Below are positions 1 through 64,000 of a DNA stretch of 64,000 nucleotides, piece by piece (positions within the stretch are counted from its first letter, which is position 1; each line of letters begins with the position of its first letter). Source of the stretch: Acidobacteriota bacterium. GTDB taxonomy: Bacteria; Acidobacteriota; Vicinamibacteria; Vicinamibacterales; SCN-69-37. Position numbers and translations under genes: made by a program. The DNA lies in the NCBI GenBank assembly GCA_020853395.1, contig JADYYY010000011.1, positions 62,001-126,000 of the forward strand, in the 5' to 3' direction. Below the pieces are notes generated by a model. It was given only the letters and a program-made list of their open reading frames with translations. It was not told the origin of the DNA and made no database searches.

Positions 1-63
1 GAAGGCACGCGGCAGCCTCACGGCCTGCGATCGTCCCGACCAGAAGACCTTGGCCGTTTCCAT
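1..63 (-). CDS. VapB-like antitoxin, N-terminal part (runs off left edge)
   Basis: Only the first 21 codons lie in the window. They begin METAKVFWSGRSQAVRLPRA, which matches the start of the AbrB/MazE-like DNA-binding fold of VapB-type antitoxins; the S-Q-A-V-R-L-P stretch is the family hallmark. A GGAG ribosome-binding site lies about seven bases before the ATG, which supports this start. In the family, VapB binds and blocks a PIN-domain RNase VapC and represses its own operon. The toxin, if present, would lie beyond the left edge and cannot be seen. Identification is by motif only, on a short fragment. Confidence 0.72.
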   Translation of the reverse strand, partial: METAKVFWSGRSQAVRLPRAF

Positions 64-80
64 TGTCAGCTCCGTTTGAG

Positions 81-102
81 ATATACCACACGAATATACC
101 AC
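81..102 (-). promoter_or_regulatory. direct repeat, candidate VapB operator
   Basis: The nonamer ATATACCAC occurs at 81-89 and again at 94-102, 13 bases apart, 18 bases or more upstream of the VapB-like start. The AT-rich repeats stand out in a very GC-rich setting. On the coding strand the nearer copy also gives a TATATC hexamer that could serve as a -10 element. An autoregulatory operator is inferred from position and from known VapB behaviour. Confidence 0.45.
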
Positions 103-265
103 GGACGTCTCGAGCTTCTCGGGGCGGACACGCGTCGGGACGCGTGTCGGAACGTTGAGCCCGGACGAACTGAAGGCGCTCATCGCTCGGTGTTCGTCTT
201 CTCGGGCTGGCGGAGACAGAAGCGACGCAAGATTGGTCGCTCACGCCGCGAACGCGTACAGGGAA

Positions 266-553
266 TCATCCAACGGGCTGCGGCTCGAACACGATCCGCA
301 GCCGCGTGTGCGTCGCATGCGCGAAGCGCTCCAGTGCGTCCGTTGACGGACGCACCCGTCCTCCTTCGATGCGCGCGATGTAGGACTGCGAGGTCTTCAT
401 GCGCTTGGCCAACTGCGCCTGCGACAGACCGGCCGCAGTGCGGGCCTCGATCAACGCACGGGCGAGGTCGAACTTCTCCCCTAGCGCATCATAGGCGTCC
501 TCGTAGTCGGCGTCCTTGCTCCATCGGCGATGGAGGTCGCTGATCTTCGTCAC
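266..553 (-). CDS. XRE-family helix-turn-helix protein (antitoxin-like)
   Basis: This 95-residue protein starts at a GTG (reading VTKISDLHRRW) preceded by an AAGGA-like ribosome-binding site. Residues about 30-75 form a classic Cro/C1 helix-turn-helix: GLSQAQLAKRMKTSQSYIAR followed by IEGGRVRPSTDALERFA. The N-terminal D-A-Y-D-A-L-G-E-K-F-D-L-A-R-A-L-I-E-A-R segment is typical of HigA-type antitoxins. No toxin partner is visible: the upstream neighbour is the TrkA-like gene, whose stop lies 26 bases away. It may be an orphan antitoxin or a plain transcriptional regulator. Confidence 0.82.
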   Translation of the reverse strand: MTKISDLHRRWSKDADYEDAYDALGEKFDLARALIEARTAAGLSQAQLAKRMKTSQSYIARIEGGRVRPSTDALERFAHATHTRLRIVFEPQPVG

Positions 554-578
554 CGCTTCACGTCCTTGTCGAAGAACG

Positions 579-1280
579 CTACGAACGCCGAGAGGTCGCC
601 TCCGCCGCGGCCGGAGCCGTGAGGGCGGTGATCGCATGGCTCACTTCATCGCGTTGTGCGACGAGCAACACGGTCGTGCCGGCGTCGATGACCGACGATC
701 CGCGCGGCGCTTCGACGCCGCCACCCTCACGATAGAGCGCGGCGAAGACGCCGGACTTCGGGAAGTCCGGCCGAGCCGCCAGCTCCATCACGCTGCGGCC
801 AGCCGCGACGCTGCCGGCGGGAATCGTCAGCTCGAACGCGATGGCCGTGCCGTCGCCGATGAGCATCGCGTGACGGATGGCATCGTGCTCGACGGCCATC
901 GCGATCGCGCCGGTGATGAGATCGGTCTCCGACAGCACGCGATCGATCCCGGCCTTCGCGTAGATCGACCGGTAGGCGTTGTCCCGCATCCGCACCATCA
1001 CCCGTTCGACGCCGGCGGAGCGGGCGAGGAGCGCGACCGCGAGGTTGTCGGCGTCGCGCCGCAGCATCGCGACGACGATGTCCATCTGCCCGATCGCGGC
1101 ATCGTCGAGCACCTCGGCCGTCGTGGCATCCCCGGCGATGGCCACGAGCCCGAACTGCTCGGAGGCGCGGCGGGCGACCATCGCGTCGGTGTCCACGATG
1201 GTGACCGCGTGTCCCATGCGCGACAACTGGACCGCGACCTCGAGGCCGGCCCGGCCCGCGCCGACCATGAGAATCTTCAT
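579..1280 (-). CDS. TrkA-like NAD-binding cation-transport regulatory subunit
   Basis: The 233-residue protein has an N-terminal Rossmann RCK_N domain with the dinucleotide motif VGAGRAGLEV at residues 6-15 and the acidic strand-2 end IVDTD. An RCK_C-like domain follows at roughly 145-220. Such proteins bind NAD(H) on the cytoplasmic side of K+ or Na+ transporters and gate them. Its ATG overlaps the stop of the upstream antiporter gene by four bases, so the two are translationally coupled. The partner here is an antiporter rather than a TrkH channel, so it probably regulates that antiporter. The last dozen residues are low complexity. Confidence 0.85.
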   Translation of the reverse strand: MKILMVGAGRAGLEVAVQLSRMGHAVTIVDTDAMVARRASEQFGLVAIAGDATTAEVLDDAAIGQMDIVVAMLRRDADNLAVALLARSAGVERVMVRMRDNAYRSIYAKAGIDRVLSETDLITGAIAMAVEHDAIRHAMLIGDGTAIAFELTIPAGSVAAGRSVMELAARPDFPKSGVFAALYREGGGVEAPRGSSVIDAGTTVLLVAQRDEVSHAITALTAPAAAEATSRRS

Positions 1281-2809
1281 CGTTCGCCCTCCGTCGAGTG
1301 TTCACCCGTGGTCACGTCGAGAAACCGCTCGTCGAGCGAGGCGACGTGCTCGCTCGCGGTGCGTTCCGTGATCAAACCCCGCCGAGCGGCGTCGAGGATG
1401 GCGGCCTTCTGCGCGATCACCACCGCGGGCAACACGACGTCACGATGCGGGTGCAGGCGTGCGGTACGCAGCGTGCGCTCGGCCTCGATGATGTCGCGCT
1501 GGAACGCCGCGCGACGTTCGGCATGGTCGCGCCGGGAGATCAGCCCGGAGGCGAGCAGTTGGTCGAGCTCGAGCTGCGCGCGCCGGGCGCTGATCAGCAC
1601 CGCCCGCGCGTCGTCGACCTGACGCGACTCGACCTCTCCGGCGACGCCCAGCCACGTCAGGAACCGGCGGAACGGCAAGGCCTGCGTCAAGAGCGTCACC
1701 AGCGTGACGCCGAACACGATCGCGATGAGCCGATCGCGATAGACGATGTCCTGCGGCAACGCCAGCACCGCCGCCATCGAGAGCGCGCCCTTGACGTTGC
1801 CGAACACCATCACGTGTTGCCACCGCCACGGCACGCTCTGCCCGGACAGATGCAGCGTGCCGAAGCAGACGTAGACGGCGACGGCACGGCCCGCGTGCAG
1901 CGCCACCACGGCGAGCAGGATGGGCCAGGCTTCACGGACGAGCATGTCGCCGCTCAACTGAATACCGACGAGAAGGAACAGCCAGACGTTGATGACGAAG
2001 GCCGCCACTTCCCAGAATCCCTGCAGCGCCAGGACCCGCGACGGCTCGAGGTGCAGGCGCATCTCGTGGCCCACCAGCACGCCGGCCACGACGACGGCGA
2101 TCACCGCCGAACCGTGAAGGTGCTCGGTGAGCAGTGATGTCGCGAAGACGGCGACGAGCGACGCCAGGATCGCGGTCAGATCGTCCGGGGCGTGACGAAG
2201 GACGAACGCGCCGACCGTCCCGCCCACCGCACCGAGCAGCACGCCCGCGACGATCGCGACGAGCAGCATCCGGGCGATCGCCGCCGGCTCGGCGTACCCC
2301 TGCATGACGACGGTGGCACAGACGGTGACGAGCACGAGCGCCGTGCCGTCGTTGAAGAGGCTCTCGCCCTCCATGATGGCCGCCAGCTTGTGCGGCACGC
2401 GAACGCTGCGGAACGCCAGCAGCACGCTCACCGTGTCGGTGATGGCGAGCACCGCGCCGAGCAGGAGCGCCACCGCGAAGGGCAGGCCGATCTCCCACGC
2501 CGCAAGGGTCGCCGTGGCCAGGAGCGAAATGGCGACGCCGGGCACGGCCAGCGCGAGAATCGGACGCGCCGCCCGCTTCATGTTGACGTCGTCGGCCGAC
2601 AACGCCCCTTGAAAGACGAGGATCGGAAGGAAGAGCAGCAGCACGACGTTCGGATCCATCGTCGTGCGCGGCAGGACGTCCATCAGGACGAGCAGCAGGC
2701 CGACGACGACGAGCGCCACGTTGTACGGCGCGTTGAGGCGCTTGGCCAGAATGGCAATGCCCGACCCGATGGCCAGCACGATCAGGAGCTGCTCGAGATA
2801 CTCGCGCAT
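1277..2809 (-). CDS. NhaP-type Na+(K+)/H+ antiporter (CPA1 family)
   Basis: This 510-residue protein has about twelve hydrophobic segments in the first 400 residues and a hydrophilic C-terminal tail of about 110 residues. The signature ITDTVSVLLAFRSVRVPHKL followed by MEGESLFNDGTA is the conserved ion-binding region of CPA1 antiporters of the NhaP and eukaryotic NHE type. The family exchanges cytoplasmic Na+ or K+ for protons and supports pH and salt homeostasis. The tail is rich in Arg, Glu and Ala and likely helical. It is the first gene of a two-gene operon with the TrkA-like subunit. Which cation is carried cannot be told from sequence. Confidence 0.93.
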   Translation of the reverse strand: MREYLEQLLIVLAIGSGIAILAKRLNAPYNVALVVVGLLLVLMDVLPRTTMDPNVVLLLFLPILVFQGALSADDVNMKRAARPILALAVPGVAISLLATATLAAWEIGLPFAVALLLGAVLAITDTVSVLLAFRSVRVPHKLAAIMEGESLFNDGTALVLVTVCATVVMQGYAEPAAIARMLLVAIVAGVLLGAVGGTVGAFVLRHAPDDLTAILASLVAVFATSLLTEHLHGSAVIAVVVAGVLVGHEMRLHLEPSRVLALQGFWEVAAFVINVWLFLLVGIQLSGDMLVREAWPILLAVVALHAGRAVAVYVCFGTLHLSGQSVPWRWQHVMVFGNVKGALSMAAVLALPQDIVYRDRLIAIVFGVTLVTLLTQALPFRRFLTWLGVAGEVESRQVDDARAVLISARRAQLELDQLLASGLISRRDHAERRAAFQRDIIEAERTLRTARLHPHRDVVLPAVVIAQKAAILDAARRGLITERTASEHVASLDERFLDVTTGEHSTEGER

Positions 2810-2905
2810 GAATCACGGCTATTCTGTCGTGGACAGGTCCGTCACGCTACACTCGGCAGCTTCGACGGGCCGCAACCATCCGTGCTGCGACGAAAAACGT
2901 CCCCG

Positions 2906-4279
2906 ATGTCGATTCGCCAAGCTATCGCGTTTCTGGTGCGGGGTGTCCTCGTCACGGGCGTCGTGGCCTTCGCTGCCGGTCCGCAGTCCTCGCAGGCGCA
3001 GGGAGTGGCAGAGAGTCCAGAGGCGCGTGCCCGCGCGTTCGTCACCCTGCTGGCTGGCGGTCAGTACGCGGACGCCTTCGAGTCGTTCACGCCTCAGATG
3101 AAGGCCGCGATGTCCGTCGATCGGCTGCGTGCGACGTGGAACAGCCTTACGGCGCAGGCAGGCCCGTTCCAGCGGCAAATCTCCGCGGCAGTCGTGCCAC
3201 GCGGCGTGCTCTCCGTCGTCGCCGTCACGTGCGCGTTCGAGCGTGCGACGTTCGACGTGCACGTCACCGTGAACCCGGCGAACCTGGTCGGAGGGCTGGC
3301 CGTCCGCCCGGCGGTGCAGGCCGTGACGTATGCGCCCCCGGCCTATGCGAGTCCCAGCGCCTACAAGGAGTCGGCCGTCACCGTCGGCATGGGCCAATGG
3401 GCGTTGCCAGCGACGCTGACGATGCCGTCCGGCCCGGGCCCGGTGCCAGCCGTGGTGCTCGTGCACGGATCAGGCCCTGGCGATCGGGATGCCACGGTCG
3501 GGCAAATCAAGCAGTTCAAGGATCTGGCGCTTGGACTCGCGTCTCGGGGGATTGCCGTGCTGCGGTACGACAAACGCACGCGGGTGCATGTCGACCTGAT
3601 GCGTGACCTGCCCGGCCTCACCGTCAAGGAGGAAACGATTGACGACGCGGTCGCGGCGGTTCAGTTGCTCAGGAGCACTCCGGGCGTGGATCCGAATCGG
3701 ATCGTCGTGCTCGGCCACAGCCTCGGCGGAATGCTCGTGCCCCGGATCGCCGCGGTGGCACCGCCAGTTGCCGGGTTCGTCGTGATGGCTGGCGCGGCCC
3801 GGCCGATGCCGCGGGCCGTGGTCGAGCAGGCGCGGTATCTGGCCCAAGTCGATGGCGTCGTCAGCGCGGAGGAACGAGCCCAGATCAGTGAGATCGAACA
3901 GGTGATGGCCCGTGTCGACGCCTTGCGTCCGGAAGACGTGTCGAAGCCGGAACGCATCTTCGGCGCCACCGCGTCGTATTGGCTCGATCTGCGCGGCTAC
4001 GATCCGCCGGTCGCCGCCGTGCAGGTGACGCAACCGATGCTCCTGCTCCAAGGAGAGCGGGACTACCAAGTGACGATGGAGGAGTTCTCCCGGTGGAAGT
4101 CGGCGCTTGCGGCTCGCACCGACGTGGTCTTCCGATCCTACGCCGGTCTCAACCACCTGTTCGTGGCTGGGACCGGTAAGAGCGTGCCGGCCGAATACAA
4201 CACGCCGGGTCACGTCAGCGAGACCGTCGTGCTCGACATCGCGACGTGGATCGCCGCCCTTCCGGCGCGACGCTGGTAG
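2906..4279 (+). CDS. secreted alpha/beta hydrolase with N-terminal DUF3887-like domain
   Basis: The 457-residue protein starts at the ATG just before a clear signal peptide (MSIRQAIAFLVRGVLVTGVV, cleavage near A-Q-A). Residues about 35-130 (ARAFVTLLAGGQYADAFESF) resemble the DUF3887 domain often fused to such enzymes. The rest is an alpha/beta hydrolase: VLVHGSGPGDRD forms the oxyanion-hole region, GHSLGGMLVP carries the nucleophile serine, and GLNHLF carries the likely catalytic histidine. A longer reading frame extends upstream, antisense to the antiporter, and is rejected because the signal peptide marks the start. Substrate unknown; peptidase or esterase activity is likely. Confidence 0.88.
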   Translation: MSIRQAIAFLVRGVLVTGVVAFAAGPQSSQAQGVAESPEARARAFVTLLAGGQYADAFESFTPQMKAAMSVDRLRATWNSLTAQAGPFQRQISAAVVPRGVLSVVAVTCAFERATFDVHVTVNPANLVGGLAVRPAVQAVTYAPPAYASPSAYKESAVTVGMGQWALPATLTMPSGPGPVPAVVLVHGSGPGDRDATVGQIKQFKDLALGLASRGIAVLRYDKRTRVHVDLMRDLPGLTVKEETIDDAVAAVQLLRSTPGVDPNRIVVLGHSLGGMLVPRIAAVAPPVAGFVVMAGAARPMPRAVVEQARYLAQVDGVVSAEERAQISEIEQVMARVDALRPEDVSKPERIFGATASYWLDLRGYDPPVAAVQVTQPMLLLQGERDYQVTMEEFSRWKSALAARTDVVFRSYAGLNHLFVAGTGKSVPAEYNTPGHVSETVVLDIATWIAALPARRW

Positions 4280-4365
4280 GACGACTGCCGACGCGGGATT
4301 GCGCCCCGGTGTCGCCCAATGCCACGACGGCTGCGCGCGCCGCCGAAACCCGAGGTGTGTCGGAG

Positions 4366-4923
4366 ATGACGGCTCTCATCACGGTCGACGTGCGAACGCG
4401 GCAGCAGTGGCGGGCGTGGCTGGCGAAGAACCACGCGTCGAGCCCCGGCATCTGGCTCGTTCGGCACAAACAGCACACGGGCGTCGAGTCGATGTCCTAC
4501 GAGGAGATCGTTCGCGAGGCGCTCTGCTTCGGTTGGATCGACAGCCTCGTCAGACGTCTGGACGCTGACCGCTACGTCCTCAAAATCACGCCGCGCAGGC
4601 CGGCGAGCAACTGGTCCGAGATCAACCGCCGGCGTTGGACCGAGCTCGAAACGGAGGGCCTGCTCGCCGCGCCCGGCCTCGCGGCGGCGCCTTCGGCGAA
4701 CCGCTACGCGCCCAAACCTGCGGTCCCGACGCTGCCGTGCTACATCGCCAACGCGTTCAGGCGAAACGTGAGGGCGTGGCAGCACTTCCAGACCCTCTCC
4801 CCGACACACCGGCGCCATTTCGTCGCGTGGATCCACACCGCCAAGCGGCCCGAGACGCGCGAGCGGCGCATTCGCGAATCGATCGCGCGGCTCTCTGCCG
4901 GCAAGACGTTGGGCTTGAAGTAG
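4366..4923 (+). CDS. YdeI/OmdA-type protein
   Basis: This 185-residue protein contains the block YEEIVREALCFGWIDS, diagnostic of the YdeI (bacteriocin-protection) family, followed by NWSEINRRRW. The C-terminal helix pair (RERRIRESIARLSAGK) is the OmdA domain. Family members are cytoplasmic and poorly understood; E. coli YdeI has been linked to stress and peptide resistance. The start is the ATG preceded by GGAG at 4361. It follows the hydrolase gene by 86 bases in the same direction, but there is no evidence of a shared function. Confidence 0.86.
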   Translation: MTALITVDVRTRQQWRAWLAKNHASSPGIWLVRHKQHTGVESMSYEEIVREALCFGWIDSLVRRLDADRYVLKITPRRPASNWSEINRRRWTELETEGLLAAPGLAAAPSANRYAPKPAVPTLPCYIANAFRRNVRAWQHFQTLSPTHRRHFVAWIHTAKRPETRERRIRESIARLSAGKTLGLK

Positions 4924-5032
4924 CGGCGCTGCGCTCTGCGCTGTCGCGCCCGCCGACGCGCTCGCCTCGTCTCGTCATGTCAGTTCGCTCTGCCGAACAC
5001 ACGACACCGCGCGCGTCTACGATGGAAGAAGG

Positions 5033-6238
5033 ATGAACGTCGCCGCCGCGCCGCTTCACGTCCGTGACGGAGCCTTCCGGCAGCCGGACGGATCGATCTG
5101 GAAGTACCGGGGCGTGACGGCATTCACCGCGCTTCACGACGTCGTCGGCGGCCGGTGGGACAAGCTCGACCGCTACGCTTCCTGGACGCTGGGGCTCGGT
5201 GCGAATGCCTGGCGCGTCTTCGCCATGTGGGGCAACCTGAACTTCTCGCCGCGGCGAACGCCGGGCTATGACGAGACGCTGGCAAGCCTCGTCGAGTGGC
5301 TCAACCGTCGCGGTCTCGTGCTCCACCTCGTGGCGCTGTGCGATCAGATCGACGGATCGGCGGTGCGGCTCTCGCGGGACGAGCAAGACGCGCACGTGCG
5401 CCGGGTAGCCGCCGCGCTGCGCGGCAAGGGCGCGCTCGGCGAGCTGGTGAACGAGGACTGGAAGAACGGCCGCCTCGCCGAGCGCTTCCCAGCCGGGTGG
5501 CTGACCGGCGCGCCGTGGACGCGCTCCGCCGCCGCGCAGAACGAGCCGCCGTCGGCGCCGGGCCGCTATCTGCAGTTCACGACGCACCACACGGCGCGAG
5601 ACGGCGAGTGGCCGCGGCACGCGATGCAGCTCATCGACGTCGCGCGATTGGGGTTCCCCGGCCACGCCGCGACGCTTCTGCCCGCCATCGCCGGCGAGCC
5701 CATCCGCATGGACGAGGCCACCCCCGAGGACTACGCGGACTACGTGGCGCTCGCCGAGCTCGCCGCCGCGGGTGCGTGCCTACACGGCGGGTTCTCGAGC
5801 TTCGATCCGGCGACGACGACGGACCTGCAGAACTGCGTGGCGCCGCCGCCCGGTTCGGCGGGAGACCGCGTGGCGCGCGCGGTGGCGGAAGTCTGGGCGG
5901 CGGGCATCGATCCCGATCTCGCGAGCACCGGCCGGTTCGTCAGCGGCGGGTCGGCCGACTGTCCGGTCCTGCACCGTGAGGGACGCGCGCTCGGGACCTT
6001 CGCCATGACGGCCGGCGATCGCGCCGTCGCGGTCGTCGTCCGGCTCGCGCCAGGCGACGAGCCGGCGCCGCAGCAGGGCTGGCGCATCGTTCGCCGCGTG
6101 CGCAACGTCTTCTTCTGCGAACGGCCGCGCGTCAGCGGATCTTCACTGCGTCCACGAACAGCGGATGCGATTCGAAGAGCACCGTCGTTCCCGGCTCGCC
6201 GCGCAGCCTTCGGTGCAACTCGAGATCGGCCAAGCTGA
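5033..6238 (+). CDS. glycosidase-like TIM-barrel protein
   Basis: The 401-residue protein starts at an ATG with GGAAGAAGG immediately upstream. The opening DGSIWKYRGVTAFTALHDVV and the later LGANAWRVFAMWGNLNF are typical of cellulase-like (beta/alpha)8 glycoside hydrolases. No signal peptide is evident. The usual N-E-P acid/base motif appears as V-N-E-D-W, and the second catalytic glutamate is not obvious, so activity is uncertain. The last 36 codons run antisense into the 3' end of the convergent membrane-protein gene, giving a 107-base overlap. This tail (after F-C-E-R-P-R) looks like read-through of non-coding frame rather than family sequence. Confidence 0.72.
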   Translation: MNVAAAPLHVRDGAFRQPDGSIWKYRGVTAFTALHDVVGGRWDKLDRYASWTLGLGANAWRVFAMWGNLNFSPRRTPGYDETLASLVEWLNRRGLVLHLVALCDQIDGSAVRLSRDEQDAHVRRVAAALRGKGALGELVNEDWKNGRLAERFPAGWLTGAPWTRSAAAQNEPPSAPGRYLQFTTHHTARDGEWPRHAMQLIDVARLGFPGHAATLLPAIAGEPIRMDEATPEDYADYVALAELAAAGACLHGGFSSFDPATTTDLQNCVAPPPGSAGDRVARAVAEVWAAGIDPDLASTGRFVSGGSADCPVLHREGRALGTFAMTAGDRAVAVVVRLAPGDEPAPQQGWRIVRRVRNVFFCERPRVSGSSLRPRTADAIRRAPSFPARRAAFGATRDRPS

Positions 6239-7871
6239 TCACGGCATCTTCGGCGCCGGTCGGGCCGAACGCGTCGGTGAACATCCACGTCCACCGCTCC
6301 TCGACCGCGACGCTCGTGCCGTCCTTGGTCAGCCGCAGCAGGATACCCGCTGCGTCGCCCCAGCGATCCTCGCCAATCCGGATGAGCGGCCGGCCGATCC
6401 CCTCGGCGTCGATGTATCGGCGGATGGCGGTGTAGGCGTTCGTCATCGCGACGTTGGGATGGCGCCGCTCGAATCCTGTCAGCTCCTCGAGCTGCCGCAT
6501 CGCGAGGAGGGCCGTGCCGCCGAGCGTCAGCAGCACGACGGCGATCCACGCGCCGCGCGGGACGGCCGGCATTCGAACGCGCTCGGCGACGATGCGCAGC
6601 GCGCAGGCGGCGATCACGCCGAGATTGAACGCCCCGAGCGCGGCCAGCCTGAAGACGTCGTGGTCCAGGACGTCGCCGCGAATCCGCGTGACCGCCCACA
6701 GGCTCGTCACCGACGCGACGAGCGCCACGGTCGCCAAGGACGTCTCGAACGGCCGGCCCGATCGATCGCCGCGCATCGCGATTGCGCCGAGCAGCAGCAC
6801 CTGCCCGATGGCGCACGGCAGTGCCCAGGCGAGGCCGGTGCGTTCGAAATGCGCACCCCACGCCAGGCTGAAGTCGGGCCTCAGGAGACCCGTCAGCCCG
6901 TACGCCCAGGTCAGCACGGCGTCGCGAAACGGGTGCGGCACCGCGGCGTCGCTGACGAAGAATCGCCAGAGTGACAGGGCGTTGCCGCCGTCGTGTGCCA
7001 CGGCGTCGCTCGTCACCGGCAACCAGAGCAGCGCCGCGCACCACGCGGCGCGATTGAGCCACGTCCGCACGGAACGATCGCGTGCGCGCGATCGCACGGC
7101 GTGCATCGCGAGCGCCGTCGCCGCGGTCGCCACGACGACAGGGACGAATCCCACGTGAGTGTGTGTGACGACGCTGCCGGCGATCGCCAGGGCAGGCAAC
7201 AGCCGCACTCGGCCGCTCGCGATCGCGGCCGCCATCGCGAGAACGGCGAGGCTGAGCAGCACCGGCACGTGCGCGGTCCAGGGGCTGGCCATCAGCGCCG
7301 GCGCCCGCCACGCGAGACCGACGCATGCCAGCGTGACGAGCACGCCGGCCATCCGCTGGCCGGGCTCGCGCGCGATCGTCCAGAAAACGACTGCGACCGC
7401 CACGACGTTGATCGCGAGCGCCATCGCGAAGAGCACGAGCGCGTGCCGTCCGGCCAGCGCGTAGAACGGTGCCGCGAGATAGAAGTACACCGGCCCGGGG
7501 TGGTGCCAGCCGTAGCGCGAGTAGGGACCGGCGAGCAGTCGGCCCTCGGTGGCCAGTTGCACGTAGAGCTCGCCGACGGCGAAGTCGGCATTCGTGATCA
7601 CGGGTGCCGCGCCGCGCGCGTAGGCGACGGCGCCAGCGAGCCCGATACCCGCGAGGAGCGCGATCGCCGATCGGCGCCAGCGCGGCATCGGCCAGCCGTA
7701 CGCGAGCAGCAGCGCGGCGGCCACTGCACCGGCGGCAAGCGGCTTGCGGTAGTCGTTCACCGTCAGGGCCAGTGGACCGATCGCGATCGACAGCCTCGCG
7801 CCCGCGGCCAGCACCAGCAGCGCCGCTGCCGGGGCCGCCGCCGCTCCCGCGAGCACCCAGCGCGTCCGCAC
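6132..7871 (-). CDS. GT-C-type polytopic membrane glycosyltransferase-like protein
   Basis: This 579-residue protein has many transmembrane segments. A periplasmic loop before the middle reads [20 protein letters not shown], where the H-H-P-G-P-V-Y-F-Y pattern is common in the ArnT/PMT-like (GT39) superfamily of acidobacterial membrane proteins. Such enzymes transfer sugars from polyprenyl-phosphate donors on the outer side of the inner membrane. The usual acidic catalytic loop residue could be the aspartate in T-N-A-D-F. It lies divergent to cysK. A specific acceptor cannot be named. Confidence 0.75.
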
Positions 7872-7876
7872 GCCGC

Positions 7877-7882
7877 TACAAT
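7877..7882 (+). promoter_or_regulatory. TACAAT -10-like hexamer before cysK
   Basis: TACAAT lies 30 bases before the cysK ATG, in the gap to the divergent membrane-protein gene. No good -35 hexamer is visible. The same hexamer recurs before other genes in the window (see findings). Confidence 0.4.
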
Positions 7883-7912
7883 AGCGTCTTCAGCCCGCGA
7901 TCGGAGCCGCTC

Positions 7913-8890
7913 ATGCCCAACTGGTACGAAGACAACTCACGTTCGATCGGACGCACGCCGCTCGTGCGACTGCACCGGGTCCTCGACGGTGCGCCCGCCA
8001 CCGTGCTGGCGAAGATCGAGGGGCGCAATCCCGCCTACTCCGTCAAGTGCCGGATCGGCGCCGCCATGGTCTGGGACGCGGAGCTGCGCGGGCTGCTCGG
8101 CCCCGGCAAGGAACTGATCGAGCCGACGAGCGGCAATACCGGTATCGCGCTCGCGTTCGTCGCCGCGGCCCGCCGGATTCCCATCACGCTCACGATGCCG
8201 GAGACGATGAGCGTGGAGCGGCGGAAGCTGCTCGTGGCCTACGGCGCGAAGCTCGTGCTGACGGAGGGTCCCAAGGGCATGGCCGGCGCCATCGCGAAGG
8301 CCGAGGAGATCGCCGCGTCCGATCCGAACCGCTACGTGCTGCTGCAGCAGTTCAAGAACCCCGCGAACCCTGCCGTGCACGAGTCGACGACCGGCCCGGA
8401 GATCTGGGACGACACCGGCGGGTCCGTCGACGTGTTCGTGTCGGGCATCGGGACGGGCGGGACGATCACCGGCGTGTCGCGCTTCATCAAGCACACGAAG
8501 CGGAAGCCCATCCTCTCGATCGCCGTCGAGCCGACCGCCAGCCCGGTGCTCACGCAGGCGCGCGCCGGCGAACCGCTCAAGCCGTCGCCGCACAAGATTC
8601 AGGGCATCGGCGCCGGCTTCGTGCCCGACGTGCTCGACATGTCGCTCGTGGACGAGATCGAACAGGTCACGAACGAGGAGGCAATCGAGTACGCCCGGCG
8701 GCTGACGCGTGAGGAGGGCATCCTCTCGGGCATCTCGTGCGGCGCGGCGGTGGCGGTGGCGGCGCGTGTGGCCAAACGTCCCGAGCTTCGCGACAAGACG
8801 ATCGTCGTCGTGCTGCCGGACTCCGGCGAGCGCTATCTCAGCACCGTGCTCTTCGAGGGCATGTTCGACGCGTCGGGGGTCGCGATATGA
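7913..8890 (+). CDS. cysK: cysteine synthase A (O-acetylserine sulfhydrylase)
   Basis: This 325-residue PLP enzyme makes L-cysteine from O-acetylserine and sulfide in the cytoplasm. The PLP lysine is K45 in [11 protein letters not shown], close to the enterobacterial CysK sequence. The substrate loop TSGNTG is at residues 72-77, the PLP-phosphate loop is [10 protein letters not shown], and the serine that contacts the pyridine nitrogen lies in GISCGAA. Length matches the family. It overlaps cysE by four bases, so the two steps of cysteine synthesis are translationally coupled. Confidence 0.97.
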
Positions 8891-9834
8891 CGTCGCCGGC
8901 CGGCGGCGAGCGCCGCGATCGGCCGGCCTGGGACATCGATCGCCTCGTCGCCGCACTGCGTCCGGGACGATCCGGCGTGGGCGCCGCGCCCGAGCTGCGC
9001 GGCGTCGACGAGCCGCTGCCCTCGCGGGCGGCCGTGACCCACGTCCTCGACGGGCTGCGCGCCGCGCTCTTTCCGATGCACTTCGGCGACGCGGATCTCA
9101 CGGAGGCCGGGCTGGACCGGTTCGTGAGCCGGACGCTCGACACGACGCTCGCCGCGCTGCGCGATCAGGTGTGCCGCGAACTGCGCGGCGCGGCGCGCCG
9201 CGCGGGCGCCGATGCCGCCGATCACGACGCGCGCGCCAGCGACATCGTGCGCGCGTTCGCCGGCGAGCTGCCGGTCGTGCGGGCGCTGCTCGAAAGCGAT
9301 CTCGTGGCGGCCTACCGCGGCGACCCCGCGGCCAAGCACATCGACGAGATCCTGCTGTGCTATCCGGGCGTCACGGCCGTCGTGCACTACCGTCTCGCAC
9401 ACGTGCTCGATCGGCTCGGCGCGCCGCTCATCGCCCGCATGATCTCGGACATCGCGCACTCGGAGACCGCCGTGGACATCCATCCCGGCGCGACGATCGG
9501 CGCCAGCTTCTTCATCGACCACGGCACGGGCGTGGTCATCGGCGAAACCGCGGTCGTCGGCGAGCGGGTGCGGCTGTACCAAGCCGTGACCCTCGGCGCC
9601 AAGCGCTTCGAAGTGGACGCGCACGGCGCGCTCGTCAAGGGCGTCCCGCGCCATCCCGTGGTCGAGGACGACGTGGTGATCTACGCGGGGGCGACGATCC
9701 TCGGACGCGTGACGATCGGGAAAGGCTCGACGATCGGCGGCAACGTCTGGCTCACGCGCAGCGTACCGCCCGGCAGCCAGATCACGCAGGCGCTGGCGAG
9801 AAGCGACGTCTTCGACGCGGGAGCGGGGATTTGA
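8887..9834 (+). CDS. cysE: serine O-acetyltransferase
   Basis: The 315-residue protein acetylates L-serine with acetyl-CoA, supplying the substrate of the adjacent CysK. The C-terminal half is a left-handed beta-helix of hexapeptide repeats, with [20 protein letters not shown] and [20 protein letters not shown] as the catalytic core (family histidines in D-I-H-P-G and D-H-G-T-G). The N-terminal 170 residues are helical and longer than in E. coli CysE, as in the EpsC-type branch. Its ATG overlaps the cysK stop (ATGA). The usual C-terminal I-P-A-tail for CysK binding is replaced by F-D-A-G-A-G-I, which still ends in isoleucine as CysK docking requires. Confidence 0.95.
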
Positions 9835-9925
9835 AAGGGCAAAGGGCAAAGGGCAGAGGGCAAAGGTGAAGGGGAAAGGGAAAAGGAAGGGGAAAGGGGA
9901 AAGGGAAAAGGGAAAAGGGAAAGGC
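9834..9925 (+). repeat. polypurine dispersed repeat (copy 1, intergenic)
   Basis: About 90 bases of almost pure A/G on the top strand follow the cysE stop directly, built from GGGCAAA, GGGCAGA and GGGGAAA units. A second copy with the same order of units lies on the bottom strand at 21236-21325, inside ligD. Both begin with GGGCAAAGGGCAGAGGGC and then change to GGGGAAAGGG units, so they are copies of one element and not chance runs. It separates cysE from the next gene and might act in termination or form triplex DNA; neither is shown. Confidence 0.85.
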
Positions 9926-9933
9926 CAAACAAC

Positions 9934-11199
9934 GTGACTGAGAGATCGCTCGGCTCGCTCGTCATTCTGGTGGGGATCGCGATCGGGAGCGCGGGCTGCG
10001 GGCGCAGCGAGGCGCCGCGGTCCGAGGAGGCGTCCGTGGCTGCGACACGTGCTGGATCGTTCGGCGACGACCTGGCCTTCATCCGTGCCCATGGCGCGGT
10101 CGTCGTGCTCGCGAGCGAGGATGGGCGCGCGCAGGTGGCGGTGTCGCCCGAGTACCAGGGGCGCGTGATGACGAGCACGGCGGCCGGGCCCGACGGTGCG
10201 AGCTTCGGCTACGTCCATCGCGCCGGCATCGAGGCCGGGCGGCCGCAGCCCCACATGAGCGTCGTCGGTGGCGAGGATCGCTTCTGGGTCGGCCCCGAAG
10301 GCGGCCAGTACGCGCTGTATTTCCCGCCCGGCGCCGCCTTCGATACGGAGCACTGGCAGGTGCCGGCCGCGATCGACTGGGGCGCGTGGCCGGTCGCCTC
10401 GCAAGGCCCGCGTGACGTGTCGTTCACGAAGACGATGACCCTGCGCAACTACGCGGGGACGTCATTCGACGTGCGCGTCGATCGGCTGGTGCGACTGCTG
10501 GATCGCCCGGCGCTCGTCGAGGCGCTCGGCGTCGAGCCCGGTCCAGGCACGAGCGTCGTCGCGTACGAGTCCGACAACCGGATCACGAACACCGGCAGCG
10601 CAGCGTGGCGGAAGGAGACCGGTCTCATGTCGATCTGGATTCTCGGCATGCTCCGGCCGGCGCCGCGCACCACGGTCGTGATCCCGTACGAGCCGGGTTC
10701 CGTCGAGGAGCGCGGACCCGTGGTCAACGACAAGTACTTCGGAGCGCCTCCGGCCTCACGCCTGAAGATCGGCGAACGGGCGATCCTTTTCCGCGGCGAC
10801 GGACGGGCGCGCGGCAAGATCGGCGTGCCGCGGCCACGCGCGCGCAACGTGGCGGGCAGCTACGATCCGGACGGACGGCTGCTGACCCTGATCCAGTTCT
10901 CGCTGCCCGACGCTCCGGCCGGCTACGTCAACTCGATGTGGGCGTTGCAGCAGGATCCGTACGGTGGCGACGTCATCAACAGCTACAACGACGGCCCGCT
11001 CGGGCCAGGGCAGCCGCCGCTCGGCCCGTTCTACGAGATCGAGTCCTCGTCGCCGGCGGCCGCGCTGCGGCCCGGCGCCTCGATGTCCCACCGGCACCGC
11101 ACGCTGCACCTTCAAGGCCCGCCGTCCGAGTTGGACATCATCGCTCGCAAGGTGCTCGGCGTCGGCCTCGACGACATCGCCGGCAGCCTGCCCGAGTGA
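9934..11199 (+). CDS. lipoprotein of unknown function (DUF6786-like)
   Basis: This 421-residue protein has a lipoprotein signal: hydrophobic residues 9-19 followed by S-A-G-C with the modified cysteine at position 22. It is therefore predicted to be lipid-anchored. The mature region reads as a beta-rich domain resembling galactose-mutarotase-like sugar-binding folds (for example EDRFWVGPEGGQYALYFPPG and FEVGYVNSMWALQQD-like strands), which fits the DUF6786 family as I remember it. Neighbours on both sides act on carbohydrates. No catalytic residues can be named. The gene starts nine bases after the polypurine repeat. Confidence 0.72.
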   Translation: MTERSLGSLVILVGIAIGSAGCGRSEAPRSEEASVAATRAGSFGDDLAFIRAHGAVVVLASEDGRAQVAVSPEYQGRVMTSTAAGPDGASFGYVHRAGIEAGRPQPHMSVVGGEDRFWVGPEGGQYALYFPPGAAFDTEHWQVPAAIDWGAWPVASQGPRDVSFTKTMTLRNYAGTSFDVRVDRLVRLLDRPALVEALGVEPGPGTSVVAYESDNRITNTGSAAWRKETGLMSIWILGMLRPAPRTTVVIPYEPGSVEERGPVVNDKYFGAPPASRLKIGERAILFRGDGRARGKIGVPRPRARNVAGSYDPDGRLLTLIQFSLPDAPAGYVNSMWALQQDPYGGDVINSYNDGPLGPGQPPLGPFYEIESSSPAAALRPGASMSHRHRTLHLQGPPSELDIIARKVLGVGLDDIAGSLPE

Positions 11200-11379
11200 C
11201 CGGGACCGTACTGCATCAGAGTAGCGGCCAGTCTGGTAAGATGCGGCCCTCCTGACCCTTGGCCGACCAGGCTCTCGTCGAGCTCCGCTCCGGCACGCGG
11301 AGCGGCGCACCGATCGTCGGTGGGGAATGGCGTCGCCGGCACGTGGTCCCTCTCACTCGTGCAGCACGGGAGCGCCCTG

Positions 11380-12342
11380 ATGGCATACAGCAGACGGGAA
11401 TTCGGTCGAGCAATGGCCGGCATCTGGCCGATCGCGGCCGGGCTGGCGGCGCCGGCCGCCGCGGCCGGACAGCGCAAGCCGAATTCCAGGGTGTCGGGCG
11501 TCCAGATCGGATTGAACGTTCCCTACAACTTCGGCAACAACTTCATGAGCGCCGGCGAGGTGCTCGAGCGCTGCCTCCATCTCGGCGTGAGCGCCGTCGA
11601 GCTGCGATCGCAGCCCGTGGAGCTGTTCCTCGGCATCCCGTCATCGCTCATCAAGGCCGCGTCAGCGAGCGGCCGTAATGCCTCGCCGGAGCAGATCGCC
11701 GAGCAACGGCGTGCAGCCGCCCAGCTCCGCACGGCGCGGCTCGCCTTGCCGATGAGCCGCGTGCGCGAGTTCCGGCGGATGTACGAACAGGCCGGCGTCG
11801 CCATCGAGATCGTCAAGTTCGACGGCATCTACGCCCGCACCGACGACGAGATCGACTACGGCTTCGTGCTCGCGAAGACGCTGGGCGCGCGCGCCCTCTC
11901 GTGCGAGATCGACGTCGCGCAGGCGGACCGCCTCGGGCAGTTCGCCGAGAAGCACGAGCTGATGGTCGGCTACCACGGGCATGCCGAGACCGGGCCGGCG
12001 CAGTGGGCCGAGGCCTTCGGCTCCTCGAAGTACAACGGGGCGAACCTGGATCTCGGCCACTACGTCGCCGGCGGGCACACGCCGCCCGTGCTCGACTTCC
12101 TCGCCGAGCACCACGCGCGCATCACGCACGTCCACGTCAAGGATCGGAAGAAGGACAACGGGGTGAACGTTCCCTTCGGCGAGGGCGACACGCCCATCGT
12201 CGCCGCGCTGCAGCTCATCCGCGACCGGAAGTGGCGCCACATCCAGGCGACGATCGAATTCGAGTATCCGGTGGCGCCGGGCTTCCGGATGCTCGAGATG
12301 GCGAAGTGCGTGGAGTACTGCAGGAAGGCGCTGGCGCTGTAG
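11380..12342 (+). CDS. Tat-exported sugar phosphate isomerase/epimerase-like TIM-barrel protein
   Basis: This 320-residue protein starts with a twin-arginine-type leader (MAYSRREFGRAMAGIWPIAA) ending at A-A-A-A-G. The mature part is an AP-endonuclease-2/xylose-isomerase-like TIM barrel. Candidate metal ligands are the histidines in V-G-Y-H-G-H, the aspartate and histidine in L-D-L-G-H-Y, and H-V-H-V-K-D, with the glutamate in T-I-E-F-E-Y. Family members isomerise or epimerise sugars. It faces the kdgK-like gene, leaving only 12 bases between the convergent stops. Confidence 0.85.
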   Translation: MAYSRREFGRAMAGIWPIAAGLAAPAAAAGQRKPNSRVSGVQIGLNVPYNFGNNFMSAGEVLERCLHLGVSAVELRSQPVELFLGIPSSLIKAASASGRNASPEQIAEQRRAAAQLRTARLALPMSRVREFRRMYEQAGVAIEIVKFDGIYARTDDEIDYGFVLAKTLGARALSCEIDVAQADRLGQFAEKHELMVGYHGHAETGPAQWAEAFGSSKYNGANLDLGHYVAGGHTPPVLDFLAEHHARITHVHVKDRKKDNGVNVPFGEGDTPIVAALQLIRDRKWRHIQATIEFEYPVAPGFRMLEMAKCVEYCRKALAL

Positions 12343-12354
12343 CCCGACCCGGCG

Positions 12355-13437
12355 CTATCGCTGGATGCGCGCGCTGCCGCCTCTGGCGAAGGCCCGCACC
12401 TGATCCAACGTCGCCATCGTGGTGTCGCCCGGGAACGTCGTGATCAGGGCGCCGTGGGCCCAGCCGAGGCGCACCGCCTCCTCCGGAGATTCGCCCGTCA
12501 GCAGGCCATAGAAGAAGCCTGCGGCGAACCCGTCGCCGCCGCCCACCCGATCGTGCACGTCGAGATCGCAGGTCGGCGACCGGTGCTGGCGGCCCTGAAT
12601 CCAGGCCACCGCGCCCCACTGGTGGCGGTTCGTCGAATGCACGTCGCGCAAGGTCGTCGCGACCACTTTGATCTGCGGGTGCCGGTCGATCACCGCGTCG
12701 ATCAGGTGGAAGAAGACGCTCGGATCCAGCTTCGACGTCGTCGTCACGTCCGGGCCGGCCACGCCGAGGCCCTTCTGCAGATCCTCCTCGTTGCCGACGA
12801 GCACGTCGACGAGCTGGACGATCCGGCCGAGCACGTCGCGCGCGCGCGCCGGGCCGCCGCTCGCGTTCCAGAGCTTCTCGCGGTAGTTCAGATCGAACGA
12901 CACGATCGCGCCGTGGCGCCGCGCGGCCGTCATGCCCTCGATGATGAGCTCGGGCGTCGTGTCCGAGAGCGCGGCGAAGATGCCGCCGCTGTGGAACCAG
13001 CGGACGCCTTCCGCGAAGATCGCGTCCCAGTCGAAGTCGCCCGGCTGCAGCCGCGCGGCGGCCTCGTTCGCGCGATTGTAGAAGACGACCGGCGGCCGCA
13101 CGCCGTAGCCGAGATCGCTGTACACCGTCGCGATGTTGGGGCCGCGGGCGCCGTCGTGCGCGAAGTGCCTGTAGAAGGGCGTCACGCCCATCGCGCGCAC
13201 GCGTTCCGCCACGAGCGCGCCGATGGGGTACTCGACCATCGCGCTCGCGACGGCCGTGCGGAGCTTGAAGCAGTCCGCGAGGTTGGCGGCGGTGTTGAAC
13301 TCGCCGCCGCTCACGTGGATCGTGCACCGGTGCGCCTTGTGGAACGGCAGCAGGCCCGGATCGAGGCGATGCACGAGCGCGCCGAGCGCGAGGAAGTCGA
13401 ATGTGCCGGCCGGTGGAATGGGAAGCGCTGGCGTCAT
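12355..13437 (-). CDS. PfkB-family sugar kinase (2-keto-3-deoxygluconate kinase-like)
   Basis: The 360-residue protein has the ribokinase fold. The N-terminal G-G-E-F-N-T-A-A-N-L-A motif binds the sugar and the C-terminal RVGGGDGFAAGFFYGLL carries the catalytic aspartate and anion hole (G-G-G-D). FDLNYREKLW is typical of KDG and fructokinase-like members. The start ATG overlaps the gnd stop by four bases. With gnd and a LarA-like enzyme upstream, a role in phosphorylating 2-keto-3-deoxygluconate or a related sugar acid is likely but inferred. Confidence 0.86.
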   Translation of the reverse strand: MTPALPIPPAGTFDFLALGALVHRLDPGLLPFHKAHRCTIHVSGGEFNTAANLADCFKLRTAVASAMVEYPIGALVAERVRAMGVTPFYRHFAHDGARGPNIATVYSDLGYGVRPPVVFYNRANEAAARLQPGDFDWDAIFAEGVRWFHSGGIFAALSDTTPELIIEGMTAARRHGAIVSFDLNYREKLWNASGGPARARDVLGRIVQLVDVLVGNEEDLQKGLGVAGPDVTTTSKLDPSVFFHLIDAVIDRHPQIKVVATTLRDVHSTNRHQWGAVAWIQGRQHRSPTCDLDVHDRVGGGDGFAAGFFYGLLTGESPEEAVRLGWAHGALITTFPGDTTMATLDQVRAFARGGSARIQR

Positions 13438-14840
13438 GACCACTGTGTGTGAAAGGTGCCGTCGCGATCGAGGCGGCGGTACGTGTGAGCGCCGAAGAAG
13501 TCGCGCTGTGCCTGCGTCAGATTGGCGGGCAGCCGCTCGCTGCGGTACGCGTCGTAGTACGCGAGCGAGGCGCTCATCGCCGGCGCCGGGATGCCGAGCG
13601 CGACCGCCGTCTGGACGGCGTGGCGCCAGCCGTCCTGGCGCACCGCGAGGGCGTCACGGAACGCGTCGTCGCGCATCAGGTTCGCGAGCGCCGCGTCTCG
13701 CCGGAATGCGTCGCGGATGTCGCCGAGCAGCGTCGCGCGGATGATGCAGCCCGCGCGCCAGATCCGCGCGACGGCGGCCGGATCGATGCCGTAGCCGTAC
13801 TCGACGGAGGCGAGCCGCAGCATCGCCATGCCCTGGGCGTAGGAGACGATCTTGCTCGCGTACAGCGCATCGCGGAGCGCGGCGACGAGCGCGGCGCGAT
13901 CGATTCGCGGGCGGGACGACGGCCCGGCGAGCACGCGGCTCGCCGCGACGCGCTCGGACTTCAGCGCCGAGATCAGGCGCGCCTCGACGGCGGCGTTGAT
14001 GGTCGGAATCGCCGCGCCGACGTCGAAGCCGTTCTGGCTCATCCACTTGCCGGTGCCCTTCTGCTGGGCTTCGTCGAGGATCACGTCCACGATCGGCCGG
14101 CCCGTGTCCGGATCGGTGACGCCGAGCACGCGTGCCGTGATCTCGACGAGGTAGGACTGCAGCTCGCCCGCGTTCCACTCGGCGAACACCGCGCCGATGT
14201 CCGCGGCCGGCATCCCGGCGCCGCGGCCGAGCAGGTCGTACACCTCGGCGATGAGCTGCATGTCGCCGTACTCGATGCCGTTGTGCACCATCTTCACGTA
14301 GTGCCCCGCGCCGCGCGGTCCCATGTGGGCCACGCACGGGTCGCCGTCATCGGCCTTCGCGGCGATGGCGCGGAAGATCGGCGCCAGCGCCTGCCACGCG
14401 TCCTCGGATCCGCCCGGCATGATCGACGGGCCGTGCAAGGCGCCCTCTTCGCCGCCCGACACGCCGGTGCCGACGAAGTGCAGCCGCTTGGCGTCGAGCT
14501 CATCCGATCGCCGATCCGTGTCGGAGAAGAGGGAATTGCCGCCGTCGATGAGGATGTCGCCCGGCTCACAGTGCGGCGCGAGCCGCGCGATGACGCCGTC
14601 GACGGCCGAGCCGGCCGGCACCATGATCAGGATGCGCCGCGGGCGCTCGAGCACGCGGGCGAGCTCTTCGGGCGACCCGACGCCGACGATGCGGGTGCCG
14701 CGCGCCGGGCCGTCGAGAAACGCCTTCGTCTTCGCCGGGTCCGCGTCGTAGCCCGCGACCCCGAACCCTTTGCCGTCGATGTTGCGGGCCAGGTTGGCGC
14801 CCATGACGCCGAGCCCCACCACGCCGATGTGCTGGCTCAT
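13434..14840 (-). CDS. gnd: 6-phosphogluconate dehydrogenase, decarboxylating
   Basis: This 468-residue enzyme converts 6-phosphogluconate to ribulose 5-phosphate, CO2 and reduced NAD(P). The Rossmann motif is GVVGLGVMGANLARN at residues 5-19. The substrate motif IDGGNSLFSDT and the active-site segment GPRGAGHYVKMVHNGIEYGD are intact, and the C-terminal GTGKW motif is also present. Length matches the short-spacer dimeric family. The start is the ATG of MSQHIGVVGL; the much longer open frame upstream is antisense-style read-through of the LarA-like gene. It is the middle gene of a three-gene operon. Confidence 0.96.
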   Translation of the reverse strand: MSQHIGVVGLGVMGANLARNIDGKGFGVAGYDADPAKTKAFLDGPARGTRIVGVGSPEELARVLERPRRILIMVPAGSAVDGVIARLAPHCEPGDILIDGGNSLFSDTDRRSDELDAKRLHFVGTGVSGGEEGALHGPSIMPGGSEDAWQALAPIFRAIAAKADDGDPCVAHMGPRGAGHYVKMVHNGIEYGDMQLIAEVYDLLGRGAGMPAADIGAVFAEWNAGELQSYLVEITARVLGVTDPDTGRPIVDVILDEAQQKGTGKWMSQNGFDVGAAIPTINAAVEARLISALKSERVAASRVLAGPSSRPRIDRAALVAALRDALYASKIVSYAQGMAMLRLASVEYGYGIDPAAVARIWRAGCIIRATLLGDIRDAFRRDAALANLMRDDAFRDALAVRQDGWRHAVQTAVALGIPAPAMSASLAYYDAYRSERLPANLTQAQRDFFGAHTYRRLDRDGTFHTQWS

Positions 14841-14848
14841 CCTCGTCC

Positions 14849-16117
14849 TCAGAGGCGCGGGGGGGCGCCGACCCGAAACAGCAGCTCGCCCGCGCGCGGC
14901 ACGACCAGCGTGTCGTCGCCGGCCCACTCGTCGGGCACGACCGTCGCCGGATCGAGGTAGCCCAGGTTGATGCGGTCGCACCGCGCCTCGGGAATCGCCG
15001 TCGCGAGCGTGACGGTGATGCGCGGCGTCTCGCGGCCGGTCGCCGCGTCGTAGTCGCCCAACCCTTTGACGTGCGTCGAGTGCGCGAGGACGCCGCCCGG
15101 ATAGCGGCCGAACCGGTCCCATTGCGCCAGGAAGTAGTCCCGGCAGTGATAGCCGATCTCCTCGATCAGCCGGCCGTGCACGTGGCTCACCTCGTCGACG
15201 TGCGGCGCGTAGATCACCACTTCGCCGCCGTCGGCAACGGCCGGCTCCGTCTTGTACATCCCCTTGGCGGCCGTCCACAGATCCTGGTACATCGGCGGCA
15301 TCATCGCCAGCACCCGATCGACCGGCCGATCGAGCCAGACGATGTGCCGGTGGCTGGAGAGACGGGCCGCCTCGCGCCACGCCTCGTGCACGTCGCCGCA
15401 GAAGACGCCCGCGACGCCCTCGTGCGTCACCACCAGGGCCACGAGCGACAGCGGCGTGTCGAGCCGCGCCGCTGCCCGATCGATCACCGCACGCACGGGC
15501 GTGTCGATGGTGCCGATCACGTCGTAGCTCGTGATCAGCGCGCCGAGCCAGTGCGTGAAGTGGATGATCGGCGGCGCCGCGATGCCAGGAAAGAGGTACT
15601 TCGTCCCTCCCGAGAACCCGACGACCTCGTGCGGGAACACCGGGCCGCAGACGATGAGATGGTCGTATTCCGCGACGAGCCGGTTGAGGGCCACCGGTAC
15701 GTCCGCGCGCAGGCGGCCGCCGGTGATCTGCTCGACCTCGCGCGCCGGGAGCGTGCCGATCTGGAGGAACGTCGACGGGTCGTCCCACTGGTGATTGAAG
15801 ATCCGATGCGGCCCGGTCCGGCCGTTCACCACCGGACGGCCGATCAGCTCGCCGAGCTGCGCGTCGCTCATCGGTGCGTGCGTGCCGAGCGCGACGAGGA
15901 CGTCGAGAGCGGCGGTGCGGGGCGCGAGCGCCGATTCCAGCAGGCCGAACATCATGGGCAACGGCATCGTGCGCGTGCCGTCTGGCACGATCATCAGCAC
16001 GCGGCGTCCGTCGACATCCAGCGCCGCGAGGCCGTCACGCGTCAGCGCGGCGACGTCCGCGGCCGTGAGATAGCCATCGAGCACGCCTCGCCCGATCACG
16101 GCGCTCACGTCAGGCAC
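14849..16117 (-). CDS. LarA-like nickel-pincer racemase/epimerase family protein
   Basis: This 422-residue protein belongs to the LarA superfamily (lactate racemase and relatives), whose members use the nickel-pincer nucleotide NPN. The D-x-T-R motif is PDGTR at 45-49. The proposed catalytic and cofactor residues are all in place: H80 in LGTH, H163 in FPHEVVGFSGG, the NPN-linking lysine K173 in GGTKYLFPG, and H189. It starts at GTG. Some family members act on 2-hydroxy acids other than lactate, including gluconate. Being operonic with gnd and a KDG-kinase-like gene points to a sugar acid. NPN-synthesis genes larB, larC and larE are not in this window. Confidence 0.87.
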   Translation of the reverse strand: MPDVSAVIGRGVLDGYLTAADVAALTRDGLAALDVDGRRVLMIVPDGTRTMPLPMMFGLLESALAPRTAALDVLVALGTHAPMSDAQLGELIGRPVVNGRTGPHRIFNHQWDDPSTFLQIGTLPAREVEQITGGRLRADVPVALNRLVAEYDHLIVCGPVFPHEVVGFSGGTKYLFPGIAAPPIIHFTHWLGALITSYDVIGTIDTPVRAVIDRAAARLDTPLSLVALVVTHEGVAGVFCGDVHEAWREAARLSSHRHIVWLDRPVDRVLAMMPPMYQDLWTAAKGMYKTEPAVADGGEVVIYAPHVDEVSHVHGRLIEEIGYHCRDYFLAQWDRFGRYPGGVLAHSTHVKGLGDYDAATGRETPRITVTLATAIPEARCDRINLGYLDPATVVPDEWAGDDTLVVPRAGELLFRVGAPPRL

Positions 16118-16187
16118 TCCCGGCTCGTCCAGCGCATCACGGCTCCACGCATGATATCGCTGCTTTTCGGACTACTATTTTCTGCGC

Positions 16188-18791
16188 ATGCCCAGGTCCT
16201 GGATTCCGGCCGCGGCCGTCTTGTGCGTCGCCGCGGCGGTGACGTTGTCGGCTCGACAAACGGTGCCGCCGCCGGTGCGCACGCCGGCCGGCGAGATCGC
16301 AACCTTCGCCTTGCCCGTCGGATATCGCGTGGAGCTCGTTGCCGCCGAGCCGCTCGTCCAGGACCCGGTCGCCATCGACTGGGACGCGGACGGACGGCTG
16401 TGGGTCGTCGAGATGCCCGGATACATGACCGATATCCGCGCCTCCGACGAGCACGCGCCGACGGGTCGTGTCGTCGTCCTCGAGGACGCCGATGCCGACG
16501 GCCGGATGGATCGGCGGACGGTGTTCGCCGATGGCCTGGTGCTCCCGCGCGCGATCAAAGTGCTCGAACGCGGCGTCCTGGTGGGCGAGCCCCCGTATCT
16601 CTGGCTGATGCGCGACGAGAACGGCGACTTCAGGGCCGACAGCCGGCTGCTCGTCACCGACCGCTACGGACGGCGCGACGCCGTCGTCGAGCACAACCTG
16701 AACTCGCTCACGTGGACGCTCGACAACTGGATTCACACGTCCGAAGGCGACATCGTCCTGAGGTTGAAACAGGGCGCCTTCGACGTTCGGCCGACGCTGC
16801 CGCGCGGGCAGTGGGGCGTGACGCAGGACGACGCCGGCCGGCTCTATCGCAACACGAACGAGTCGGCGCTGCACGTCGACGTGGTGCCGACGCCGTACTA
16901 CGCGCGGAACCCCGATCTCGTGCGCACGCGGGGCAGCTACGAGTCGCTCGGCGGCGCCGATGATGCGATCGACATCGTCTGGCCCGCGCGTCCGACGCCC
17001 GGCGTGAACCGCGGCTACCAGGCCGGCATCCTCCGTGACGACGGCCGGCTGGCCCGCTTCACCGCCGTCGCCGCGCCCACCGTCTATCGCGGCGACCGTC
17101 TTCCGGCCGAGCTCTACGGCAACGTCTTCGTCGTCGAGCCCTCGGCCAACCTCGTGAGCCGGATCGTCGTCGAGGACGACGGGCGGGGGCTGAGCGCACG
17201 CAAGGCGTACGACGGCGCCGAGTTCATCGCGTCGACCGACGAGCGCTTTCGGCCCGTCCACCTGTCGTCCGCGCCCGACGGCACGCTGTACGTGATCGAC
17301 ATGTACCGCGGCATCATCCAGCACAAGGCGTACATCACCGAGTACCTGCGCGACTACATCGTGTCGCACCAGGTCGAACAGCCGGTGTCGCTCGGCCGGA
17401 TCTTCCGCGTGGTCCACGACAGCACGCGGCCCGGCCCGCGGCCGGCGCTCGGCCGGGCCACGGGCGCCCAGCTCGTGGCCGCGCTGTCGCATCTCAACGG
17501 CTGGTGGCGCGACACGGCCCAGCGTCTGATGGTGGAACGCGGCGATCGCCGCGTCGCGCCGGCGCTGCGCGCGTTGGCCACGAGCGCCGCACCGGCGCGG
17601 ACGCGGCTGCACGCGCTCTGGACGCTGGAAGGACTCGACGCGCTGACGCCGGCCGACGTCGTTCGGGCGCTGTCCGACGGATCGCGCGACGTGCGCACGT
17701 CCGCCGTTCGTCTCGCGGAAGCGTTCGTCGGAGACGCGACGGTGCAGGCGGCGCTCCTGGCGCGGCTCGACGAGCGCGACTGGAACGTGCGCGCGCAGCT
17801 CGCCGCCACGCTGGGCGAGCTGCCGGCGGGACTGCGCGAGCGTGCGCTGGCCGCGCTCCTCGATCGTGCCGCCGGCGATCCCATCGTCGTCGACGCGGCG
17901 CTCAGCGGGATGCGCGGCGCCGAGACCGCGGTGCTCGATCGGTTGCTCGAAGGCACGGTCGAGACGCCGGAGCGTCGCGCCGCGATCGCGATGATCGCCG
18001 CGACCGTGATCCGATCGAAGCAGGAGCCGCGGGTGCAGGAGGTTTGGACGAAGACCGTCTCAGCCGCGCGTGCCGAGTGGCAGCGGGCGGCGCTGCTCGA
18101 GGGGACCGAGATCGCGTTGACCGGCGCCCTCCCGCCGGGAAGCGTGCGCCGGGCGGCGGCTGCACCGGCGACGGCGGCGCCGTGCCCGACGTGCCCAGGC
18201 GGGCGCGGCGGCCCGGGCGGTGCGCGCGCGTTTCCCGAAGTGCTCGGCGAGGGCGGGGCGGCCGCGTCGGCCCGTGCCGGAGGGCCGGCGATGACGCTCG
18301 GCGCGCCGCCGGTGCTGGTGACGCTGGCCTCCGCGGACAGCGCATTGGGCCGGCGTGCGGCGCGCGTGCTCGAACGCGTCGCGTGGCCGGGCAAGCCTGG
18401 CGTGTCGGGCGCGGCCGTCGCGCCCCTCACCGCCGACGAAACGCGGCGATTCGCCGAGGGCCAGCGCGTCTACGAGGCCGTCTGTCAGGGCTGTCATCAG
18501 GCGAACGGTCGCGGGCTCGACCGTGTCGCGCCGAGCCTCGTCGACTCGGCGCTCGTCGCGGGCGACGTCCCGGTGCTCGCGCGCGTGTTGCTGCACGGCA
18601 AGGAGGGCAGCGTCGGGCTCATGCCGCCGCTCGGCGCGACGCTCGGCGACGATCAGATCGCGAGCGTGCTGACGTACATCCGGCGAGCGTGGGGCCTGAC
18701 GGCGTCCGCGGTCGATCCCGCCGCGATTGAGCGTGTGCGCGCCGCGACGGCCGGCCGCGCCCGGCCGTGGACCGATGCGGAACTCAGGTAG
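16188..18791 (+). CDS. PVC-type dehydrogenase / HEAT / cytochrome c fusion protein
   Basis: This 867-residue secreted protein has a signal peptide (ending near S-A-R-Q). Residues about 45-400 form a beta-propeller of the membrane-bound dehydrogenase type (GYRVELVAAEPLVQDPVAID, VVEMPGYM, LYVIDMYRGIIQHK). A HEAT-like helical region follows (about 430-640), then a Pro/Ala/Gly-rich linker near 650-700. The C-terminus is a class I cytochrome c with heme motif C-Q-G-C-H near residue 765 and axial methionine in GLMPPLG. It likely oxidises a sugar or alcohol in the periplasm; the substrate is unknown. Divergent from larA across 70 bases. A decayed copy of its HEAT region lies at 50462-50570. Confidence 0.9.
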   Translation: MPRSWIPAAAVLCVAAAVTLSARQTVPPPVRTPAGEIATFALPVGYRVELVAAEPLVQDPVAIDWDADGRLWVVEMPGYMTDIRASDEHAPTGRVVVLEDADADGRMDRRTVFADGLVLPRAIKVLERGVLVGEPPYLWLMRDENGDFRADSRLLVTDRYGRRDAVVEHNLNSLTWTLDNWIHTSEGDIVLRLKQGAFDVRPTLPRGQWGVTQDDAGRLYRNTNESALHVDVVPTPYYARNPDLVRTRGSYESLGGADDAIDIVWPARPTPGVNRGYQAGILRDDGRLARFTAVAAPTVYRGDRLPAELYGNVFVVEPSANLVSRIVVEDDGRGLSARKAYDGAEFIASTDERFRPVHLSSAPDGTLYVIDMYRGIIQHKAYITEYLRDYIVSHQVEQPVSLGRIFRVVHDSTRPGPRPALGRATGAQLVAALSHLNGWWRDTAQRLMVERGDRRVAPALRALATSAAPARTRLHALWTLEGLDALTPADVVRALSDGSRDVRTSAVRLAEAFVGDATVQAALLARLDERDWNVRAQLAATLGELPAGLRERALAALLDRAAGDPIVVDAALSGMRGAETAVLDRLLEGTVETPERRAAIAMIAATVIRSKQEPRVQEVWTKTVSAARAEWQRAALLEGTEIALTGALPPGSVRRAAAAPATAAPCPTCPGGRGGPGGARAFPEVLGEGGAAASARAGGPAMTLGAPPVLVTLASADSALGRRAARVLERVAWPGKPGVSGAAVAPLTADETRRFAEGQRVYEAVCQGCHQANGRGLDRVAPSLVDSALVAGDVPVLARVLLHGKEGSVGLMPPLGATLGDDQIASVLTYIRRAWGLTASAVDPAAIERVRAATAGRARPWTDAELR

Positions 18792-18845
18792 CATCAGACC
18801 GGACGCGCCGGGCGACGGCATGACGTCCATCAGGGAGAACCAGCG

Positions 18846-19865
18846 TTGAGAGTGGGCATCATCGGTACCGGCGCGATCGCGAACTTGCACGCGCGCGCGT
18901 ATCGGGCCATCGGATTCACGGTGCGGGCCTGCACCGACATCAACGAGCAGGCCGGGCGGGCGTTCGCGACGGCGCACGACACGGAGCTCGTGGAGGACGC
19001 GCACGCCGTGTGCCGTCATCCTGAAGTCGACGTCGTCGATCTCTGCACGCTGCCCGGCGTGCGGCTCGACGTGCTGCGCGACTGCGTCGCGTTTCGCAAG
19101 CCGCTGCAGGTGCAGAAACCGATCGCGACCACGCTCGACGTCGCGCGCGAGATGGTCGAGCTCGCGCGGTCCGTCAACCTGCCGTTCGCCGTCGTCAGCC
19201 AGCACCGCTTCGACGATGCGATGCAGTTCCTGTCGAGCGCGATTCGCGCTGGCCGGCTGGGACGGCTGCTCGAGGGCGATGCGTACGTGAAATGGCACCG
19301 CACGGACGCGTACTACGCGCGGCCCGTGAAGGGGAGCTGGGCAGGGGAAGGCGGCGGCGCGCTGATCAACCAGGGCATCCACCAGGTGGACATGCTGCGC
19401 TGGCTCTTCGGGCCGGTGCGCGAGGTCGCCGCGATGTGGCAGCTCGGCGCCGTCCATCGCATCGAATCGGAGGACGTGGTCAACGCGCTGCTCCGGTTCG
19501 AGACCGGGGCGACCGGCGTCATCCAGGCGTCCACGGCCTTCGCGCCGGGGTACACGGAGCGGCTCGAGCTGCACGGGACGAAGGGCACGGCCATCGTCTC
19601 CGGCGATCGGCTCACCGCGTGGGACGTCGCAGACGACGAGGGCGAGCCGCCGCCGCTGGCGCAGAACGTGGCGTCCGGCGCGTCGGATCCGATGGCGATC
19701 TCGCTCGAGCCGTTCGAACGGCAGTTCCTGGACTTCGCGGAGGCGATCCGGACCGGCCGGCGTCCCGCCATCGCCGGCGAGGACGGCTACGCGGCGCTCG
19801 AGATCGTGGACGCCGTGTACCGCTCCTGCCGCTCGGGGCAACTGGTGCGCCTCGGTGCGGCCTAG
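18846..19865 (+). CDS. Gfo/Idh/MocA-family oxidoreductase
   Basis: The 339-residue protein has an N-terminal Rossmann fold (VGIIGTGAIANLHARAYRA) and the C-terminal beta-sheet domain of this NAD(P)-dependent sugar dehydrogenase family. The active-site motif normally E-K-P reads Q-K-P here (LQVQKPIAT); the lysine is kept. GGGALINQGIHQVDMLRWLFG is the substrate-site helix with its histidine. It starts at TTG, preceded by AGGGAGAA. It lies 54 bases after the dehydrogenase/cytochrome gene, so the two may be co-transcribed and act on the same sugars. Confidence 0.92.
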   Translation: MRVGIIGTGAIANLHARAYRAIGFTVRACTDINEQAGRAFATAHDTELVEDAHAVCRHPEVDVVDLCTLPGVRLDVLRDCVAFRKPLQVQKPIATTLDVAREMVELARSVNLPFAVVSQHRFDDAMQFLSSAIRAGRLGRLLEGDAYVKWHRTDAYYARPVKGSWAGEGGGALINQGIHQVDMLRWLFGPVREVAAMWQLGAVHRIESEDVVNALLRFETGATGVIQASTAFAPGYTERLELHGTKGTAIVSGDRLTAWDVADDEGEPPPLAQNVASGASDPMAISLEPFERQFLDFAEAIRTGRRPAIAGEDGYAALEIVDAVYRSCRSGQLVRLGAA

Positions 19866-19905
19866 GCGCCCGTTCTTTCCATTGACATGAGGACCTGAGA
19901 CATAC

Positions 19906-20244
19906 ATGGCCAAGAAAGCACGTCGTAAGAGGGATTCGCTCGGGGTGACCGCCGAGAACGTCGGCGCGGCGCTCGGCCGCATTGCGGTGCGGTTCGAGCA
20001 GTGGAAGCAGCAGCGCGCGGAGCTCGCCAAGGAGATGCAGCACGTGCTGCAGTCGGCCAGCGCGATGCTCGGCGAAATCGGCGAGACGGCCGGCGAGGCG
20101 GTCGACTTCGTCAAGACGCGGACGAGACGAGGCGGCCGTCCGAAGGGATTCCGCGTGTCGGCCGCGACCCGCCGGAAGCTGCGTGCGGCGTGGAAGCGCC
20201 GGAAGCGGGCCGTGGCCGAGGCCGTGAAGGCCGTCACCGACTAG
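19906..20244 (+). CDS. small basic AT-hook-like protein of unknown function
   Basis: This 112-residue protein begins MAKKARRKRDSLG, has a central amphipathic helical region (about residues 25-70, FEQWKQQRAELAKEMQHVLQ), and ends in a strongly basic tail. That tail contains R-G-G-R-P-K-G, which matches the core of an AT-hook minor-groove-binding motif, followed by a helix-rich ATRRKLRAAWKRRKRAV. DNA binding is inferred from the composition. Its 3' end overlaps the convergent ligD stop by 11 bases. It is not recognised as a named family; a nucleoid-associated or repair-accessory role is a guess from context. Confidence 0.7.
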   Translation: MAKKARRKRDSLGVTAENVGAALGRIAVRFEQWKQQRAELAKEMQHVLQSASAMLGEIGETAGEAVDFVKTRTRRGGRPKGFRVSAATRRKLRAAWKRRKRAVAEAVKAVTD

Positions 20245-22336
20245 TCAGCGCCGCGAGGTCCACCGGTTTCGCCGTGCGGAAGGCCGTCCAGAGATCGCCG
20301 GCCGCGCGGAATCGGGCCGGCGCCGTCTCGATCGTGAAGTCGCGCGGATCGACGCCGCGCTCGACCTCGTTCCAGGTGAGCGGCGTCGAGACGCCGGCGT
20401 ACTCGCTCGCGCGGGCCGAGTAGGCGGTCGCGAGCGTCTTGCCCAGGATGTTCTGCAGGAAGTCGACGTAGACCGTGCCGTGCGGGCGGCTGCGCACGGC
20501 GCGCACGACGGTCGCGGCCTTCGGGTGTTCGTCCGCCACCATCGTCGCGATCATGCGACCCAGCAGTTGGCCCGTGTCGTAGGTGGTCGCGGCCGGCAGC
20601 GGGATGTAGATGTGCATCCCGCTCGCGCCCGACGTCTTCGGCCAGGCCGGAATACGGAAGCGATCGAGGACGTCCTTGACCCAGCGCGCGACGTCGAGCA
20701 CGCGCGCGAACGTCGCGCCGTCGCCCGGGTCGAGATCGATCGCGGCGTAGTCCATGTGCAGCGGATCGGCGACCCTGGAGAACCACGGGTCCTGGGAGAT
20801 CGCCGCGATTTGCGCCATGTAGAGGAGCGTCGTGAGCGACCCGCCGATCAACCGATCGCGAGGCCCTTCTTCGGTGATCGGATCGACGCCGGCTGGCAGC
20901 ACCGCGCGCCGAACGCCCTGCGGGACGTCTTCGGGATGGCGTTGCTGATAGAACGCCGGCCCGTCGACACCGTTCGGAAACCGCCTCATCACGAGCGGCC
21001 GATCGTCGACCGCCGGCAGCAGCATCGGCGCGACCTCCGCGTAGTAACGAAGCAGGTCCCCCTTGGTGAGGCCGGCCTTCGGCCAGAACACCTTGCGGAG
21101 GTTCGTGACGCGGAGCAGGTCGCCATTCGGCAGCGCGATCTCGCCGTCTTTGCCTGACGCCTCCAGCGCCGTCAGTTGATCGATCACCGGTCCTGTGCCG
21201 GTCCCGACCTCGCGCCGGTTCCGATGACGCGGTGGCCCGCTTCCCTTTGCCTTTTCCCCTTTCCCCTCCCTTTCCCCTTCCCCCTTTACCTTTGCCCTTT
21301 GCCCTCTGCCCTTTGCCCTTCTTCGTTCGCGTCGCACCGACGTCGCCTCTTTGTCTTCGCGCATCCCGAGATAGACCGGCTGCCGGAGCAGCCCGTCCGA
21401 CGTCCATTCCGTGAACCGGACTTCGGCGACGAGATCGGGACGCACCCAGTGCGCGCGCTCCGCCGTGCGGACGCGATCGGCGAACGGGCTCTCGCGAGTC
21501 TCGCGATCGCGGAGCAGCCGGCCGACGCGCACGAGCTCGGCCTGATCGAACCCCGTGCCCACGCTGCCCGCCCAGCGCAGGCGCGCATCGTCGTAGTAGC
21601 CGACCAGCAGCGCGCCGAAGTGCGCCCGCGACTCGCGCGGCTCGGTCCAGCCGCCGACGACGAATTCCTGCTGCTCGAGCAGCTTGAGCTTGCGCCAGGC
21701 CGGCGTGCGCTTGCCGCTCTGGTAGATCGAGTCGCCGTCCTTGACGATGAGGCCTTCCCAGCCGTCGCGGCGGGCGCGCTCGAGGAGCGCGTGGCCGTCG
21801 TCGGCCGCGAGCTCGCTCAGCCGCACCCAGCGGCGCTGCCGCGCGTCCGGCCGGACCCTCGCCTGGAGCCGGAGCCGGCGGGCCGCCAGCGGATCGGATC
21901 GCAGGTCTTCGTCTCCGTCGCGCAGCAGGTCGAACGCGATCAGCGCCGTTGGCTGAAGACGTTCGGCGCGTTCGATCTCGGCCGGCGACGTCAAGTGAAT
22001 CCGCTGCTGGATGTGCTGGAAGCCGAGCGGCGTGCCGGTCCGGTCGACGGCGACGATCTCCGCGTCGAGCAGTACCGGACCGGGAAGCCTCCGTGCCATC
22101 GCGGCCAGCGTGCGGACGATGCCGGGGAACTGGACGTGCTTCTCGCGGCCGTTGCGCGAGTAGAGCGCCACCACAGGATCGGCGCCCTTTCGCGCCGGCG
22201 GGCGCACGTCCACGAGCGCGCGAATGCCGTCGTACTTCGGCTCGTAGACGAGGCCGGGCTGCGCGAGGGGCGGCGCCGCGAGCGAGGCGAGCATCGGACG
22301 GATGGCCGCCGGTTCCGCGCGCCAGCGGGAGGGCAT
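20234..22336 (-). CDS. ligD: ATP-dependent DNA ligase D (ligase and polymerase domains)
   Basis: The 700-residue protein is the non-homologous end-joining ligase. The adenylation domain comes first, with the nucleotidyl lysine K34 in YEPKYDGIRA and motif IV EGLIVKDGDSIY near 194. An OB-fold domain follows to about residue 325 and the primase/polymerase domain spans about 400-690 (LDLDPGDGATF carries the D-x-D metal site; KTSGASGMHIYIPL). The 3'-phosphoesterase domain of larger LigD proteins is absent. Residues 338-367 are an Arg/Lys/Gly tract encoded by a polypurine repeat that also occurs at 9834. Divergent from ku. Confidence 0.95.
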   Translation of the reverse strand: MPSRWRAEPAAIRPMLASLAAPPLAQPGLVYEPKYDGIRALVDVRPPARKGADPVVALYSRNGREKHVQFPGIVRTLAAMARRLPGPVLLDAEIVAVDRTGTPLGFQHIQQRIHLTSPAEIERAERLQPTALIAFDLLRDGDEDLRSDPLAARRLRLQARVRPDARQRRWVRLSELAADDGHALLERARRDGWEGLIVKDGDSIYQSGKRTPAWRKLKLLEQQEFVVGGWTEPRESRAHFGALLVGYYDDARLRWAGSVGTGFDQAELVRVGRLLRDRETRESPFADRVRTAERAHWVRPDLVAEVRFTEWTSDGLLRQPVYLGMREDKEATSVRRERRRAKGRGQRAKVKGEGEREGKGEKAKGSGPPRHRNRREVGTGTGPVIDQLTALEASGKDGEIALPNGDLLRVTNLRKVFWPKAGLTKGDLLRYYAEVAPMLLPAVDDRPLVMRRFPNGVDGPAFYQQRHPEDVPQGVRRAVLPAGVDPITEEGPRDRLIGGSLTTLLYMAQIAAISQDPWFSRVADPLHMDYAAIDLDPGDGATFARVLDVARWVKDVLDRFRIPAWPKTSGASGMHIYIPLPAATTYDTGQLLGRMIATMVADEHPKAATVVRAVRSRPHGTVYVDFLQNILGKTLATAYSARASEYAGVSTPLTWNEVERGVDPRDFTIETAPARFRAAGDLWTAFRTAKPVDLAALTSR
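21236..21325 (-). repeat. polypurine dispersed repeat (copy 2, inside ligD)
   Basis: On the ligD coding strand this is about 90 bases of A/G with the same unit order as the copy at 9834-9925. Its length keeps the ligD frame open. It encodes only Arg, Lys, Gly, Glu, Ala, Gln and Val residues between the ligase and polymerase domains, where a flexible basic linker is tolerated. Confidence 0.85.
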
Positions 22337-22369
22337 GCGGACAGCCTACGCCGGATGCGTGCTCGGCGC

Positions 22370-22385
22370 GTGCACTTCCGTGCAC
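22370..22385. promoter_or_regulatory. repeated GTGCAC sites in the ligD-ku divergent gap
   Basis: GTGCAC occurs at 22370-22375 and 22380-22385, separated by TTCC. Each hexamer is itself a palindrome, so the 16-base block is a candidate operator between two divergently transcribed repair genes. Regulation is inferred only from position and symmetry. Confidence 0.35.
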
Positions 22386-22431
22386 GGATACATTTCCGCA
22401 CGCCGCAGCCGATAATGTCCCCGGAGCACCC

Positions 22432-23295
22432 ATGGCAGCACGGTCGACGTGGAAGGGCTTTCTGAAAATCAGTCTGGTCAACATCCCCGTCCGTGTGTTC
22501 CCAGCCACGGACGCGGCGGCCACCATCAGCTTCAACCAGCTCCATCGGGAATGCGGGAGCCGCATTCAGCAGAAGAAGTGGTGTCCGGTGTGCCAGAAAG
22601 AGGTTCCGAACACGGATCTCGTGAAGGGCTATGAGTTCGACAAGGGACGCTACGTCACGGTCGAGGACGAGGACATCGCGAAGGTCCGCCCGCAATCGAC
22701 GCGCGTGATCAACATCGTGCAGTTCGCCGACGCCGCCACGATCGATCCCGTGTACGTCGAGAGACCGTACTACCTCGCGCCGGACGGGCAGGTGGCGGCC
22801 GAGGCGTTCGCCGTCATCCGCGAAGGCATGGCGGGCAAGGCGGCGATCGGCAAGCTGGCGCTCTATGGGCGCGAGTACCTCGTCGCGATCCAGCCGCGCG
22901 AGAACGGGCTCGTGATGCTCACGCTGCGCCACGCCAGCGAGGTGCGGTCGATGTCGGCCATCGACGAGTTGAAGACGGTGCCGGCGCGGATCAAGCCCGA
23001 GGAAGTGAAGCTCGCGAAGCAGGTGATCGGCAGCTTCGAGAGCGAGGGCGATCTCACGCAGTATCGCGACGAGTACCAGGACGAGCTCCGGCGCATCATC
23101 GACGCGAAGGTGGAGGGCCGCGAGGTCGTCACGCCCGCCGACGAGACCCCGCCGAAGGTGGTCAATCTCATGGACGCGTTGCGCGAGAGCCTCGAGCGCG
23201 TCTCTTCGGACAAGAAACGCGCGGCGAAGATCGCCGAGGCGCCCCCGGCCAGAGCCGCCGCTCGCGCGCCGGCCAAGAAGCGGGCGCGCGCGTGA
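22432..23295 (+). CDS. ku: Ku DNA end-binding protein
   Basis: This 287-residue protein forms the homodimeric ring that threads onto broken DNA ends and recruits LigD. The opening STWKGFLKISLVNIPVRVF is the conserved bacterial Ku start. A C-x-x-C pair (WCPVCQKEV) lies near residue 45. The C-terminus is a Lys/Arg/Ala-rich extension ending in KKRARA, of the kind that helps DNA threading and binding in some bacterial Ku proteins. The ATG has GGAG nine bases upstream. Divergent from ligD across 95 bases, so the pair is a complete minimal end-joining system. Confidence 0.97.
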   Translation: MAARSTWKGFLKISLVNIPVRVFPATDAAATISFNQLHRECGSRIQQKKWCPVCQKEVPNTDLVKGYEFDKGRYVTVEDEDIAKVRPQSTRVINIVQFADAATIDPVYVERPYYLAPDGQVAAEAFAVIREGMAGKAAIGKLALYGREYLVAIQPRENGLVMLTLRHASEVRSMSAIDELKTVPARIKPEEVKLAKQVIGSFESEGDLTQYRDEYQDELRRIIDAKVEGREVVTPADETPPKVVNLMDALRESLERVSSDKKRAAKIAEAPPARAAARAPAKKRARA

Positions 23296-23329
23296 CAGGG
23301 GCCACCCGCTCGAACTAGCATCTTGAGCG

Positions 23330-23815
23330 GTGGCCACACACGAGAAGGCGGCACTGGCCGGGCCGGCTCGGCCGCTCGGCGTGCCCGAGATTCCGCAGTT
23401 CTTTCTTCCTGTGACCGTCCAGACCGGGGTGTACACCCCGAGGCTCTACGGCGCGGCCCACATCCACTTCGGCGGCGCGAGACGAAAGTTCAACGAATCG
23501 AGGCAGGTCGCGTTCCTGCTCCCGTTGGACAACGTCGGCCGCATCGTCGACTGGGATGCCGCTGTGCCGACGGGCGTCATGCCCGATCATCTGCTCCACG
23601 AGGCGCCGCGGCCAGGCAGTTACCTGCCGCTTCCGGCCGGCGCCATGGAGCTGAAGACCTTCACACGATGGGCGAAGAGCTTCGATCGCTGGCTCGCGCG
23701 CACGCAACGCCTGGTCGTGACGCCCAAGGCGGATGGCGCCGAGGAGGTCAGCGTCGGACCGAAGCGCGGCGGCGTCTCAGTTGACCTGGTTGGGATTGCC
23801 TGGGAGCTCGCCTGA
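23330..23815 (+). CDS. conserved-looking protein of unknown function
   Basis: This 161-residue protein starts at GTG, 34 bases after the ku stop in the same direction. It lacks a signal peptide or membrane segment. Recognisable features are few: a His-containing strand YGAAHIHFGGARR, a Trp-rich helix FTRWAKSFDRWLARTQRL, and a strand-rich C-terminus. I do not recognise the family. The final 39 bases overlap the convergent ATPase gene. Possible co-transcription with ku suggests, but does not show, a link with repair. Confidence 0.62.
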   Translation: MATHEKAALAGPARPLGVPEIPQFFLPVTVQTGVYTPRLYGAAHIHFGGARRKFNESRQVAFLLPLDNVGRIVDWDAAVPTGVMPDHLLHEAPRPGSYLPLPAGAMELKTFTRWAKSFDRWLARTQRLVVTPKADGAEEVSVGPKRGGVSVDLVGIAWELA

Positions 23816-25300
23816 GGCGGGCACCGCGGGCGTAGTGGCGGGCGGGGTCGCCGGCGTGGTCGGTGAAGCGGGTGAAACGGCCGGCGCGCGCGGCGTGGCC
23901 GACACGCCGCTCCCGCTCTGACCGGCGCCGCCACCCGTGCCGGGCACGGGCGCGGCCGGTTGGTCGAGCGGCGGCACAGGATTCGGCTCCGCGGGCGTCC
24001 CTCGATCGAGCGTCGGTGCGGCCGGCGCCGGCGGCTGCGCGGTCTCTTCCGTCACTCGGAACGCGTACCAGCCGTAGGCCGCCAGCGCCGCCAGCGCGGC
24101 GATCACGACGGCCCCGACGACGAGCCGGCCCTTCCCGCGCGGTGGCGGTGGCGCCTGGCCGAAGGTGAGGCCAGGCTGGTCGCCGAGCTCAGCCGGAAAC
24201 ACGCCAGGCGTGGTCGCGGCCGGACGCGGCTGTGCCGCGGCCGGCTCGGCGTCCGGTGTCCGGGTCGGTGCGGCCGAGGACGCTGCGGGTGAGGCGTCGG
24301 CCGGCGCCGGCACGCTGGCGGCTGTCGGCGTCGGGGCCGCAACAGCCGGCGGCGCGGCGCGTTCGGCCGATTCGGCCCGCGCGGGCCGTCGCGCCGACGT
24401 CTCCGGCACGCTGACGTGTACCGGCTCGTGCGCGCCGGCGACGGCGCGCGCGCCGCGCTTCACGAGATCCGCGGTGATGACCGCCGCGCCTTCGACGCGG
24501 CCCTCCTGGAGCGCGCGATCGCAGAGCACGTTGATGCGCCGCGGCAGCCCGTGCGACAGTTCCGCGATGATCTTCGTCGCCGTGTCGTCGAAGCTCACCG
24601 CCTTCGAGCCGCCCGCGATCGCCAGCCGGTGCTGGATGTAGGCATGCACCTCTCCCGGCTGCAGCGGCTTCAACGTCACGCGCCGGGTGATGCGCTCGTT
24701 CAGCGCGTGCAGCGGCTCGCTCTTGAGCGTCTCGAGCAGCGCGGGCTGGCCGCAGAGGATGACCTGCACGAGCCGGCGGTTGTCCTGCTCGAGCGCGGTG
24801 AGAATGCGAATCTGGTCGAGCACCTGCGGCGCGACCGACTGGGCTTCGTCCAGCACGATGACCGCGTGGCTATCGAGCGCCGCGAGCGACCGGAGGAAGC
24901 CTTCGAGCGTGTCGAGCAACTGCGACACGTCGGCGGATGCGAGGACGCCTCGTCGCAGCTCCTCGTGCGAGACGAGACCGAAGTCGCGGAGGATGAGCCG
25001 GAACACCTCCGCGCCCGACATGTACGGGTTCAGGATCATCGCGCCGAACGTCCGCTGTCCAAGCGACTCCAGCACCGCACGGCACAGCGTCGTCTTCCCC
25101 GTGCCGGTTTCGCCGGTGAGCAGCAGCATGCCCTCGCGGCGGCGCAGCCCGTTCAAGAGCTCGCTGAACGCCAACTGGTGCGATGTGCTCAGATAGAAGA
25201 ACTTCGGGTCCGTCGTGATCGCGAACGGCTGGTCGCTGAGGCCGTAGAACGCCTCGTAGATCGGATCGGCCAGGGCCTTGAGCGAGGCCGGCGGTTGCAC
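23777..25300 (-). CDS. ExeA/GspA-like AAA ATPase with C-terminal membrane segment
   Basis: This 507-residue protein opens with FYGLSDQPFAITTDPKFFYL, the typical start of ExeA-type ATPases from secretion and exopolysaccharide loci. Walker A is GETGTGKTT at 63-71 and Walker B is VIVLDEAQ at 147-154. A winged-helix-like region ends near residue 270. After a Pro/Ala linker there is one transmembrane helix near 395-414, and then about 90 Pro/Ala/Thr-rich residues predicted outside the cytoplasm. It may assist pilus, type II secretion or polymer assembly across peptidoglycan. The start is GTG. No secretion genes are adjacent. Confidence 0.86.
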   Translation of the reverse strand: MQPPASLKALADPIYEAFYGLSDQPFAITTDPKFFYLSTSHQLAFSELLNGLRRREGMLLLTGETGTGKTTLCRAVLESLGQRTFGAMILNPYMSGAEVFRLILRDFGLVSHEELRRGVLASADVSQLLDTLEGFLRSLAALDSHAVIVLDEAQSVAPQVLDQIRILTALEQDNRRLVQVILCGQPALLETLKSEPLHALNERITRRVTLKPLQPGEVHAYIQHRLAIAGGSKAVSFDDTATKIIAELSHGLPRRINVLCDRALQEGRVEGAAVITADLVKRGARAVAGAHEPVHVSVPETSARRPARAESAERAAPPAVAAPTPTAASVPAPADASPAASSAAPTRTPDAEPAAAQPRPAATTPGVFPAELGDQPGLTFGQAPPPPRGKGRLVVGAVVIAALAALAAYGWYAFRVTEETAQPPAPAAPTLDRGTPAEPNPVPPLDQPAAPVPGTGGGAGQSGSGVSATPRAPAVSPASPTTPATPPATTPAVPASGELPGNPNQVN

Positions 25301-25338
25301 GCGGCGATTATACGGTGTTGCATGGGGTTCGCGGCGAA

Positions 25339-25641
25339 ATGACTCGACGGCGATCGGCCTGGCGGTTCGTCGCGGCCAACGTCCTCATGTGGCTCGTGAT
25401 GACGGCCGTCCTCGTGCTCGTGCCCGACACGCTCAGCCGCTGGGTGTCGATCGAGGTCGCGAGGGTCACGGGGTGGGCCATCGCGAGCGGGCTCTGGGTC
25501 GTGGCCCTCCAGCAGCCCTGGCGCCATCGCGTCGGCCCCCTCACGCTGTTCCTCCTGCAGCTCGCCCTCTGGGTCAGCGCGGCGCTCGTCGCCATCATGA
25601 TCAGCGACGCCGCTCGCCCGCCGCAGCTCAACTTCCAGTAA
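25339..25641 (+). CDS. small membrane protein of unknown function
   Basis: The 100-residue protein has about three hydrophobic segments (FVAANVLMWLVMTAVLVLV, the middle TGWAIASGLWVVAL, and LTLFLLQLALWVSAALVAIM) and a short basic N-terminus. I do not recognise a family. It is divergent from the ATPase gene. An alternative GTG start 24 bases upstream is possible; the ATG is chosen because it directly precedes the basic residues expected before the first membrane helix. Confidence 0.6.
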   Translation: MTRRRSAWRFVAANVLMWLVMTAVLVLVPDTLSRWVSIEVARVTGWAIASGLWVVALQQPWRHRVGPLTLFLLQLALWVSAALVAIMISDAARPPQLNFQ

Positions 25642-25732
25642 CGACGTAACGCCGCGTCGCCCACGCCGGGCACGCCGACACGCGGACGCCGGGCAGTTGA
25701 CTCGTGACCCCCGGCAGGCGTAGAACCGCGCC

Positions 25733-26638
25733 ATGCACAGGCTCATCGCCCTTGGCGCGCTCGTCGTCCTCGCCGCCGCCGCGCACCTGCGCGGCGTCGA
25801 GATGCAGGTCGGCACCGTCCACCAGCTCGCGCCCGGCGTCTGGATGCGGCAGGGCGACAAGGACATCCGCCAGCCCGCGAACACCGGCTGGATCGAGTTC
25901 AAGGACTTCGTCGTCGTCATCGACGCCAACACGCCGTGGGGCATCCAGGCGGCCCTGCCGGAGATCAAGAAGACCACGGCGAAGCCCATTCGGTATGCGT
26001 TCGACACGCATTACCACTGGGACCACACGCAGGGGAACAGCCTGCTCGTCGACCAGGGCGTCACCGTCATCTGCTCGCAGGGCTGCGCGGACGAGCTGAA
26101 GACGAAGGGGCAGGGCGAGTGGACCAGCATGAGCCGGAACCAGCAGTACAACCTGGCGCCCTATCGCCTGCAGGCGCCATCGATCACGTTCGGTGAGCTC
26201 ATGGCGATCGACGATGGAGCGCGAAGGCTGGAGATGAGGCGCGTGGGCCCGGCGCACACGATCGGCGATGCCGTCGGCTACCTTCCCGCCGAGGCGATCG
26301 TCTTCACAGGCGATCTCGTCGTGAACTGGAAGTTCGGCAACAACGTCGGCGACCGCGATGCGGACGTGCCGCACTGGTCGGACGTGCTGCTCGACATCGC
26401 GCAGTGGAACGTGAAGACCGTCGTCCCCGGACATGGCGCGATCGGCGACGTGGAGACGCTCCGCCGCCAGAGCGCGTTCCTGAAGGACTTGTGGGCGAAG
26501 GTCTCGGCAGGCAAGAAAGCCGGCAAGACCCTGGACGAGCTCCTGAAGGAGATCGATCTCTCGAGCCACGGCGATTGGGCGGCGGATGCGCAGCAGAATC
26601 AGGCCGCGATCCGCCAGACGTTCAGGCGCCTGCCATAG
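25733..26638 (+). CDS. exported metallo-beta-lactamase-fold hydrolase
   Basis: This 301-residue protein has a short signal peptide (residues 1-17) and the metallo-hydrolase motif T-H-Y-H-W-D-H-T-Q-G with H93, H95, D97 and H98. The third-histidine region is PAHTIGDAVGY, the bridging aspartate lies in VFTGDLVV, and the last histidine is in VPGHGAIG. Overall it resembles periplasmic subclass B-like hydrolases of acidobacteria and proteins linked to quinoprotein systems. It could hydrolyse lactones or beta-lactams; the substrate cannot be told from sequence. Confidence 0.88.
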   Translation: MHRLIALGALVVLAAAAHLRGVEMQVGTVHQLAPGVWMRQGDKDIRQPANTGWIEFKDFVVVIDANTPWGIQAALPEIKKTTAKPIRYAFDTHYHWDHTQGNSLLVDQGVTVICSQGCADELKTKGQGEWTSMSRNQQYNLAPYRLQAPSITFGELMAIDDGARRLEMRRVGPAHTIGDAVGYLPAEAIVFTGDLVVNWKFGNNVGDRDADVPHWSDVLLDIAQWNVKTVVPGHGAIGDVETLRRQSAFLKDLWAKVSAGKKAGKTLDELLKEIDLSSHGDWAADAQQNQAAIRQTFRRLP

Positions 26639-26658
26639 CGGCCTGGTGGCGGCCGCAT

Positions 26659-26684
26659 CGCGACGCGTTGTTGAACGCGTCGCG
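26659..26684 (+). terminator. strong hairpin after the metallo-hydrolase gene
   Basis: A perfect inverted repeat with 11-base arms (CGCGACGCGTT and its complement) and a GTTG loop sits 20 bases after the stop codon and before tRNA-His. It lacks a T-run, as is common in very GC-rich genomes, so its function as a terminator is inferred. Confidence 0.55.
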
Positions 26685-26717
26685 GGTGTCGTAAACTGAA
26701 CGTTCGGTCACCCGCGT

Positions 26718-26793
26718 GGTGAGTGTAGCTCAATGGTAGAGCACCGGACTGTGGCTCCGGTGGTTGCGGGTTCGATCCCCGTCACTCACCCCA
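26718..26793 (+). tRNA. tRNA-His (GTG)
   Basis: The cloverleaf is complete. The acceptor stem pairs GTGAGTG with CACTCAC, the D arm is GCTCAATGGTAGAGC, and the anticodon stem CCGGA/TCCGG holds loop CTGTGGC with anticodon GTG. The T arm is GCGGG-TTCGATC-CCCGT. The base before the stem is G and the discriminator is C, giving the G(-1):C73 pair that is the identity mark of tRNA-His. CCA is encoded. Confidence 0.97.
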
Positions 26794-26850
26794 CTCCTCG
26801 CCCCTTCGCACGTCGACGCTCTCGCACGCCGGGGCCCTCGGCCTCTGCTC

Positions 26851-28497
26851 TCACGGCCTGACGATCTCGTACAGCCGGTGTCCCCGCGCGTCTGACGCGA
26901 CGAGCCGGAGGTCCGCGCGCTTCGGAAGCGCCTGCGCGATGTCCTGCCGGTCTCGTTCGTCGAACCGATCGAGGTGCACCATGACGTGCGTGGCGCCTTC
27001 CTGGATCATGGCGTCGATCGCCCAATCGCGCGGGAAGTACCAGAACGCCTCCGCGCGGCGGCGATAGGACGCCGGCGTCGCGCCGCTGTAGCCGTTCATC
27101 ACCGGCCGCCAGTGCGCGGTGGCGTTCAACACGTACTCGGCGTTCTCGAACACGGCGTCGGCGGGGAAGAACGGGACTTCGACGAGCATCACGGGCGCCG
27201 GTCGATCCGCGAGCACCGAGTAGATCGGCGGCACGCCGGTGAACGGCTCCGTCTTGATGGGGCCGGTCCACGACTCGAGCGTGACGAGCGCCAGCGCCAC
27301 CGGCGCGATCGACAGGCGCAGCCAGCGCGGCCGGGCCAGGCGTGTCAGCCACGCCACGCCGAAGCCGGCGAGCAGCCCGACGGCCATGAGGTACAGGATG
27401 GCGAAGCGCGAGACGGCGCGCAGACCGCGCAGCGGCAGCGCCACGTCGTACAGCCAGCGATAGATCGGCGTCGCCGGGCCGAACGACAGCAGCACTCCGG
27501 CGCTGCCGATGAGCAGCAGCGTCACGATCCGGCGTCTCACGGTGCGCCGCGCTTCGGACGCGATCGGTTCGGAACCGGCACCCGCCCGCACGTCGCGTCT
27601 CGACGCGAAAACGCCCACGGCCGCCAGCGCGAGCGCGGTCACGCCTGCGAACAGCACCTGCAGCTCATCGCTGGCCGCCGATCCCGTCAGCCAGACGTAC
27701 CACCGGCTGTTGCCGGTCACGTACGCGGCCGGCTTCGCCGAGAATGCGGCGACGACGTCGAGGGGACGCGTCGCGCCGGCGCGTCCGAGCTGGACGTACG
27801 GCCAGAGCACCGGCAGGGCCAGGACGATGCCGGCGAGGCCTGCGGCTGCGATCGCGAGCAGGCGGCGCCATCGGCTGCTGCCGGCAAGCGCCGTGAAGCC
27901 GACGATCACGCACGCGAACGTGAGGCCGTAGAGCGACGTCGCCGCCGTCGCGGCGATCACGAGGGCGAGCCGAATCGCGGCGCTCGACGTCGGCCGCTCG
28001 ATCAACTGATCCGCGAAGTACAGCGCGAGCGGCAGGCCCCACGCGTGCGTCGCCTGCACGTGCGCGACGCGCGCCAGCACGTGGACGTTGAACGGCACGA
28101 GCGCGCCGGAGACGAGGGCCCCGCCACTCGAGCCGGTCCACCGCCAGGCGACGAACCACGCCGCCCAGGCCGTGAGCGTCAGCCCGGCGATCTGCACGAG
28201 GTTGTACGTGAGCACCGGCGACGCGCCGAGCCACCGGGCCGGCGCGCCCATCAACCCCGGGACGATCATCGGATCGCTCAGCGCGAGCACGTGCGGCTCC
28301 GGCGCGAAGATGTTCCCGTCGAACAGATGCGCCGGCTGCTGCACGATCGCGCGGGCAATCCAGCTCAACGTCCACTCGAGCAGTTGCGCGTCCGCATGGT
28401 GGTTGAGCGATCGCGACGCCGGCGCCACCGACAGCGGCCACGTGTGCACCACGGCCAGCAGCGCCAGCAGCACGAGCGGACGCACGGGGCACCGCAC
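26851..28497 (-). CDS. GT-C-like polytopic membrane protein
   Basis: This 548-residue protein has many membrane helices. The first periplasmic loop contains NHHADAQLLEWTLSWIARA and FDGNIFAPEPHVLALSD, a pattern seen in uncharacterised glycosyltransferase-like membrane proteins. The soluble C-terminal 120 residues (PAPVMLVEVPFFPADAVFEN, MIQEGATHVMVHLDRF) resemble the YfhO-like C-terminal domain. The GTG start is chosen because it directly precedes the first hydrophobic helix (VRCPVRPLVLLALLAVVH). The longer open frame would run into the promoter of the divergent gene at 28559. Substrate unknown. Confidence 0.75.
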   Translation of the reverse strand: MRCPVRPLVLLALLAVVHTWPLSVAPASRSLNHHADAQLLEWTLSWIARAIVQQPAHLFDGNIFAPEPHVLALSDPMIVPGLMGAPARWLGASPVLTYNLVQIAGLTLTAWAAWFVAWRWTGSSGGALVSGALVPFNVHVLARVAHVQATHAWGLPLALYFADQLIERPTSSAAIRLALVIAATAATSLYGLTFACVIVGFTALAGSSRWRRLLAIAAAGLAGIVLALPVLWPYVQLGRAGATRPLDVVAAFSAKPAAYVTGNSRWYVWLTGSAASDELQVLFAGVTALALAAVGVFASRRDVRAGAGSEPIASEARRTVRRRIVTLLLIGSAGVLLSFGPATPIYRWLYDVALPLRGLRAVSRFAILYLMAVGLLAGFGVAWLTRLARPRWLRLSIAPVALALVTLESWTGPIKTEPFTGVPPIYSVLADRPAPVMLVEVPFFPADAVFENAEYVLNATAHWRPVMNGYSGATPASYRRRAEAFWYFPRDWAIDAMIQEGATHVMVHLDRFDERDRQDIAQALPKRADLRLVASDARGHRLYEIVRP

Positions 28498-28558
28498 GCG
28501 CGCGAGTATACCCGCGCGTGAAAAGCTCGGAATGGCCCCGTCGGTTCGATAATGGTTC

Positions 28559-28990
28559 GTGGCCGATGACCTCCCCCAGTCCGTGTTGATCGAGCGCGCG
28601 CTCGCCGTGGCGCGCGTCCGGGCCGTGCGTGACGCCCTGCTCGCCCTGCACAAGACGCTGATCGACGCCGAGCGCCAGCGCTACGAGCGGGCGAACGGCC
28701 GCATCGAAGGCGCACAGGCGGCGCTGCGCCTCGTGCTCGAGGATCTGTGGTTCCGATGGCTGAGCCCGCTCGCGACGGCGATCGTCCAGATCGACGAGCG
28801 GCTCGCCGACGAGAGCGCCCCGCTCGACGCGGCCCAGGGGGACACGTACCTCGAGCGCGTCCGTCATCTGCTCCACGACGCCGACGGGCCGTTTGTCGCC
28901 GAGTATCACCGCGCCCTCCAGGAGACGCCCGACGTCGTCGTGGCGCACGCGCGCGTGATGAGCCTGCTGAACGGGCCGCCCGGGCGATGA
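28559..28990 (+). CDS. small helical protein of unknown function
   Basis: The 143-residue protein starts at GTG, five bases after a GATAAT hexamer, with no Shine-Dalgarno sequence. It is predicted almost entirely alpha-helical (SVLIERALAVARVRAVRDAL, LHKTLIDAERQRYERANGRI, and a C-terminal helix ending in HARVMSLLN). The family is not recognised. Its stop overlaps the ATG of the next gene (ATGA), so the two are translationally coupled. Confidence 0.68.
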   Translation: MADDLPQSVLIERALAVARVRAVRDALLALHKTLIDAERQRYERANGRIEGAQAALRLVLEDLWFRWLSPLATAIVQIDERLADESAPLDAAQGDTYLERVRHLLHDADGPFVAEYHRALQETPDVVVAHARVMSLLNGPPGR

Positions 28991-30186
28991 GCGGGCGGCG
29001 ATGGCGCCTCGCCGGCGTGTGGTCCATCCTGCTGGCGTCGGCCGCGATGGAGGGTGGCGCTCGAATCGTGCCCGCGCCGGCGTTCGATCACGTCTCGGGC
29101 CGCTATGCGAACGTCCTCTGGCTCTCGGCGAGCGCGACGGCGGGCGCGACGATCCGCGCGACGACCGACGGCACGATCCCCACCGCCGCGTCAGCCGTCT
29201 TCGATGTGCCGATCCTGATCGCTCGCAGCACGACCGTGCGGGCCAGAGCGTTCGCCGGCAGCCGGCCGGTGAGCGGCCTCGCGACGGGACACTTCGTGAT
29301 CGACCTGCCTCGTCGCGGCGCGCCCGCGCTGCACGTCGTTCCGACGACGTTCCAGAACGACCCATCGGGATTCCTGGAGGCGTGCCTGCAGGGTGACGAG
29401 TGGCCGGACGTCCGCAATCGCACGTTGTACTTCGGATCGACGATCGGGATTGCCGCGCTCGGCGATGACGAGTTGACCGCGTGCTTCAGGGCGATGCGCA
29501 GGCAGCGGCTTCAGCTCACGGTCGAAGCCGGCGTGATCAACGATGGCGTCACGGACGCCGCGGCGCTGTTCGCGAAGGATGCGCCGCAGTTTCGGCGCCT
29601 GATTCGCCTGGGCGCGCCGTTGAGCGTGGTGTTCCTGCAGGAGCCCTGGACGTCGACCAGCGAGTCGCCGCTGACGTACGCGGAGGTCGTGGCCGAGACC
29701 GCCGAGTGGATGTCGCTGGCGCAGCGGGCGTTTCCCGGCCTCCGGCTGATTCTGCAGGAGGCCTACCCGTATCGCTCGGCCGATGCGCTGATCTCGTTCA
29801 TCGGCGATGTCAACGCCGCCGCGGTGACGAGCGGGGCGCGGCCGCTCGACGGTTTCGAGCTGGACCACGACTGGAACATCCCGGCCTGGACGCCCGCGGA
29901 CATCGTGCGTCTCGGCGAAGCGACGCGCGGCCGGGGCATGACGTTCTCGATCATTCTCTGGCCGGCCGGGCCGCCGACCGGCGACGACTGCGCCTTCGGC
30001 CGGCGGATCGCGCGGCAGCTCCGCGACCTCTACGGCCCAGCCGCCGTCCCACCCGGCCAGGCGATCGCGCCCGACATGTGGAGCATCGAGAGCTGGTCCG
30101 AGATTCCGGCGGCGATCCTGCCGGAGACGGGACGCTGCACCTTCATGGCCGGGGCGCGAGACGTCGTCGCCGCGCTGACGGAGTGA
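28987..30186 (+). CDS. exported TIM-barrel-like protein with chitobiase-type N-terminal domain
   Basis: This 399-residue protein has a signal peptide (LAGVWSILLASAAMEGGA). Residues about 35-105 carry the pattern TIRATTDGTIPTAASAVFD followed by STTVRARAF, characteristic of the chitobiase/beta-hexosaminidase C-terminal-like beta-sandwich found on many carbohydrate enzymes. The rest (VVFLQEPWTST, GLRLILQEAYPY, GFELDHDWNIPAW) alternates strands and helices like a (beta/alpha)8 barrel, with possible catalytic acids E in Q-E-P-W and D in E-L-D-H-D. Function is not known. Confidence 0.72.
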   Translation: MSGRRWRLAGVWSILLASAAMEGGARIVPAPAFDHVSGRYANVLWLSASATAGATIRATTDGTIPTAASAVFDVPILIARSTTVRARAFAGSRPVSGLATGHFVIDLPRRGAPALHVVPTTFQNDPSGFLEACLQGDEWPDVRNRTLYFGSTIGIAALGDDELTACFRAMRRQRLQLTVEAGVINDGVTDAAALFAKDAPQFRRLIRLGAPLSVVFLQEPWTSTSESPLTYAEVVAETAEWMSLAQRAFPGLRLILQEAYPYRSADALISFIGDVNAAAVTSGARPLDGFELDHDWNIPAWTPADIVRLGEATRGRGMTFSIILWPAGPPTGDDCAFGRRIARQLRDLYGPAAVPPGQAIAPDMWSIESWSEIPAAILPETGRCTFMAGARDVVAALTE

Positions 30187-30212
30187 CGATCGCCGGAATC
30201 GTCGTCCGTCAG
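30175..30212 (+). terminator. hairpin between convergent genes
   Basis: An imperfect inverted repeat pairs TGACGGAGTGACGAT (30176-30190, containing the stop codon of the upstream gene) with ATCGTCGTCCGTCA (30198-30211) around a seven-base loop. It lies just before the end of the convergent TIM-barrel gene. Terminator function is inferred. Confidence 0.45.
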
Positions 30213-30232
30213 TGCGTCAGCGCCAGTGGGCT

Positions 30233-31534
30233 CTACACGTCCGCGGTCGTGAGCGCGGCGAGGACTTCCTTGTAGAGGTACTTCGCGCCGGCCACGTTGT
30301 CGATCGGTCCCGCCTCGTACTCGAGCGCGAACGTTCCCTTGAAGCCGCCGGCGAGCATGATCCGCACCGATCGCTGCACGTCGTTCTTGTCGCCCCAGCG
30401 ATCCCAGTACTTCGCGTGGACGTTCGAGATCGTGTAGGGCAGGACAGCCTTGAGGCCGTTGAAGAGCATGTACTCGTGCTCCCAGTTGCAGAAGTCGGGC
30501 GTGACGGCGCAGTACGGGTGGTTGATCGTGTCGACCATGATGCGCAGGTTCATCGGGTCGGCGGCCAGTCCCCAGTGGTTCTCGAACGTCACCGCGATGC
30601 CGAGCTTGCCTCCGAAGTCGGCCATCTCCTTGTACGACTCGATCGCCGCTTCCATCAGCGGGATGATGTCGATGTTGCGCGGGTAGCCGTCGCCGGCGCG
30701 GGGAATCGCGTTGGGCCGGATGGACGGCCCCAAGGCCTGCGGCGAGTTCATCCGCATCGACACCGGGCCGAGCACCTTGCAGCCTTCCAGCCAGCGCTTG
30801 GCCATCGCGACGCCCGCCTTGCGGCGCGCGTCGGCTTCGGGCGAACCGTAGTCGGCCAGCGCGAACGGCGCGTTGTTCGAGACGTGCTGCACCTTCGTGC
30901 CGGTCTTCACGAGGACGTTGGCGAGCTCGTCGAGCCACTTGCGCCCCGACGGGCTCATCGGGTCGAAGCCCGCGCCGCCGCCACCGCCCTGTTGCGCGGT
31001 GATGAACTGGCTGTCGTCGGTGACGTCGCCGAAGAGGCCCGAGAAGAGGTCCATCTTCGTCACGCCGGGGAAGTTGTCTTTCGTCCACTGCGGGAAGTCG
31101 AGCATCGTGATCTCGCCGTACTTCCGCTTCATCTCGGCGGTCGGCGTCTGATCGCGATTGGCCGGCATCGGCGGGATCGGGTTGGCGGCCTGGTTCGCCG
31201 AGTCGGCCGGCGGCGCTGCGCCGGCACCCGCGGCCCGGCCGCGTCCTCCGGCCGGCGCGCCCGCGGCTCCTGCGGCGCCGCGCCCGGCTCCCGCCGCCCC
31301 GCCGCGGCCGGCACCGCCCGCCGCCCCACCGCGACCAGCCTGCGCGCGCGTCTTGAACAGGCTGCGGATGGGCCACGTGCAGCCGGCCATGCGGTCGAAC
31401 CGCGCCTGTTCGGAGAAACGCTGCGCGAGGGCGCGCTCTCGAGGCGTCATCATCACGCCGGCCGCAGTGAGGCCTGCGCCGGCGGTCTTGAAGAAATCAC
31501 GTCGATCGACTCTGCGGCTGTCGTCGCGATCCAT
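30233..31534 (-). CDS. Tat-exported sugar isomerase-like TIM-barrel protein with RGG-rich insertion
   Basis: The 433-residue protein begins with a twin-arginine leader (RRVDRRDFFKTAGAGLTAAG). The catalytic half (about 155-433) is an AP-endonuclease-2/xylose-isomerase-like barrel, with candidate ligands in VTFENHWG, ITVDTINHPYCAVTPDFCNW-like loop residues, NVHAKYW and ALEYEAG. Residues about 66-110 are an unusual Gly/Ala/Arg tract of repeated A-G-R-G-G and G-A-A-G units followed by a Pro-rich stretch. This tract interrupts the start of the mature protein and is absent from the similar proteins at 11380 and 55343. Probable carbohydrate function, substrate unknown. Confidence 0.83.
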   Translation of the reverse strand: MDRDDSRRVDRRDFFKTAGAGLTAAGVMMTPRERALAQRFSEQARFDRMAGCTWPIRSLFKTRAQAGRGGAAGGAGRGGAAGAGRGAAGAAGAPAGGRGRAAGAGAAPPADSANQAANPIPPMPANRDQTPTAEMKRKYGEITMLDFPQWTKDNFPGVTKMDLFSGLFGDVTDDSQFITAQQGGGGGAGFDPMSPSGRKWLDELANVLVKTGTKVQHVSNNAPFALADYGSPEADARRKAGVAMAKRWLEGCKVLGPVSMRMNSPQALGPSIRPNAIPRAGDGYPRNIDIIPLMEAAIESYKEMADFGGKLGIAVTFENHWGLAADPMNLRIMVDTINHPYCAVTPDFCNWEHEYMLFNGLKAVLPYTISNVHAKYWDRWGDKNDVQRSVRIMLAGGFKGTFALEYEAGPIDNVAGAKYLYKEVLAALTTADV

Positions 31535-31604
31535 GGTCGGCTCCTGTGGGACGAGCCGACATTGTCCGTCGCGCGGGCGCCGGGGTCAATCGCGACCCGC
31601 GCGC

Positions 31605-31610
31605 TAGAAT
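31605..31610 (+). promoter_or_regulatory. TAGAAT -10-like hexamer eight bases before aguB
   Basis: TAGAAT ends eight bases before the aguB ATG. At this distance transcription would begin at or next to the start codon, as in leaderless mRNAs. The same spacing is seen before the gene at 45849. Confidence 0.45.
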
Positions 31611-31618
31611 GGGAAGCC

Positions 31619-32542
31619 ATGGCGCGCCCGCCGTTCACGATCGGCGTGATCCAGGATCACGCCACCGCCGACCTCGCGGCCAACGAGGCGCGCGCCGAGC
31701 GGCTGATCCGCCAGGCCGCGGCCCAGGGCGCGCAGGTCGTGTGCCTCAAGGAGCTGTTCAACGCGCCCTACTTCTGCAAGGCGGAAGAGACAGACCGCTT
31801 CGATCTCGCGGAGCCGATCCCTGGACCCACCACCGCGAAGATGCAGGCGATCGCCCGGGAGCTGGCGATCGTGCTCGTCGTGCCGCTCTTCGAACGGGAG
31901 GCTGCGGGCGTGTACCGCAACTCGGCCGCCGTGATCGATGCGGACGGGCAGCTGCTCGGGACGTACCGGAAGATGCACATCCCGGACGATCCGCTCTACT
32001 ACGAGAAGTTCTACTTCACGCCCGGCGATACGCCGCCGTCCGGCGCGCCGGCCGACGAGGCCGCCGGCGCGGGGTTCCGCGTGTGGCGTACACGCTACGC
32101 GACGATCGGCGTGCTGATCTGCTGGGACCAGTGGTATCCGGAAGCCGCGCGCATCACGTCGCTGCTCGGCGCCGACGTGCTCTTCTACCCGACGGCGATC
32201 GGCTGGCATCCGGCGGAGAGGGACGAGGCCGGGGCGGCGCAGCTCGACAGTTGGCGCACCATCCAGCGATCGCACGCCATCGCCAACGGCGTCTACGTCG
32301 CGGCGGCGAACCGCGTCGGACACGAGAGCGAGCCCGGCACCGACGGCATCACGTTCTTCGGCCACTCGTTCGTGGCCGATCCGGCCGGACGGATCGTCGC
32401 GTCGGCCGGCGAGGACGAGGCGGTGCTGATCGCGACCTGCGATCCGGCGATCGCCGAGCGGCAGCGGCGCCACTGGCCCTTCCTGCGCGATCGCCGCATC
32501 GACGCCTACGCACCGATCCTCCGGAGATACCTCGGCGCATGA
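31619..32542 (+). CDS. aguB: N-carbamoylputrescine amidase
   Basis: The 307-residue protein is a nitrilase-superfamily carbon-nitrogen hydrolase that converts N-carbamoylputrescine to putrescine, CO2 and ammonia. The catalytic triad is visible: E45 in CLKELFNAPYFC, K118 in TYRKMHIPDDPLYYEKFYF, and C168 in LICWDQWYPEAAR. All three surrounding motifs are those of AguB and not of generic nitrilases. The stop overlaps the start of aguA by four bases, which fixes the pathway. Confidence 0.96.
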   Translation: MARPPFTIGVIQDHATADLAANEARAERLIRQAAAQGAQVVCLKELFNAPYFCKAEETDRFDLAEPIPGPTTAKMQAIARELAIVLVVPLFEREAAGVYRNSAAVIDADGQLLGTYRKMHIPDDPLYYEKFYFTPGDTPPSGAPADEAAGAGFRVWRTRYATIGVLICWDQWYPEAARITSLLGADVLFYPTAIGWHPAERDEAGAAQLDSWRTIQRSHAIANGVYVAAANRVGHESEPGTDGITFFGHSFVADPAGRIVASAGEDEAVLIATCDPAIAERQRRHWPFLRDRRIDAYAPILRRYLGA

Positions 32543-33612
32543 CTCGTCCCGTTCCCCCGCTCCGCATGCCGGCGGAGTGGGAACCGCACCGGGCCACGTG
32601 GGTGGCCTGGCCGCACCACGAGCCCGACTGGCCGGGCAAGCTGGCCGCCATTCCCTGGGTCTACACCGAGATCGTGCGCGTGCTCTCACGGCACGAGATC
32701 GTCGAGGTCCTCTGCGCAGCGGAGGCCGTCGCGGCCGATGCGCGCGCGTGTCTGGCCGCGCATGCGGTCGACCCCGCGCACGTCCGCCTGCACGTCGTGC
32801 CGACGGATCGCGTGTGGCTGCGCGACAGCGCGCCGACCGGCGTGCTGACGCCATCTGGCGACGTCGTGCTCGTGAACTGGGCGTTCAACGGCTGGGCCAA
32901 GTACGACAACTGGCGGCTCGATCAGCAGGTGGGCGCCGCGGTCGAGCGGATCACCGGCCTGCCGCGCGTCGAGCCGTGCCGATCCGGAGGCGAACGTCTC
33001 GTGCTCGAAGGCGGCGGAATCGAGGTGAACGGCGACGGCCTGCTGCTCGTCACCGAGGAGTGGCTGCTGAGCGACGTCCAGGTGCGCAATCCCGGTCTCG
33101 CGCGCGAGGACTACGAGCGGCTCTTCGCCGAGTGGCTCGGGATTCGGCGCACGATCTGGCTCGGCGAGGGCTGCCTCGGCGACGACACGCACGGGCACGT
33201 CGACGACGTGGCGCGCTTCGTGTCGCGCGACACGGTGGTGGTCGCCGTCGAGCGCGATGCCGCGGATCCCAATCACGCCCGATCCCTCGACAACCTGCGC
33301 CGCCTCGAGCTCGCCGGCCGCGATCCGCTCGTCGGCCCGTTGCGCATCGTCGAACTGCCGTATCCGGCGCCGATGTTCATGTACACCGAGCGCCTGCCGG
33401 CCAGCTACGCGAACTTCTACGTCGCCAACGGCGTCGTGATGGTGCCGACCTTCAACGATCCGAACGATCGCGTGGCGCTGCAGACGCTCGCCGATCTGTT
33501 CGCCGATCGGCAGGTTGTCGGGATCCACGCGTCGGATCTCGTCTGGGGACAGGGGACGCTGCACTGTCTGACGCAGCAGGAGCCGGCGCGCCGTGCCGAT
33601 GCTCGATCCTGA
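32539..33612 (+). CDS. aguA: agmatine deiminase
   Basis: This 357-residue protein hydrolyses agmatine to N-carbamoylputrescine and ammonia, the step before AguB. The family motifs are present: MPAEWEPHRATWVAWPH at the N-terminus, RDSAPTGV for guanidinium binding, the catalytic histidine in DDTHGHVDDVARF, and the nucleophile C343 in GTLHCLTQQEP. Its ATG overlaps the aguB stop (ATGA). Agmatine would come from arginine decarboxylase, which is not in the window. Confidence 0.97.
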   Translation: MTRPVPPLRMPAEWEPHRATWVAWPHHEPDWPGKLAAIPWVYTEIVRVLSRHEIVEVLCAAEAVAADARACLAAHAVDPAHVRLHVVPTDRVWLRDSAPTGVLTPSGDVVLVNWAFNGWAKYDNWRLDQQVGAAVERITGLPRVEPCRSGGERLVLEGGGIEVNGDGLLLVTEEWLLSDVQVRNPGLAREDYERLFAEWLGIRRTIWLGEGCLGDDTHGHVDDVARFVSRDTVVVAVERDAADPNHARSLDNLRRLELAGRDPLVGPLRIVELPYPAPMFMYTERLPASYANFYVANGVVMVPTFNDPNDRVALQTLADLFADRQVVGIHASDLVWGQGTLHCLTQQEPARRADARS

Positions 33613-33796
33613 CGAGACCGAGTTCGTCGTCCAGTGTCCGTACTGCGGCGAGCGGGTCACCGTCTATCTCGAGCCCGACGTGATGGGCACGCTCGTCCAT
33701 GACTGCGAGGTCTGTTGCCGGCCGTGGCGGATGGACGTGACGCGCGACGCCGAGTACCGGTACGTCGACGTGAGCCGCGGCGACGGCTCCGAGTGA
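33593..33796 (+). CDS. CPXCG-type cysteine-rich small protein
   Basis: This 67-residue protein has two cysteine pairs, C-P-Y-C-G-E near the start and C-E-V-C-C-R-P in the middle, the pattern of the CPXCG-motif family thought to bind zinc. It starts inside the last codons of aguA (GTG at 33593, or ATG at 33599), so it is probably co-translated with the agmatine operon. Function unknown in the family. Its last codons and stop lie in the first unit of a short tandem duplication. Confidence 0.82.
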   Translation: MPMLDPDETEFVVQCPYCGERVTVYLEPDVMGTLVHDCEVCCRPWRMDVTRDAEYRYVDVSRGDGSE

Positions 33797-33821
33797 GAGC
33801 CGCGGCGACGGCTCGGAGTGA
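33771..33821 (+). repeat. tandem duplication of about 25 bases
   Basis: The sequence GAGCCGCGGCGACGGCTC followed by (C/G)GAGTGA occurs twice in a row, at 33772 and again at about 33797, spanning the stop codon of the cysteine-rich protein. Each unit contains a 6-base inverted repeat (GAGCCG/CGGCTC). A weak terminator duplicated by slippage is possible. Confidence 0.7.
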
Positions 33822-34031
33822 AAAGACCGGCGCGCCGCCGCCAAGAGCGGGCGCCGTGCGCGCGCCGCTCGACACGGCCGCCATCTTCCGTCCTCGTCGG
33901 ATGACGCGGCATCCGCCGGCGGTGCCGCCCGGCGGCGACAGCCGTCCCGCGATCGCGTCGCGACCTCGTACGAGCGCTGGCACGCTCGTTGATCCTCGGT
34001 GAAGCGTCCCTCCCGATCACCGAGGTTCGTC

Positions 34032-34574
34032 ATGACACGCATCAATCAGGGTTTGTCGTTCGCCGTTGTCGCGGCCGTGGCCGCAATCGTGGGTGGGGTC
34101 TCCGTGTCGTCGCGCCACGCGTTTTCTGCAACGCCGCGCGCCGCGGACGTCGCGGTCTCGTGCGGCGCAGGGCATCGCGCCGAGGTGCGGCAGTCGCTTG
34201 CGGACGGTACGCCGCGCGTGGCGCTCGAGTGCGTGCCCGAGCCGGCCGCGCCTGCCGTGTACGCCGCCGCGAGCGCGCCGGCTGCGGCGGCACGCGCCGT
34301 TCGCGTGGCCGAACCTCTCATCGATCCGCCGTCAGGCCTGAGCCGCGTCTCGTCGCACGAGCTCGCCTCCGCGCGCCCCATCTCGCAGCGCCGCACGGCC
34401 GTGCGGGCGCCTCAGCGGACGTCATGGCAGAAGCGGGCGCTCGTGATCGGCGGTTCGGCCGGCGCGGGCGCGGGCATCGGCGCTCTGGCCGGGGGCAAGA
34501 AGGGCGCGCTCATCGGCGCGGCGATTGGTGGCGGTGGTGCGGCGATCGTCGACGCGCTCAGGAGACGCGACTGA
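34032..34574 (+). CDS. exported glycine-zipper protein
   Basis: The 180-residue protein starts at the ATG before a hydrophobic leader (LSFAVVAAVAAIVGGVSVSS). Two cysteines (positions about 44 and 67) may form a disulfide. The C-terminus is a glycine zipper (GSAGAGAGIGALAGGKKGAL and then IGAAIGGGGAAIVDALRR), a pattern that packs membrane helices or outer-membrane lipoprotein domains. Family-level function is unknown. A GTG 33 bases upstream could be used instead. Confidence 0.72.
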   Translation: MTRINQGLSFAVVAAVAAIVGGVSVSSRHAFSATPRAADVAVSCGAGHRAEVRQSLADGTPRVALECVPEPAAPAVYAAASAPAAAARAVRVAEPLIDPPSGLSRVSSHELASARPISQRRTAVRAPQRTSWQKRALVIGGSAGAGAGIGALAGGKKGALIGAAIGGGGAAIVDALRRRD

Positions 34575-34595
34575 CGCGCCGCCGTTACGCGTGTG

Positions 34596-34621
34596 CGGGC
34601 GGCCTGTCTTCAGGCCGCCCG
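34596..34621. terminator. bidirectional hairpin between convergent genes
   Basis: A perfect inverted repeat with 11-base arms (CGGGCGGCCTG and its complement) and loop TCTT lies 22 bases after the glycine-zipper gene. It overlaps the stop codon of the convergent topoisomerase gene (34610-34612). It is well placed to end transcription from both sides. Confidence 0.6.
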
Positions 34622-35731
34622 TGCGGCCTTCCGTGCGCCGTTCAGCGACGGCAACCGCGCGGCGCGGCGGAGCAGGGCAACGAGCCGCGCTTCGGCCGCG
34701 TGCAGGTTGCCGGCCGAGCCGTTCGCGGCCACGGCCGCGACGCTGCCGATCGTGAGGCCTCGCGCGTACGCGTCGAAGACGGCAGGGTGGACATAGCACT
34801 TGCGACAGACGGCGCGCGTGTTGCCGAGCACGCCCGCGACCTTGTCCACGGCCGCCACGACGTGGCGCGCGGCGGCGGCCGCGGTCGGCGCCACGCCGAT
34901 CGCATCGAGAGCAGAGGCGGCAACGAGCGTCCCCGTCCACGTCCGGAAGTCCTTGGCCGTGAAGCCGTCGCCCGCGATGTGCCGCAAGTACGCATTCACA
35001 TCCGACGACGAGAGCGTCCGGATGGCGTGCCGATCGTCGAGGTACTGGAACAGCGTCTGGCCCGGCAGATCCTGACACCGGCGCACGATGCCCGCGAGCC
35101 GCGCATCTTCGACGTCGATCGTCTGGAGCACCCCGCTCTTCGCGCGGAATCGGAAGCGCATCCGCCGGCCGCGGATGCGCACGTGCGCGTCGCGCAGCGT
35201 CGTGAGGCCGTGCGATCCGTTGGCTCGCGCGTACTCCGCGTTGCCGATTCGCATGGAGGTGCGCTCCAGCAGGCTGACGACCGTCGCGAGCACCTGATCG
35301 CGCGAGAGCGGCGTGCGGCGGATGTCGCGCGCGATGCGGCGCCGGATCGCGGGCAGCGCACGCGAGAATGCGAGCAGCCGCTCGTACTTGGTCGAGTCGC
35401 GGATGGCCGTCCACGACGAGTGATATCGATACTGCTTTCGTCCGGCGGCGTCGCGGCCTGTCGCCTGCAGGTGCGCCTGCGGATCGAGGGCGATCCAGAC
35501 GCCGGTCCACGCGGGCGGGACCACGAGCCCGCGGATGCGTTCGAGCGTCGCGGCGTCTCGCACGAGCCGTCCGTCGGGCCGCCGGTAGACGAACTGCTGG
35601 CCTCGCCGTTCCCGCGCGAGTCCTGGTTCGTTGTCGGTGGCGTAGTGCAGGCCGGCGGCTCGCGCGCTGTCGACGGCACGACGAACGTCCATGTGATCGC
35701 GGTTGAGCAAACCACGTGCCGGCCGCCGCAC
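34610..35731 (-). CDS. DNA topoisomerase IB
   Basis: The 373-residue protein (360 if the second methionine at 35692 is used) relaxes supercoils through a 3'-phosphotyrosyl intermediate, like poxvirus-type bacterial topoisomerase IB. N-terminal YATDNEPGLARERRGQQFVY and IRGLVVPPAWTGVWI are family motifs. Catalytic residues are recognisable: the arginine and lysine in GRKQYRYHSSW and the central R-I-G-N-A-E-Y region, K-D-F-R-T-W in the middle, and the nucleophile tyrosine in RAVCRKCYVHPAV (residue 313). It has no obvious operon partner. Confidence 0.93.
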   Translation of the reverse strand: MRRPARGLLNRDHMDVRRAVDSARAAGLHYATDNEPGLARERRGQQFVYRRPDGRLVRDAATLERIRGLVVPPAWTGVWIALDPQAHLQATGRDAAGRKQYRYHSSWTAIRDSTKYERLLAFSRALPAIRRRIARDIRRTPLSRDQVLATVVSLLERTSMRIGNAEYARANGSHGLTTLRDAHVRIRGRRMRFRFRAKSGVLQTIDVEDARLAGIVRRCQDLPGQTLFQYLDDRHAIRTLSSSDVNAYLRHIAGDGFTAKDFRTWTGTLVAASALDAIGVAPTAAAAARHVVAAVDKVAGVLGNTRAVCRKCYVHPAVFDAYARGLTIGSVAAVAANGSAGNLHAAEARLVALLRRAARLPSLNGARKAARAA

Positions 35732-36106
35732 CTGCTGAAGCCAGAGCGTGTCGCCGCGTGCCCAGCGCCCCGTGCGCTCGCGGGAGTGAGGCCGCGCCTG
35801 GGCAATGTTGGCAACGCGGCAACCCGCGACGGCGAGATCCTGCCCGTCGTCATCATCGCCATCGCGCGAGGCGTTCGTTGGAGTGCGAGCTGCGGTCGTC
35901 GATGATGCCAGTGGCGGTGTTGAGGATCAGACTCGTCCGTCACCGAACGGCCCGGCAGGTCGACGCAGCGGACGCGGTGCGAGCACGTGGCCGCTGACGC
36001 GGCTCCGTGCCGATCGGCCTCCACGTTCGATACGATGCCGGACCGTGATGACCAGCGTGCCCGAGGTCGTCGCGGAGTACGATGCACACGACGCGGAGGA
36101 GGCGGG
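35732..36106. other. gap between divergent genes, no gene seen
   Basis: This stretch of about 375 bases lies between the divergent topoisomerase and serine-hydrolase genes and must hold both promoters. No convincing reading frame, RNA gene or clear hexamer pair was found. Only a GGAGGAGGCGGG ribosome-binding site at 36095-36106 before the hydrolase ATG is clear. Confidence 0.5.
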
Positions 36107-37279
36107 ATGCGACTGAGAGTCTTGGCCCTGCTCGGATGTTTCGCGGCGTGTGGCTCGCCTGACCCCGTGCCGTCGCTTCAGGCGATCGAGGCGCGGATGC
36201 GCGCGGCGATGGCGGAGGCTCACGCGAACGGCATCGCCATGGCCGTGATCGATGAGGGGCGGGTCGCAGGCGTGTGGGCCCATGGCGTTCGCAATGCGAA
36301 GAACGAGCCGCTGCAGACCGATACCGTGATGTACGGCGCGTCGTTGACCAAGACCGTGATGGCGTACGCCACGCTGACGCTCGTGGATCGCGGCGTCCTC
36401 GGTCTCGACGCGCCCCTGGCTTCGTACCTCGACCGGCCGCTCACCGAGTACGGCGACGGCGATGCGCACCTCGCGAAGTACGGCCCCTATCGCGACCTGG
36501 CGGGCGACGATCGCTGGCGCCGGATCACGGCGAGAATGGCGCTCACCCATTCCACCGGCTTCGAGAATTTCTGGTTCGTCGAGCCGGACCGCAAGCTGCG
36601 GATTCACTTCGATCCGGGCTCGCGCTTCAGCTACTCCGGCGAGGGCTTCAGTCTGCTGCAGTTCGTGATCGAGCACGGGAGCCGGGCGAAGGGGCTCGGC
36701 GAGGACGTCAAGGCGCTCACCGACGGCATCTTCGCGCGGCTCGGCATGACGCGCACCAGCCTGCAGTGGCGGTCCGACTTTCGGCCCAACCTCGCCGATG
36801 GCTGGAGAGACGACGGCCAAGCGGTCGAGCACGATGAACGATCCAACGTGCGCGTCGCGGGCTCGATGGACACGACCATCGACGATCTGTCGAAGTTCGC
36901 GGCAGCGCTCGTCCGCGGCGACGGCCTGTCGCCGGCAGCGCGGGCCGAACTGACGAAGCCCGGCGTGGCGATCACGACCGCGCACCAGTTCCCGACGTTC
37001 GGCATGGAGCTGCCCATCGAGCAGCGCCGCCGCGATCTCGCGGCGGGGCTGGGCGTGATCGTGTTCGATGGACCGCAGGGCCCCGGGTTCTTCAAGGGAG
37101 GTCACGACGCGCAGACCGCCAACACGCTCGTCTGCGTGGAACGGCGCCAGCGCTGCGTGCTCATCCTCGCGAACGACGTCCGTGCCGAGTCCCGCTTCGC
37201 CGATCTCGTCTCGTTCGTCCTGGGCGAGACCGGCGTGCCGTACGATTGGGAGTACGGCAGCCAGGCAGGGAAGTCGTGA
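36107..37279 (+). CDS. serine hydrolase / class C beta-lactamase-fold lipoprotein
   Basis: This 390-residue protein begins MRLRVLALLGCFAACGS, a lipoprotein-type leader with a possible lipidated cysteine at 11 or 15. The S-x-x-K nucleophile motif is SLTK at 79-82 (YGASLTKTV), and the second motif is Y-S-G near 176 (RFSYSGEGFSLLQ). A C-terminal K-G-G-H segment near F-F-K-G-G-H-D replaces the K-T-G triad, as in the esterase/penicillin-binding-like branch. A strong GGAGGAGG site fixes the start. It probably acts on D-amino-acid peptides or esters outside the cytoplasm. Confidence 0.9.
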   Translation: MRLRVLALLGCFAACGSPDPVPSLQAIEARMRAAMAEAHANGIAMAVIDEGRVAGVWAHGVRNAKNEPLQTDTVMYGASLTKTVMAYATLTLVDRGVLGLDAPLASYLDRPLTEYGDGDAHLAKYGPYRDLAGDDRWRRITARMALTHSTGFENFWFVEPDRKLRIHFDPGSRFSYSGEGFSLLQFVIEHGSRAKGLGEDVKALTDGIFARLGMTRTSLQWRSDFRPNLADGWRDDGQAVEHDERSNVRVAGSMDTTIDDLSKFAAALVRGDGLSPAARAELTKPGVAITTAHQFPTFGMELPIEQRRRDLAAGLGVIVFDGPQGPGFFKGGHDAQTANTLVCVERRQRCVLILANDVRAESRFADLVSFVLGETGVPYDWEYGSQAGKS

Positions 37280-37360
37280 CTGCGATCATCGATTCATCGA
37301 TGGCGCGCGCCTCCCGCTGGCGGTCCGGCGTCCCGGACCGCCTCGGCTGCCAGGCCCGGC

Positions 37361-37807
37361 TCACCGCGGCGACAGTCTCGCCGGCGTGTGCGCGAGGCCG
37401 TGGGTCACGAGCGACGTGGCCGACGCGCCGAGCTCCACGGCGCGCGCGAGCGTCAGCGCGCTGATCGAGATGACCACGTCGCGCACCGCGACGTCGAAGT
37501 GCCCGCCGAGGACGAGGTTGACGCTCACGAAGAGCAGCCAGGCGCTCGCGACGTAGGCGCCGATCCGCGGCGCGAGCCCGAGCAGCATGATGCCGACCGC
37601 GACTTCCACGATGCCGACCACGGCCATGAACGCCGGGATCGAGATCGGCAGGAGCGCCGCGGCCGTGGGGCTCACGTAACTGCCCCAGTCGGCGAGCAGG
37701 TTGAAGAACTTGTCCAGCCCCGCCAGCGTGGCGGTCAGGCCGAGCGCGATGTGCAGGGCACGGAAACGAGCCGAGAGTCGAGCATCCATGTGGTGAGCCT
37801 CCGTCAT
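37361..37807 (-). CDS. DoxX-family membrane protein
   Basis: The 148-residue protein has four hydrophobic helices with the DoxX-like pattern: LHIALGLTATLAGLDKFFNL, PISIPAFMAVVGIVEVAVGI, and VASAWLLFVSVNLVLGGHF. Family members are small inner-membrane proteins linked to redox or sulfur metabolism in some bacteria. It is divergent from the sigma-factor gene, with a palindrome between them, so the sigma factor may control it. A second methionine at 37789 is an alternative start. Confidence 0.83.
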   Translation of the reverse strand: MTEAHHMDARLSARFRALHIALGLTATLAGLDKFFNLLADWGSYVSPTAAALLPISIPAFMAVVGIVEVAVGIMLLGLAPRIGAYVASAWLLFVSVNLVLGGHFDVAVRDVVISISALTLARAVELGASATSLVTHGLAHTPARLSPR

Positions 37808-37830
37808 AATCGAGATCTCGCCGGACGGAA

Positions 37831-37856
37831 CGTGACAGCCGGGATCGGTTGTCACG
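37831..37856. promoter_or_regulatory. palindrome between the DoxX and sigma-factor genes
   Basis: CGTGACA at 37831-37837 and TGTCACG at 37850-37856 form a perfect inverted repeat with 7-base arms and a 12-base spacer, about 25 bases before the DoxX start and 38 before the sigma ATG. The geometry fits a dimeric regulator binding one face of the helix. The regulator is not known. Confidence 0.5.
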
Positions 37857-37894
37857 CTTTGCCTCGTGCCGACTCTGTAGGGAAGGAGCCCGAG

Positions 37895-38593
37895 ATGCCT
37901 GCGCCTGCCGTCCTCTCCGATCCGTCGACCCCGCTCTCCGACGAGGACGTCGTCGCCAGGGTGATCGGCGGCGACGTCGCGCTGTTCGAAGTGCTGATGC
38001 GCCGGCACAACGAGCAGGTGTACCGCGCGGCGCGCGCCATTCTTCGCGACGAGCGCGAGGCCGAGGACGTGATGCAGGCCGCCTACGTCAACGCCTACAC
38101 GCACCTCGCGCAGTTCGACGGCCGCGCGAAGTTCTCGACCTGGCTCACGAAGATCGCCGTGTACGACGCGCTCGCGCGCGTGCGCCGTCGCGGCCGCTAC
38201 ACGTCGCTCGACGACGACTCCGCGGGGACGATCATGCCCGTCACCTCGACGCCCGATCCCGAACGACATGCGTTCAGCGTCGAGCTGCGCCGGCTGATCG
38301 AGGCGGCCGTGGACGCGCTCGGCGATGGCTACCGGGAAGTGTTCGTGCTCCGGCAGGTGCAAGGGCTCGACACGGCCGAGACCGCCGAGGTGCTCGGCGT
38401 GAGCGAAGAGGTGGTGCGGACGAGGTTTTCTCGCGCACGGCACCAGTTGCGTGAGGCCCTCGCCGATCGCGTGGGCGACGCGGCGACGAGCGCGTTCACG
38501 TTCGGCCATGCGCGATGCGACGCCGTCGTGTCGAGCGTGATGGCGCGGGTGCTCGCCGCGGACGCCCACAGCCGCATCCGCCAGCGACGCTGA
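37895..38593 (+). CDS. ECF-type RNA polymerase sigma factor
   Basis: The 232-residue protein has sigma region 2 at about 35-105 (RAARAILRDEREAEDVMQAA, then FSTWLTKIAVYDALARVRRR) and sigma region 4 at about 135-190 (YREVFVLRQVQGLDTAETAE followed by RTRFSRARHQLR). A 40-residue C-terminal extension with one cysteine follows. GGAAGGAGC precedes the ATG. No anti-sigma factor gene is adjacent, which is unusual for this family; the palindrome upstream may be part of its control. Confidence 0.93.
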   Translation: MPAPAVLSDPSTPLSDEDVVARVIGGDVALFEVLMRRHNEQVYRAARAILRDEREAEDVMQAAYVNAYTHLAQFDGRAKFSTWLTKIAVYDALARVRRRGRYTSLDDDSAGTIMPVTSTPDPERHAFSVELRRLIEAAVDALGDGYREVFVLRQVQGLDTAETAEVLGVSEEVVRTRFSRARHQLREALADRVGDAATSAFTFGHARCDAVVSSVMARVLAADAHSRIRQRR

Positions 38594-38683
38594 TTCACCT
38601 GCAGCACCGAGCGCGAGGACTGGGCGACGCCGCGTTTCGCCGTATGGCGCGCGGACGGCGGTCACGTCTCGCCGTGGCGCGCG

Positions 38684-38784
38684 GGCAACGGCACGTCGCA
38701 TGGGAGCGGGCGGCGCCACGTCGCATGTCGGCGGGCGACGCCACGTCGCATGCGGGCGGGCGACGCCACGTCGCATGGGGGCAC
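38684..38784 (+). repeat. 25-base tandem repeat, four units
   Basis: The core CACGTCGCATG occurs at 38692, 38717, 38742 and 38767, exactly 25 bases apart, in units of the form GCCACGTCGCATGNGGGCGGGCGAC with slight variation. It ends 26 bases before tRNA-Arg. No reading frame uses it convincingly. Confidence 0.88.
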
Positions 38785-38796
38785 GACGGCGTCCCG

Positions 38797-38802
38797 TACA
38801 AT
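38797..38802 (+). promoter_or_regulatory. TACAAT -10-like hexamer for tRNA-Arg
   Basis: TACAAT ends eight bases before the first base of the mature tRNA. This is the expected position for a -10 element and would give a very short 5' leader. No clear -35 is visible; the tandem repeat occupies that place. Confidence 0.5.
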
Positions 38803-38810
38803 GGCGCCGT

Positions 38811-38887
38811 GCGCCCGTAGCTCAGCCGGATAGAGCACCGGCCTTCTAAGCCGGGGGTCGCAGGTTCGAGTCCTGCCGGGCGCGCCA
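38811..38887 (+). tRNA. tRNA-Arg (TCT)
   Basis: The acceptor stem pairs GCGCCCG with CGGGCGC, with discriminator G and an encoded CCA. The D arm is GCTCAGCCGGATAGAGC, the anticodon stem CCGGC/GCCGG holds loop CTTCTAA with anticodon TCT, and the T arm is GCAGG-TTCGAGT-CCTGC. A recombinase relic begins 39 bases after its 3' end, so this tRNA was probably the integration site of a mobile element. Confidence 0.97.
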
Positions 38888-38925
38888 GTGTTCGTATGTA
38901 GGTGTGACACTGGTGTGACACTTCG

Positions 38926-39420
38926 TCACGCATTCTGACCTCCCGCGACCGCCTCGAGCGTCCGTCGCTTCCAGTTGACCTCCGGGTCATTGCGCAGCTC
39001 CTCGTCGGTCACGTCCAGATGCCGCTGTGTCTGCTGAACGCTGGCGTGTCGGAGCATCAACTGGATGACGCGGATATCGACGCCGTCGGCCACGGGCAGG
39101 CGCCTTCGTGCCGACGATCGTGCCCATGCAGATCGATCTCGTGGAGCTTCGTGCGATCGACGCGGGCGCCAGGCTTCGCACGCTTCGTCTCGTGGCGTTT
39201 CGGTCCAAGTGTTCCGCGTCGACTCAGGACGGCCGCGGAGGCGGCCGTTCGGATCGAAGGGAATGCGCCGGTTGTCCTTGTCCTTGGTTGTCTGGCCAGG
39301 AATGCCGATGGTGTGAATGTCCCATGCGGCACGAAAGGCGAGCATCACGAAGCGTGTCGGCCCACACAGGTTCCGGCACTCGTTCGCGACACACCTGCTC
39401 GAGGACGGCCCTCGTGAATG
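38926..39420 (-). pseudogene. broken tyrosine recombinase (integrase C-terminal part)
   Basis: Read on the bottom strand, the order of catalytic-domain motifs is preserved but they fall in different frames. First comes GQTTKDKDNRRIPFDPNGRL, then in another frame EIDLHGHDRRHEGA (the H-x-x-R box), then back in the first frame DIRVIQLMLRHASVQQTQRH and LDVTDEEL. The N-terminal half is missing. At least two frameshifts make it inactive. It lies directly downstream of tRNA-Arg and points toward it, as phage or island integrases do. Confidence 0.82.
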
Positions 39421-39459
39421 GACGCCCGGAGGCGTGGCCGGTCTACTCCACAACAAGTA

Positions 39460-39466
39460 GTTGGGC
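39460..39466 (+). other. GTTGGGC, possible integron core site
   Basis: This 7-mer fits the GTTRRRY core consensus that marks the 5' boundary of an integron gene cassette, 53 bases before the antitoxin start. Seven bases alone can occur by chance; it matters only together with the attC-like sequence at 40028. Confidence 0.25.
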
Positions 39467-39519
39467 CTCGGAAACAACAGCAGGCGTGATTCGAGATCGT
39501 CTTGGAGTAGCCTCAAGTC

Positions 39520-39708
39520 ATGACTCAGGCTGTGAAGGAGTTGGTCCATCGGTTCGAGGCGTTGCCGGCGGCGGAGCGCGAGGAAGTGCTCGCGGAACTG
39601 CTTCGCCGCGCCCGGTCTGAGCCACACGATCTTCCGACCGATGAGGACCTGACTGCGGCTGCGGATCGGCTCTTTCGAGATCTCGACGCACGTGAGCACG
39701 GTCGGTGA
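39520..39708 (+). CDS. small antitoxin-like protein (partner of MazF-like toxin)
   Basis: The 62-residue protein (MTQAVKELVHRFEALPAAER, then EEVLAELLRR and a charged tail ending FRDLDAREHGR) looks like the addiction-module antitoxins that precede MazF/PemK toxins. It is helical and acidic, with no obvious DNA-binding motif. Its stop overlaps the GTG start of the toxin reading frame, the usual coupling in these operons. The pairing is the main evidence. Confidence 0.75.
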   Translation: MTQAVKELVHRFEALPAAEREEVLAELLRRARSEPHDLPTDEDLTAAADRLFRDLDAREHGR

Positions 39709-40033
39709 AGGGACCGCGGCGGGGTGAAGTGTGGCTCGTCGATCTGGGCATGGCGGCCGAGGTTCGGCCGGCTCTGGTGATCAGCGTTGAGGCCATCGAC
39801 GCGGACCGGGCGCTCGCTACGCTCGTCCCCCACACGACGAGTGCGCGCGGTACTCAGTTCGAGGCTGCCGTGTCCGTGGGTTCCTGAAGGCGGGCGTGTT
39901 CGACGTGCAGGACCTCGTCACGATTCCGCATGCGAAATCGCTGCGAGCACTCGGCAGCTTGAATTCGCAGCAACTCAGTACTGTCGAGGCCGCAGTTCGC
40001 CGTTGGTCGGGGCTTGGGAACTCCGAGGCCTAA
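39705..40033 (+). pseudogene. MazF/PemK-like endoribonuclease toxin, frameshifted
   Basis: The first 59 codons read GEVWLVDLGMAAEVRPALVI and TLVPHTTSARGTQFEAAV, the MazF N-terminal beta-barrel with its nucleic-acid-binding arginines. The frame then stops at 39887. A second frame starting at 39881 continues perfectly as FLKAGVFDVQDLVTIPHAKS and LRALGSLNSQQL up to the TAA at 40031. Joined, the protein would be about 109 residues, the normal MazF length. One missing base near 39880 explains it; a real inactivating mutation or a sequencing error are both possible. Confidence 0.85.
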
Positions 40034-40108
40034 CATCCAAATGGAGCCGACGCACCGGCTGTCCCGTGCTCGTGTCGCTGCGGCGCGCGGCTCATGTCGA
40101 TGAGACGG
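40028..40108 (+). mobile_element. attC-like integron recombination site (degenerate)
   Basis: The end of the toxin gene contains GCCTAAC (40028-40034), matching the RYYYAAC inverse core. It is followed by GAGCCG (40044-40049), a long imperfect stem, CGGCTC (40088-40093) and ATGTCGATG, then GAGACGG where GTTRRRY is expected. The outer arms pair as in attC folds and the 81-base length is in range. The right core is mutated, so the site may be dead. A chance resemblance is not excluded. Confidence 0.42.
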
Positions 40109-40330
40109 TCCTTGGCCTGTTCGTGCGCGCGATAGACCTGAAGGTCGTGTTTTCGAGTTCCCGTTCGCGCCCCAAGCCTGTGTAGAACGTCTGCGGACAC
40201 GACGGATGCAGCCTGAGCGGCCGCGGCGTGACACGCCGTAATCGTCTGGGGTGGGAAGGAGTTGCCTCTCACCCTCGAAACAGGCCGTAAAATCAGGCGA
40301 CGAGACGCGTTCTCGCCGGTGGGGAATAGC

Positions 40331-40858
40331 GTGAGCCCACAGTCCTGGATCAACACCGCGCTTCGCTCCGTGATTTGGCTGGGAGCCGCCGCGGGCTGGG
40401 CGTATCTCCAGAAGCCCGACGGGGCGACTGTCGTCACGGTGCGCACGGATGCCATCGGTTGGCTGGGCGGAGGCATCGTCCTCGCCGGCTTGGTTCTCCA
40501 TTTCTGGGGTAGCGCGGCGCTCGCGCGGGGCGAACGTCGCGGAGCGAGCAGGCCCGTCACGGATGGGCCATTTCGGTACATCAGGCATCCGATCTACCTG
40601 GCAGGCATCGTGCTGTTGCTGGGCGTGGGCTTGCTCTGTGCCCCGTTGCGTGCCGTGGACGTGGGCGTGCCGCTGCTCCTGCTCGCCTACTTTCACGTCG
40701 CCGTGGTTCGAGTCGAGGAACCTGAGCTGCGGCGGCGCTTCGGCTCGACGTATGAAGAGTACTGCGAGCGGGTCCCGAGGTGGCTTCCCGTTCCGACGTC
40801 GGGCGCACGCGCCGCCGAACAGCGTGACTCAGCGACCGACGCTGCACGCCGCCGCTGA
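40331..40858 (+). CDS. isoprenylcysteine carboxyl methyltransferase-family membrane protein
   Basis: This 175-residue protein has four to five hydrophobic segments and the SAM-binding pattern of the ICMT/PEMT family: GPFRYIRHPIYLAGIVLLL followed by EEPELRRRFGSTYEEY and C-x-R-V-P-R-W. Bacterial members methylate phospholipids or unknown membrane substrates. The GTG start is chosen because the preceding TTG-initiated extension has no hydrophobic or conserved features. It follows the attC-like site, but no second attC is seen after it, so it is not clearly a cassette. Confidence 0.82.
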   Translation: MSPQSWINTALRSVIWLGAAAGWAYLQKPDGATVVTVRTDAIGWLGGGIVLAGLVLHFWGSAALARGERRGASRPVTDGPFRYIRHPIYLAGIVLLLGVGLLCAPLRAVDVGVPLLLLAYFHVAVVRVEEPELRRRFGSTYEEYCERVPRWLPVPTSGARAAEQRDSATDAARRR

Positions 40859-41156
40859 TCTCGTCGCGCCCGCTCGTCCACGCAGCGCGGTTTGCGCAAG
40901 CGACCTGGCGCGACGCTCTCGAACGTGTCCGCGAGATCGTCACGCAGGACGCGGCGCACCGCTTCGCGAGTACCGGAACGCGCCGCCGCTGGGTTGGGTG
41001 AGCGACACCATGCGAAGACCGTCGTGAGCCGAAAGTCGCTTCGACCGATCGAAGCTCGCGGAGGGAGCCGGTGATCGTCGGCGACGCGCGCTGCGATCGA
41101 CTGCCGGCGTTCGCAACGCTCGACCGCCTGACGTTCGCGCTGTCCGGATCTCGGCT
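40859..41156. other. gap of about 300 bases, possible coding relic
   Basis: No complete gene is seen. One stop-free top-strand stretch ending at a TGA near 41001 reads protein-like, HAARFAQATWRDALERVREI and then VTQDAAHRFAST, without a usable start. It could be the remnant of a gene C-terminus. The last part lies before the convergent ligase-like gene. Confidence 0.3.
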
Positions 41157-41849
41157 TCAGCCGCCGAAGCTGACGGCGTGCTTGCGGGGAATGCCGATCG
41201 ACCGCGGTTCGATCTGCAGCGTGGCCCGCGCCGGCTTCGGACGGCCGCTGAGGCTCCGCTCCACGAACGCCGTGCGGTCGGGCATCCCGGTGTACTGCGG
41301 ATTCCCGATCGTCACCCAGGTCGTCACGCGGCCGTCCGGCTCATAGCGGGCATCGGCCCACTTCCCGACGATGCCCTCCAGGTCGTGCCGGCAGGCGGCA
41401 CGATGGAAGTCCACGCCGTAGCCTCGGACGTGATCCACGTAGCGAATGGCGCTGCGCTGCAGCAGCGCAGCGAGCCGCGTCTTCCGTTCGGTCAGCGGAT
41501 ACGGGCGCCAGTCCTCGCCGTCGAGCCAGATCAAGTCGAACGCCGCGAAGCCTGGCGTGTCACGACCGAGCAGCAGCGCCTTCAAGTCGGTGCGGCCATC
41601 CGTTCCGAAGCAGGCGATCTCGCCGTCGAGGATGGCGTCGTCGACCGGCAGGCCGGCCACCGCCGCCGTGAGGTCCGGCCAACGGCGCAGGACGCGGCCC
41701 TCGCGCGAAACCAACTCGCACACGCCGTGCGCGACGTACGCGATGGCGCGAACGCCGTCGAGCTTCGGCTCGAACACCCAGCCGGGATGGTCGAACGGCT
41801 CGCGGGCAGCCGCAGGCCGCATCGGCAGGACCCGAGGGAGTTGGCGCAT
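41157..41849 (-). CDS. reduced ATP-dependent DNA ligase-like protein (adenylation domain only)
   Basis: The 230-residue protein is the nucleotidyltransferase core of an ATP-dependent ligase without the OB-fold domain. Motif I is EPKLDGVRAI with the AMP-accepting lysine K29, motif III is FAAFDLIWLDG, and motif IV is DLEGIVGKWAD. Motif V, normally W-x-K-I/L, reads TWVTIGNP with threonine at 180 in place of the lysine that contacts the phosphate. It resembles stand-alone LigC/D-like proteins of soil bacteria. Loss of motif V lysine suggests weak or altered activity. Confidence 0.82.
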   Translation of the reverse strand: MRQLPRVLPMRPAAAREPFDHPGWVFEPKLDGVRAIAYVAHGVCELVSREGRVLRRWPDLTAAVAGLPVDDAILDGEIACFGTDGRTDLKALLLGRDTPGFAAFDLIWLDGEDWRPYPLTERKTRLAALLQRSAIRYVDHVRGYGVDFHRAACRHDLEGIVGKWADARYEPDGRVTTWVTIGNPQYTGMPDRTAFVERSLSGRPKPARATLQIEPRSIGIPRKHAVSFGG

Positions 41850-42020
41850 CCCACCCAGTCTACCTATCTACCTCCCCCCCCGGCCGGACCGATCTACCAA
41901 TCCGCCAGCCAGGCGCCGGCGGCCGCCAGCGCAACCGCGCCGCGCCGGCCGTCGACCTATCCGGCCATCAGCACGTCGAGCAGGCCGGGCGGCAGCGGTC
42001 GCGGGCGGCGAATCCCCGCG

Positions 42021-43475
42021 CTATTCGGGCGGTGGCGCCGCCGCGGCGTCGCCGCGGCGCGTGTCGGCACGCCGGGACGCCGTTTTCTGGCTCGCCGGCG
42101 CCGGCGTGATGTTCTGGTTCACGCGAAACAGGTTGTGCGGGTCGTACACGGCTTTCACGGCGGCCAGCCGGACGTAGTTCTCGCCGAAGGTCGCCTCGAG
42201 CCGATCCGCCGACTCGTCGTCCATCATGAAGTTGACGTACCCGCCGCCCCGGTTGAACGGGTGGACGGCCTTCCAGTACTCGCGCCCCCAGGTCCGCAGG
42301 CGGTCAGCCTTTCCGGGATCGGCGTCGATCCCGGCGATCACCATCGACCACGTCGCCTGCCGCTCGTGCCACGCCGTCGCGTCCTTCGCGACGCGACGCA
42401 CGGCGCCGTCGATCGGGTAGAGGTGCATCAGCGAGAAGTCGCTCGGCGCGCGAGCGGCCTGCGCGATGTGCACGTCGATCGCCTCGTCGGGCAGCGACGC
42501 GACGAAGTCGCCTTTCCAGTACCACTGCAGCCCTTTCGGGAAGAAGCCGTCGAAGAGCGACTGCATCGCCGGGAACGGCGTCGGGCCCATCCAGTTGAAC
42601 AGCGGCGCCGGCACGCTGTCGAGCAACGGCTCCATCGCCCGCGCGCCGGCCGCCGGCGTGCCGTTGAACGCGCCGATGACCGCGCAGGCCCGCTTGCCCC
42701 AGTGGGGCTTGGGAAACGGATCGGTCGGCGGCACGGTCTTCAAGCCGATGAACACGCCCAGCTCCTCGGGCGCTCCAGGCAGGAACTCGCGATAGGCTCG
42801 CATCACGGCGCGTGCATCGGCGGCGTCCCAGAAGATCGGACCGCCGTACACGGTGCTCACCGGATGGGCCTGGAACAGAAAGCTCGTGACGACGCCGAAG
42901 TTGCCGCCGCCGCCGCGAAGCGCCCAGAACAGGTCCGGGTGCTGCGTGGCGCTGGCCGTGACGAACGAGCCGTCGGCGAGCACGACGTCCGCTTCGAGCA
43001 GGTTGTCGATCGTCAGGCCGTGCTTCCGCGTGAGGTAGCCGGTGCCGCCGCCGAGCGTGAGGCCGGCCACGCCGGTGCTCGAGACGATGCCGAACGGCAC
43101 GGCGAGGCCGAAGGCGTGCGTCGCATGATCCACCTCGCCCGACGTGCAGCCGGCGTCGACCCGCACGGTCCGGCTCTGCGGATCGACGCGGACGCCTTTC
43201 AGCATCGACAGATCGATCACGAGGCCGCCGTCGCACGTGCCGAATCCCGGGCCGTTGTGCCCTCCGCCCCGGATGGCGAGCAGCAGCCCCTCCTCGCGCG
43301 CGAGGTTCACCGACGCGATGACGTCGGCGACGTTCGCGGCCCTCGCGATGAGCGCCGGGCGCCGATCGATCATGGCGTTGTACACGGCGCGCGCGCCGTC
43401 GTAGTCCGGATCGGCCGGGCGAATCAGTCTTCCACGCAGACTCTTCTCGAATGCCGCGATGGCGTCGTCACGCAT
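42021..43475 (-). CDS. FAD-linked oxidase (berberine-bridge-enzyme-like)
   Basis: The 484-residue protein has the PCMH-type FAD domain: AIRGGGHNGPGFGTCDGG holds the histidine that covalently binds the flavin, and FGIVSSTGVAGLTLGGGTGY is the second flavin loop. That loop has no cysteine, so a single covalent bond is expected and not the bicovalent link of some relatives. The C-terminal BBE motif reads YVNFMMDDESADRLEATFGE followed by KAVYDPHNLFRVNQNI. The family oxidises sugars, alcohols or alkaloid-like compounds with O2. No signal peptide. The last 20 residues are low complexity. Confidence 0.93.
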   Translation of the reverse strand: MRDDAIAAFEKSLRGRLIRPADPDYDGARAVYNAMIDRRPALIARAANVADVIASVNLAREEGLLLAIRGGGHNGPGFGTCDGGLVIDLSMLKGVRVDPQSRTVRVDAGCTSGEVDHATHAFGLAVPFGIVSSTGVAGLTLGGGTGYLTRKHGLTIDNLLEADVVLADGSFVTASATQHPDLFWALRGGGGNFGVVTSFLFQAHPVSTVYGGPIFWDAADARAVMRAYREFLPGAPEELGVFIGLKTVPPTDPFPKPHWGKRACAVIGAFNGTPAAGARAMEPLLDSVPAPLFNWMGPTPFPAMQSLFDGFFPKGLQWYWKGDFVASLPDEAIDVHIAQAARAPSDFSLMHLYPIDGAVRRVAKDATAWHERQATWSMVIAGIDADPGKADRLRTWGREYWKAVHPFNRGGGYVNFMMDDESADRLEATFGENYVRLAAVKAVYDPHNLFRVNQNITPAPASQKTASRRADTRRGDAAAAPPPE

Positions 43476-43553
43476 GGCAGGCCTCCTGAAGGAAGCGGAT
43501 CACATGAGCGACTGGGGGAGGCGAAATCCTAGCACGTCCGGGGCGCCGTGGAG

Positions 43554-44120
43554 CTAGGCCCGTCCGGAGACGGCCTCCTCGCGGTTCCGGACGAGATCCG
43601 ACAGCTCGCGGAACATGTCGGGGTTCACCGCGTGCGCGTGCGGCAGCACGTAGATCCGCGTCTCGTGGAGGTACTTCCGGACGAACGCCACGTCGTGCAC
43701 GAACCCGAGCGCGGTGAGGTTGCTGATGCGATCGGCCAGCTTGAGCACGCGGGCGCGCGGGCTGCCGCGCTCCATCACCCTCGTGAGGTACTCGGCCTTG
43801 GACTCCCGCACGCCGTCGGCCGTGCGGATCGTGACCTCCATGACGAGCGCGTAGACCTCGGGGCCGTCGGCATCGAGCCGCTCGATGTCTTCGCGCGTGA
43901 CCCCCGGCATGTTGGGTGCGTCCTCGAACAGGTCGTGGATGACGGCCGCCTTGAGCAGCACGGGGTCGAGGATCTTGTAGTCGAGCAGAATCGCCATCGT
44001 GCTGAGCTGATGGCGGAACATGTTGCTGCCGCCGCGGCGGCGTACGCCGATGAGGGCCATCGCCTTCACGATGTACGGCGCGAGCGTGAGCCGGCGCAGT
44101 GATTGTTCGATGTCGGGCAT
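43554..44120 (-). CDS. HD-domain protein resembling small alarmone hydrolases
   Basis: This 188-residue protein consists of one HD hydrolase domain. Metal and catalytic residues are laid out as in RelA/SpoT-type ppGpp hydrolases: H37 in RHQLSTMAILLDY, H62-D63 in AVIHDLFED, E66-D67, and D130 and N134 in LKLADRISNL. No synthetase or regulatory domains are present, so it resembles stand-alone alarmone hydrolases such as Mesh1. Nucleotide specificity is inferred. It is divergent from the GT22-like gene. Confidence 0.8.
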   Translation of the reverse strand: MPDIEQSLRRLTLAPYIVKAMALIGVRRRGGSNMFRHQLSTMAILLDYKILDPVLLKAAVIHDLFEDAPNMPGVTREDIERLDADGPEVYALVMEVTIRTADGVRESKAEYLTRVMERGSPRARVLKLADRISNLTALGFVHDVAFVRKYLHETRIYVLPHAHAVNPDMFRELSDLVRNREEAVSGRA

Positions 44121-44315
44121 GAGGGCGCGGGTGAGGAGATTCTATGGCGGGCGCGCGCTTCGGCGTGCAAGACGGCCCGCCGGGCGCTCGACGAACCGCG
44201 CGGGCGAGGAGCGCGCGTGGCTGTACCATCCCAGCGTGCACGACGAGCGCGCGCTCAGCGATAGCGGGTCATCCGGCCGCCTGGCGTGGCTGCCGATCTC
44301 GCCGAGGCGGGGCCG

Positions 44316-45776
44316 ATGATCGCGGTCCGGAAGCTGTGGGGGGCGATCGCATCGGCGCCCGTGCCGGGCGGAGACGGCAGACGGGCGCTCGTGGCCGTGC
44401 TCGCCGCCTGCCTCGCGATCCGGCTGGCGTTCGCGCTGTCGTGGCCAGGCATCCATCACGCCGACGAGATCTACCAGGCCGGCGAAGTCGCCAGCGAGGC
44501 GGTGCATGGCTACGGGATCGTGCCGTGGGAATTCCGCACCGCGTCGCGCACCGCCATCCTGCCGACCCTGCTTCGCCCGATCTACCGCCTGCCCGGATCC
44601 GCGACGACGCACCGGGTGCTGCAGGCCACGATGTTCTGCCTGCTGAGCTTGCTGCCGGTGTGGGTCGCGTTCGCGTGGACCCGCCGGCTCTTCGGCGTTC
44701 CCGCGGCGGTGCTGGCGGCCATGATGATGGGCACCTGGTTCGAGCTGGTGTACTTCGCGCCCAAGGCGACGGCAGACGCCGTGAGCAGCTACCCGCTCGT
44801 TGCGGCGCTCTACCTCGGGCGGCCGTCCGCGAGCCGGCGCGAGGTGTTCTGTGCCGGGATGGCCCTCGCGTTGGCGCTCGGGCTGCGCATCCAGATCGCG
44901 CCGGCCATCGGCGTTGCGACGGTCGCTCTCGCGCTCGCGGCGCGAGGACCACGGCGCCCTGCGTTCGGGCTCGGCCTCGTCGTGGGCGCCGCCATCGTCG
45001 GCGTCATCGAGTGGAGCTGGTGGGGCCGGCCGTTTCAGGGCCAGATCGGCTACCTGCTGATGGAGCTTCGGTACCGCGCGTCGGCGTTCTTCGCGCGCGA
45101 GCCCGTGACGTTCTTCGCGAAGGAGGCGGTGCTCAACTACGGCGGTGCGCTGCCCGTGATGGTCTGGTTGGTCTGGCGCGGCGCTCGCGTCGCGCCGGTG
45201 CTCCTGCTCGTGGCGATCGCGGTGCTCCTGCCGTTCCACGCCATCGGCCACAAGGAATACCGGTTCATGCTGCCGGCGGTGCCGTTGCTGGTGCTGCTCA
45301 TGGGGTTGGGCGCCGGCGGGTGGGTCGCGAATCGGGCCGGCGTCGCTCGCCGGCTTCCCGTGATCGTCGGCGGATGGCTGATCGCCATGCTCGCCTTCAG
45401 CCTCGGCGATCACTACCGGCCGTATGTCACCCGCGACGTGAATCACGTTTTGGCGTTCGAAGCGATCGGACGCGACCCGCACGCGTGCGGCGTGGCGCTC
45501 GTCGGCGTCCGCTGGTGGCACACGCCCGGAACGGCGGGGCTCGGCCGAGACGTCCCGATCTACGAGCTGACCCGCCCGGAGGACGAAGCGCGGCTGTTCG
45601 CGGCGGCGAACTACGTGTTGGCCGGCACCAAGCAGCCGGCGCCGCCGCCGCCGTTCGTCGAGTACCGTCGCTTCACGCGTCCCGTGCAGTCGCTCTACCG
45701 GCGCGACGGCCCGTGCACGCCGGACGATGCCTCGAAGGTCACGCGGCCGCCGGGTATTCCCGGGCTGGAACCGTAG
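44316..45776 (+). CDS. ALG9/GT22-like mannosyltransferase-type membrane protein
   Basis: This 486-residue polytopic protein carries the GT22 N-terminal loop motif with catalytic aspartate (GIHHADEIYQAGEVASEAVH) and the later HKEYRFMLPAVPLLVLL, both diagnostic of the ALG9/PIG-B family that uses dolichyl- or polyprenyl-phosphate-linked sugars. A bacterial member probably decorates surface glycans or lipids. The C-terminal 100 residues are extracytoplasmic and hydrophilic. It is followed by another large membrane protein 72 bases downstream. Confidence 0.85.
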   Translation: MIAVRKLWGAIASAPVPGGDGRRALVAVLAACLAIRLAFALSWPGIHHADEIYQAGEVASEAVHGYGIVPWEFRTASRTAILPTLLRPIYRLPGSATTHRVLQATMFCLLSLLPVWVAFAWTRRLFGVPAAVLAAMMMGTWFELVYFAPKATADAVSSYPLVAALYLGRPSASRREVFCAGMALALALGLRIQIAPAIGVATVALALAARGPRRPAFGLGLVVGAAIVGVIEWSWWGRPFQGQIGYLLMELRYRASAFFAREPVTFFAKEAVLNYGGALPVMVWLVWRGARVAPVLLLVAIAVLLPFHAIGHKEYRFMLPAVPLLVLLMGLGAGGWVANRAGVARRLPVIVGGWLIAMLAFSLGDHYRPYVTRDVNHVLAFEAIGRDPHACGVALVGVRWWHTPGTAGLGRDVPIYELTRPEDEARLFAAANYVLAGTKQPAPPPPFVEYRRFTRPVQSLYRRDGPCTPDDASKVTRPPGIPGLEP

Positions 45777-45834
45777 CGCGTCGATCGCACGTCTGCCGGA
45801 TGTCGCGACCGTCGCCCGAGACGCGCGCGAAGAC

Positions 45835-45840
45835 TACAAT
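45835..45840 (+). promoter_or_regulatory. TACAAT -10-like hexamer eight bases before the ATG at 45849
   Basis: TACAAT ends eight bases before the start codon, the same arrangement as at aguB, with no Shine-Dalgarno sequence between. This suggests a leaderless or almost leaderless transcript. Confidence 0.45.
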
Positions 45841-45848
45841 CCAGCGCG

Positions 45849-47978
45849 ATGGCTGATGCGACGACGAGCCGCCTTCGCCTGCCCGGTTGGGCACCGCGCG
45901 CGGCGCTGGCGATTGCGCTCCTGCTGGCCTGGGGCAACTTTCTCTTCACGTCGAAGTGGGCGTACATCGAAGGCTCGCTGCACGGCTGGCGGCGGCCATG
46001 GTACGCGGCGGCGCTCGTCGCCGCGACCATCCTCGCGATTCGGCAACGGGCGCGCGTGGGATCGCCGGTCGTGGGGCGCTGGCCGCTGCCTGGCGTCTTC
46101 GCGGTCGTTGGGTTCACCAGCCTGTGCGTGATGTTCTTCTCGCGGCTGCCGATCGCGTCCTGGGGGCTCGTCCCGTTCGCCGACGATTGGACGGTCTTGT
46201 TCCAGGAAGCCGTCATCGGCGTCGAGCTGATGCAGCGGGGCACGGCCGCGGGGTGGAACTGGTCGTTCCTCGGCGGATACCCCACCTCCGCGGATCTCGG
46301 GCAGAACTTCGGCGCGCACCTGTTCCTGCCCATGCAGATCGTCGGCGCTCGCGTGGCGTTCCATCTGCTGCAGGTGATCTGGCTGTTCAGCCTGCCGCTC
46401 TACGTCTGGTGGGACCTGTCGCGCGAGGATCGACGCCTCGCGCTGCTTGCATTCGGGATCGCGTGCGTCGCGGCCTCGGCCTACTCGGGGACGCTCCTGC
46501 AGAGCGGCGACGTCAACTCGATGGCCGGCGTCTTCTCGGCGGGGCTGGCGCTCGTCGGCAGCCGCGCGGCACGACTCGGCCGCCGCTGGGGCGGACCGGT
46601 GATGATCCTCGGCCTCGCCGGCGGGCTGTACTCGCACATCGGCTTCTTCGCGTACGCGTGCCTCTACCTCACGCTCGAGGCGATCTACTTCCGTGATCGC
46701 GCGGCGCTCCTCCGCCTCATCGCGGCCGCCGCCGCCGCGGCGACGGCCGCGCTGCCGCTGCACTGGGAGTCGCTGCGGTACCCACAGTACGTGAGCCTCA
46801 ACAACGTGGCGTTCGATCCGTGGGCGCCGATCGACTGGCCGGTCGTCTTCCGGCAGTTCTACTACAACGTCGAGATCCTTGCGCTGCCGCACCGGTGGCT
46901 CAACGACTACCGCAGCCTCGTGAACGTGTGGATGCTGCCCATCCTGATCGTCGCCTGCGGCTCGCCCCGCTCGCGGGCCGGGTTCTTCGCCTGGGCGACG
47001 CTGCTGACGCAAGGGGTGCTGCGGCTGAGCGCGGGCCAGTTCGGCGCGGGCTTCGATCGAATCATGCACATGTTCCCGTTGCTCGCCGCGCCGGCGCTCG
47101 CCGCCTTCCTGCTGAGGTCCGCGGGCTCTCGCGCGCTCGCGACCGCGCTCGCCGCGGTGATCGCGATCTACCCGCAGACGGTGTACCGGCCCATCCCGCA
47201 CGTCGACACGATCCGTGAGTTCGATCCGGCCTTGATCGATCGACTGGCGTCGCTCGACGGTCCGCTCGTGCTCGTCGAGGTCAGCCCGCATCGCGACATG
47301 GACAGCGATCCGGTGAGCATCTCGCCCAAGACGCCGTTCGTGTCGCACTTCGAGAGCATGCTGCCCGGGGTGGCGGGCCAGCGGTTCTACAGCCAGATGT
47401 ACGACGGCTGGATCTGGAGCATCTGGCGCGGGCAGGTCGTCGGCGCGGGGACCTACCAGGGGCGCGCCATCGACCGGACGCCGATCGAAGCATTCACCGC
47501 CGAGATGCGCCGCTGGGGTGTGAAGCACCTGCTCGTGTGGACGCCGCGCACGCGCGCGTACCTCGCGGCGAGCCCGCTCTTCGCCGAGCGGTGGCACAAC
47601 GACCGGTGGACCGACTTCGAGTTCCTCGAGCCCGATCTGCGGACCGTCGTCGTGCCGCACGGCACCGGCCGGCTCGTCGATCTCGATCTGCACGGCGCGA
47701 CGGTGGAGCTCAACGGCGTCCAGGCCGGCGACGAGGTCGTCGTCCGCACGAACTACTACCCGGCGTGGACCGCACGGGCCGGCACGGCGGCCGTCGCGCT
47801 CCACGAGCGTGGAGGCCAGCTCGCGTTCATCTCGCCGGGATCCGGCGACATCCGCGTGGCGCTCGTGTATCCACGCCGGCCCTGGCTGTCGGTGCTGGCC
47901 GTCGTGGGCTTGCTCTGCGGCGTGGCGGCGCTCTCGGTGTGGCCGTCCGCGCGGAAGGCGCTGCCTCGCGCAGCCTGA
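45849..47978 (+). CDS. large polytopic membrane protein (YfhO/GT-C-like)
   Basis: The 709-residue protein has about twelve hydrophobic segments followed by a soluble C-terminal domain of about 230 residues. The first big loop has FADDWTVLFQEAVIGVELMQ and WNWSFLGGYPTSADLGQNFG, a pattern of YfhO-like and GT-C membrane proteins that bind polyprenyl-phosphate sugars. The C-terminal part (RRWGVKHLLVWTPRTRAYL, VRTNYYPAWTARAG) matches the beta-sandwich of YfhO-type proteins. The stop lies one base from the stop of the convergent gene. Substrate unknown. Confidence 0.76.
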   Translation: MADATTSRLRLPGWAPRAALAIALLLAWGNFLFTSKWAYIEGSLHGWRRPWYAAALVAATILAIRQRARVGSPVVGRWPLPGVFAVVGFTSLCVMFFSRLPIASWGLVPFADDWTVLFQEAVIGVELMQRGTAAGWNWSFLGGYPTSADLGQNFGAHLFLPMQIVGARVAFHLLQVIWLFSLPLYVWWDLSREDRRLALLAFGIACVAASAYSGTLLQSGDVNSMAGVFSAGLALVGSRAARLGRRWGGPVMILGLAGGLYSHIGFFAYACLYLTLEAIYFRDRAALLRLIAAAAAAATAALPLHWESLRYPQYVSLNNVAFDPWAPIDWPVVFRQFYYNVEILALPHRWLNDYRSLVNVWMLPILIVACGSPRSRAGFFAWATLLTQGVLRLSAGQFGAGFDRIMHMFPLLAAPALAAFLLRSAGSRALATALAAVIAIYPQTVYRPIPHVDTIREFDPALIDRLASLDGPLVLVEVSPHRDMDSDPVSISPKTPFVSHFESMLPGVAGQRFYSQMYDGWIWSIWRGQVVGAGTYQGRAIDRTPIEAFTAEMRRWGVKHLLVWTPRTRAYLAASPLFAERWHNDRWTDFEFLEPDLRTVVVPHGTGRLVDLDLHGATVELNGVQAGDEVVVRTNYYPAWTARAGTAAVALHERGGQLAFISPGSGDIRVALVYPRRPWLSVLAVVGLLCGVAALSVWPSARKALPRAA

Positions 47979-47979
47979 G

Positions 47980-49788
47980 TCACTCGACGCGGACGGAGCC
48001 GAGCTGCACGCCGTGCCGGCGCAGATCGGTGCTCGCCGGATCGTCGTCGGCGGGCACGACCCATCCGTCGATGAACAGATCCAGGCGATGCGCGGCACGC
48101 AGCCACGTCAGCGGGCCGCGGGCGGTCAGATCGAACGTGAACGACGTCCAGGCATCGATCTGCAGAGGGAGGACCGTTTCGGCGCCGTCCACGACGGCCG
48201 TCACGCTGACCGCTCTCACGGCGCGAAGCTCGAGGGTTACACGTCGCGCCTCTCGCCGAAAGAGCGCCGTGGCGCGATCCTCGGTCCAGCGATAGGCGTC
48301 TTCACCGGCTGGAACCGTCGCGTCGAACGTCCCCCACCAGATCTGATCGAGATCGGTCAGCGACCGGATGGCGGCGCCGGACGCGCACTGCTCGGTCTTG
48401 TCGCGCAGGTACTGTTTGATCTCTGCCGGGACCACCCACGAGCCGAGCGCAGCCTCGTCGCCGAGGCGCACCGACTCCGAACAGGGAGCGAACGTCTTGG
48501 TCTGCGATCGCGCGAGCAGCGTCAGCGGCGTGGCGAGGAGGACGATCAGTCCGGCGACGGTCACCCATCGCGCGTCCAGGCGTCGCAGCGTCGCGTCCAG
48601 TGCGGCGGCGCCCCAGAGCACGGCGCCAATCGAGATGAGATGGAGCTGCTCCCGTTTCGTCACGAGCACGAACGGCAGGTTGAAGCACAAGATGACCGTG
48701 AGGCCGAGCACGAAGAGACTCGTGAGCGTCCGGTCCCTCAGCCGGCGTGCGGCCCAGCCGCCGACGAGCAGCGTCGCGAGCCACAGAGCTCCGCTGAGCG
48801 CCTGCGCGCTGAACAGCGGATACGACCCGGGCCGGCCTTGGAACAGCCATGCGAGCGCGGGCACGAATGCGGCGGCGATGCCGATCGCCAGCGCGCCCGT
48901 CGTCTGTCGACGCGCGCGCCATGCGTCGATGCCGATCGTCGTCACCGCGACGATCGCCCCGCAGGCGGCCACGGCCTGCCATGGCCGGCGGGTCGGCCAG
49001 AGCAGGACGGCGCTCTCGATCCCTCGCTGGAAGTTGGCGATGGCCTGCGCGAGATCGGGAACGCCGTAGCCGCCGAGCGCCTGCAGTCGATCCTGTCTGA
49101 GCCAGACCAATGCCACGGCGAGCGCTGCGGCGATCGCCGGCACGCTCCTGCGTACGGCGCGCGGAAGCGGATCGCTCGCGCCGATGCCGGCGGCCGCGAG
49201 CACCGCGATCACGGCGAGCAACATCAGGCCGTCTTCCTTGACGAGGAACGCGGCGCACGCGAGCACGGCGATCGGAACGAGCGGCCACGGGCGCCGGCCT
49301 CCGACGCCCTGCCACAGGATCAACCCGCCGAGCACCAGCAGGGACTCGGCGAGATGCATCTGGTTGGTCAGCCAACTCGTCTGCGAGATCGGAAGTGCCG
49401 GATAGATCGAGTAGAGCAGCGCGGCGATGACCACGGCACGCCGCGATGCGCCGGCGCGATGCACGAGACACGCGACCAGCACCGCGCACAGCACGTGTCC
49501 GGCGAGGCTGACCCCGTGCATCAGCGTGGCGTTGACGCCGAACAGCCAGAACCGGCTGAGAAACAGCAGCGCGGTCAGGGGCCGGAAGAACTCCCGCTCG
49601 GCGCCGGTCACGTCCCAGGAACCGAACCAGATCCGATGGAGCTCGGTGCCGATCGGCGGCCGGACGAAGTGATAGTCGTCGTAGTGGAAGCCGCCGCTCG
49701 GCGGTGCGTAGACGAGGCAGACGCCGGCGGCCGCGACGACGAGGGACGTGAGGAGCACGTGCGGCTGCGCTCGCGGGCCGCGGATCAT
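47980..49788 (-). CDS. GT-C-like polytopic membrane protein
   Basis: This 602-residue protein has about eleven hydrophobic segments. The first loop contains the D-D-Y pattern (GGFHYDDYHFVRPPIGTEL) and FRPLTALLFLSRFWLFG, typical of the TMTC/PMT-like GT-C glycosyltransferases. A soluble C-terminal domain of about 160 residues is rich in beta strands and contains two cysteines. The ATG overlaps the stop of the upstream lipoprotein gene by four bases, so the lipoprotein and transferase are made together. Confidence 0.8.
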   Translation of the reverse strand: MIRGPRAQPHVLLTSLVVAAAGVCLVYAPPSGGFHYDDYHFVRPPIGTELHRIWFGSWDVTGAEREFFRPLTALLFLSRFWLFGVNATLMHGVSLAGHVLCAVLVACLVHRAGASRRAVVIAALLYSIYPALPISQTSWLTNQMHLAESLLVLGGLILWQGVGGRRPWPLVPIAVLACAAFLVKEDGLMLLAVIAVLAAAGIGASDPLPRAVRRSVPAIAAALAVALVWLRQDRLQALGGYGVPDLAQAIANFQRGIESAVLLWPTRRPWQAVAACGAIVAVTTIGIDAWRARRQTTGALAIGIAAAFVPALAWLFQGRPGSYPLFSAQALSGALWLATLLVGGWAARRLRDRTLTSLFVLGLTVILCFNLPFVLVTKREQLHLISIGAVLWGAAALDATLRRLDARWVTVAGLIVLLATPLTLLARSQTKTFAPCSESVRLGDEAALGSWVVPAEIKQYLRDKTEQCASGAAIRSLTDLDQIWWGTFDATVPAGEDAYRWTEDRATALFRREARRVTLELRAVRAVSVTAVVDGAETVLPLQIDAWTSFTFDLTARGPLTWLRAAHRLDLFIDGWVVPADDDPASTDLRRHGVQLGSVRVE

Positions 49789-50249
49789 CGCTGGAGCAGG
49801 GCGGGCGCGATCCAGAGCGCGGCACTGCGACCGGGAGCGCCGCCGCGCACGTTGAAGATGATGTCGACGGTGAGGCCGGCGTACTGGCGGAGGTCCACGA
49901 AGAGCGGCGTGGCGGCCGCGGGCTCGCGGTGGAGCGAGACCACGGTCATCTCGCGGAACACGCGCCCGTCCGAGATGCCGATCGACGCGGCGAGCGAGTC
50001 GTCGCCAACGACGTCGGGCTGGACGCCGACCCGCAGCCAGGACCGGTCTCGCACGCGCGCGTGAAACGTCAGCCGGCTGGGACTCGCCGCCCGAATCGCC
50101 GGACCGGACGGGATCAATTCGAACGCGCCCGGCCCGGGGCGCTGCTGCGCGCGATCCATCCGCGACGCGAGCTCGTCGTACACGACCGCGTCCCGACATC
50201 CGCTCCCCACGAGCGTTGCCAGCACCAGCACGAGACGCGCCGCGCGCAT
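49785..50249 (-). CDS. small lipoprotein coupled to a GT-C-like protein
   Basis: The 154-residue protein has a lipoprotein leader (MRAARLVLVLATLVGSGCRD) with the cysteine at 18. The mature region is predicted as beta strands (SRLTFHARVRDRSWLRVGVQ, VDIIFNVRGGAPGRSAALWI), resembling an interaction or carbohydrate-binding sandwich. The family is not recognised. Translational coupling suggests that it assists the downstream membrane transferase. Confidence 0.72.
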   Translation of the reverse strand: MRAARLVLVLATLVGSGCRDAVVYDELASRMDRAQQRPGPGAFELIPSGPAIRAASPSRLTFHARVRDRSWLRVGVQPDVVGDDSLAASIGISDGRVFREMTVVSLHREPAAATPLFVDLRQYAGLTVDIIFNVRGGAPGRSAALWIAPALLQR

Positions 50250-50980
50250 GGCGCACACTCTACACGCGCCCGTGCGGGCATCTCCAGCGCCCGGTTGCAG
50301 GCGATCGACACAGCCGCGTGGCGTCGTGCCGCGATCGCTGCCGCGTGCGCCGCGTCCCGTCACGCGCGGCCCATCGTGCGTGCGACGACGCGGTCGAAGA
50401 ACGGCTGGCTGGTCGCAGTGTCCCGTCGGCGACCTCTACGGCGAATCCGCGCGTCGTTCTTCCTACGCGTCGGCCTCGGAGCTGGTGAAGATGCTGTCGC
50501 ATCCGAACGCGTGGTGGCGCGAAACCGTCCACCGCCTGATCGTCGAGCGGCAGGCCGTTGCGGTGGCGTCGGATCTTGCGACGCCGCGGTCGTGTGACGC
50601 GGGTCCGCGCTCGCCCGATCGGAGCGCCAGGTGCCGACGCTGCCACGCGGCGATGCTCCTCCACGTCGAGCGCGACGCCGGCGCGCCCTTCGTTCGCTTC
50701 GCGGCCTAGACGCTGCTGCAAGTCATCCCCTCGGTCGCTCCCAGTGGCGAGGCCGTTGTGGACGAAGGTGTCGCGGACTTCAGACGCCGTGCGCCGGCTG
50801 CGGCGGCAGCGTGGCGACGCGGCCGAGCGGATCGCTCGTGGCGTGCACGATTCTGACGGCGAGCCGTATCCAACGTTCACATCGCCGAATCTGCCACAGC
50901 CCGGGCGGCCTCACGCGTGACCGCCTGAGGAAGGCGCCCTATCGGCACGAGCCTCGCAAGCACGCAGCGAGGAGTCCGAC
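50250..50980 (+). pseudogene. gene-poor stretch with relic of a PVC-type dehydrogenase
   Basis: No intact gene is present in this 730-base gap. At 50462-50570 the top strand encodes ASASELVKMLSHPNAWWRET followed by V-H-R-L-I-V-E-R, which closely parallels the HEAT-region start of the dehydrogenase/cytochrome protein at 16188 (ATGAQLVAALSHLNGWWRDT and A-Q-R-L-M-V-E-R). Sequence before and after is scrambled, with no start codon and an early stop. It is a decayed fragment of a second, paralogous gene. Confidence 0.72.
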
Positions 50981-51202
50981 GTGACACGCATGCTCTTCCT
51001 GCTCGCCGCGCTCGGAGCCGCGGCCGGCATTCTGATGCGTTGGATGAAGGTCAACCGCCAGGTCCGCGACGCGGAACGCCGCTTCCTCGAGGAGCACGAA
51101 GGGCCGCGCTGGCGGTATCGGCCCGGCCTCGACGCTCCGTACGACTACGATCAGGCGATCAGGGCGAAGCGTCGCGCCGACATGCGCCGAAAACGCCGGT
51201 AG
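50981..51202 (+). CDS. small single-span membrane protein
   Basis: This 73-residue protein starts at GTG. One N-terminal membrane helix (MLFLLAALGAAAGILMRWM) is followed by a charged, mostly helical tail ending in R-R-K-R-R. It is not recognised. An upstream stretch GAGGAGTCC near 50970 may serve as ribosome-binding site. Confidence 0.6.
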   Translation: MTRMLFLLAALGAAAGILMRWMKVNRQVRDAERRFLEEHEGPRWRYRPGLDAPYDYDQAIRAKRRADMRRKRR

Positions 51203-51262
51203 AAACTGGTGGGCTTGGTGGGCTGATGGGATCGATGCGCCGTCCGGCCGCTGATCGACGTC

Positions 51263-51754
51263 TCAGTGCGGCCGCTCGCGCACCTGCAGGAACTCGATCT
51301 CCTGTTCGAGGAACTGGACCGCCAAGTGGGTCTCGCGCACGACGATGCCGCTGCCGAAGACGAGGCCGGCGACGCCGGCCGTGCCGGACACGAGGCTGAG
51401 CGCCGCCGTGCTCTCCCAGATGACGTCGTTCGCGCGCGCCGCCAGGAGCGTGCCGACGACGGAGATCAGCGCCGCCGCCGCGAACGACCCGATCGACATC
51501 GTGAAGAGGCGCAGCGCGCGCATGAGCAGTTGCGCGCGGACCTTCAGCTTGCCGAGGTGCTGCTCGTACGTCGACGCCATGCTGCTGGCGAGATCGATCC
51601 GGCCGAGCTCCGATGCGAGCACCCGCGTGCGATCGACGATCCGGGCCAGCCGGTTGCTGGTCACGAGGCAGAGCAGCGCCGACGCGTTGGTCAGAATCGC
51701 GGGAGCGCCGATGATGGTGAGCGCCGCGAACGGGCTCTGGGCGAAGCTGTCCAT
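51263..51754 (-). CDS. DUF2721-type membrane protein
   Basis: The 163-residue protein starts with a hydrophobic helix (AALTIIGAPAILTNASALLC), has a basic middle with S-N-R-L-A-R-I-V-D-R, and ends with two more helices (SFAAAALISVVGTLLAA, SGTAGVAGLVFGSGIVV). The arrangement and the N-R-x-x-R-x-x-D-R motif fit the DUF2721 family of small inner-membrane proteins without a known function. Confidence 0.82.
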   Translation of the reverse strand: MDSFAQSPFAALTIIGAPAILTNASALLCLVTSNRLARIVDRTRVLASELGRIDLASSMASTYEQHLGKLKVRAQLLMRALRLFTMSIGSFAAAALISVVGTLLAARANDVIWESTAALSLVSGTAGVAGLVFGSGIVVRETHLAVQFLEQEIEFLQVRERPH

Positions 51755-51937
51755 AGCGCCTCAGACTAGCAGGTCTGCGCCGGCTGCGATGGCCGCGCGT
51801 TCCCGCAGCCCGAGGCGATGCCCGCGACCGTACGGCGCGCGCGGCAGCCTCGCCGCGCGCGTCGGCCCCGTGGATCACGGACGCGCGTTGCGCGATCGCG
51901 ACGTCCTTCATACGCTTGTGGATCGAGAGGAGCCGCC

Positions 51938-52444
51938 ATGCGAATGACCGAGCTGTTGATTGCGGCAGTGGAGCGCGAGGCGCCCCGCACACGCCGCGTG
52001 TTGGAACAGGTGCCTGTCGGACGCGACGACTGGCGTCCGCACGAGAAGTCCATGCCGCTCGGCCGTCTGGCCGGAACGGTCGCGACCATGCCGTCGTGGA
52101 TCAACCTCGTGCTCGAGCAGGACGAGCTCGATCTCACGCCGCCACCTGGGCAGGGACAGTACCATCCGACGCCGACGGACGCGCTGGCATCGACGCACGA
52201 CGCGCTCGTCGAGAAGGCGCTCGGCGCGCTGGCGGCCACGAACGACGACCATCTGATGACGACCACGTGGCGGCTGCGCGCCATGGGACAGATCGTCATG
52301 GAGGAGCTGCGGCACATCGTGCTCCTCGACACGATCAGCCACCTGTCGCACCACCGCGGGCAGTTGACCGTGTACCTGCGGCTGCTCGGCCGGACGGTCC
52401 CCTCCGTCTACGGGCCCAGCGCCGACGATCCGCGGTTTCTCTGA
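51938..52444 (+). CDS. DinB-family four-helix protein
   Basis: This 168-residue protein shows the DinB/YfiT-like fold. Candidate metal ligands are the histidines in RHIVLLDTISHLSHHRGQLT, the last helix motif H-x-x-x-H-R-G-Q being typical, while the N-terminal ligand histidine appears replaced in the G-R-L-A-G-T-V-A segment. Family members are often metal-dependent thiol transferases or of unknown function. GAGAGGAGCC precedes the ATG. Its stop lies directly before the 98-base tandem repeat. Confidence 0.87.
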   Translation: MRMTELLIAAVEREAPRTRRVLEQVPVGRDDWRPHEKSMPLGRLAGTVATMPSWINLVLEQDELDLTPPPGQGQYHPTPTDALASTHDALVEKALGALAATNDDHLMTTTWRLRAMGQIVMEELRHIVLLDTISHLSHHRGQLTVYLRLLGRTVPSVYGPSADDPRFL

Positions 52445-52448
52445 ATTG

Positions 52449-52895
52449 GATCCGGGGGGCTTCGCCCCCGCGGACCCCCCTACGCGCTCACTCGCGGGGG
52501 CCCCACGATCCCCGCGCCGGTCGCGCGGGCTCGCTTCGCCGCTTCTGATCCGGGGGGCTTCGCCCCCGCGGGCCCCCCGACGCGCTCACTGGCGGGGGCC
52601 CCACGATCCCCGCGCCGGTCGCGGGCTCGCTTCGCTCGCTTTTGATCCGGGGGGCTTTGCCCCCGCGGACCCCCCGACGCGCTCACTCGCGGGGGCCCCA
52701 TGATCCCCGCGCCGGTCGGGCGGGCTCGCTTCGCTCGCTTTTGATCCGGGGGGCTTCGCTGCCGCGGGCCCCCCGACGCGCTCACTGGCGGAGACCCCAT
52801 GATCCCCGCGCCGGTCGGGCGGGCTCGCTTCGCTCGCTTTTGATCCGGGGGGCTTCGCTGCCGCTGCCGCGGACGCGCTCACTGCGTCTGCGTTC
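52449..52895. repeat. 98-base hairpin-rich tandem repeat, about 4.5 units
   Basis: Units start with GATCCGGGGGGCTTCG at 52449, 52547, 52644, 52743 and 52842, so the period is 97-99 bases; the last unit is truncated. Each unit holds a GGGGGC/GCCCCC hairpin with a short TTC loop, a second G-run/C-run pair, and a GCTCGCTTCGCTCGC inverted motif. Units differ by single bases, for example CCCC replaced by CTGC in the last two. It fills the gap between the convergent dinB-type and small acidic protein genes. Open frames within it encode repetitive Pro/Ser/Ala peptides and are not genes. Confidence 0.93.
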
Positions 52896-52903
52896 GCGTG
52901 GCG

Positions 52904-53161
52904 TCAGGAGATGACGCCGCCTTTGTCATCGACCTTCTCGGGTTCGTCGTCGAATCCCGGGCCGGGGCCGCGCGTGTCGCTGACGTCGTCTTCGAGCGCG
53001 CCCTCGTGCTCGAGGCCGGCTTGTCGTTGCGCCTCCCTGAGCACGTCGTCGCGATCTTCGGGAGCTACGCGAGCCAGGATTCCGTGGATCGCCGCGCCGT
53101 CGGCGCCGTCGCGCATCATCTTGGCCAGTTCTCGCACGAGCTGCTCATGGCGGTCGGTCAT
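52904..53161 (-). CDS. small acidic protein of unknown function
   Basis: The 85-residue protein has a helical N-terminal half (HEQLVRELAKMMRDGADGAA, EDRDDVLREAQRQ) and an acidic, Gly/Asp/Glu-rich disordered tail. The start is the ATG at 53161 with GGAG-rich sequence before it. The family is not recognised. It ends next to the tandem repeat. Confidence 0.6.
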   Translation of the reverse strand: MTDRHEQLVRELAKMMRDGADGAAIHGILARVAPEDRDDVLREAQRQAGLEHEGALEDDVSDTRGPGPGFDDEPEKVDDKGGVIS

Positions 53162-53304
53162 GGCCTCTCCTCGCCTCATGCTACGCGATCGGCCCGGCTC
53201 CTCGTGAGCCGTTCCGTGCGCCGGCCCTGCGCGACGCGTCGGCAACAGAAACGCACCGGCGGCGTTCTTGCACCTCACGTCGGCAGGACCACGCGGAGGA
53301 TGTC

Positions 53305-53802
53305 ATGACACGTCTCCGGCTTCTCTTGTTGGCCGCCGCGCTTGCCGCCGGATGTGCGACCTTGGGGCCGCTCGGCGCGATCGTGCAGCCGCCGCGCATC
53401 GAGGAAGCCCGCGATCAGCCGGTCGAAGTGCGGCTCATGCCGCCCTCGAGATCGAGCGTGTTCGGCGGCGCGACCATTCGACTGTGGACGCGGATCACCA
53501 ATCCGAATCCGTACGGCTTCACGCTGTCGTCGCTGAGCGGCACGCTGTTCCTCGACGACGTGCGGGCGGCGACGACGGGTTTTCCGCTGGGGCTGCCGCT
53601 CGCGGCCGGCGGCGATTCGGTGATCCCGATCGAGTTCGCGATCAGCTTCGCGGACCTGCCCAACCTCGCGGCCGTCGTCCGCCGCGCGGCCGCCCGCGAG
53701 CCGATCGGCTATCGGCTCGACGGCACCATTGGCGTGGACGCCGGGCGTCTCGGCGCGCCGCTCTTCGGGCCGATGACGCTCGTGCGCGGCACGATCGATT
53801 GA
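53305..53802 (+). CDS. LEA2/WHy-domain lipoprotein
   Basis: This 165-residue protein has a lipoprotein leader (MTRLRLLLLAAALAAGCAT, cysteine at 17). The mature part is a single WHy/LEA-2 beta-sandwich, with the hallmark N-P-N-P-Y-G-F motif (WTRITNPNPYGFTLSS) and LPLAAGGDSVIPIEFAISF. Bacterial LEA2 lipoproteins are linked to desiccation or osmotic stress. Confidence 0.87.
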   Translation: MTRLRLLLLAAALAAGCATLGPLGAIVQPPRIEEARDQPVEVRLMPPSRSSVFGGATIRLWTRITNPNPYGFTLSSLSGTLFLDDVRAATTGFPLGLPLAAGGDSVIPIEFAISFADLPNLAAVVRRAAAREPIGYRLDGTIGVDAGRLGAPLFGPMTLVRGTID

Positions 53803-53847
53803 ACGACCGCACGCTCGCCCGGCGCCGGCGATGCGACAATCGCCAGC

Positions 53848-55080
53848 GTGAGCACGTCGAACGCGTCGCCGCCGCCCGTGGTCGTGATCGGCGCCGGCGC
53901 GGCCGGCCTCGTCGCCGCGATCTTCGCCGCGCGCGACCGTCAGCCGGTGCTGGTGCTCGAGCGCACCCGTGACGGCGGGAGGAAGATCCTCATCAGCGGC
54001 GGTGGACGCTGCAACGTCCTGCCCGACGCGCTCGAGCCGCAGCGTTTCGTCACCGACTCGCCGCCTCAGCTCGTGCAGCGGCTGCTGCGGTCGTGGCCAA
54101 TCAAGGGCCAGCGCGCCTTCTTCGAAGAGGACGTCGGGCTTCCGCTCGCGCGCGACGCCGAAACGGGAAAGTGGTTTCCCGCATCGAATCGGGCGAGCGA
54201 CGTCCGCGACGGGCTCGTGGCGCTCGCGCAACGGTCCGGCGCGCGCCTTCAGTTCGAGACGGAGGTCACGGGCCTGCGCCGTGCGGAACGCGGGTGGATC
54301 GTCGACACGACGCGCGGCTCGATCGACGCGGGGCGGGTGATCGTCGCCACCGGCGGGCTGTCGGTACCGTCGACGGGAAGCACCGGCACGGGGCTGGTCG
54401 TCGCCGGCGCGCTCGGCCACGTCGTCCACGAGACGTACCCCGCGCTGACGCCGCTCGTGGCGGATCCAGCGGTCCACGCGCGGCTCGCGGGCGTGTCGCT
54501 GGAGGTCGCGATCGAGGCGGCATCGGCTCGCGAGTCGGCGCGAACGCGGGGTGGATTCCTCTTCACGCATCGCGGCTACAGCGGCCCGGCGGTGCTCGAC
54601 GTGGCTCACGTGGCCGTGCGCAGCGTGCGGGCCGGCGACCGCGCGTCGATCCGCGTCCGATGGACCGGCCTCGACGAGGCCGGCTGGCACGACCGGCTCG
54701 TCGGATCCGGCGGTTTCGTCGTCAACGTGCTGGCGGAGCGCCTGCCTCGACGCTTGGCTGAGCACCTGGTCGCGGCCGCGGGGTTGCCGCCCGATGCCCG
54801 CGCCGCCAGCCTGCGGCGCGACCAACGTGCGTCGCTCGTCGCGAGGCTGGTGCGCGACGAGCTGCCCTGGACCGGCGACGAGGGCTATCGCAAAGCGGAA
54901 GTCACGGGCGGCGGCGTCGCGCTCGACGAGGTGGATCCGCGAACGCTGGAAAGCCGCCGCTGTCCTGGGATGTTCTTCTGCGGCGAGGTGCTGGACGCGT
55001 TCGGCCCGATAGGCGGCCACAACTTCGCGTGGGCTTGGGCCACCGGACGCCTCGCTGGCCGCGGGTCGCGACCCGCGTGA
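53848..55080 (+). CDS. HI0933/YhiN-type FAD-dependent oxidoreductase
   Basis: The 410-residue protein binds FAD through VVIGAGAAGLVAAIFAA at residues 11-27. It has the family-specific GRKILISGGGRCN motif and the C-terminal FFCGEVLDAFGPIGGHNFAW. This family (NAD(P)/FAD-dependent, including BaiN) is of broadly unknown substrate. It starts at GTG seven bases after a GACAAT hexamer, again without a Shine-Dalgarno sequence. Confidence 0.94.
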   Translation: MSTSNASPPPVVVIGAGAAGLVAAIFAARDRQPVLVLERTRDGGRKILISGGGRCNVLPDALEPQRFVTDSPPQLVQRLLRSWPIKGQRAFFEEDVGLPLARDAETGKWFPASNRASDVRDGLVALAQRSGARLQFETEVTGLRRAERGWIVDTTRGSIDAGRVIVATGGLSVPSTGSTGTGLVVAGALGHVVHETYPALTPLVADPAVHARLAGVSLEVAIEAASARESARTRGGFLFTHRGYSGPAVLDVAHVAVRSVRAGDRASIRVRWTGLDEAGWHDRLVGSGGFVVNVLAERLPRRLAEHLVAAAGLPPDARAASLRRDQRASLVARLVRDELPWTGDEGYRKAEVTGGGVALDEVDPRTLESRRCPGMFFCGEVLDAFGPIGGHNFAWAWATGRLAGRGSRPA

Positions 55081-55342
55081 CGGAATCAGGCAAGATTTCG
55101 GGCGTGCCCGAGCCATGCCGGCGACGTCGGCCGCATTGCGCCCGTGCAGCCTTGGCATCCCGACGCGGGCGGAACGACGTGTCGACGGCATCGTTAGCGT
55201 CGGCACGGCCCGGCGCTCGACGGGCCGCCGCGACTGAGTCGCTCGAGTTCGTCCCGGGTTGGCGCGCGTCCGATCCGCGGCCGGGCCAGGGCCGGCGGCA
55301 CGCCGTGCCGCATTCGATCTACACTCCCCCGGCGAGGTACCC

Positions 55343-56218
55343 ATGCCGACCCGACGCGAGTTCCTCACGACTGCCGCTGCCGCGCTCGGCGCGGCCACCA
55401 CGCCGGCGCTGGCGTGGCAGACGAAAGAGATCGTGACGCGGCTCAACGCGCCGGTCGGACTGCAGCTCTGGAGCCTCCGCGCGTATCTGCCGAAGGATCT
55501 CTCCGGCACGCTCGCGAACGTCCGCCGCATGGGGTTCCGCGAGGTCGAGGGCGCTGGCCTGTGGGGCAGGACGGCTGCGGAACTGCGGCAGGCGCTCGAT
55601 ACGGCCGGCCTGCGGTGCCAGTCGGCGCATCTCGGGTACGAACGGCTGCGCGACGATCTCACCGGTGCGCTGAACGAAGCGCGCGCGGTGGGCGCAACGT
55701 GGGTCGTCTGCCCGTGGATCCCGCACGAGAACGCCGTCACGCGCGAGCAGATCCTGCGCGCGGCCGATCTGTTCACGCGGGCCGCGCGAACGGCCAGCCA
55801 GTCGGGCCTCCGCTTCGCCTATCACTGCCACGGTTACGAGTTCGTGCCGGCCGACGAAGGCACGCTGTTCGACACGCTGGCGCGCAACACCGATCAGAAG
55901 CTCGTGGAGTTCCAGATCGACGTCTTCCACGCGTTCTACGGTGGCGCCGATCCGGCCGCGCTCATCCGCCGGCACGCCCCGAGGGTGACCAGCCTGCACC
56001 TCAAGGACTTGAAGAAGGGCACGCCCGTCGTGGCCGGCACCGGCACGGGCACGCCCGACATCGACGTGCCGGTCGGGAGCGGCGCGCTCGACATGTCTGC
56101 GGTGCTGCGCGCCGCGATGAAGGCGGCGACGCGCTTCTACTATCTCGAAGACGAGAGTGCCGACCCGCTGACCCACATTCCGCGCAGCGTCGCCTGGCTC
56201 GAGTCCGTCGCGCTGTAG
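55343..56218 (+). CDS. Tat-exported sugar phosphate isomerase/epimerase-like TIM-barrel protein
   Basis: This 291-residue protein begins MPTRREFLTTAAAALGAATT, a twin-arginine leader. The barrel has candidate metal ligands in FAYHCHGYEF, EFQIDVFHAFYGG, SLHLKDLK and YYLEDES, as in the AP-endonuclease-2/xylose-isomerase superfamily. The third such protein in the window, it suggests broad periplasmic handling of sugars. A GGCGAGGTA site supports this ATG over an upstream in-frame GTG-type start. Confidence 0.87.
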   Translation: MPTRREFLTTAAAALGAATTPALAWQTKEIVTRLNAPVGLQLWSLRAYLPKDLSGTLANVRRMGFREVEGAGLWGRTAAELRQALDTAGLRCQSAHLGYERLRDDLTGALNEARAVGATWVVCPWIPHENAVTREQILRAADLFTRAARTASQSGLRFAYHCHGYEFVPADEGTLFDTLARNTDQKLVEFQIDVFHAFYGGADPAALIRRHAPRVTSLHLKDLKKGTPVVAGTGTGTPDIDVPVGSGALDMSAVLRAAMKAATRFYYLEDESADPLTHIPRSVAWLESVAL

Positions 56219-56231
56219 CCGGAGAGTCCAG

Positions 56232-58856
56232 GTGACGCAGGACGCGGCGCGCGCGCCTGTCGACGCGTGGCCGCGTCCCGCGGCGTACTGGTCGCTCGAT
56301 CTCGCCGATCTCTTCGGCCGCTTCCAGTCCGGCCACGCCGGCCTGCCGGCCGCCGAGGCTGCGGATCGCCTCGAGGCGGTCGGCCCCAACGAGCTCCGAA
56401 TCCGGCGAACGTTCACCCGCCTCCGCGTGCTCGCGCACCAGTGCGCGAGCCCGCTGCTGCTGCTCCTGGTGTTCGCGGCGCTCGCCTCGCTCGTCACGCG
56501 CGAGTGGTTCGATGCCGGCATCGTGCTGACGATCGTGCTCGCCACGGTCGGCATCGGCTACTCGCGCGAATACAGCGCCGCCGCCGCGGCCGCGGCGCTG
56601 CAATCGCGCCTGCAAGTGAAGGCGACGGTGGTGCGCGATCGTCGTCCCGTCACCTTGCTGCCGCAGCAGATCGTGCCGGGCGACGTCATCCTGCTCGCCG
56701 CCGGGAGCCTCGTGCCGGCGGACGCCGTCATCCTCGAGGCGGCGGACTTCTACGTGAGCGAAGCCGTCCTCACGGGCGAGAGCTTCCCCGTGCCCAAGCG
56801 GCCCGGCCGGCTCGATGCGCACACGGCGCTCGCGGAGCGGACCAACTGCGTGTTCCTCGGCACGAACGTCCGCAGCGGCACGGCCCGCTGTCTCGTGGTC
56901 GCCACCGGCGCCCGGACGGAGTTCGGCGCCATCGCCCGCCGGCTGACGCTCCGCCCTCCCGACACGGAGTTCGATCGCGGCATCCGGCGCTTCGGCTACC
57001 TGCTGACGAGCGCGATGCTCGTGATGGTGCTGCTCGTCTTCGTCGCGCACGTCGTCGCCGGCCGCCCGCCGATCGAGACGTTGCTCTTCGCCGTCGCGCT
57101 CGCCGTCGGGCTGAGCCCCGAGTTGCTGCCCGCCATCCTCGGCGTCAACCTGTCGCGCGGCGCCGCGACGATGGCCGCGCAGGGCGTGCTCGTCCGGCGG
57201 CTCAACGCCATCGAGAACCTGGGCAGCATGGACGTGCTGTGCACGGACAAGACCGGCACGCTGACCGAAGGCGTGGTCCAGCTCGACGGCGCGTACGATT
57301 CCATCGGCCGTGCCTCCGATCGCGTGCTGCACCTCGCGGCGATGAACGCCGCGCTGGAGACCGGCATCGCCAGCCCGCTGGACGATGCGATTACCGCGGC
57401 GCACCGGGTCGATTCCGATGGCTTCGAGAAGCTCGGCGAGGTGCCCTTCGATTTCGTCCGCAAGCGCGTGACCGTCATCGTTGCCGAGGGCGCCGGGGCG
57501 CTGCTCGTCACCAAGGGGGCCTTCGCGCAGGTGATCGAGGCGTGCGTCCGTGACGCAAACGGCGCGGCGCTCGGCGACGAGCAGCTCGCCTCATTGCAGC
57601 GCCAGTGCGACGACTGGACGACGCGCGGGATCCGCGTGCTCGGCGTGGCCACGCGCATCGTCGACCGGCGCGAGTCCTATCGGCGGGACGACGAGCGGGA
57701 CATGGTGTTCGAGGGCTTCCTCACTTTCCTGGATCGGCCGAAGGACGGCGTGGCGAAGGCGCTCACCGACCTGAAGACGCTCGGCGTCTCGGTCAAGGTG
57801 ATCACGGGCGACAGCCGCGCGGTCGCGCGGCACGTGGCCTCGCTCGTCGGCCTGCCGGCCGACGCCGTGCTCACCGGCCGTGAGCTCGACGACCTGCACG
57901 ACGAGGCGCTGTGGCGCGAGGCCGAACGCACGGATCTCTTCGTGGAAGTGGATCCGAACCAGAAGGAGCGGATCATCCTTTCGCTGAAGAAGATGGGACA
58001 CGTCGTCGGGTTCCTCGGCGACGGCGTCAACGATGCGCCCGCCATGCACGCGGCCGATACCAGCCTGTCGGTCGAGCAGGCGGTGGACGTCGCGCGCGAG
58101 GCCGCCGACTTCGTGCTGCTCGAGCGCGGTCTCGACGTGATCCGCCGTGGCATCGAGGAAGGCCGGCGCACGTTCGCCAACACGCTGAAGTACGTGCTCA
58201 TCACCACGAGCGCGAACCTCGGCAACATGATCAGCATGGCGGCGGCATCGCTCGTGCTGCCGTTCCTGCCGCTCACGGCGGGGCAGATCCTGCTCAACAA
58301 CTTCCTGTCGGACGTGCCGGCGATCGGGATCGCCGGCGACAGCGTGGATCCGGAGCTCGTCGACGCGCCGCGGCGCTGGGACATGCGCTTCATCGGCCGC
58401 TTCATGGTCGAGTTCGGGATCCTCAGCTCGATCTTCGATGCGCTCACGTTCGCGCTGCTGTGGTTCGTCTTCCGGGCCACGCCGGCGGCGTTCCGGACGA
58501 CCTGGTTTCTCGAGTCGCTGCTGACCGAGCTCGCCGTCGCGCTCGTCATGCGGACGCGGCGCCCGTTCTTCCGTAGCCGGCCCGGCCGCCTTCTCCTTCT
58601 GTCCACCGCGGTGCTCATGGTCGGGGCGCTCGTCCTGCCATACCTCCCCCACAGCACGTCCTTCGGCTTCGTGCCTCTCCCGGCGCCGCTCGTCCTGACG
58701 GTCGCCGCGATCACGATGCTGTACGTCGTGGCGGCCGAGCTCCAGAAGGCCTGGTTCTACCGCCGCGAGGACCACCGGCGTGGGATATTCCCGCGCGGCG
58801 GCGGCAATTCCCCAGACGAAGTCGGGCCGGGCGCCGCCGTGCCGGCCGCCGGGTGA
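56232..58856 (+). CDS. MgtA-like P-type Mg2+-import ATPase
   Basis: The 874-residue protein is a P-type ATPase. Seen motifs: the A-domain T-G-E-S in VLTGESFPV, the membrane motif GLSPELLPAILGVNLSRGAA characteristic of MgtA/MgtB (S-P-E-L-L-P), the phosphorylation site DKTGTLTEG, V-I-T-G-D-S, and GFLGDGVNDAPAMHAAD. About ten membrane segments flank these domains. MgtA-type pumps import Mg2+ into the cytoplasm. It starts at GTG, 13 bases after the TIM-barrel gene. Length agrees with MgtA. The last 30 residues are low complexity. Confidence 0.93.
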   Translation: MTQDAARAPVDAWPRPAAYWSLDLADLFGRFQSGHAGLPAAEAADRLEAVGPNELRIRRTFTRLRVLAHQCASPLLLLLVFAALASLVTREWFDAGIVLTIVLATVGIGYSREYSAAAAAAALQSRLQVKATVVRDRRPVTLLPQQIVPGDVILLAAGSLVPADAVILEAADFYVSEAVLTGESFPVPKRPGRLDAHTALAERTNCVFLGTNVRSGTARCLVVATGARTEFGAIARRLTLRPPDTEFDRGIRRFGYLLTSAMLVMVLLVFVAHVVAGRPPIETLLFAVALAVGLSPELLPAILGVNLSRGAATMAAQGVLVRRLNAIENLGSMDVLCTDKTGTLTEGVVQLDGAYDSIGRASDRVLHLAAMNAALETGIASPLDDAITAAHRVDSDGFEKLGEVPFDFVRKRVTVIVAEGAGALLVTKGAFAQVIEACVRDANGAALGDEQLASLQRQCDDWTTRGIRVLGVATRIVDRRESYRRDDERDMVFEGFLTFLDRPKDGVAKALTDLKTLGVSVKVITGDSRAVARHVASLVGLPADAVLTGRELDDLHDEALWREAERTDLFVEVDPNQKERIILSLKKMGHVVGFLGDGVNDAPAMHAADTSLSVEQAVDVAREAADFVLLERGLDVIRRGIEEGRRTFANTLKYVLITTSANLGNMISMAAASLVLPFLPLTAGQILLNNFLSDVPAIGIAGDSVDPELVDAPRRWDMRFIGRFMVEFGILSSIFDALTFALLWFVFRATPAAFRTTWFLESLLTELAVALVMRTRRPFFRSRPGRLLLLSTAVLMVGALVLPYLPHSTSFGFVPLPAPLVLTVAAITMLYVVAAELQKAWFYRREDHRRGIFPRGGGNSPDEVGPGAAVPAAG

Positions 58857-58955
58857 GCAGACGCGCGGCGTGCCGATGGCATTCAACCTGCCTTACTCGA
58901 CGTCAGCCGTCCGGCCGGCGACCCAGCCCGGCACGGAGGCCAGGAGGACGTCGTC

Positions 58956-59414
58956 GTGGCGAACGTGAAAGTTTCCAAAGAGATCGGCGCGCCGGTGGAC
59001 GTGGTGTTCCAGCGCTTCACCGACATCCAGCGTGGTCCGGAGCACGTATCGAACATCAAGAACGTGCAGGTGTTGACGCCCGGGCCGTTCGGTCTGCACA
59101 CGCGCTGGCGCGAATCGCGCGAGGTGATCGGCAGGCTCGACGACGCGGAGATGGAAGTGACGTCGTTCGAGAAGAACCGGCACTACACGATCACGCATCA
59201 GAAGGCCGGCGTGAAGATCGATACGGTGTTCACGTTCGAGCCGATCCCGACGGGCACCCGCGTCAGCGTGGAGTTCGCGCTCCGCAACGAAGGGCTGCCG
59301 CCTGGCCTGCTGGCGCCGGTCGAATGGGCGATCGCCGGCAAGGTGCGCGACGTGCTGTCGAACGACCTCGCCGATCTGAAGTCGTCGGTCGAACGGCTGG
59401 CGGCCGCGAGCTGA
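58956..59414 (+). CDS. SRPBCC (START-like) ligand-binding protein
   Basis: The 152-residue protein matches the SRPBCC/polyketide-cyclase-like helix-grip fold: KVSKEIGAPVDVVFQRFTDI, an antiparallel sheet ending TVFTFEPIPTGTRVSVEFAL, and the C-terminal helix VLSNDLADLKSSVERL. Such proteins bind small hydrophobic ligands. It starts at GTG. No enzymatic residues can be assigned. Confidence 0.87.
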   Translation: MANVKVSKEIGAPVDVVFQRFTDIQRGPEHVSNIKNVQVLTPGPFGLHTRWRESREVIGRLDDAEMEVTSFEKNRHYTITHQKAGVKIDTVFTFEPIPTGTRVSVEFALRNEGLPPGLLAPVEWAIAGKVRDVLSNDLADLKSSVERLAAAS

Positions 59415-59520
59415 TGCACGCCACGCCACCCTCGGCGCCCGCGTCGCGGATGCCGGCAGAGCGAAGGCGCCCAGCCGCTGCGCGCCATAGTGGCGGCGGC
59501 TGGCGCGCCGGCACGCGACG

Positions 59521-59874
59521 ATGACCCTGCACCTGACCATCGAGCCGCCCGACACGCTCGTCGTCCACCTGTCAGAGGGTCGCGAGGAGACGACCGTGGC
59601 GGTGTTCCCGTCGCAGGCGGGCGCCGACTCGCTGTTGCGGGCGCTCGACGATGCGGTGCGCGACGGTTACGGCGAGTGCTTCTGGCCGGGCGCCACCGGC
59701 GGACAGTACTGGTGGATCTTCAAGCGGGACGCGGAGTCGCTCCAGGTGATCGCGATGTGGACGCGCGGCGGCGCGTCGGCTTGGCAGCACGTCTTCCGCG
59801 CGACCGATGCCGCAGGCTGGATCGAGCAGCGCCTGAACGACGAGGTCAGGCGCCTCGGCCGCCGCGTGTCCTGA
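59521..59874 (+). CDS. small protein of unknown function
   Basis: This 117-residue protein has a beta-rich start (LHLTIEPPDTLVVHLSEGRE), a Trp/Tyr-rich middle (ECFWPGATGGQYWWIFKRDA) and a C-terminal helix. No family is recognised. Its regular coding-strand composition and its place after the SRPBCC gene in the same direction support it as a real gene. Confidence 0.6.
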   Translation: MTLHLTIEPPDTLVVHLSEGREETTVAVFPSQAGADSLLRALDDAVRDGYGECFWPGATGGQYWWIFKRDAESLQVIAMWTRGGASAWQHVFRATDAAGWIEQRLNDEVRRLGRRVS

Positions 59875-60162
59875 CACGCCGCGCCAGCCGCAGCGCTGCG
59901 TCGTGAATCGGCGCGGAACGTGGAACGCGGTCCCCGTGCGAGCGCGACGTCGAGCGTGCCGGCCGCGACGCGTCCACGAGCGCAGCCCGGCGTCGCAAGT
60001 CCAAGAGCAACACGGCGCGAGAAGCAGCACGCTCCGAGCCAACCTGACGTCGGTCGCCCGACGCACAGGGCTGGCACGGCCTGCCATGCGTGCCTCGACG
60101 CTCGGCGCGCGCGGGCCACGCCTCCCTCGTGGATCGTGACTTGCTGCCTACCGTGCCGATCG

Positions 60163-61239
60163 ATGTTTCGACGCGAACTTCGGAAGCCCGACGGCCGCGC
60201 ACTGTGGCTCTACAGCCGCGATCCGATTCCCGAGCTGCCCGCGCCTGCGCCGTCCGGCGCTGGCGGCGGATCGCACCTGCGCTGGCATCCGCTTCGCGGT
60301 GAATGGGTGGCGTACGCCACCCATCGTCAGAACCGGACGTTCCTTCCGCCTGCCGAATACAATCCGCTGGCGCCGACAACGGATCCGCGAAACCCGACCG
60401 AGCTTCCGGCCGGGCCGTATGACGTCGCCGTCTTCGAGAATCTGTTCGCCACGCTCACCCGCCATCCAGGCGTGCCTCCGGAGACCATCGTACCGACCGC
60501 GCCGGGCTTCGGCGTGTGTGAAGTCGTCGTCTTCACGCAGGACCGCGACGCGACGCTCGGCACGCTGCCGCTCTGGCACCTCGAGCTCATCGTCGACGTG
60601 TGGGCCGATCGCACGGCGGCGCTCGGCGCGGTGCCGGGCGTGCAGTACGTGATGCCGTTCGAGAACAAGGGCGTCGAGGTTGGTGTGACGCTGCACCACC
60701 CGCACGGGCAGATCTACGCGTACCCGTTCGTTCCGCCGGTTCCCGCGAGAGAGCTGGCCGAGCAGCGGAGCTTCCATGCGGTCCACCACCGTGGGTTGCT
60801 CGACGATCACATCCGCCGCGAGTGCGACGACGGCCGCCGGATCCTTTACGTGAGCGACGAGGCGGTCGCGTTCGTTCCGGTGTGTGCACGCTACGCGTAC
60901 GAAGTCTGGATTGCGCCGCGCCGCCCTGCGGCGTCGCTGCCGGATCTCACGCGCGGCGAGCGCCGCGAGCTCGCGCGGGCGCTCAAGACCGTGCTGTTGA
61001 AGTTCGATGGCTTGTGGAACCGGCCGTTTCCTTACGTGATGGCGTTCCACCAGGCGCCCACCGACGGCGAGCCGCATCCGGAGGCGCACGTTCACCTCGA
61101 GATCTACCCGCCGTACCGGATGCCGGGTCGTCTCAAGCACCTGGCGGGCAGCGAGATCGCCGCCGGCGTCTTCACGGCCGACACGCTCCCCGAACAGACG
61201 GCGGACGAGCTGCGGAAGGTGGCCGTGTCGATCGATTGA
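60163..61239 (+). CDS. galT: galactose-1-phosphate uridylyltransferase
   Basis: The 358-residue protein belongs to the HIT-superfamily GalT enzymes of the Leloir pathway, which exchange UMP between UDP-glucose and galactose 1-phosphate. The active site is H-H-P-H-G-Q (GVTLHHPHGQIYAYPF), with the second histidine as nucleophile. RWHPLRGEWVAYATHRQNRT and the C-terminal HPEAHVHLEIYPP supply substrate and metal residues. The cysteine zinc ligands of E. coli GalT are not evident. No galK or galE is adjacent, so it may act as another nucleotidyltransferase. Confidence 0.92.
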   Translation: MFRRELRKPDGRALWLYSRDPIPELPAPAPSGAGGGSHLRWHPLRGEWVAYATHRQNRTFLPPAEYNPLAPTTDPRNPTELPAGPYDVAVFENLFATLTRHPGVPPETIVPTAPGFGVCEVVVFTQDRDATLGTLPLWHLELIVDVWADRTAALGAVPGVQYVMPFENKGVEVGVTLHHPHGQIYAYPFVPPVPARELAEQRSFHAVHHRGLLDDHIRRECDDGRRILYVSDEAVAFVPVCARYAYEVWIAPRRPAASLPDLTRGERRELARALKTVLLKFDGLWNRPFPYVMAFHQAPTDGEPHPEAHVHLEIYPPYRMPGRLKHLAGSEIAAGVFTADTLPEQTADELRKVAVSID

Positions 61240-61322
61240 GCGTTCCGAGGCGAAGCCGCGATCGGCCCCCATTCGTGTTCAGCAGCGGCCCGGTCGCCCG
61301 CAGGCTTGGCACTGCGTTTGCG

Positions 61323-62426
61323 ATGTGCCGGCACGTGGCCACCACCTCCGGCGCCCCGGTATCCCGGGCGCACCACAAACCGGCGACGCGGAACCGGCTC
61401 ACCTTCGGCGCGCTGCTCACCATGACGGTGATCGGCGTGGCGCTGTCGCTCCTCGTCGTCAGCCCATTCCTGTCGGCGCTGACGTGGGCCTTCGCGTTGG
61501 CCGTTGTCGCTCATCCGCTGCACGAATGGATTCACCGGCGCATCGCGTCACCGAACCTCGCCGCCGGCATCAGCGTCGTGCTGGTCACGCTCATCCTGTT
61601 CCTGCCCGCGGCATTCGTGGTCTGGCGCGTGGGAGAGCAGGCGAGCGAAGGGTTCGACCAGATCCGGCAGCAGCTCGAGGGCGGCACGCTCCGCAGCCAG
61701 GCGGCGCGTGTGCCGTTCGGCGGGCGCTTCTACGACGCCTTGATCGGCCAGGGCGGCAAACAGAACGGCGAGGGCACGCTCGCGGCGAGCGTGCCGCAGC
61801 AGGCTGGTGCATGGCTGCAGGCTGCCATCGGGGCCGCCGTGCAGGGGCTCGTGGCGCTGTTCGTGCTCTTCTTCCTGTTCCGCGATCGGGCGCAAGTGCT
61901 CGGCACGGTTCGCAGCTACCTGCCGATGTCGGATCGCGAGGTGGACTACTTCCTCGCGCGGATCCGGAACATGACGCACGCGACGATCTACGGCAACGGC
62001 CTGACGTCGCTCTTGCAGGGCACGCTCGGCGGGATCATGTTCGCCGTGCTCGGCCTCGAGGGCGCCCTTCTGTGGGGCGTCGCGATGGCGCTGCTCTCGC
62101 TGATTCCGTCCGCCGGCGCGTTCGTGATCTGGCTGCCGGCGGCGGTCGTGCTCGCGTTCCAGGACGAATGGCTCAAGGCGGCGATTCTGGCCGGCTGGGG
62201 CGTGCTCGTGGTCGGGACGATCGACAACGTGCTCTATCCCGTGCTCGTCGGCAAGGAGATGAAGCTGCACGCGCTCGCGGTGTTCCTGTCGCTCGTCGGC
62301 GGGCTGTTCGTGTTCGGCGCGCCGGGCCTCGTCCTCGGCCCCGTCGTCGCCGCCGCGACGGTGGCGCTGCTCGACATCCTGAGGGCGAGGACGACGCGCC
62401 GCCGGTCGGCGGTCGAGCCGCGTTGA
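61323..62426 (+). CDS. AI-2E-family (TqsA/PerM-like) membrane permease
   Basis: This 367-residue protein has the eight-helix pattern of the AI-2E transporter superfamily: an N-terminal helix pair (MTVIGVALSLLVVSPFLSAL), a long soluble helical loop (about 100-165), and the C-terminal motif IPSAGAFVIWLPAAVVLAFQ followed by DNVLYPVLVGKEMKLHAL. Members have been tied to autoinducer-2 export, Na+/H+ exchange or other small solutes; the substrate here is open. The true start is uncertain within about 20 codons. Confidence 0.9.
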   Translation: MCRHVATTSGAPVSRAHHKPATRNRLTFGALLTMTVIGVALSLLVVSPFLSALTWAFALAVVAHPLHEWIHRRIASPNLAAGISVVLVTLILFLPAAFVVWRVGEQASEGFDQIRQQLEGGTLRSQAARVPFGGRFYDALIGQGGKQNGEGTLAASVPQQAGAWLQAAIGAAVQGLVALFVLFFLFRDRAQVLGTVRSYLPMSDREVDYFLARIRNMTHATIYGNGLTSLLQGTLGGIMFAVLGLEGALLWGVAMALLSLIPSAGAFVIWLPAAVVLAFQDEWLKAAILAGWGVLVVGTIDNVLYPVLVGKEMKLHALAVFLSLVGGLFVFGAPGLVLGPVVAAATVALLDILRARTTRRRSAVEPR

Positions 62427-62431
62427 GGATC

Positions 62432-63283
62432 TCAGACGAGCGCTTGCTTGGCCGCGGCGACTTGGGCCTGCAGCGCATCGCGCGTCCGCGCCGCTTCCTG
62501 GGCGACGAGCTCAGCCTGTCGTGCGCGCTTCCGCTGCTCTTCGAGCGTCGTCCGCGTGCGCTCGAGGACGGCCTCGGCTCTGGCGCGGTCGTCTTCGGCG
62601 CGGCGCACCGCACGGTTGGCCTTCTCCACGGCCGCGAGTGCCTGGGCGGCTTTCCGGCCGGCCTCACGCCACTGGCGTTCGAGCGCCGCGATCTCGTGCC
62701 GCCGCTTGGCCTGGGCCGCCCGCGCGCTTGCTGGCGTCTCCGCGTCCGCGTGTGAGGTCCTTGGCCGCATCGGCAGCACCTTGGCCGGCGACCTCTGTGG
62801 CAGACGGCCACCCGCCATGAGCGCCGAGAGCGCCTCGAGTCCGGTGGGCTTGATCGGCCGCACCAGCCGTCCGTCGAGCGTCGTCCATGGCACCGTCTCG
62901 AGCGTTTCGCGCACGGCTTGCAGCGTCGCGGTCGACGCCGGCTGGTTGCTCTCTTCGAGGATGGCGCTCGCGTCGGCGACCGCACGGTCGATCGCCGCGC
63001 GATGTGCGCGCTCGGCCGCCTCGAGATCCGCTGCCGGTTTCCCAGAAAGCCGCCGGAGCTGCACATCGCGCACGCGCTCGGCTGCACGTGTCAGCCGTTC
63101 GAGCGTCGTCCGCCGCGTCCAGAACAAGCGGTTCACCGTCCATGCCGAGAGCGTCGGTTTCTGCAGCCCGTTGACGACAGAAGCCTTGGCCGGCTGCTGC
63201 TGAGCCAGGGCCCGCCGCCGGGCGACGAAGTCGGCCAACGGCGCCTGATAGAGCTGGTCCACCGCGTCGTCGAAACTGGCCAT
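62432..63283 (-). CDS. coiled-coil protein of unknown function
   Basis: The 283-residue protein starts MASFDDAVDQLYQAPLADFV and continues with LQKPTLSAWTVNRLFWTRR, a pattern shared with a widespread uncharacterised family of soil bacteria. Residues about 175-280 form a long Arg/Ala/Glu-rich coiled coil. No membrane or catalytic motif. Earlier in-frame start codons exist upstream but add no conserved sequence. Confidence 0.75.
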   Translation of the reverse strand: MASFDDAVDQLYQAPLADFVARRRALAQQQPAKASVVNGLQKPTLSAWTVNRLFWTRRTTLERLTRAAERVRDVQLRRLSGKPAADLEAAERAHRAAIDRAVADASAILEESNQPASTATLQAVRETLETVPWTTLDGRLVRPIKPTGLEALSALMAGGRLPQRSPAKVLPMRPRTSHADAETPASARAAQAKRRHEIAALERQWREAGRKAAQALAAVEKANRAVRRAEDDRARAEAVLERTRTTLEEQRKRARQAELVAQEAARTRDALQAQVAAAKQALV

Positions 63284-63577
63284 CGCCGAATGGTAGTCCT
63301 GCAACGAGCACGTGCGAGCAAGGCCGCCGTGAGGTTTCTTCATGTCGTGCATGTAGGAAACGCTGGCGTCACTGCCGGCGGGACGGCCCTTGAACATCGA
63401 GCGCGATGAAGCAGGTCGCGCAGAGCGCACGGCGCGGAACTTGCCTTTGGGTTCGCGAAGGTCAAGGCGATGCCCGATTCGACGTTCGTGATTTCGACCG
63501 TGCTGGCCCTCGCCATGTGGGGCAGCGGGAAGTTGATCATCCTCGCGATGAGAAGGTAGGCGGCATCCCGCCTCGTC
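63284..63577. other. intergenic, possible minor reading frame
   Basis: No clear gene lies between the coiled-coil protein and the kinase-like gene. A bottom-strand frame from about 63514 down to 63340 reads MARASTVEITNVESGIALTF, which recalls the opening of DUF2442-type small proteins, but it does not continue like one. It is left uncalled. Confidence 0.3.
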
Positions 63578-64000
63578 CTACGAGAAGCGGCTGGCAATCG
63601 ACAGCGCGTCGCTCAGATAGCTCCCGCCGAACAGGTTGACGTGGTTGAGCACGTGATACAGCCGGTAGAGCGGGCTTCGTTCGCGCCAGCCCGACTCCAG
63701 CGGGAAGGCGTCGTCATACGCGTCGTAGACGCGTGCGGAGAACCCGCCGAACCATCCCATCATCCCCAGCTCTGCTTCGCGATGGCCGAAGTAGGCAGCC
63801 GGATCGAGCAGCGCCGGCTGCCCACCGATCGTGATGTGCAGGTTGCCGGCCCAGAGATCGCCGTGGACGAGCGAGGGGCCTTCGGCCGGTTCGGTCAACC
63901 ACGCGTCGAGGCGGGCGACGACGCGATCGAGGCGCGCCGCGGTGTCGGAATCCAGCAGGCCGGCATCGCGAGCCAGTCGTACCTGATAGCCGAGGCGCGC
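63578..64000 (-). CDS. fructosamine kinase-family protein, C-terminal part (runs off right edge)
   Basis: The 5' part lies beyond the window. The visible 140 residues contain SLVHGDLWAGNLHI, with the catalytic aspartate and the asparagine of the kinase catalytic loop, and ALLDPAAYFGHREAELGM, with the metal-binding aspartate. These are hallmarks of the fructosamine-3-kinase family, which phosphorylates ketoamines on glycated proteins or free amino acids for repair. The C-terminal helix YRLYHVLNHVNLFGGSYL is also typical. Confidence 0.92.
   Translation of the reverse strand, partial: ARLGYQVRLARDAGLLDSDTAARLDRVVARLDAWLTEPAEGPSLVHGDLWAGNLHITIGGQPALLDPAAYFGHREAELGMMGWFGGFSARVYDAYDDAFPLESGWRERSPLYRLYHVLNHVNLFGGSYLSDALSIASRFS

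Follow-up and report, generated by a model that had tools for sequence, protein, structure and literature searches.

The two A/G-rich tracts in the window (the whole stretch of DNA analysed, 64,000 nucleotides from an Acidobacteriota bacterium) most likely represent solo ends of a short mobile element associated with an S23 gene, and we regard this explanation as a whole as quite probable. The reading rests on the membership of the tracts in a dispersed array family, on the placement of S23 genes between such arrays, on the link between the two in Lysobacteraceae, and on occupied and empty alleles in Nostoc. A broader proposal has about an even chance of being right. It posits a widespread class of bacterial mobile elements that carry one gene, for an S23/four-helix-bundle protein, and end in inverted, fast-evolving arrays of 7-9-base repeats. 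Such elements would need no known transposase or reverse transcriptase to spread, would give rise to hairpin pairs lacking the gene as well as to solo arrays, and would be the shared origin of the heptamer repeats in cyanobacteria and Xanthomonas and of the 23S rRNA intervening sequences. So far, these heptamer repeats, the S23 proteins and the intervening sequences have been treated as unrelated problems. Were they to belong to one element, it would become possible to test what the S23 family, which is found across many phyla, does, and the element would show a selfish repeat repeatedly turning into coding sequence, in LigD linkers and in a Cas4 N-terminus.

Both tracts, which the initial annotation had picked out from the sequence, were recovered by TRF as period-7 arrays (9834-9929 and 21243-21321) and by a purine-tract scan, which set their limits at 9833-9924 on the plus strand and 21240-21324 on the minus strand (Table 1). 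They had been described as sharing one order of units. The unit types are indeed common to both, but the order is near-identical and not exact: CAAA-CAAA-CAGA-CAAA-GGTGAA in copy 1 and CAAA-CAGA-CAAA-CAAA-GGTAAA in copy 2, and each order was found at further sites in the genome. Copy 1 takes up the space between the cysE-like gene and the DUF6786 gene, with its first GGG unit 2 nt past the cysE stop codon, and forms a purine-rich stretch just 5' of the DUF6786 start codon. Copy 2 encodes residues 338-366 of LigD (RRRAKGRGQRAKVKGEGEREGKGEKAKGS), in the linker that joins the C-terminal domain of the ligase (237-329) to the Prim-Pol domain (424-683). With 12 K/R and 4 D/E residues, this segment is the in-frame basic insertion between ligase and polymerase that had been proposed.

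Table 1. Locations of the features discussed. Plain coordinates are positions in the window; those with a locus prefix refer to fetched loci.
Feature	Location	Strand	Evidence or remark
Solo GGGCAAA-family array, copy 1	9834..9925	+ (purine strand)	TRF, tract limits, boundary and unit order, cysE stop
Solo GGGCAAA-family array, copy 2, in frame inside ligD	21240..21324	-	TRF, tract limits, unit order, LigD domain limits
cysE-like serine O-acetyltransferase	8737..9834	+	NCBIfam NF041874 above cut-off
DUF6786 gene, directly 3' of array copy 1	9934..11199	+	PF20583, E=2.5e-147
LigD (ligase and primase-polymerase) carrying the in-frame array	20234..22336	-	Pfam PF01068, PF04679, PF21686; TIGR02776
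ATCGGGRC array	L273:13650-13865		
ATCGGGRC array	L275:11334-12393		
ATCGGGRC array	L287:13213-13390		
Inner motif near AGGAACGAGCTGACGCTGGCC	L048:3062		
Inner motif near AGGAACGAGCTGACGCTGGCC	L057:3132		
Inner motif near AGGAACGAGCTGACGCTGGCC	L109:1125		
Inner motif near AGGAACGAGCTGACGCTGGCC	L109 ~1266	-	
S23 cassette at CRISPR-Cas genes	L322:1600-2520		
S23 cassette at CRISPR-Cas genes	L324:1740-2470		
S23 cassette at CRISPR-Cas genes	L358:2430-2900		

Overall, the tracts belong to a large family. The array core AAAGGGCARAGGGCAR had 65 exact matches in the 4.28-Mb genome of the window (G000), and 120 with at most one mismatch. The same core read backwards had none, which places the family far above chance. 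Among the relatives, the core was matched 43 times in G006, 54 times in G030, and twice each in G009 and G020; the other 35 relatives had no match, and the spread of the family is patchy. A sharp outer boundary, A followed by GGGCAAAGGGC, is common to 40 ends in G000, and 12 ends in G006, which belongs to another genus, mostly carry the boundary CTGTTA followed by GGGC. The copies are single arrays or convergent inverted pairs, the arrays of a pair lying about 10 bp to 1.3 kb apart, and the full element is such a pair of short-period arrays, with the conserved ends outermost and the inner ends degenerate. By a strict pattern, 8 of the 30 fetched G000 loci were convergent pairs and 22 (about two thirds) were solo; the S23 locus L062 is counted as solo here because its right end is short. 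Pairs are predicted to form long hairpins, and a short pair folded far better than its own shuffles (z=-11). Array ends lay just past stop codons in 13 of 40 cases, against 7% expected (p=3e-6).

The initial annotation had suggested a dispersed, spreading element able to become coding sequence, to be refuted by a lack of further copies, and had named slippage as a possible source. The spreading element has gained from the many copies, the variable LigD linkers and the in-frame LigD copy. Slippage fares worse as the main source: the unit order is kept over the 40 ends of G000 and the 12 of G006, which implies that whole arrays were copied and that slippage merely lengthens some of them. Run-on units do occur (nine CAAA units in L057 and a run of CAGA units in L054), as expected if low-complexity tracts had formed site by site through separate events of replication slippage. 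Nevertheless, the unit order and outer boundary common to 52 ends in two genera, the inverted pairing and the S23 association make that origin very improbable, and the common order and boundary refute slippage as the sole origin. What the earlier reading missed is the inverted pairing, the S23 gene and the generality of the arrangement.

The S23 gene came into view inside the arrays. The GGGCAAA copy at C16:90768 in G000 encloses an S23/four-helix-bundle gene, and a GGGCAAA pair in G006 (C34:2944) encloses a four-helix-bundle gene of the same subfamily. PF05635 matched exactly three genes in G000, each within a different dispersed array family: GGGCAAA (period 7), GGTACGAC (period 9, 189 pattern matches) and GGTCCCG (period 7, 112 matches). 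These three proteins and the one from G006 pass the curated cut-offs of PF05635 and TIGR02436. No GGGCAAA-flanked S23 gene was seen in the flanks inspected in G030. A fourth dispersed family, ATCGGGRC, came from a 464-kb sample; it has period 8 and 26 matches, is more degenerate, looks older and forms inverted pairs, and no S23 gene was found at its sampled sites or by PF05635. We also noticed a motif near AGGAACGAGCTGACGCTGGCC just inside the arrays of two families, GGGCAAA and GGTACGAC; this placement would fit a common core between array and cargo.

We then quantified how general the layout is. In the window's genome and in relatives, 70 PF05635 genes were scored; the median inverted-repeat score of their flanks was 27.8, and a score of at least 20 was reached by 70% of these genes against 0.7% of random window positions. 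The flanks of LigD genes, a different family from the same genomes, had a median of 10.5. The scan of named genomes relied on a six-row alignment, a 24-row alignment being too diverse, and yielded 80 loci distributed over about 20 phyla; of these, 75 were scorable. The inverted-array flanks of these 75 S23 genes had a median of 20 against 10 for control positions at the same loci (p=3e-26), the most common array period was 7, and the G-rich strand pointed inward in 131 of 144 arms. Similar S23 proteins also have similar units (Mantel r=0.24, p<=5e-4; r=0.11 below 60% identity), part of this similarity at high identity being plain common descent. An S23 gene between inverted arrays of 7-9-base repeats is a general layout.

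In Lysobacteraceae, the S23 gene often lies between GGGAATC/GGGATTC arrays. At least five GGGANTC array matches were present in 39 of 54 genomes with an S23 gene and in 10 of 65 without one (odds ratio 14, p=2e-10); this count covers 119 genomes, its statistics ignore kinship, and units other than GGGANTC exist. The link between S23 and arrays is not strict, since the ATCGGGRC family has no S23 gene and 10 of the 65 genomes without the gene have arrays. Rehm 2015 counted 70-75 convergent pairs of the GGGAATC repeat in each genome, saw no general association with mobile elements, and located 90% of the Xcc repeats at positions with matching gene neighbours in Xac (PMC4692102), which suggests that present-day movement may be slow. 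The GGGAATC and GGGGA(C/T)T heptamer (G4) repeats of Xanthomonas and Nostoc and the cyanobacterial STRR resemble our arrays in period, intergenic bias and convergent inverted pairs (PMC4692102), and our arrays do consist of G-rich 7-nt units in convergent, intergenic pairs. Neither the link between S23 and heptamer arrays nor occupied and empty alleles were found in the open-licence literature on these repeats. The S23 cassette layout may be the source of the Xanthomonas and cyanobacterial heptamer repeats.

Evidence for movement came from sister array families, for which occupied and empty alleles of one site were found. Nine Nostoc plasmid stretches have one operon (W-X-Y-Z) in common. At the X-Y junction, three carry a cassette of AGTCAGG array, S23 gene and array, five are empty, and one has an unrelated short gene. 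The comparison of pC052_D with pC052_B revealed a clean 417-bp insertion (TTCTA^GATTATG) within a stop codon and without target duplication; pNsp_a has a 3-nt CTA microhomology at the insertion, such sites being few and the other alleles less exact. At the Y-Z junction, one of the nine plasmids has a different, polypurine-flanked S23 cassette, and the W-X junction varies in its gene-less AGTCAGG pairs, which some plasmids have, some have in nested form and others lack. Occupied and empty sites were also contrasted at nrdB-nrdA (Nostoc edaphicum vs Calothrix NIES-4105), at cas6-cas4 (Anabaena sp. 90 vs Nostoc UHCC 0302, with another insert in Dolichospermum UHCC 0315A) and at cas10-cmr3 (Picosynechococcus PCC 7003 vs 7002). 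Both gene-bearing and gene-less forms of the sister families thus insert as units between conserved genes, and by analogy the GGGCAAA family would have the same mobility. For the two window copies, we found no empty allele at the DNA level, and LigD was compared with relatives at the level of protein and linker. As a side observation, three cyanobacterial plasmids carry an S23 cassette flanked by CRISPR-Cas genes, twice at type I-D cas6/cas4 and once at type III-B cas10/cmr3.

The occupied alleles do not distinguish S23 from another mover. An unrelated transposase or reverse transcriptase might spread the arrays in trans, in a REPIN/RAYT-like or retro-like manner, with the S23 gene as a passenger. 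The hairpin pairs, the lack of a clear target duplication and the presence of many repeats for a single gene recall REPIN/RAYT (PMC3116915), and Y1 transposases are frequent in the relatives. However, G000, which is 99.9% complete, has no match to the Y1_Tnp profile, and RVT_1 had no match in G000, G006 or G009. Neither a retro route via those enzymes nor RAYT therefore explains the copies, and both routes were rejected for G000. Moreover, it is an S23 gene that lies within the arrays in about 20 phyla, and the units vary together with the protein, which leaves an unrelated mover quite unlikely.

Several known systems resemble the S23 cassettes in part. REP/REPIN sequences with RAYT share a repeat-flanked protein gene, many gene-less hairpin-forming inverted doublets, and singlets as relics (PMC3116915). 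Unlike these, the present gene encodes an S23/four-helix bundle and not a Y1 HUH transposase, and the repeats are tandem arrays instead of palindromic REP. The accessory protein Avd of DGRs reportedly has four-helix-bundle homology with PF05635 (PMC10053308), but a DGR needs a reverse transcriptase, and the genome holds none of these systems because RVT_1 has no match. MITEs likewise occur as short gene-less inverted-repeat copies beside a gene-bearing form; unlike MITEs, the best-defined site (pC052_D vs pC052_B) has no target duplication, and there is no recognised transposase parent. The 23S rRNA intervening sequences of Coxiella and Leptospira are elements of about 430 bp with stem-forming terminal inverted repeats and a single S23/four-helix-bundle ORF, which in Coxiella is preceded by GACAGAT heptamers (PMC4990558). 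The present cassettes also have an S23 ORF between inverted repeats. By contrast, the annotated cassettes that were inspected, like both copies in the window, are located between or within protein genes and not in 23S rRNA; their ends are long arrays of short period, and pairs lacking the gene and solo ends are scattered over the genome.

On the other hand, the arrays could be host sequences with a cellular role, such as RNA hairpin terminators, G-quadruplex or nucleoid sites, and S23 their binding partner instead of a mobility protein. The frequent position just past stop codons and the strong predicted hairpins agree with such a role, as do the purifying selection on S23 genes (median dN/dS 0.18; 65 of 65 usable pairs below 0.5) and the stable positions in Xanthomonas (PMC4692102). 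Yet the differences among sister plasmids in whether they hold cassettes and gene-less pairs, the in-frame LigD copies and the patchy spread among relatives fit a selfish element better. We consider a purely cellular role unlikely, although it can be combined with the mobile-element view.

The LigD linkers provide a further comparison. A conserved linker of the same composition in the relatives would have spoken against a spreading repeat; instead, their linkers differ in length and sequence. Period-7 to -9 arrays (period score at least 0.75) were present in 7 of 21 measured linkers, built from different units: GGGCAAA in G000, GGGACTC in G015, GGTGCCAAT in G027, GGCACACC in G022 and GGTTCGGAA in G006, together with those of G020 and G009. 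The other 14 had no array at this score. The LigD of G030 (different family) has an in-frame GGGCAAA array at another position (AQGKGQRAQGKGQRARGA; L237). An earlier suggestion was that error-prone end joining dependent on LigD copies or captures the tracts, for which the copy within ligD and the one in the G030 ligD could be cited. Since most copies lie elsewhere, the ends are inverted with conserved boundaries, and the relatives' LigD linkers hold arrays of other families, we regard this origin as extremely improbable. No special tie to ligD as a site was seen either, and a disordered linker that tolerates insertion is the simple reading. Repeated, independent entry into tolerant protein segments explains the LigD arrays without a role for end joining, and likewise explains the array that encodes the Cas4 N-terminus of Anabaena sp. 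90.

Returning to the S23-associated element, we propose how it may work. Gene-less pairs and solo arrays would be non-autonomous relics. The S23 protein may bind the array hairpins and be needed for their spread or upkeep, acting in trans with a putative host strand-transfer or replication activity. Insertion would proceed without clear target duplication and favour sites just past stop codons. At cysE, the array would have landed right behind the stop codon; in ligD, its insertion into the disordered linker would have kept the reading frame open and lengthened the protein by a basic segment. We know of no catalytic role for the S23 fold, and the S23 proteins showed none of the known strand-transfer domains. 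Rfam gave no match in seven cassette or array loci, and phage records gave none to the S23 query. The S23 profile does find XCC0516 (structure 2gsc, E=7e-42), and an S23-fold protein has been reported to be a pentamer (PMC4990558).

The window holds other tandem repeats as well: a 25-base unit in 4.1 copies at 38681-38782, and a GC-rich 99-base unit with short palindromes in 4.4 copies at 52449-52883.

Follow-up and report, generated by a model that had tools for sequence, protein, structure and literature searches.

With a probability of about 80%, the tandem array described here arose by local multiplication of one copy of a mobile, non-coding repeat that is dispersed in the Vicinamibacterales and resembles the REP/BIME elements. 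The array was found in a window of 64,000 nucleotides (the whole stretch of DNA that was analysed) from an Acidobacteriota genome. The REP/BIME-like profile is drawn from the observations that copies are dispersed, that those of one genome are near-identical, that five orthologous places in relatives lack them and that their left ends lie near gene ends.

The array consists of four full units and a 42-nt partial unit (52449-52883), on which sequence reading, TRF, a repeat finder and unit splitting agree. An earlier first-pass annotation had reported near-identical units of about 98 nt between convergent genes, spanning 52449 to 52895; sequence reading, TRF and the repeat finder confirm the units, their setting and the start, but the array stops at 52883 and position 52895 falls in the flank. 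TRF reports a period of 99 with 4.4 copies and 92% matches, and gives a slightly higher score to a period of 196 nt (713 against 702 for 99). All units lie on the plus strand. Unit 1 (52449-52546, 98 nt) starts 4 nt past the TGA stop of the upstream gene and is matched by our covariance model at 52448-52543 (70 bits). TRF and unit splitting delimit unit 2 (52547-52643, 97 nt; model match 52546-52640, 68 bits), unit 3 (52644-52742, 99 nt; model match 52643-52739, 80 bits) and unit 5 (52842-52883), which is 3'-truncated past 42 nt. Unit 4 (52743-52841, 99 nt; model match 52742-52838, 61 bits) has a broken first hairpin. The core pattern of the array occurs three times in the 64-kb window and in none of 100 shuffles.

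The single-base differences between units that had been noted before are present: units 1 and 3 differ from units 2 and 4 at two spots (GCGGAC/GCGGGC and CACTCGC/CACTGGC). So is the change common to the last two copies that was said to weaken the first hairpin, namely GCCCCC to GCTGCC in units 4 and 5, which breaks the first stem. Given the alternation (1=3, 2=4) together with the score of the double period, we infer duplication of a two-unit block, and by the same alternation the array looks like a product of local duplication. The unit lengths of 98 and 97 nt are not multiples of three, which argues against a coding role for open reading frames crossing the array.

Upstream lies a gene of the DinB family (51944-52444, plus strand; PF05163 by Pfam), for which the best protein matches reach at most 53% identity. 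The convergent downstream ORF (52904-53161, minus strand, 85 aa) is weakly supported as a gene, having no Pfam match. The right flank of the array (52884-52936, plus strand) contains a hairpin, GGCGTC-AGGAGAT-GACGCC, and is also present at another copy in the same genome (G000:C11:21116, locus L002). This flank, with a hairpin of its own, may be a module rather than transduced host DNA; on its origin, comparison of the downstream ORF with relatives gave weak matches alone. The two stretches (L002 1501-1693 and window 52743-52936) lie 93 kb apart on one contig and agree over one unit, one partial unit and some 50 nt of right flank; their left flanks are unlike each other.

Across the family the unit measures about 90-100 nt and comprises H1, the left hairpin, then H2, a hairpin in two steps with a near-invariant core (GCGGGGRCCCC...CCCCGC), and in many subfamilies H3, a right hairpin; in the subfamily of the window H3 forms no Watson-Crick hairpin. 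The stem with a TTC loop and a G run that had been described earlier is present as a G6/C5 stem. The supposed GCTCGC palindrome turns out to be a direct repeat (GCTCGC-TTC-GCTCGC), and neither strand of the array contains a G-quadruplex motif, a structure that had been put forward for checking. Single window units fold no better than dinucleotide shuffles (z from -0.6 to -1.1 in three foldings), their energy being unremarkable because the DNA is so rich in G+C. The evidence for structure, and with it for the hairpin formation proposed in the first-pass annotation, comes from covariation and not from energy.

In an alignment of 30 copies made with MAFFT (A1; 48 unit-like matches less 11 partial or unclear ones and 7 more), 13 of 27 base pairs have changes on both sides, the structure having been chosen from this same set. 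A second alignment (A2) holds 68 distinct copies, and here both-side changes affect 21 of the 27 pairs; these copies came from a core-only pattern scan and were aligned by fitting to the model, 100 of the 120 stretches together and the other 20 separately, a procedure that favours the core helix and the structure. The both-side changes fill 114 cells, against 29.5 +- 4.1 after shuffling and at most 35 with the strands slid. H1 and the inner H2 stem are paired nearly always in A2, the outer H2 stem in 73-89% of the cells and H3 in 63-83%. Given both-side changes in so many pairs, the folded form is, judging by covariation, under constraint, be it as RNA or as single-stranded DNA. Some copies (at L112, L177, L160 and L149) have an extra hairpin between H2 and H3, so that the hairpins appear modular. 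In genome G030 a second G+C-rich hairpin repeat (L264, L265; 99% identical over 88 nt) directly adjoins copies of the family.

The possibility that copies occur only in this array fails. The covariance model, for which 30 copies from the window genome and its relatives were used, has 12 matches in the own genome of the window. They fall at 7 places and include another tandem array, of three copies, on contig C19; a DNA search finds the window array and four further clear places. DNA matches occur in 18 of 60 relatives (the own genome counted), and the exact core pattern in 40 of the 162 genomes of the order, often at gene ends, against 0 of 162 for a reversed-pattern control; the other 122 genomes have no core. 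Copy numbers of the core range widely (112 in G405, 77 in G015, 67 in G333, 66 in G059, 62 in G406, 61 in G030 and 8 in the own genome). Throughout these genomes the copies fall equally on both strands, and the order-wide core scan also finds tandem copies in G333, G334 and G340.

In a sample of the phylum the core is seen in 8 of 42 members of the order against 2 of 354 genomes outside it, where the control also matches 2. With strict filters the covariance model matches 7 of 297 genomes in the phylum sample, all within the order. Among the matches listed, 75 of the 80 with a named genome are titled Acidobacteria or bear Vicinamibacter- names; of the other five only one, titled Acidimicrobiia (L100), also fits the covariance model, and it is apparently a contig of G058, which is placed in the order. 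Within the window genome's own family the core is present in 3 of 14 genomes. Over 81 nt, unit 1 and a copy in G015, which belongs to a different family, are 98% identical, a likeness that hints at horizontal transfer of the repeat. Nothing similar was found in the plasmid and phage DNA searched, viral contigs scanned for the core pattern gave no match, and an Rfam scan of the array gave none above the gathering score. None of the open-licence papers searched is about this repeat by its title or the start of its abstract.

Signs of movement come from comparisons between and within genomes. In G030 the repeat occupies 39 different places, with 87-nt cores that are 94-100% identical and flanks that are unrelated. 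Three comparisons of relatives (about 74-90% identity) yield five orthologous places at which one genome has the repeat and its counterpart lacks it: the copy at L199 6598-6696 is absent in L050 and L130, the one at L199 5320-5418 is absent in L130, those at L130 3371-3468 and 5611-5708 are both absent in L199, and the one at L034 1495-1593 is absent in L178 (a further pair, L035/L107, was left out of this count as its upstream part failed to align). The empty places are not clean: they hold 13-60 nt or more of unlike sequence, and the junctions are inexact. Two species, moreover, have both kept the copy that follows their RNase P RNA gene (L127 and L192), as would be expected of a functional element and against a mobile one. 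At L199 5320-7876 four copies crowd into 2.6 kb together with a 29-nt sub-repeat; this hot spot lies partly within a predicted gene.

Gene context was analysed with a home-made caller based on codon usage instead of a standard one; of 125 sites, 104 had sufficient flank, and the removal of those at an edge or overlapping a called gene left 95 for classification. These comprise 42 codirectional-antisense, 23 convergent, 18 codirectional-sense and 12 divergent sites. Where a gene reads into the left end, its stop lies within -6 to 3 nt of that end in 30 of 41 cases; an end placed at random within that gap would give 5.0 +- 2.0. At right ends this pinning is absent, with 2 of 65 stops against 10.2 expected. 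The pinned stops are TAG (16), TAA (11) and TGA (3), against 204 TGA, 138 TAG and 48 TAA in the comparison set. RNA genes follow the same tendency: five tRNA genes end 1-4 nt before the left end of a copy, and copies stand directly behind the two orthologous RNase P RNA genes mentioned above. Two other left ends precede the start of a tRNA gene, by 5 and 11 nt. Common forms of the left-end sequence are YTAR, CTCAC and GATCC, and right ends often read CTA.

The location rules bring the repeat close to known REPs, which according to PMC3733652 adjoin the 3' ends of ORFs and supply TAG stops from their termini; like the elements outlined there, it is intergenic, dispersed, palindromic and clustered. 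It might thus be argued that we deal with a true RAYT-dependent REP/BIME family whose transposase has been lost or missed, a reading that we hold possible but doubtful. PMC6006769 further describes Y1 transposases of class 3 in Acidobacteria, with atypical secondary structures in high copy number (about 600 in Solibacter), and some Y1 gene (PF01797) is found in 17 of the 27 carrier genomes searched. No such gene was found in the other 10 carriers (G000, the own genome; G015, G030, G026, G034, G058, G059, G334, G405 and G406), though gaps in metagenome-assembled genomes and a possible blindness of PF01797 to class 3 leave room for a missed protein. Three of these (G405, G406, G059) make up the highest-copy genus, whereas 10 of 12 non-carrier genomes do have a Y1 gene. 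Around 41 Y1 loci the repeat occurs in the flanks of a single one, at more than 1 kb from the Y1 gene.

The repeat also differs in build. REP/BIME palindromes are tagged by GTAG or CGTC, whereas our repeat has a YTAR-like left end and no GTAG; its unit is 90-100 nt long with two or three covarying hairpins, and its copies do not stand beside a RAYT gene. The class 3 hairpins share with it the host phylum and the high copy number, but flanking of a class 3 gene and the CnGA foot, both given as their traits in PMC6006769, are not shown for the repeat; this comparison was made by description and not by sequence. IS200/IS605-derived (PATE) elements have an orientation bias relative to the replication fork, whereas 53 of 103 copies of the repeat lie with positive local GC skew (p 0.95), a weak proxy. 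Orientation by skew was accordingly rejected as a sign of HUH transposition. With GTAG missing and no Y1/RAYT found in 10 of 27 carriers, the repeat is not a proven REP. A reverse transcriptase (PF00078) was considered as another engine and rejected: it occurs in 7 of 24 genomes (5 of 12 carriers, 2 of 12 non-carriers) and was not found in the own genome, G333, G405, G406, G354, G334 and G034.

A functional element of transcript 3' ends, a terminator or mRNA stabiliser selected at gene ends, would also explain the covarying structure and the left ends pinned in sense to protein stops and to tRNA and RNase P RNA 3' ends; the array would then be a strong terminator between convergent genes. The array region has terminator-like sites on its plus strand alone, 5 of them where 0.8 are expected. 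They lie where units 2-4 end and immediately past the array, and in units 2-4 a T run follows the G+C-rich hairpin. This is not a trait of the family: 132 copies hold 12 such signals in sense and 5 in antisense, only slightly more than the 7.7 and 1.5 of shuffles. Besides, at 54 of the 95 sites the left end has no sense gene, antisense outnumbers sense among the codirectional sites (42 against 18) and most members of the order (122 of 162) are without the core. We consider this explanation unlikely. Both the one-sided sites and the family-wide counts fail to support the bidirectional transcription block suggested in the first-pass annotation, whose interpretation is partly supported overall. 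From the sequence, the array could act as a weak terminator in one direction, on the DinB-family transcript, and nothing shows a special job for the window array.

Correia and ERIC elements are short, non-autonomous intergenic elements of about 100-170 nt. RU/MITE-type elements of this size are likewise treated in PMC2759123 and PMC2229807, and the short intergenic form of the repeat is like theirs. The stops at the pinned sites, of which 27 of 30 are TAG or TAA, and the frequent YTAR and CTA at left and right ends would fit a DDE-transposon MITE that targets TA or YTAR. Against it, no matching terminal inverted repeats of useful length were seen in the repeat (short CTAGGC-like ends exist in one genome and not in another), and no target-site duplication was seen by eye, left and right junctions of the full copies in G030 being uncorrelated. 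This origin is quite unlikely in our judgement.

The two ends of the repeat behave differently, left ends being constant and right ends variable. In the surroundings of 134 copies, a truncated next unit with an intact left end follows at 11 independent places, and at 4 a right-end remnant comes before the copy. Of 39 copies in G030, 14 have the whole of a long palindrome that follows H3 (module B, present in several genomes), 10 lose it within 5 nt, and in 15 it is decayed or cut at an intermediate point. Module B was rejected as an independent repeat, with 39 of 41 distinct stretches near a core and the other 2 beside an H3-like hairpin, a count made on sequence biased to core neighbourhoods. 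The asymmetry supports, without proving, copying from one end; unequal recombination and decay can also give it. A rolling-circle-like or single-strand copying with a fixed start at H1 and a variable stop at the right, at work in genomes where neither a Y1 transposase nor a reverse transcriptase is detectable, would make arrays with a 3'-truncated end the run-on of one event and not later duplications; we think this very improbable. That the array is an ordinary local tandem repeat of a G+C-rich genome, unrelated to a mobile family, can practically be dismissed: the window does contain other G+C-rich tandem repeats, but dispersed homologues with covariation and zero control matches refute it.

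Taking the array as a multiplied copy of a REP/BIME-like mobile repeat, copies would be spread by an enzyme acting in trans and would land beside gene ends, where their left ends are indeed pinned to stop codons or RNA 3' ends. They would be near-identical within a genome and differ between genomes, as one high-copy genome illustrates. The window array probably began as one insertion behind the DinB-family gene and then multiplied head to tail through duplication of the two-unit block, leaving the 1=3, 2=4 pattern. An effect on transcription would be a side effect, strongest, if any, on transcripts of the DinB-family gene.

The family is a large one, with a covarying form of two to three hairpins, in a poorly studied order. 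Should the repeat truly move without a RAYT, REP-like repeats and HUH transposases would not always go together; G030 and the genus of G405, G406 and G059 are the genomes in which to seek the missing enzyme. For annotation, the family accounts for false ORFs over such arrays and for stop codons that are supplied by the repeat.

Some minor features of the window may be added. Four 25-nt direct repeats (87% alike) at 38681-38782 end 29 nt before a tRNA-Arg gene (38811-38887), and two heptamer arrays, AAAGGGC and CCCTTTG, are located at 9834-9929 and 21243-21321. The tetramer CTAG occurs 9 times against about 52 expected from dinucleotides; in other genomes the left end of the repeat often has CTAG or a near form of it.
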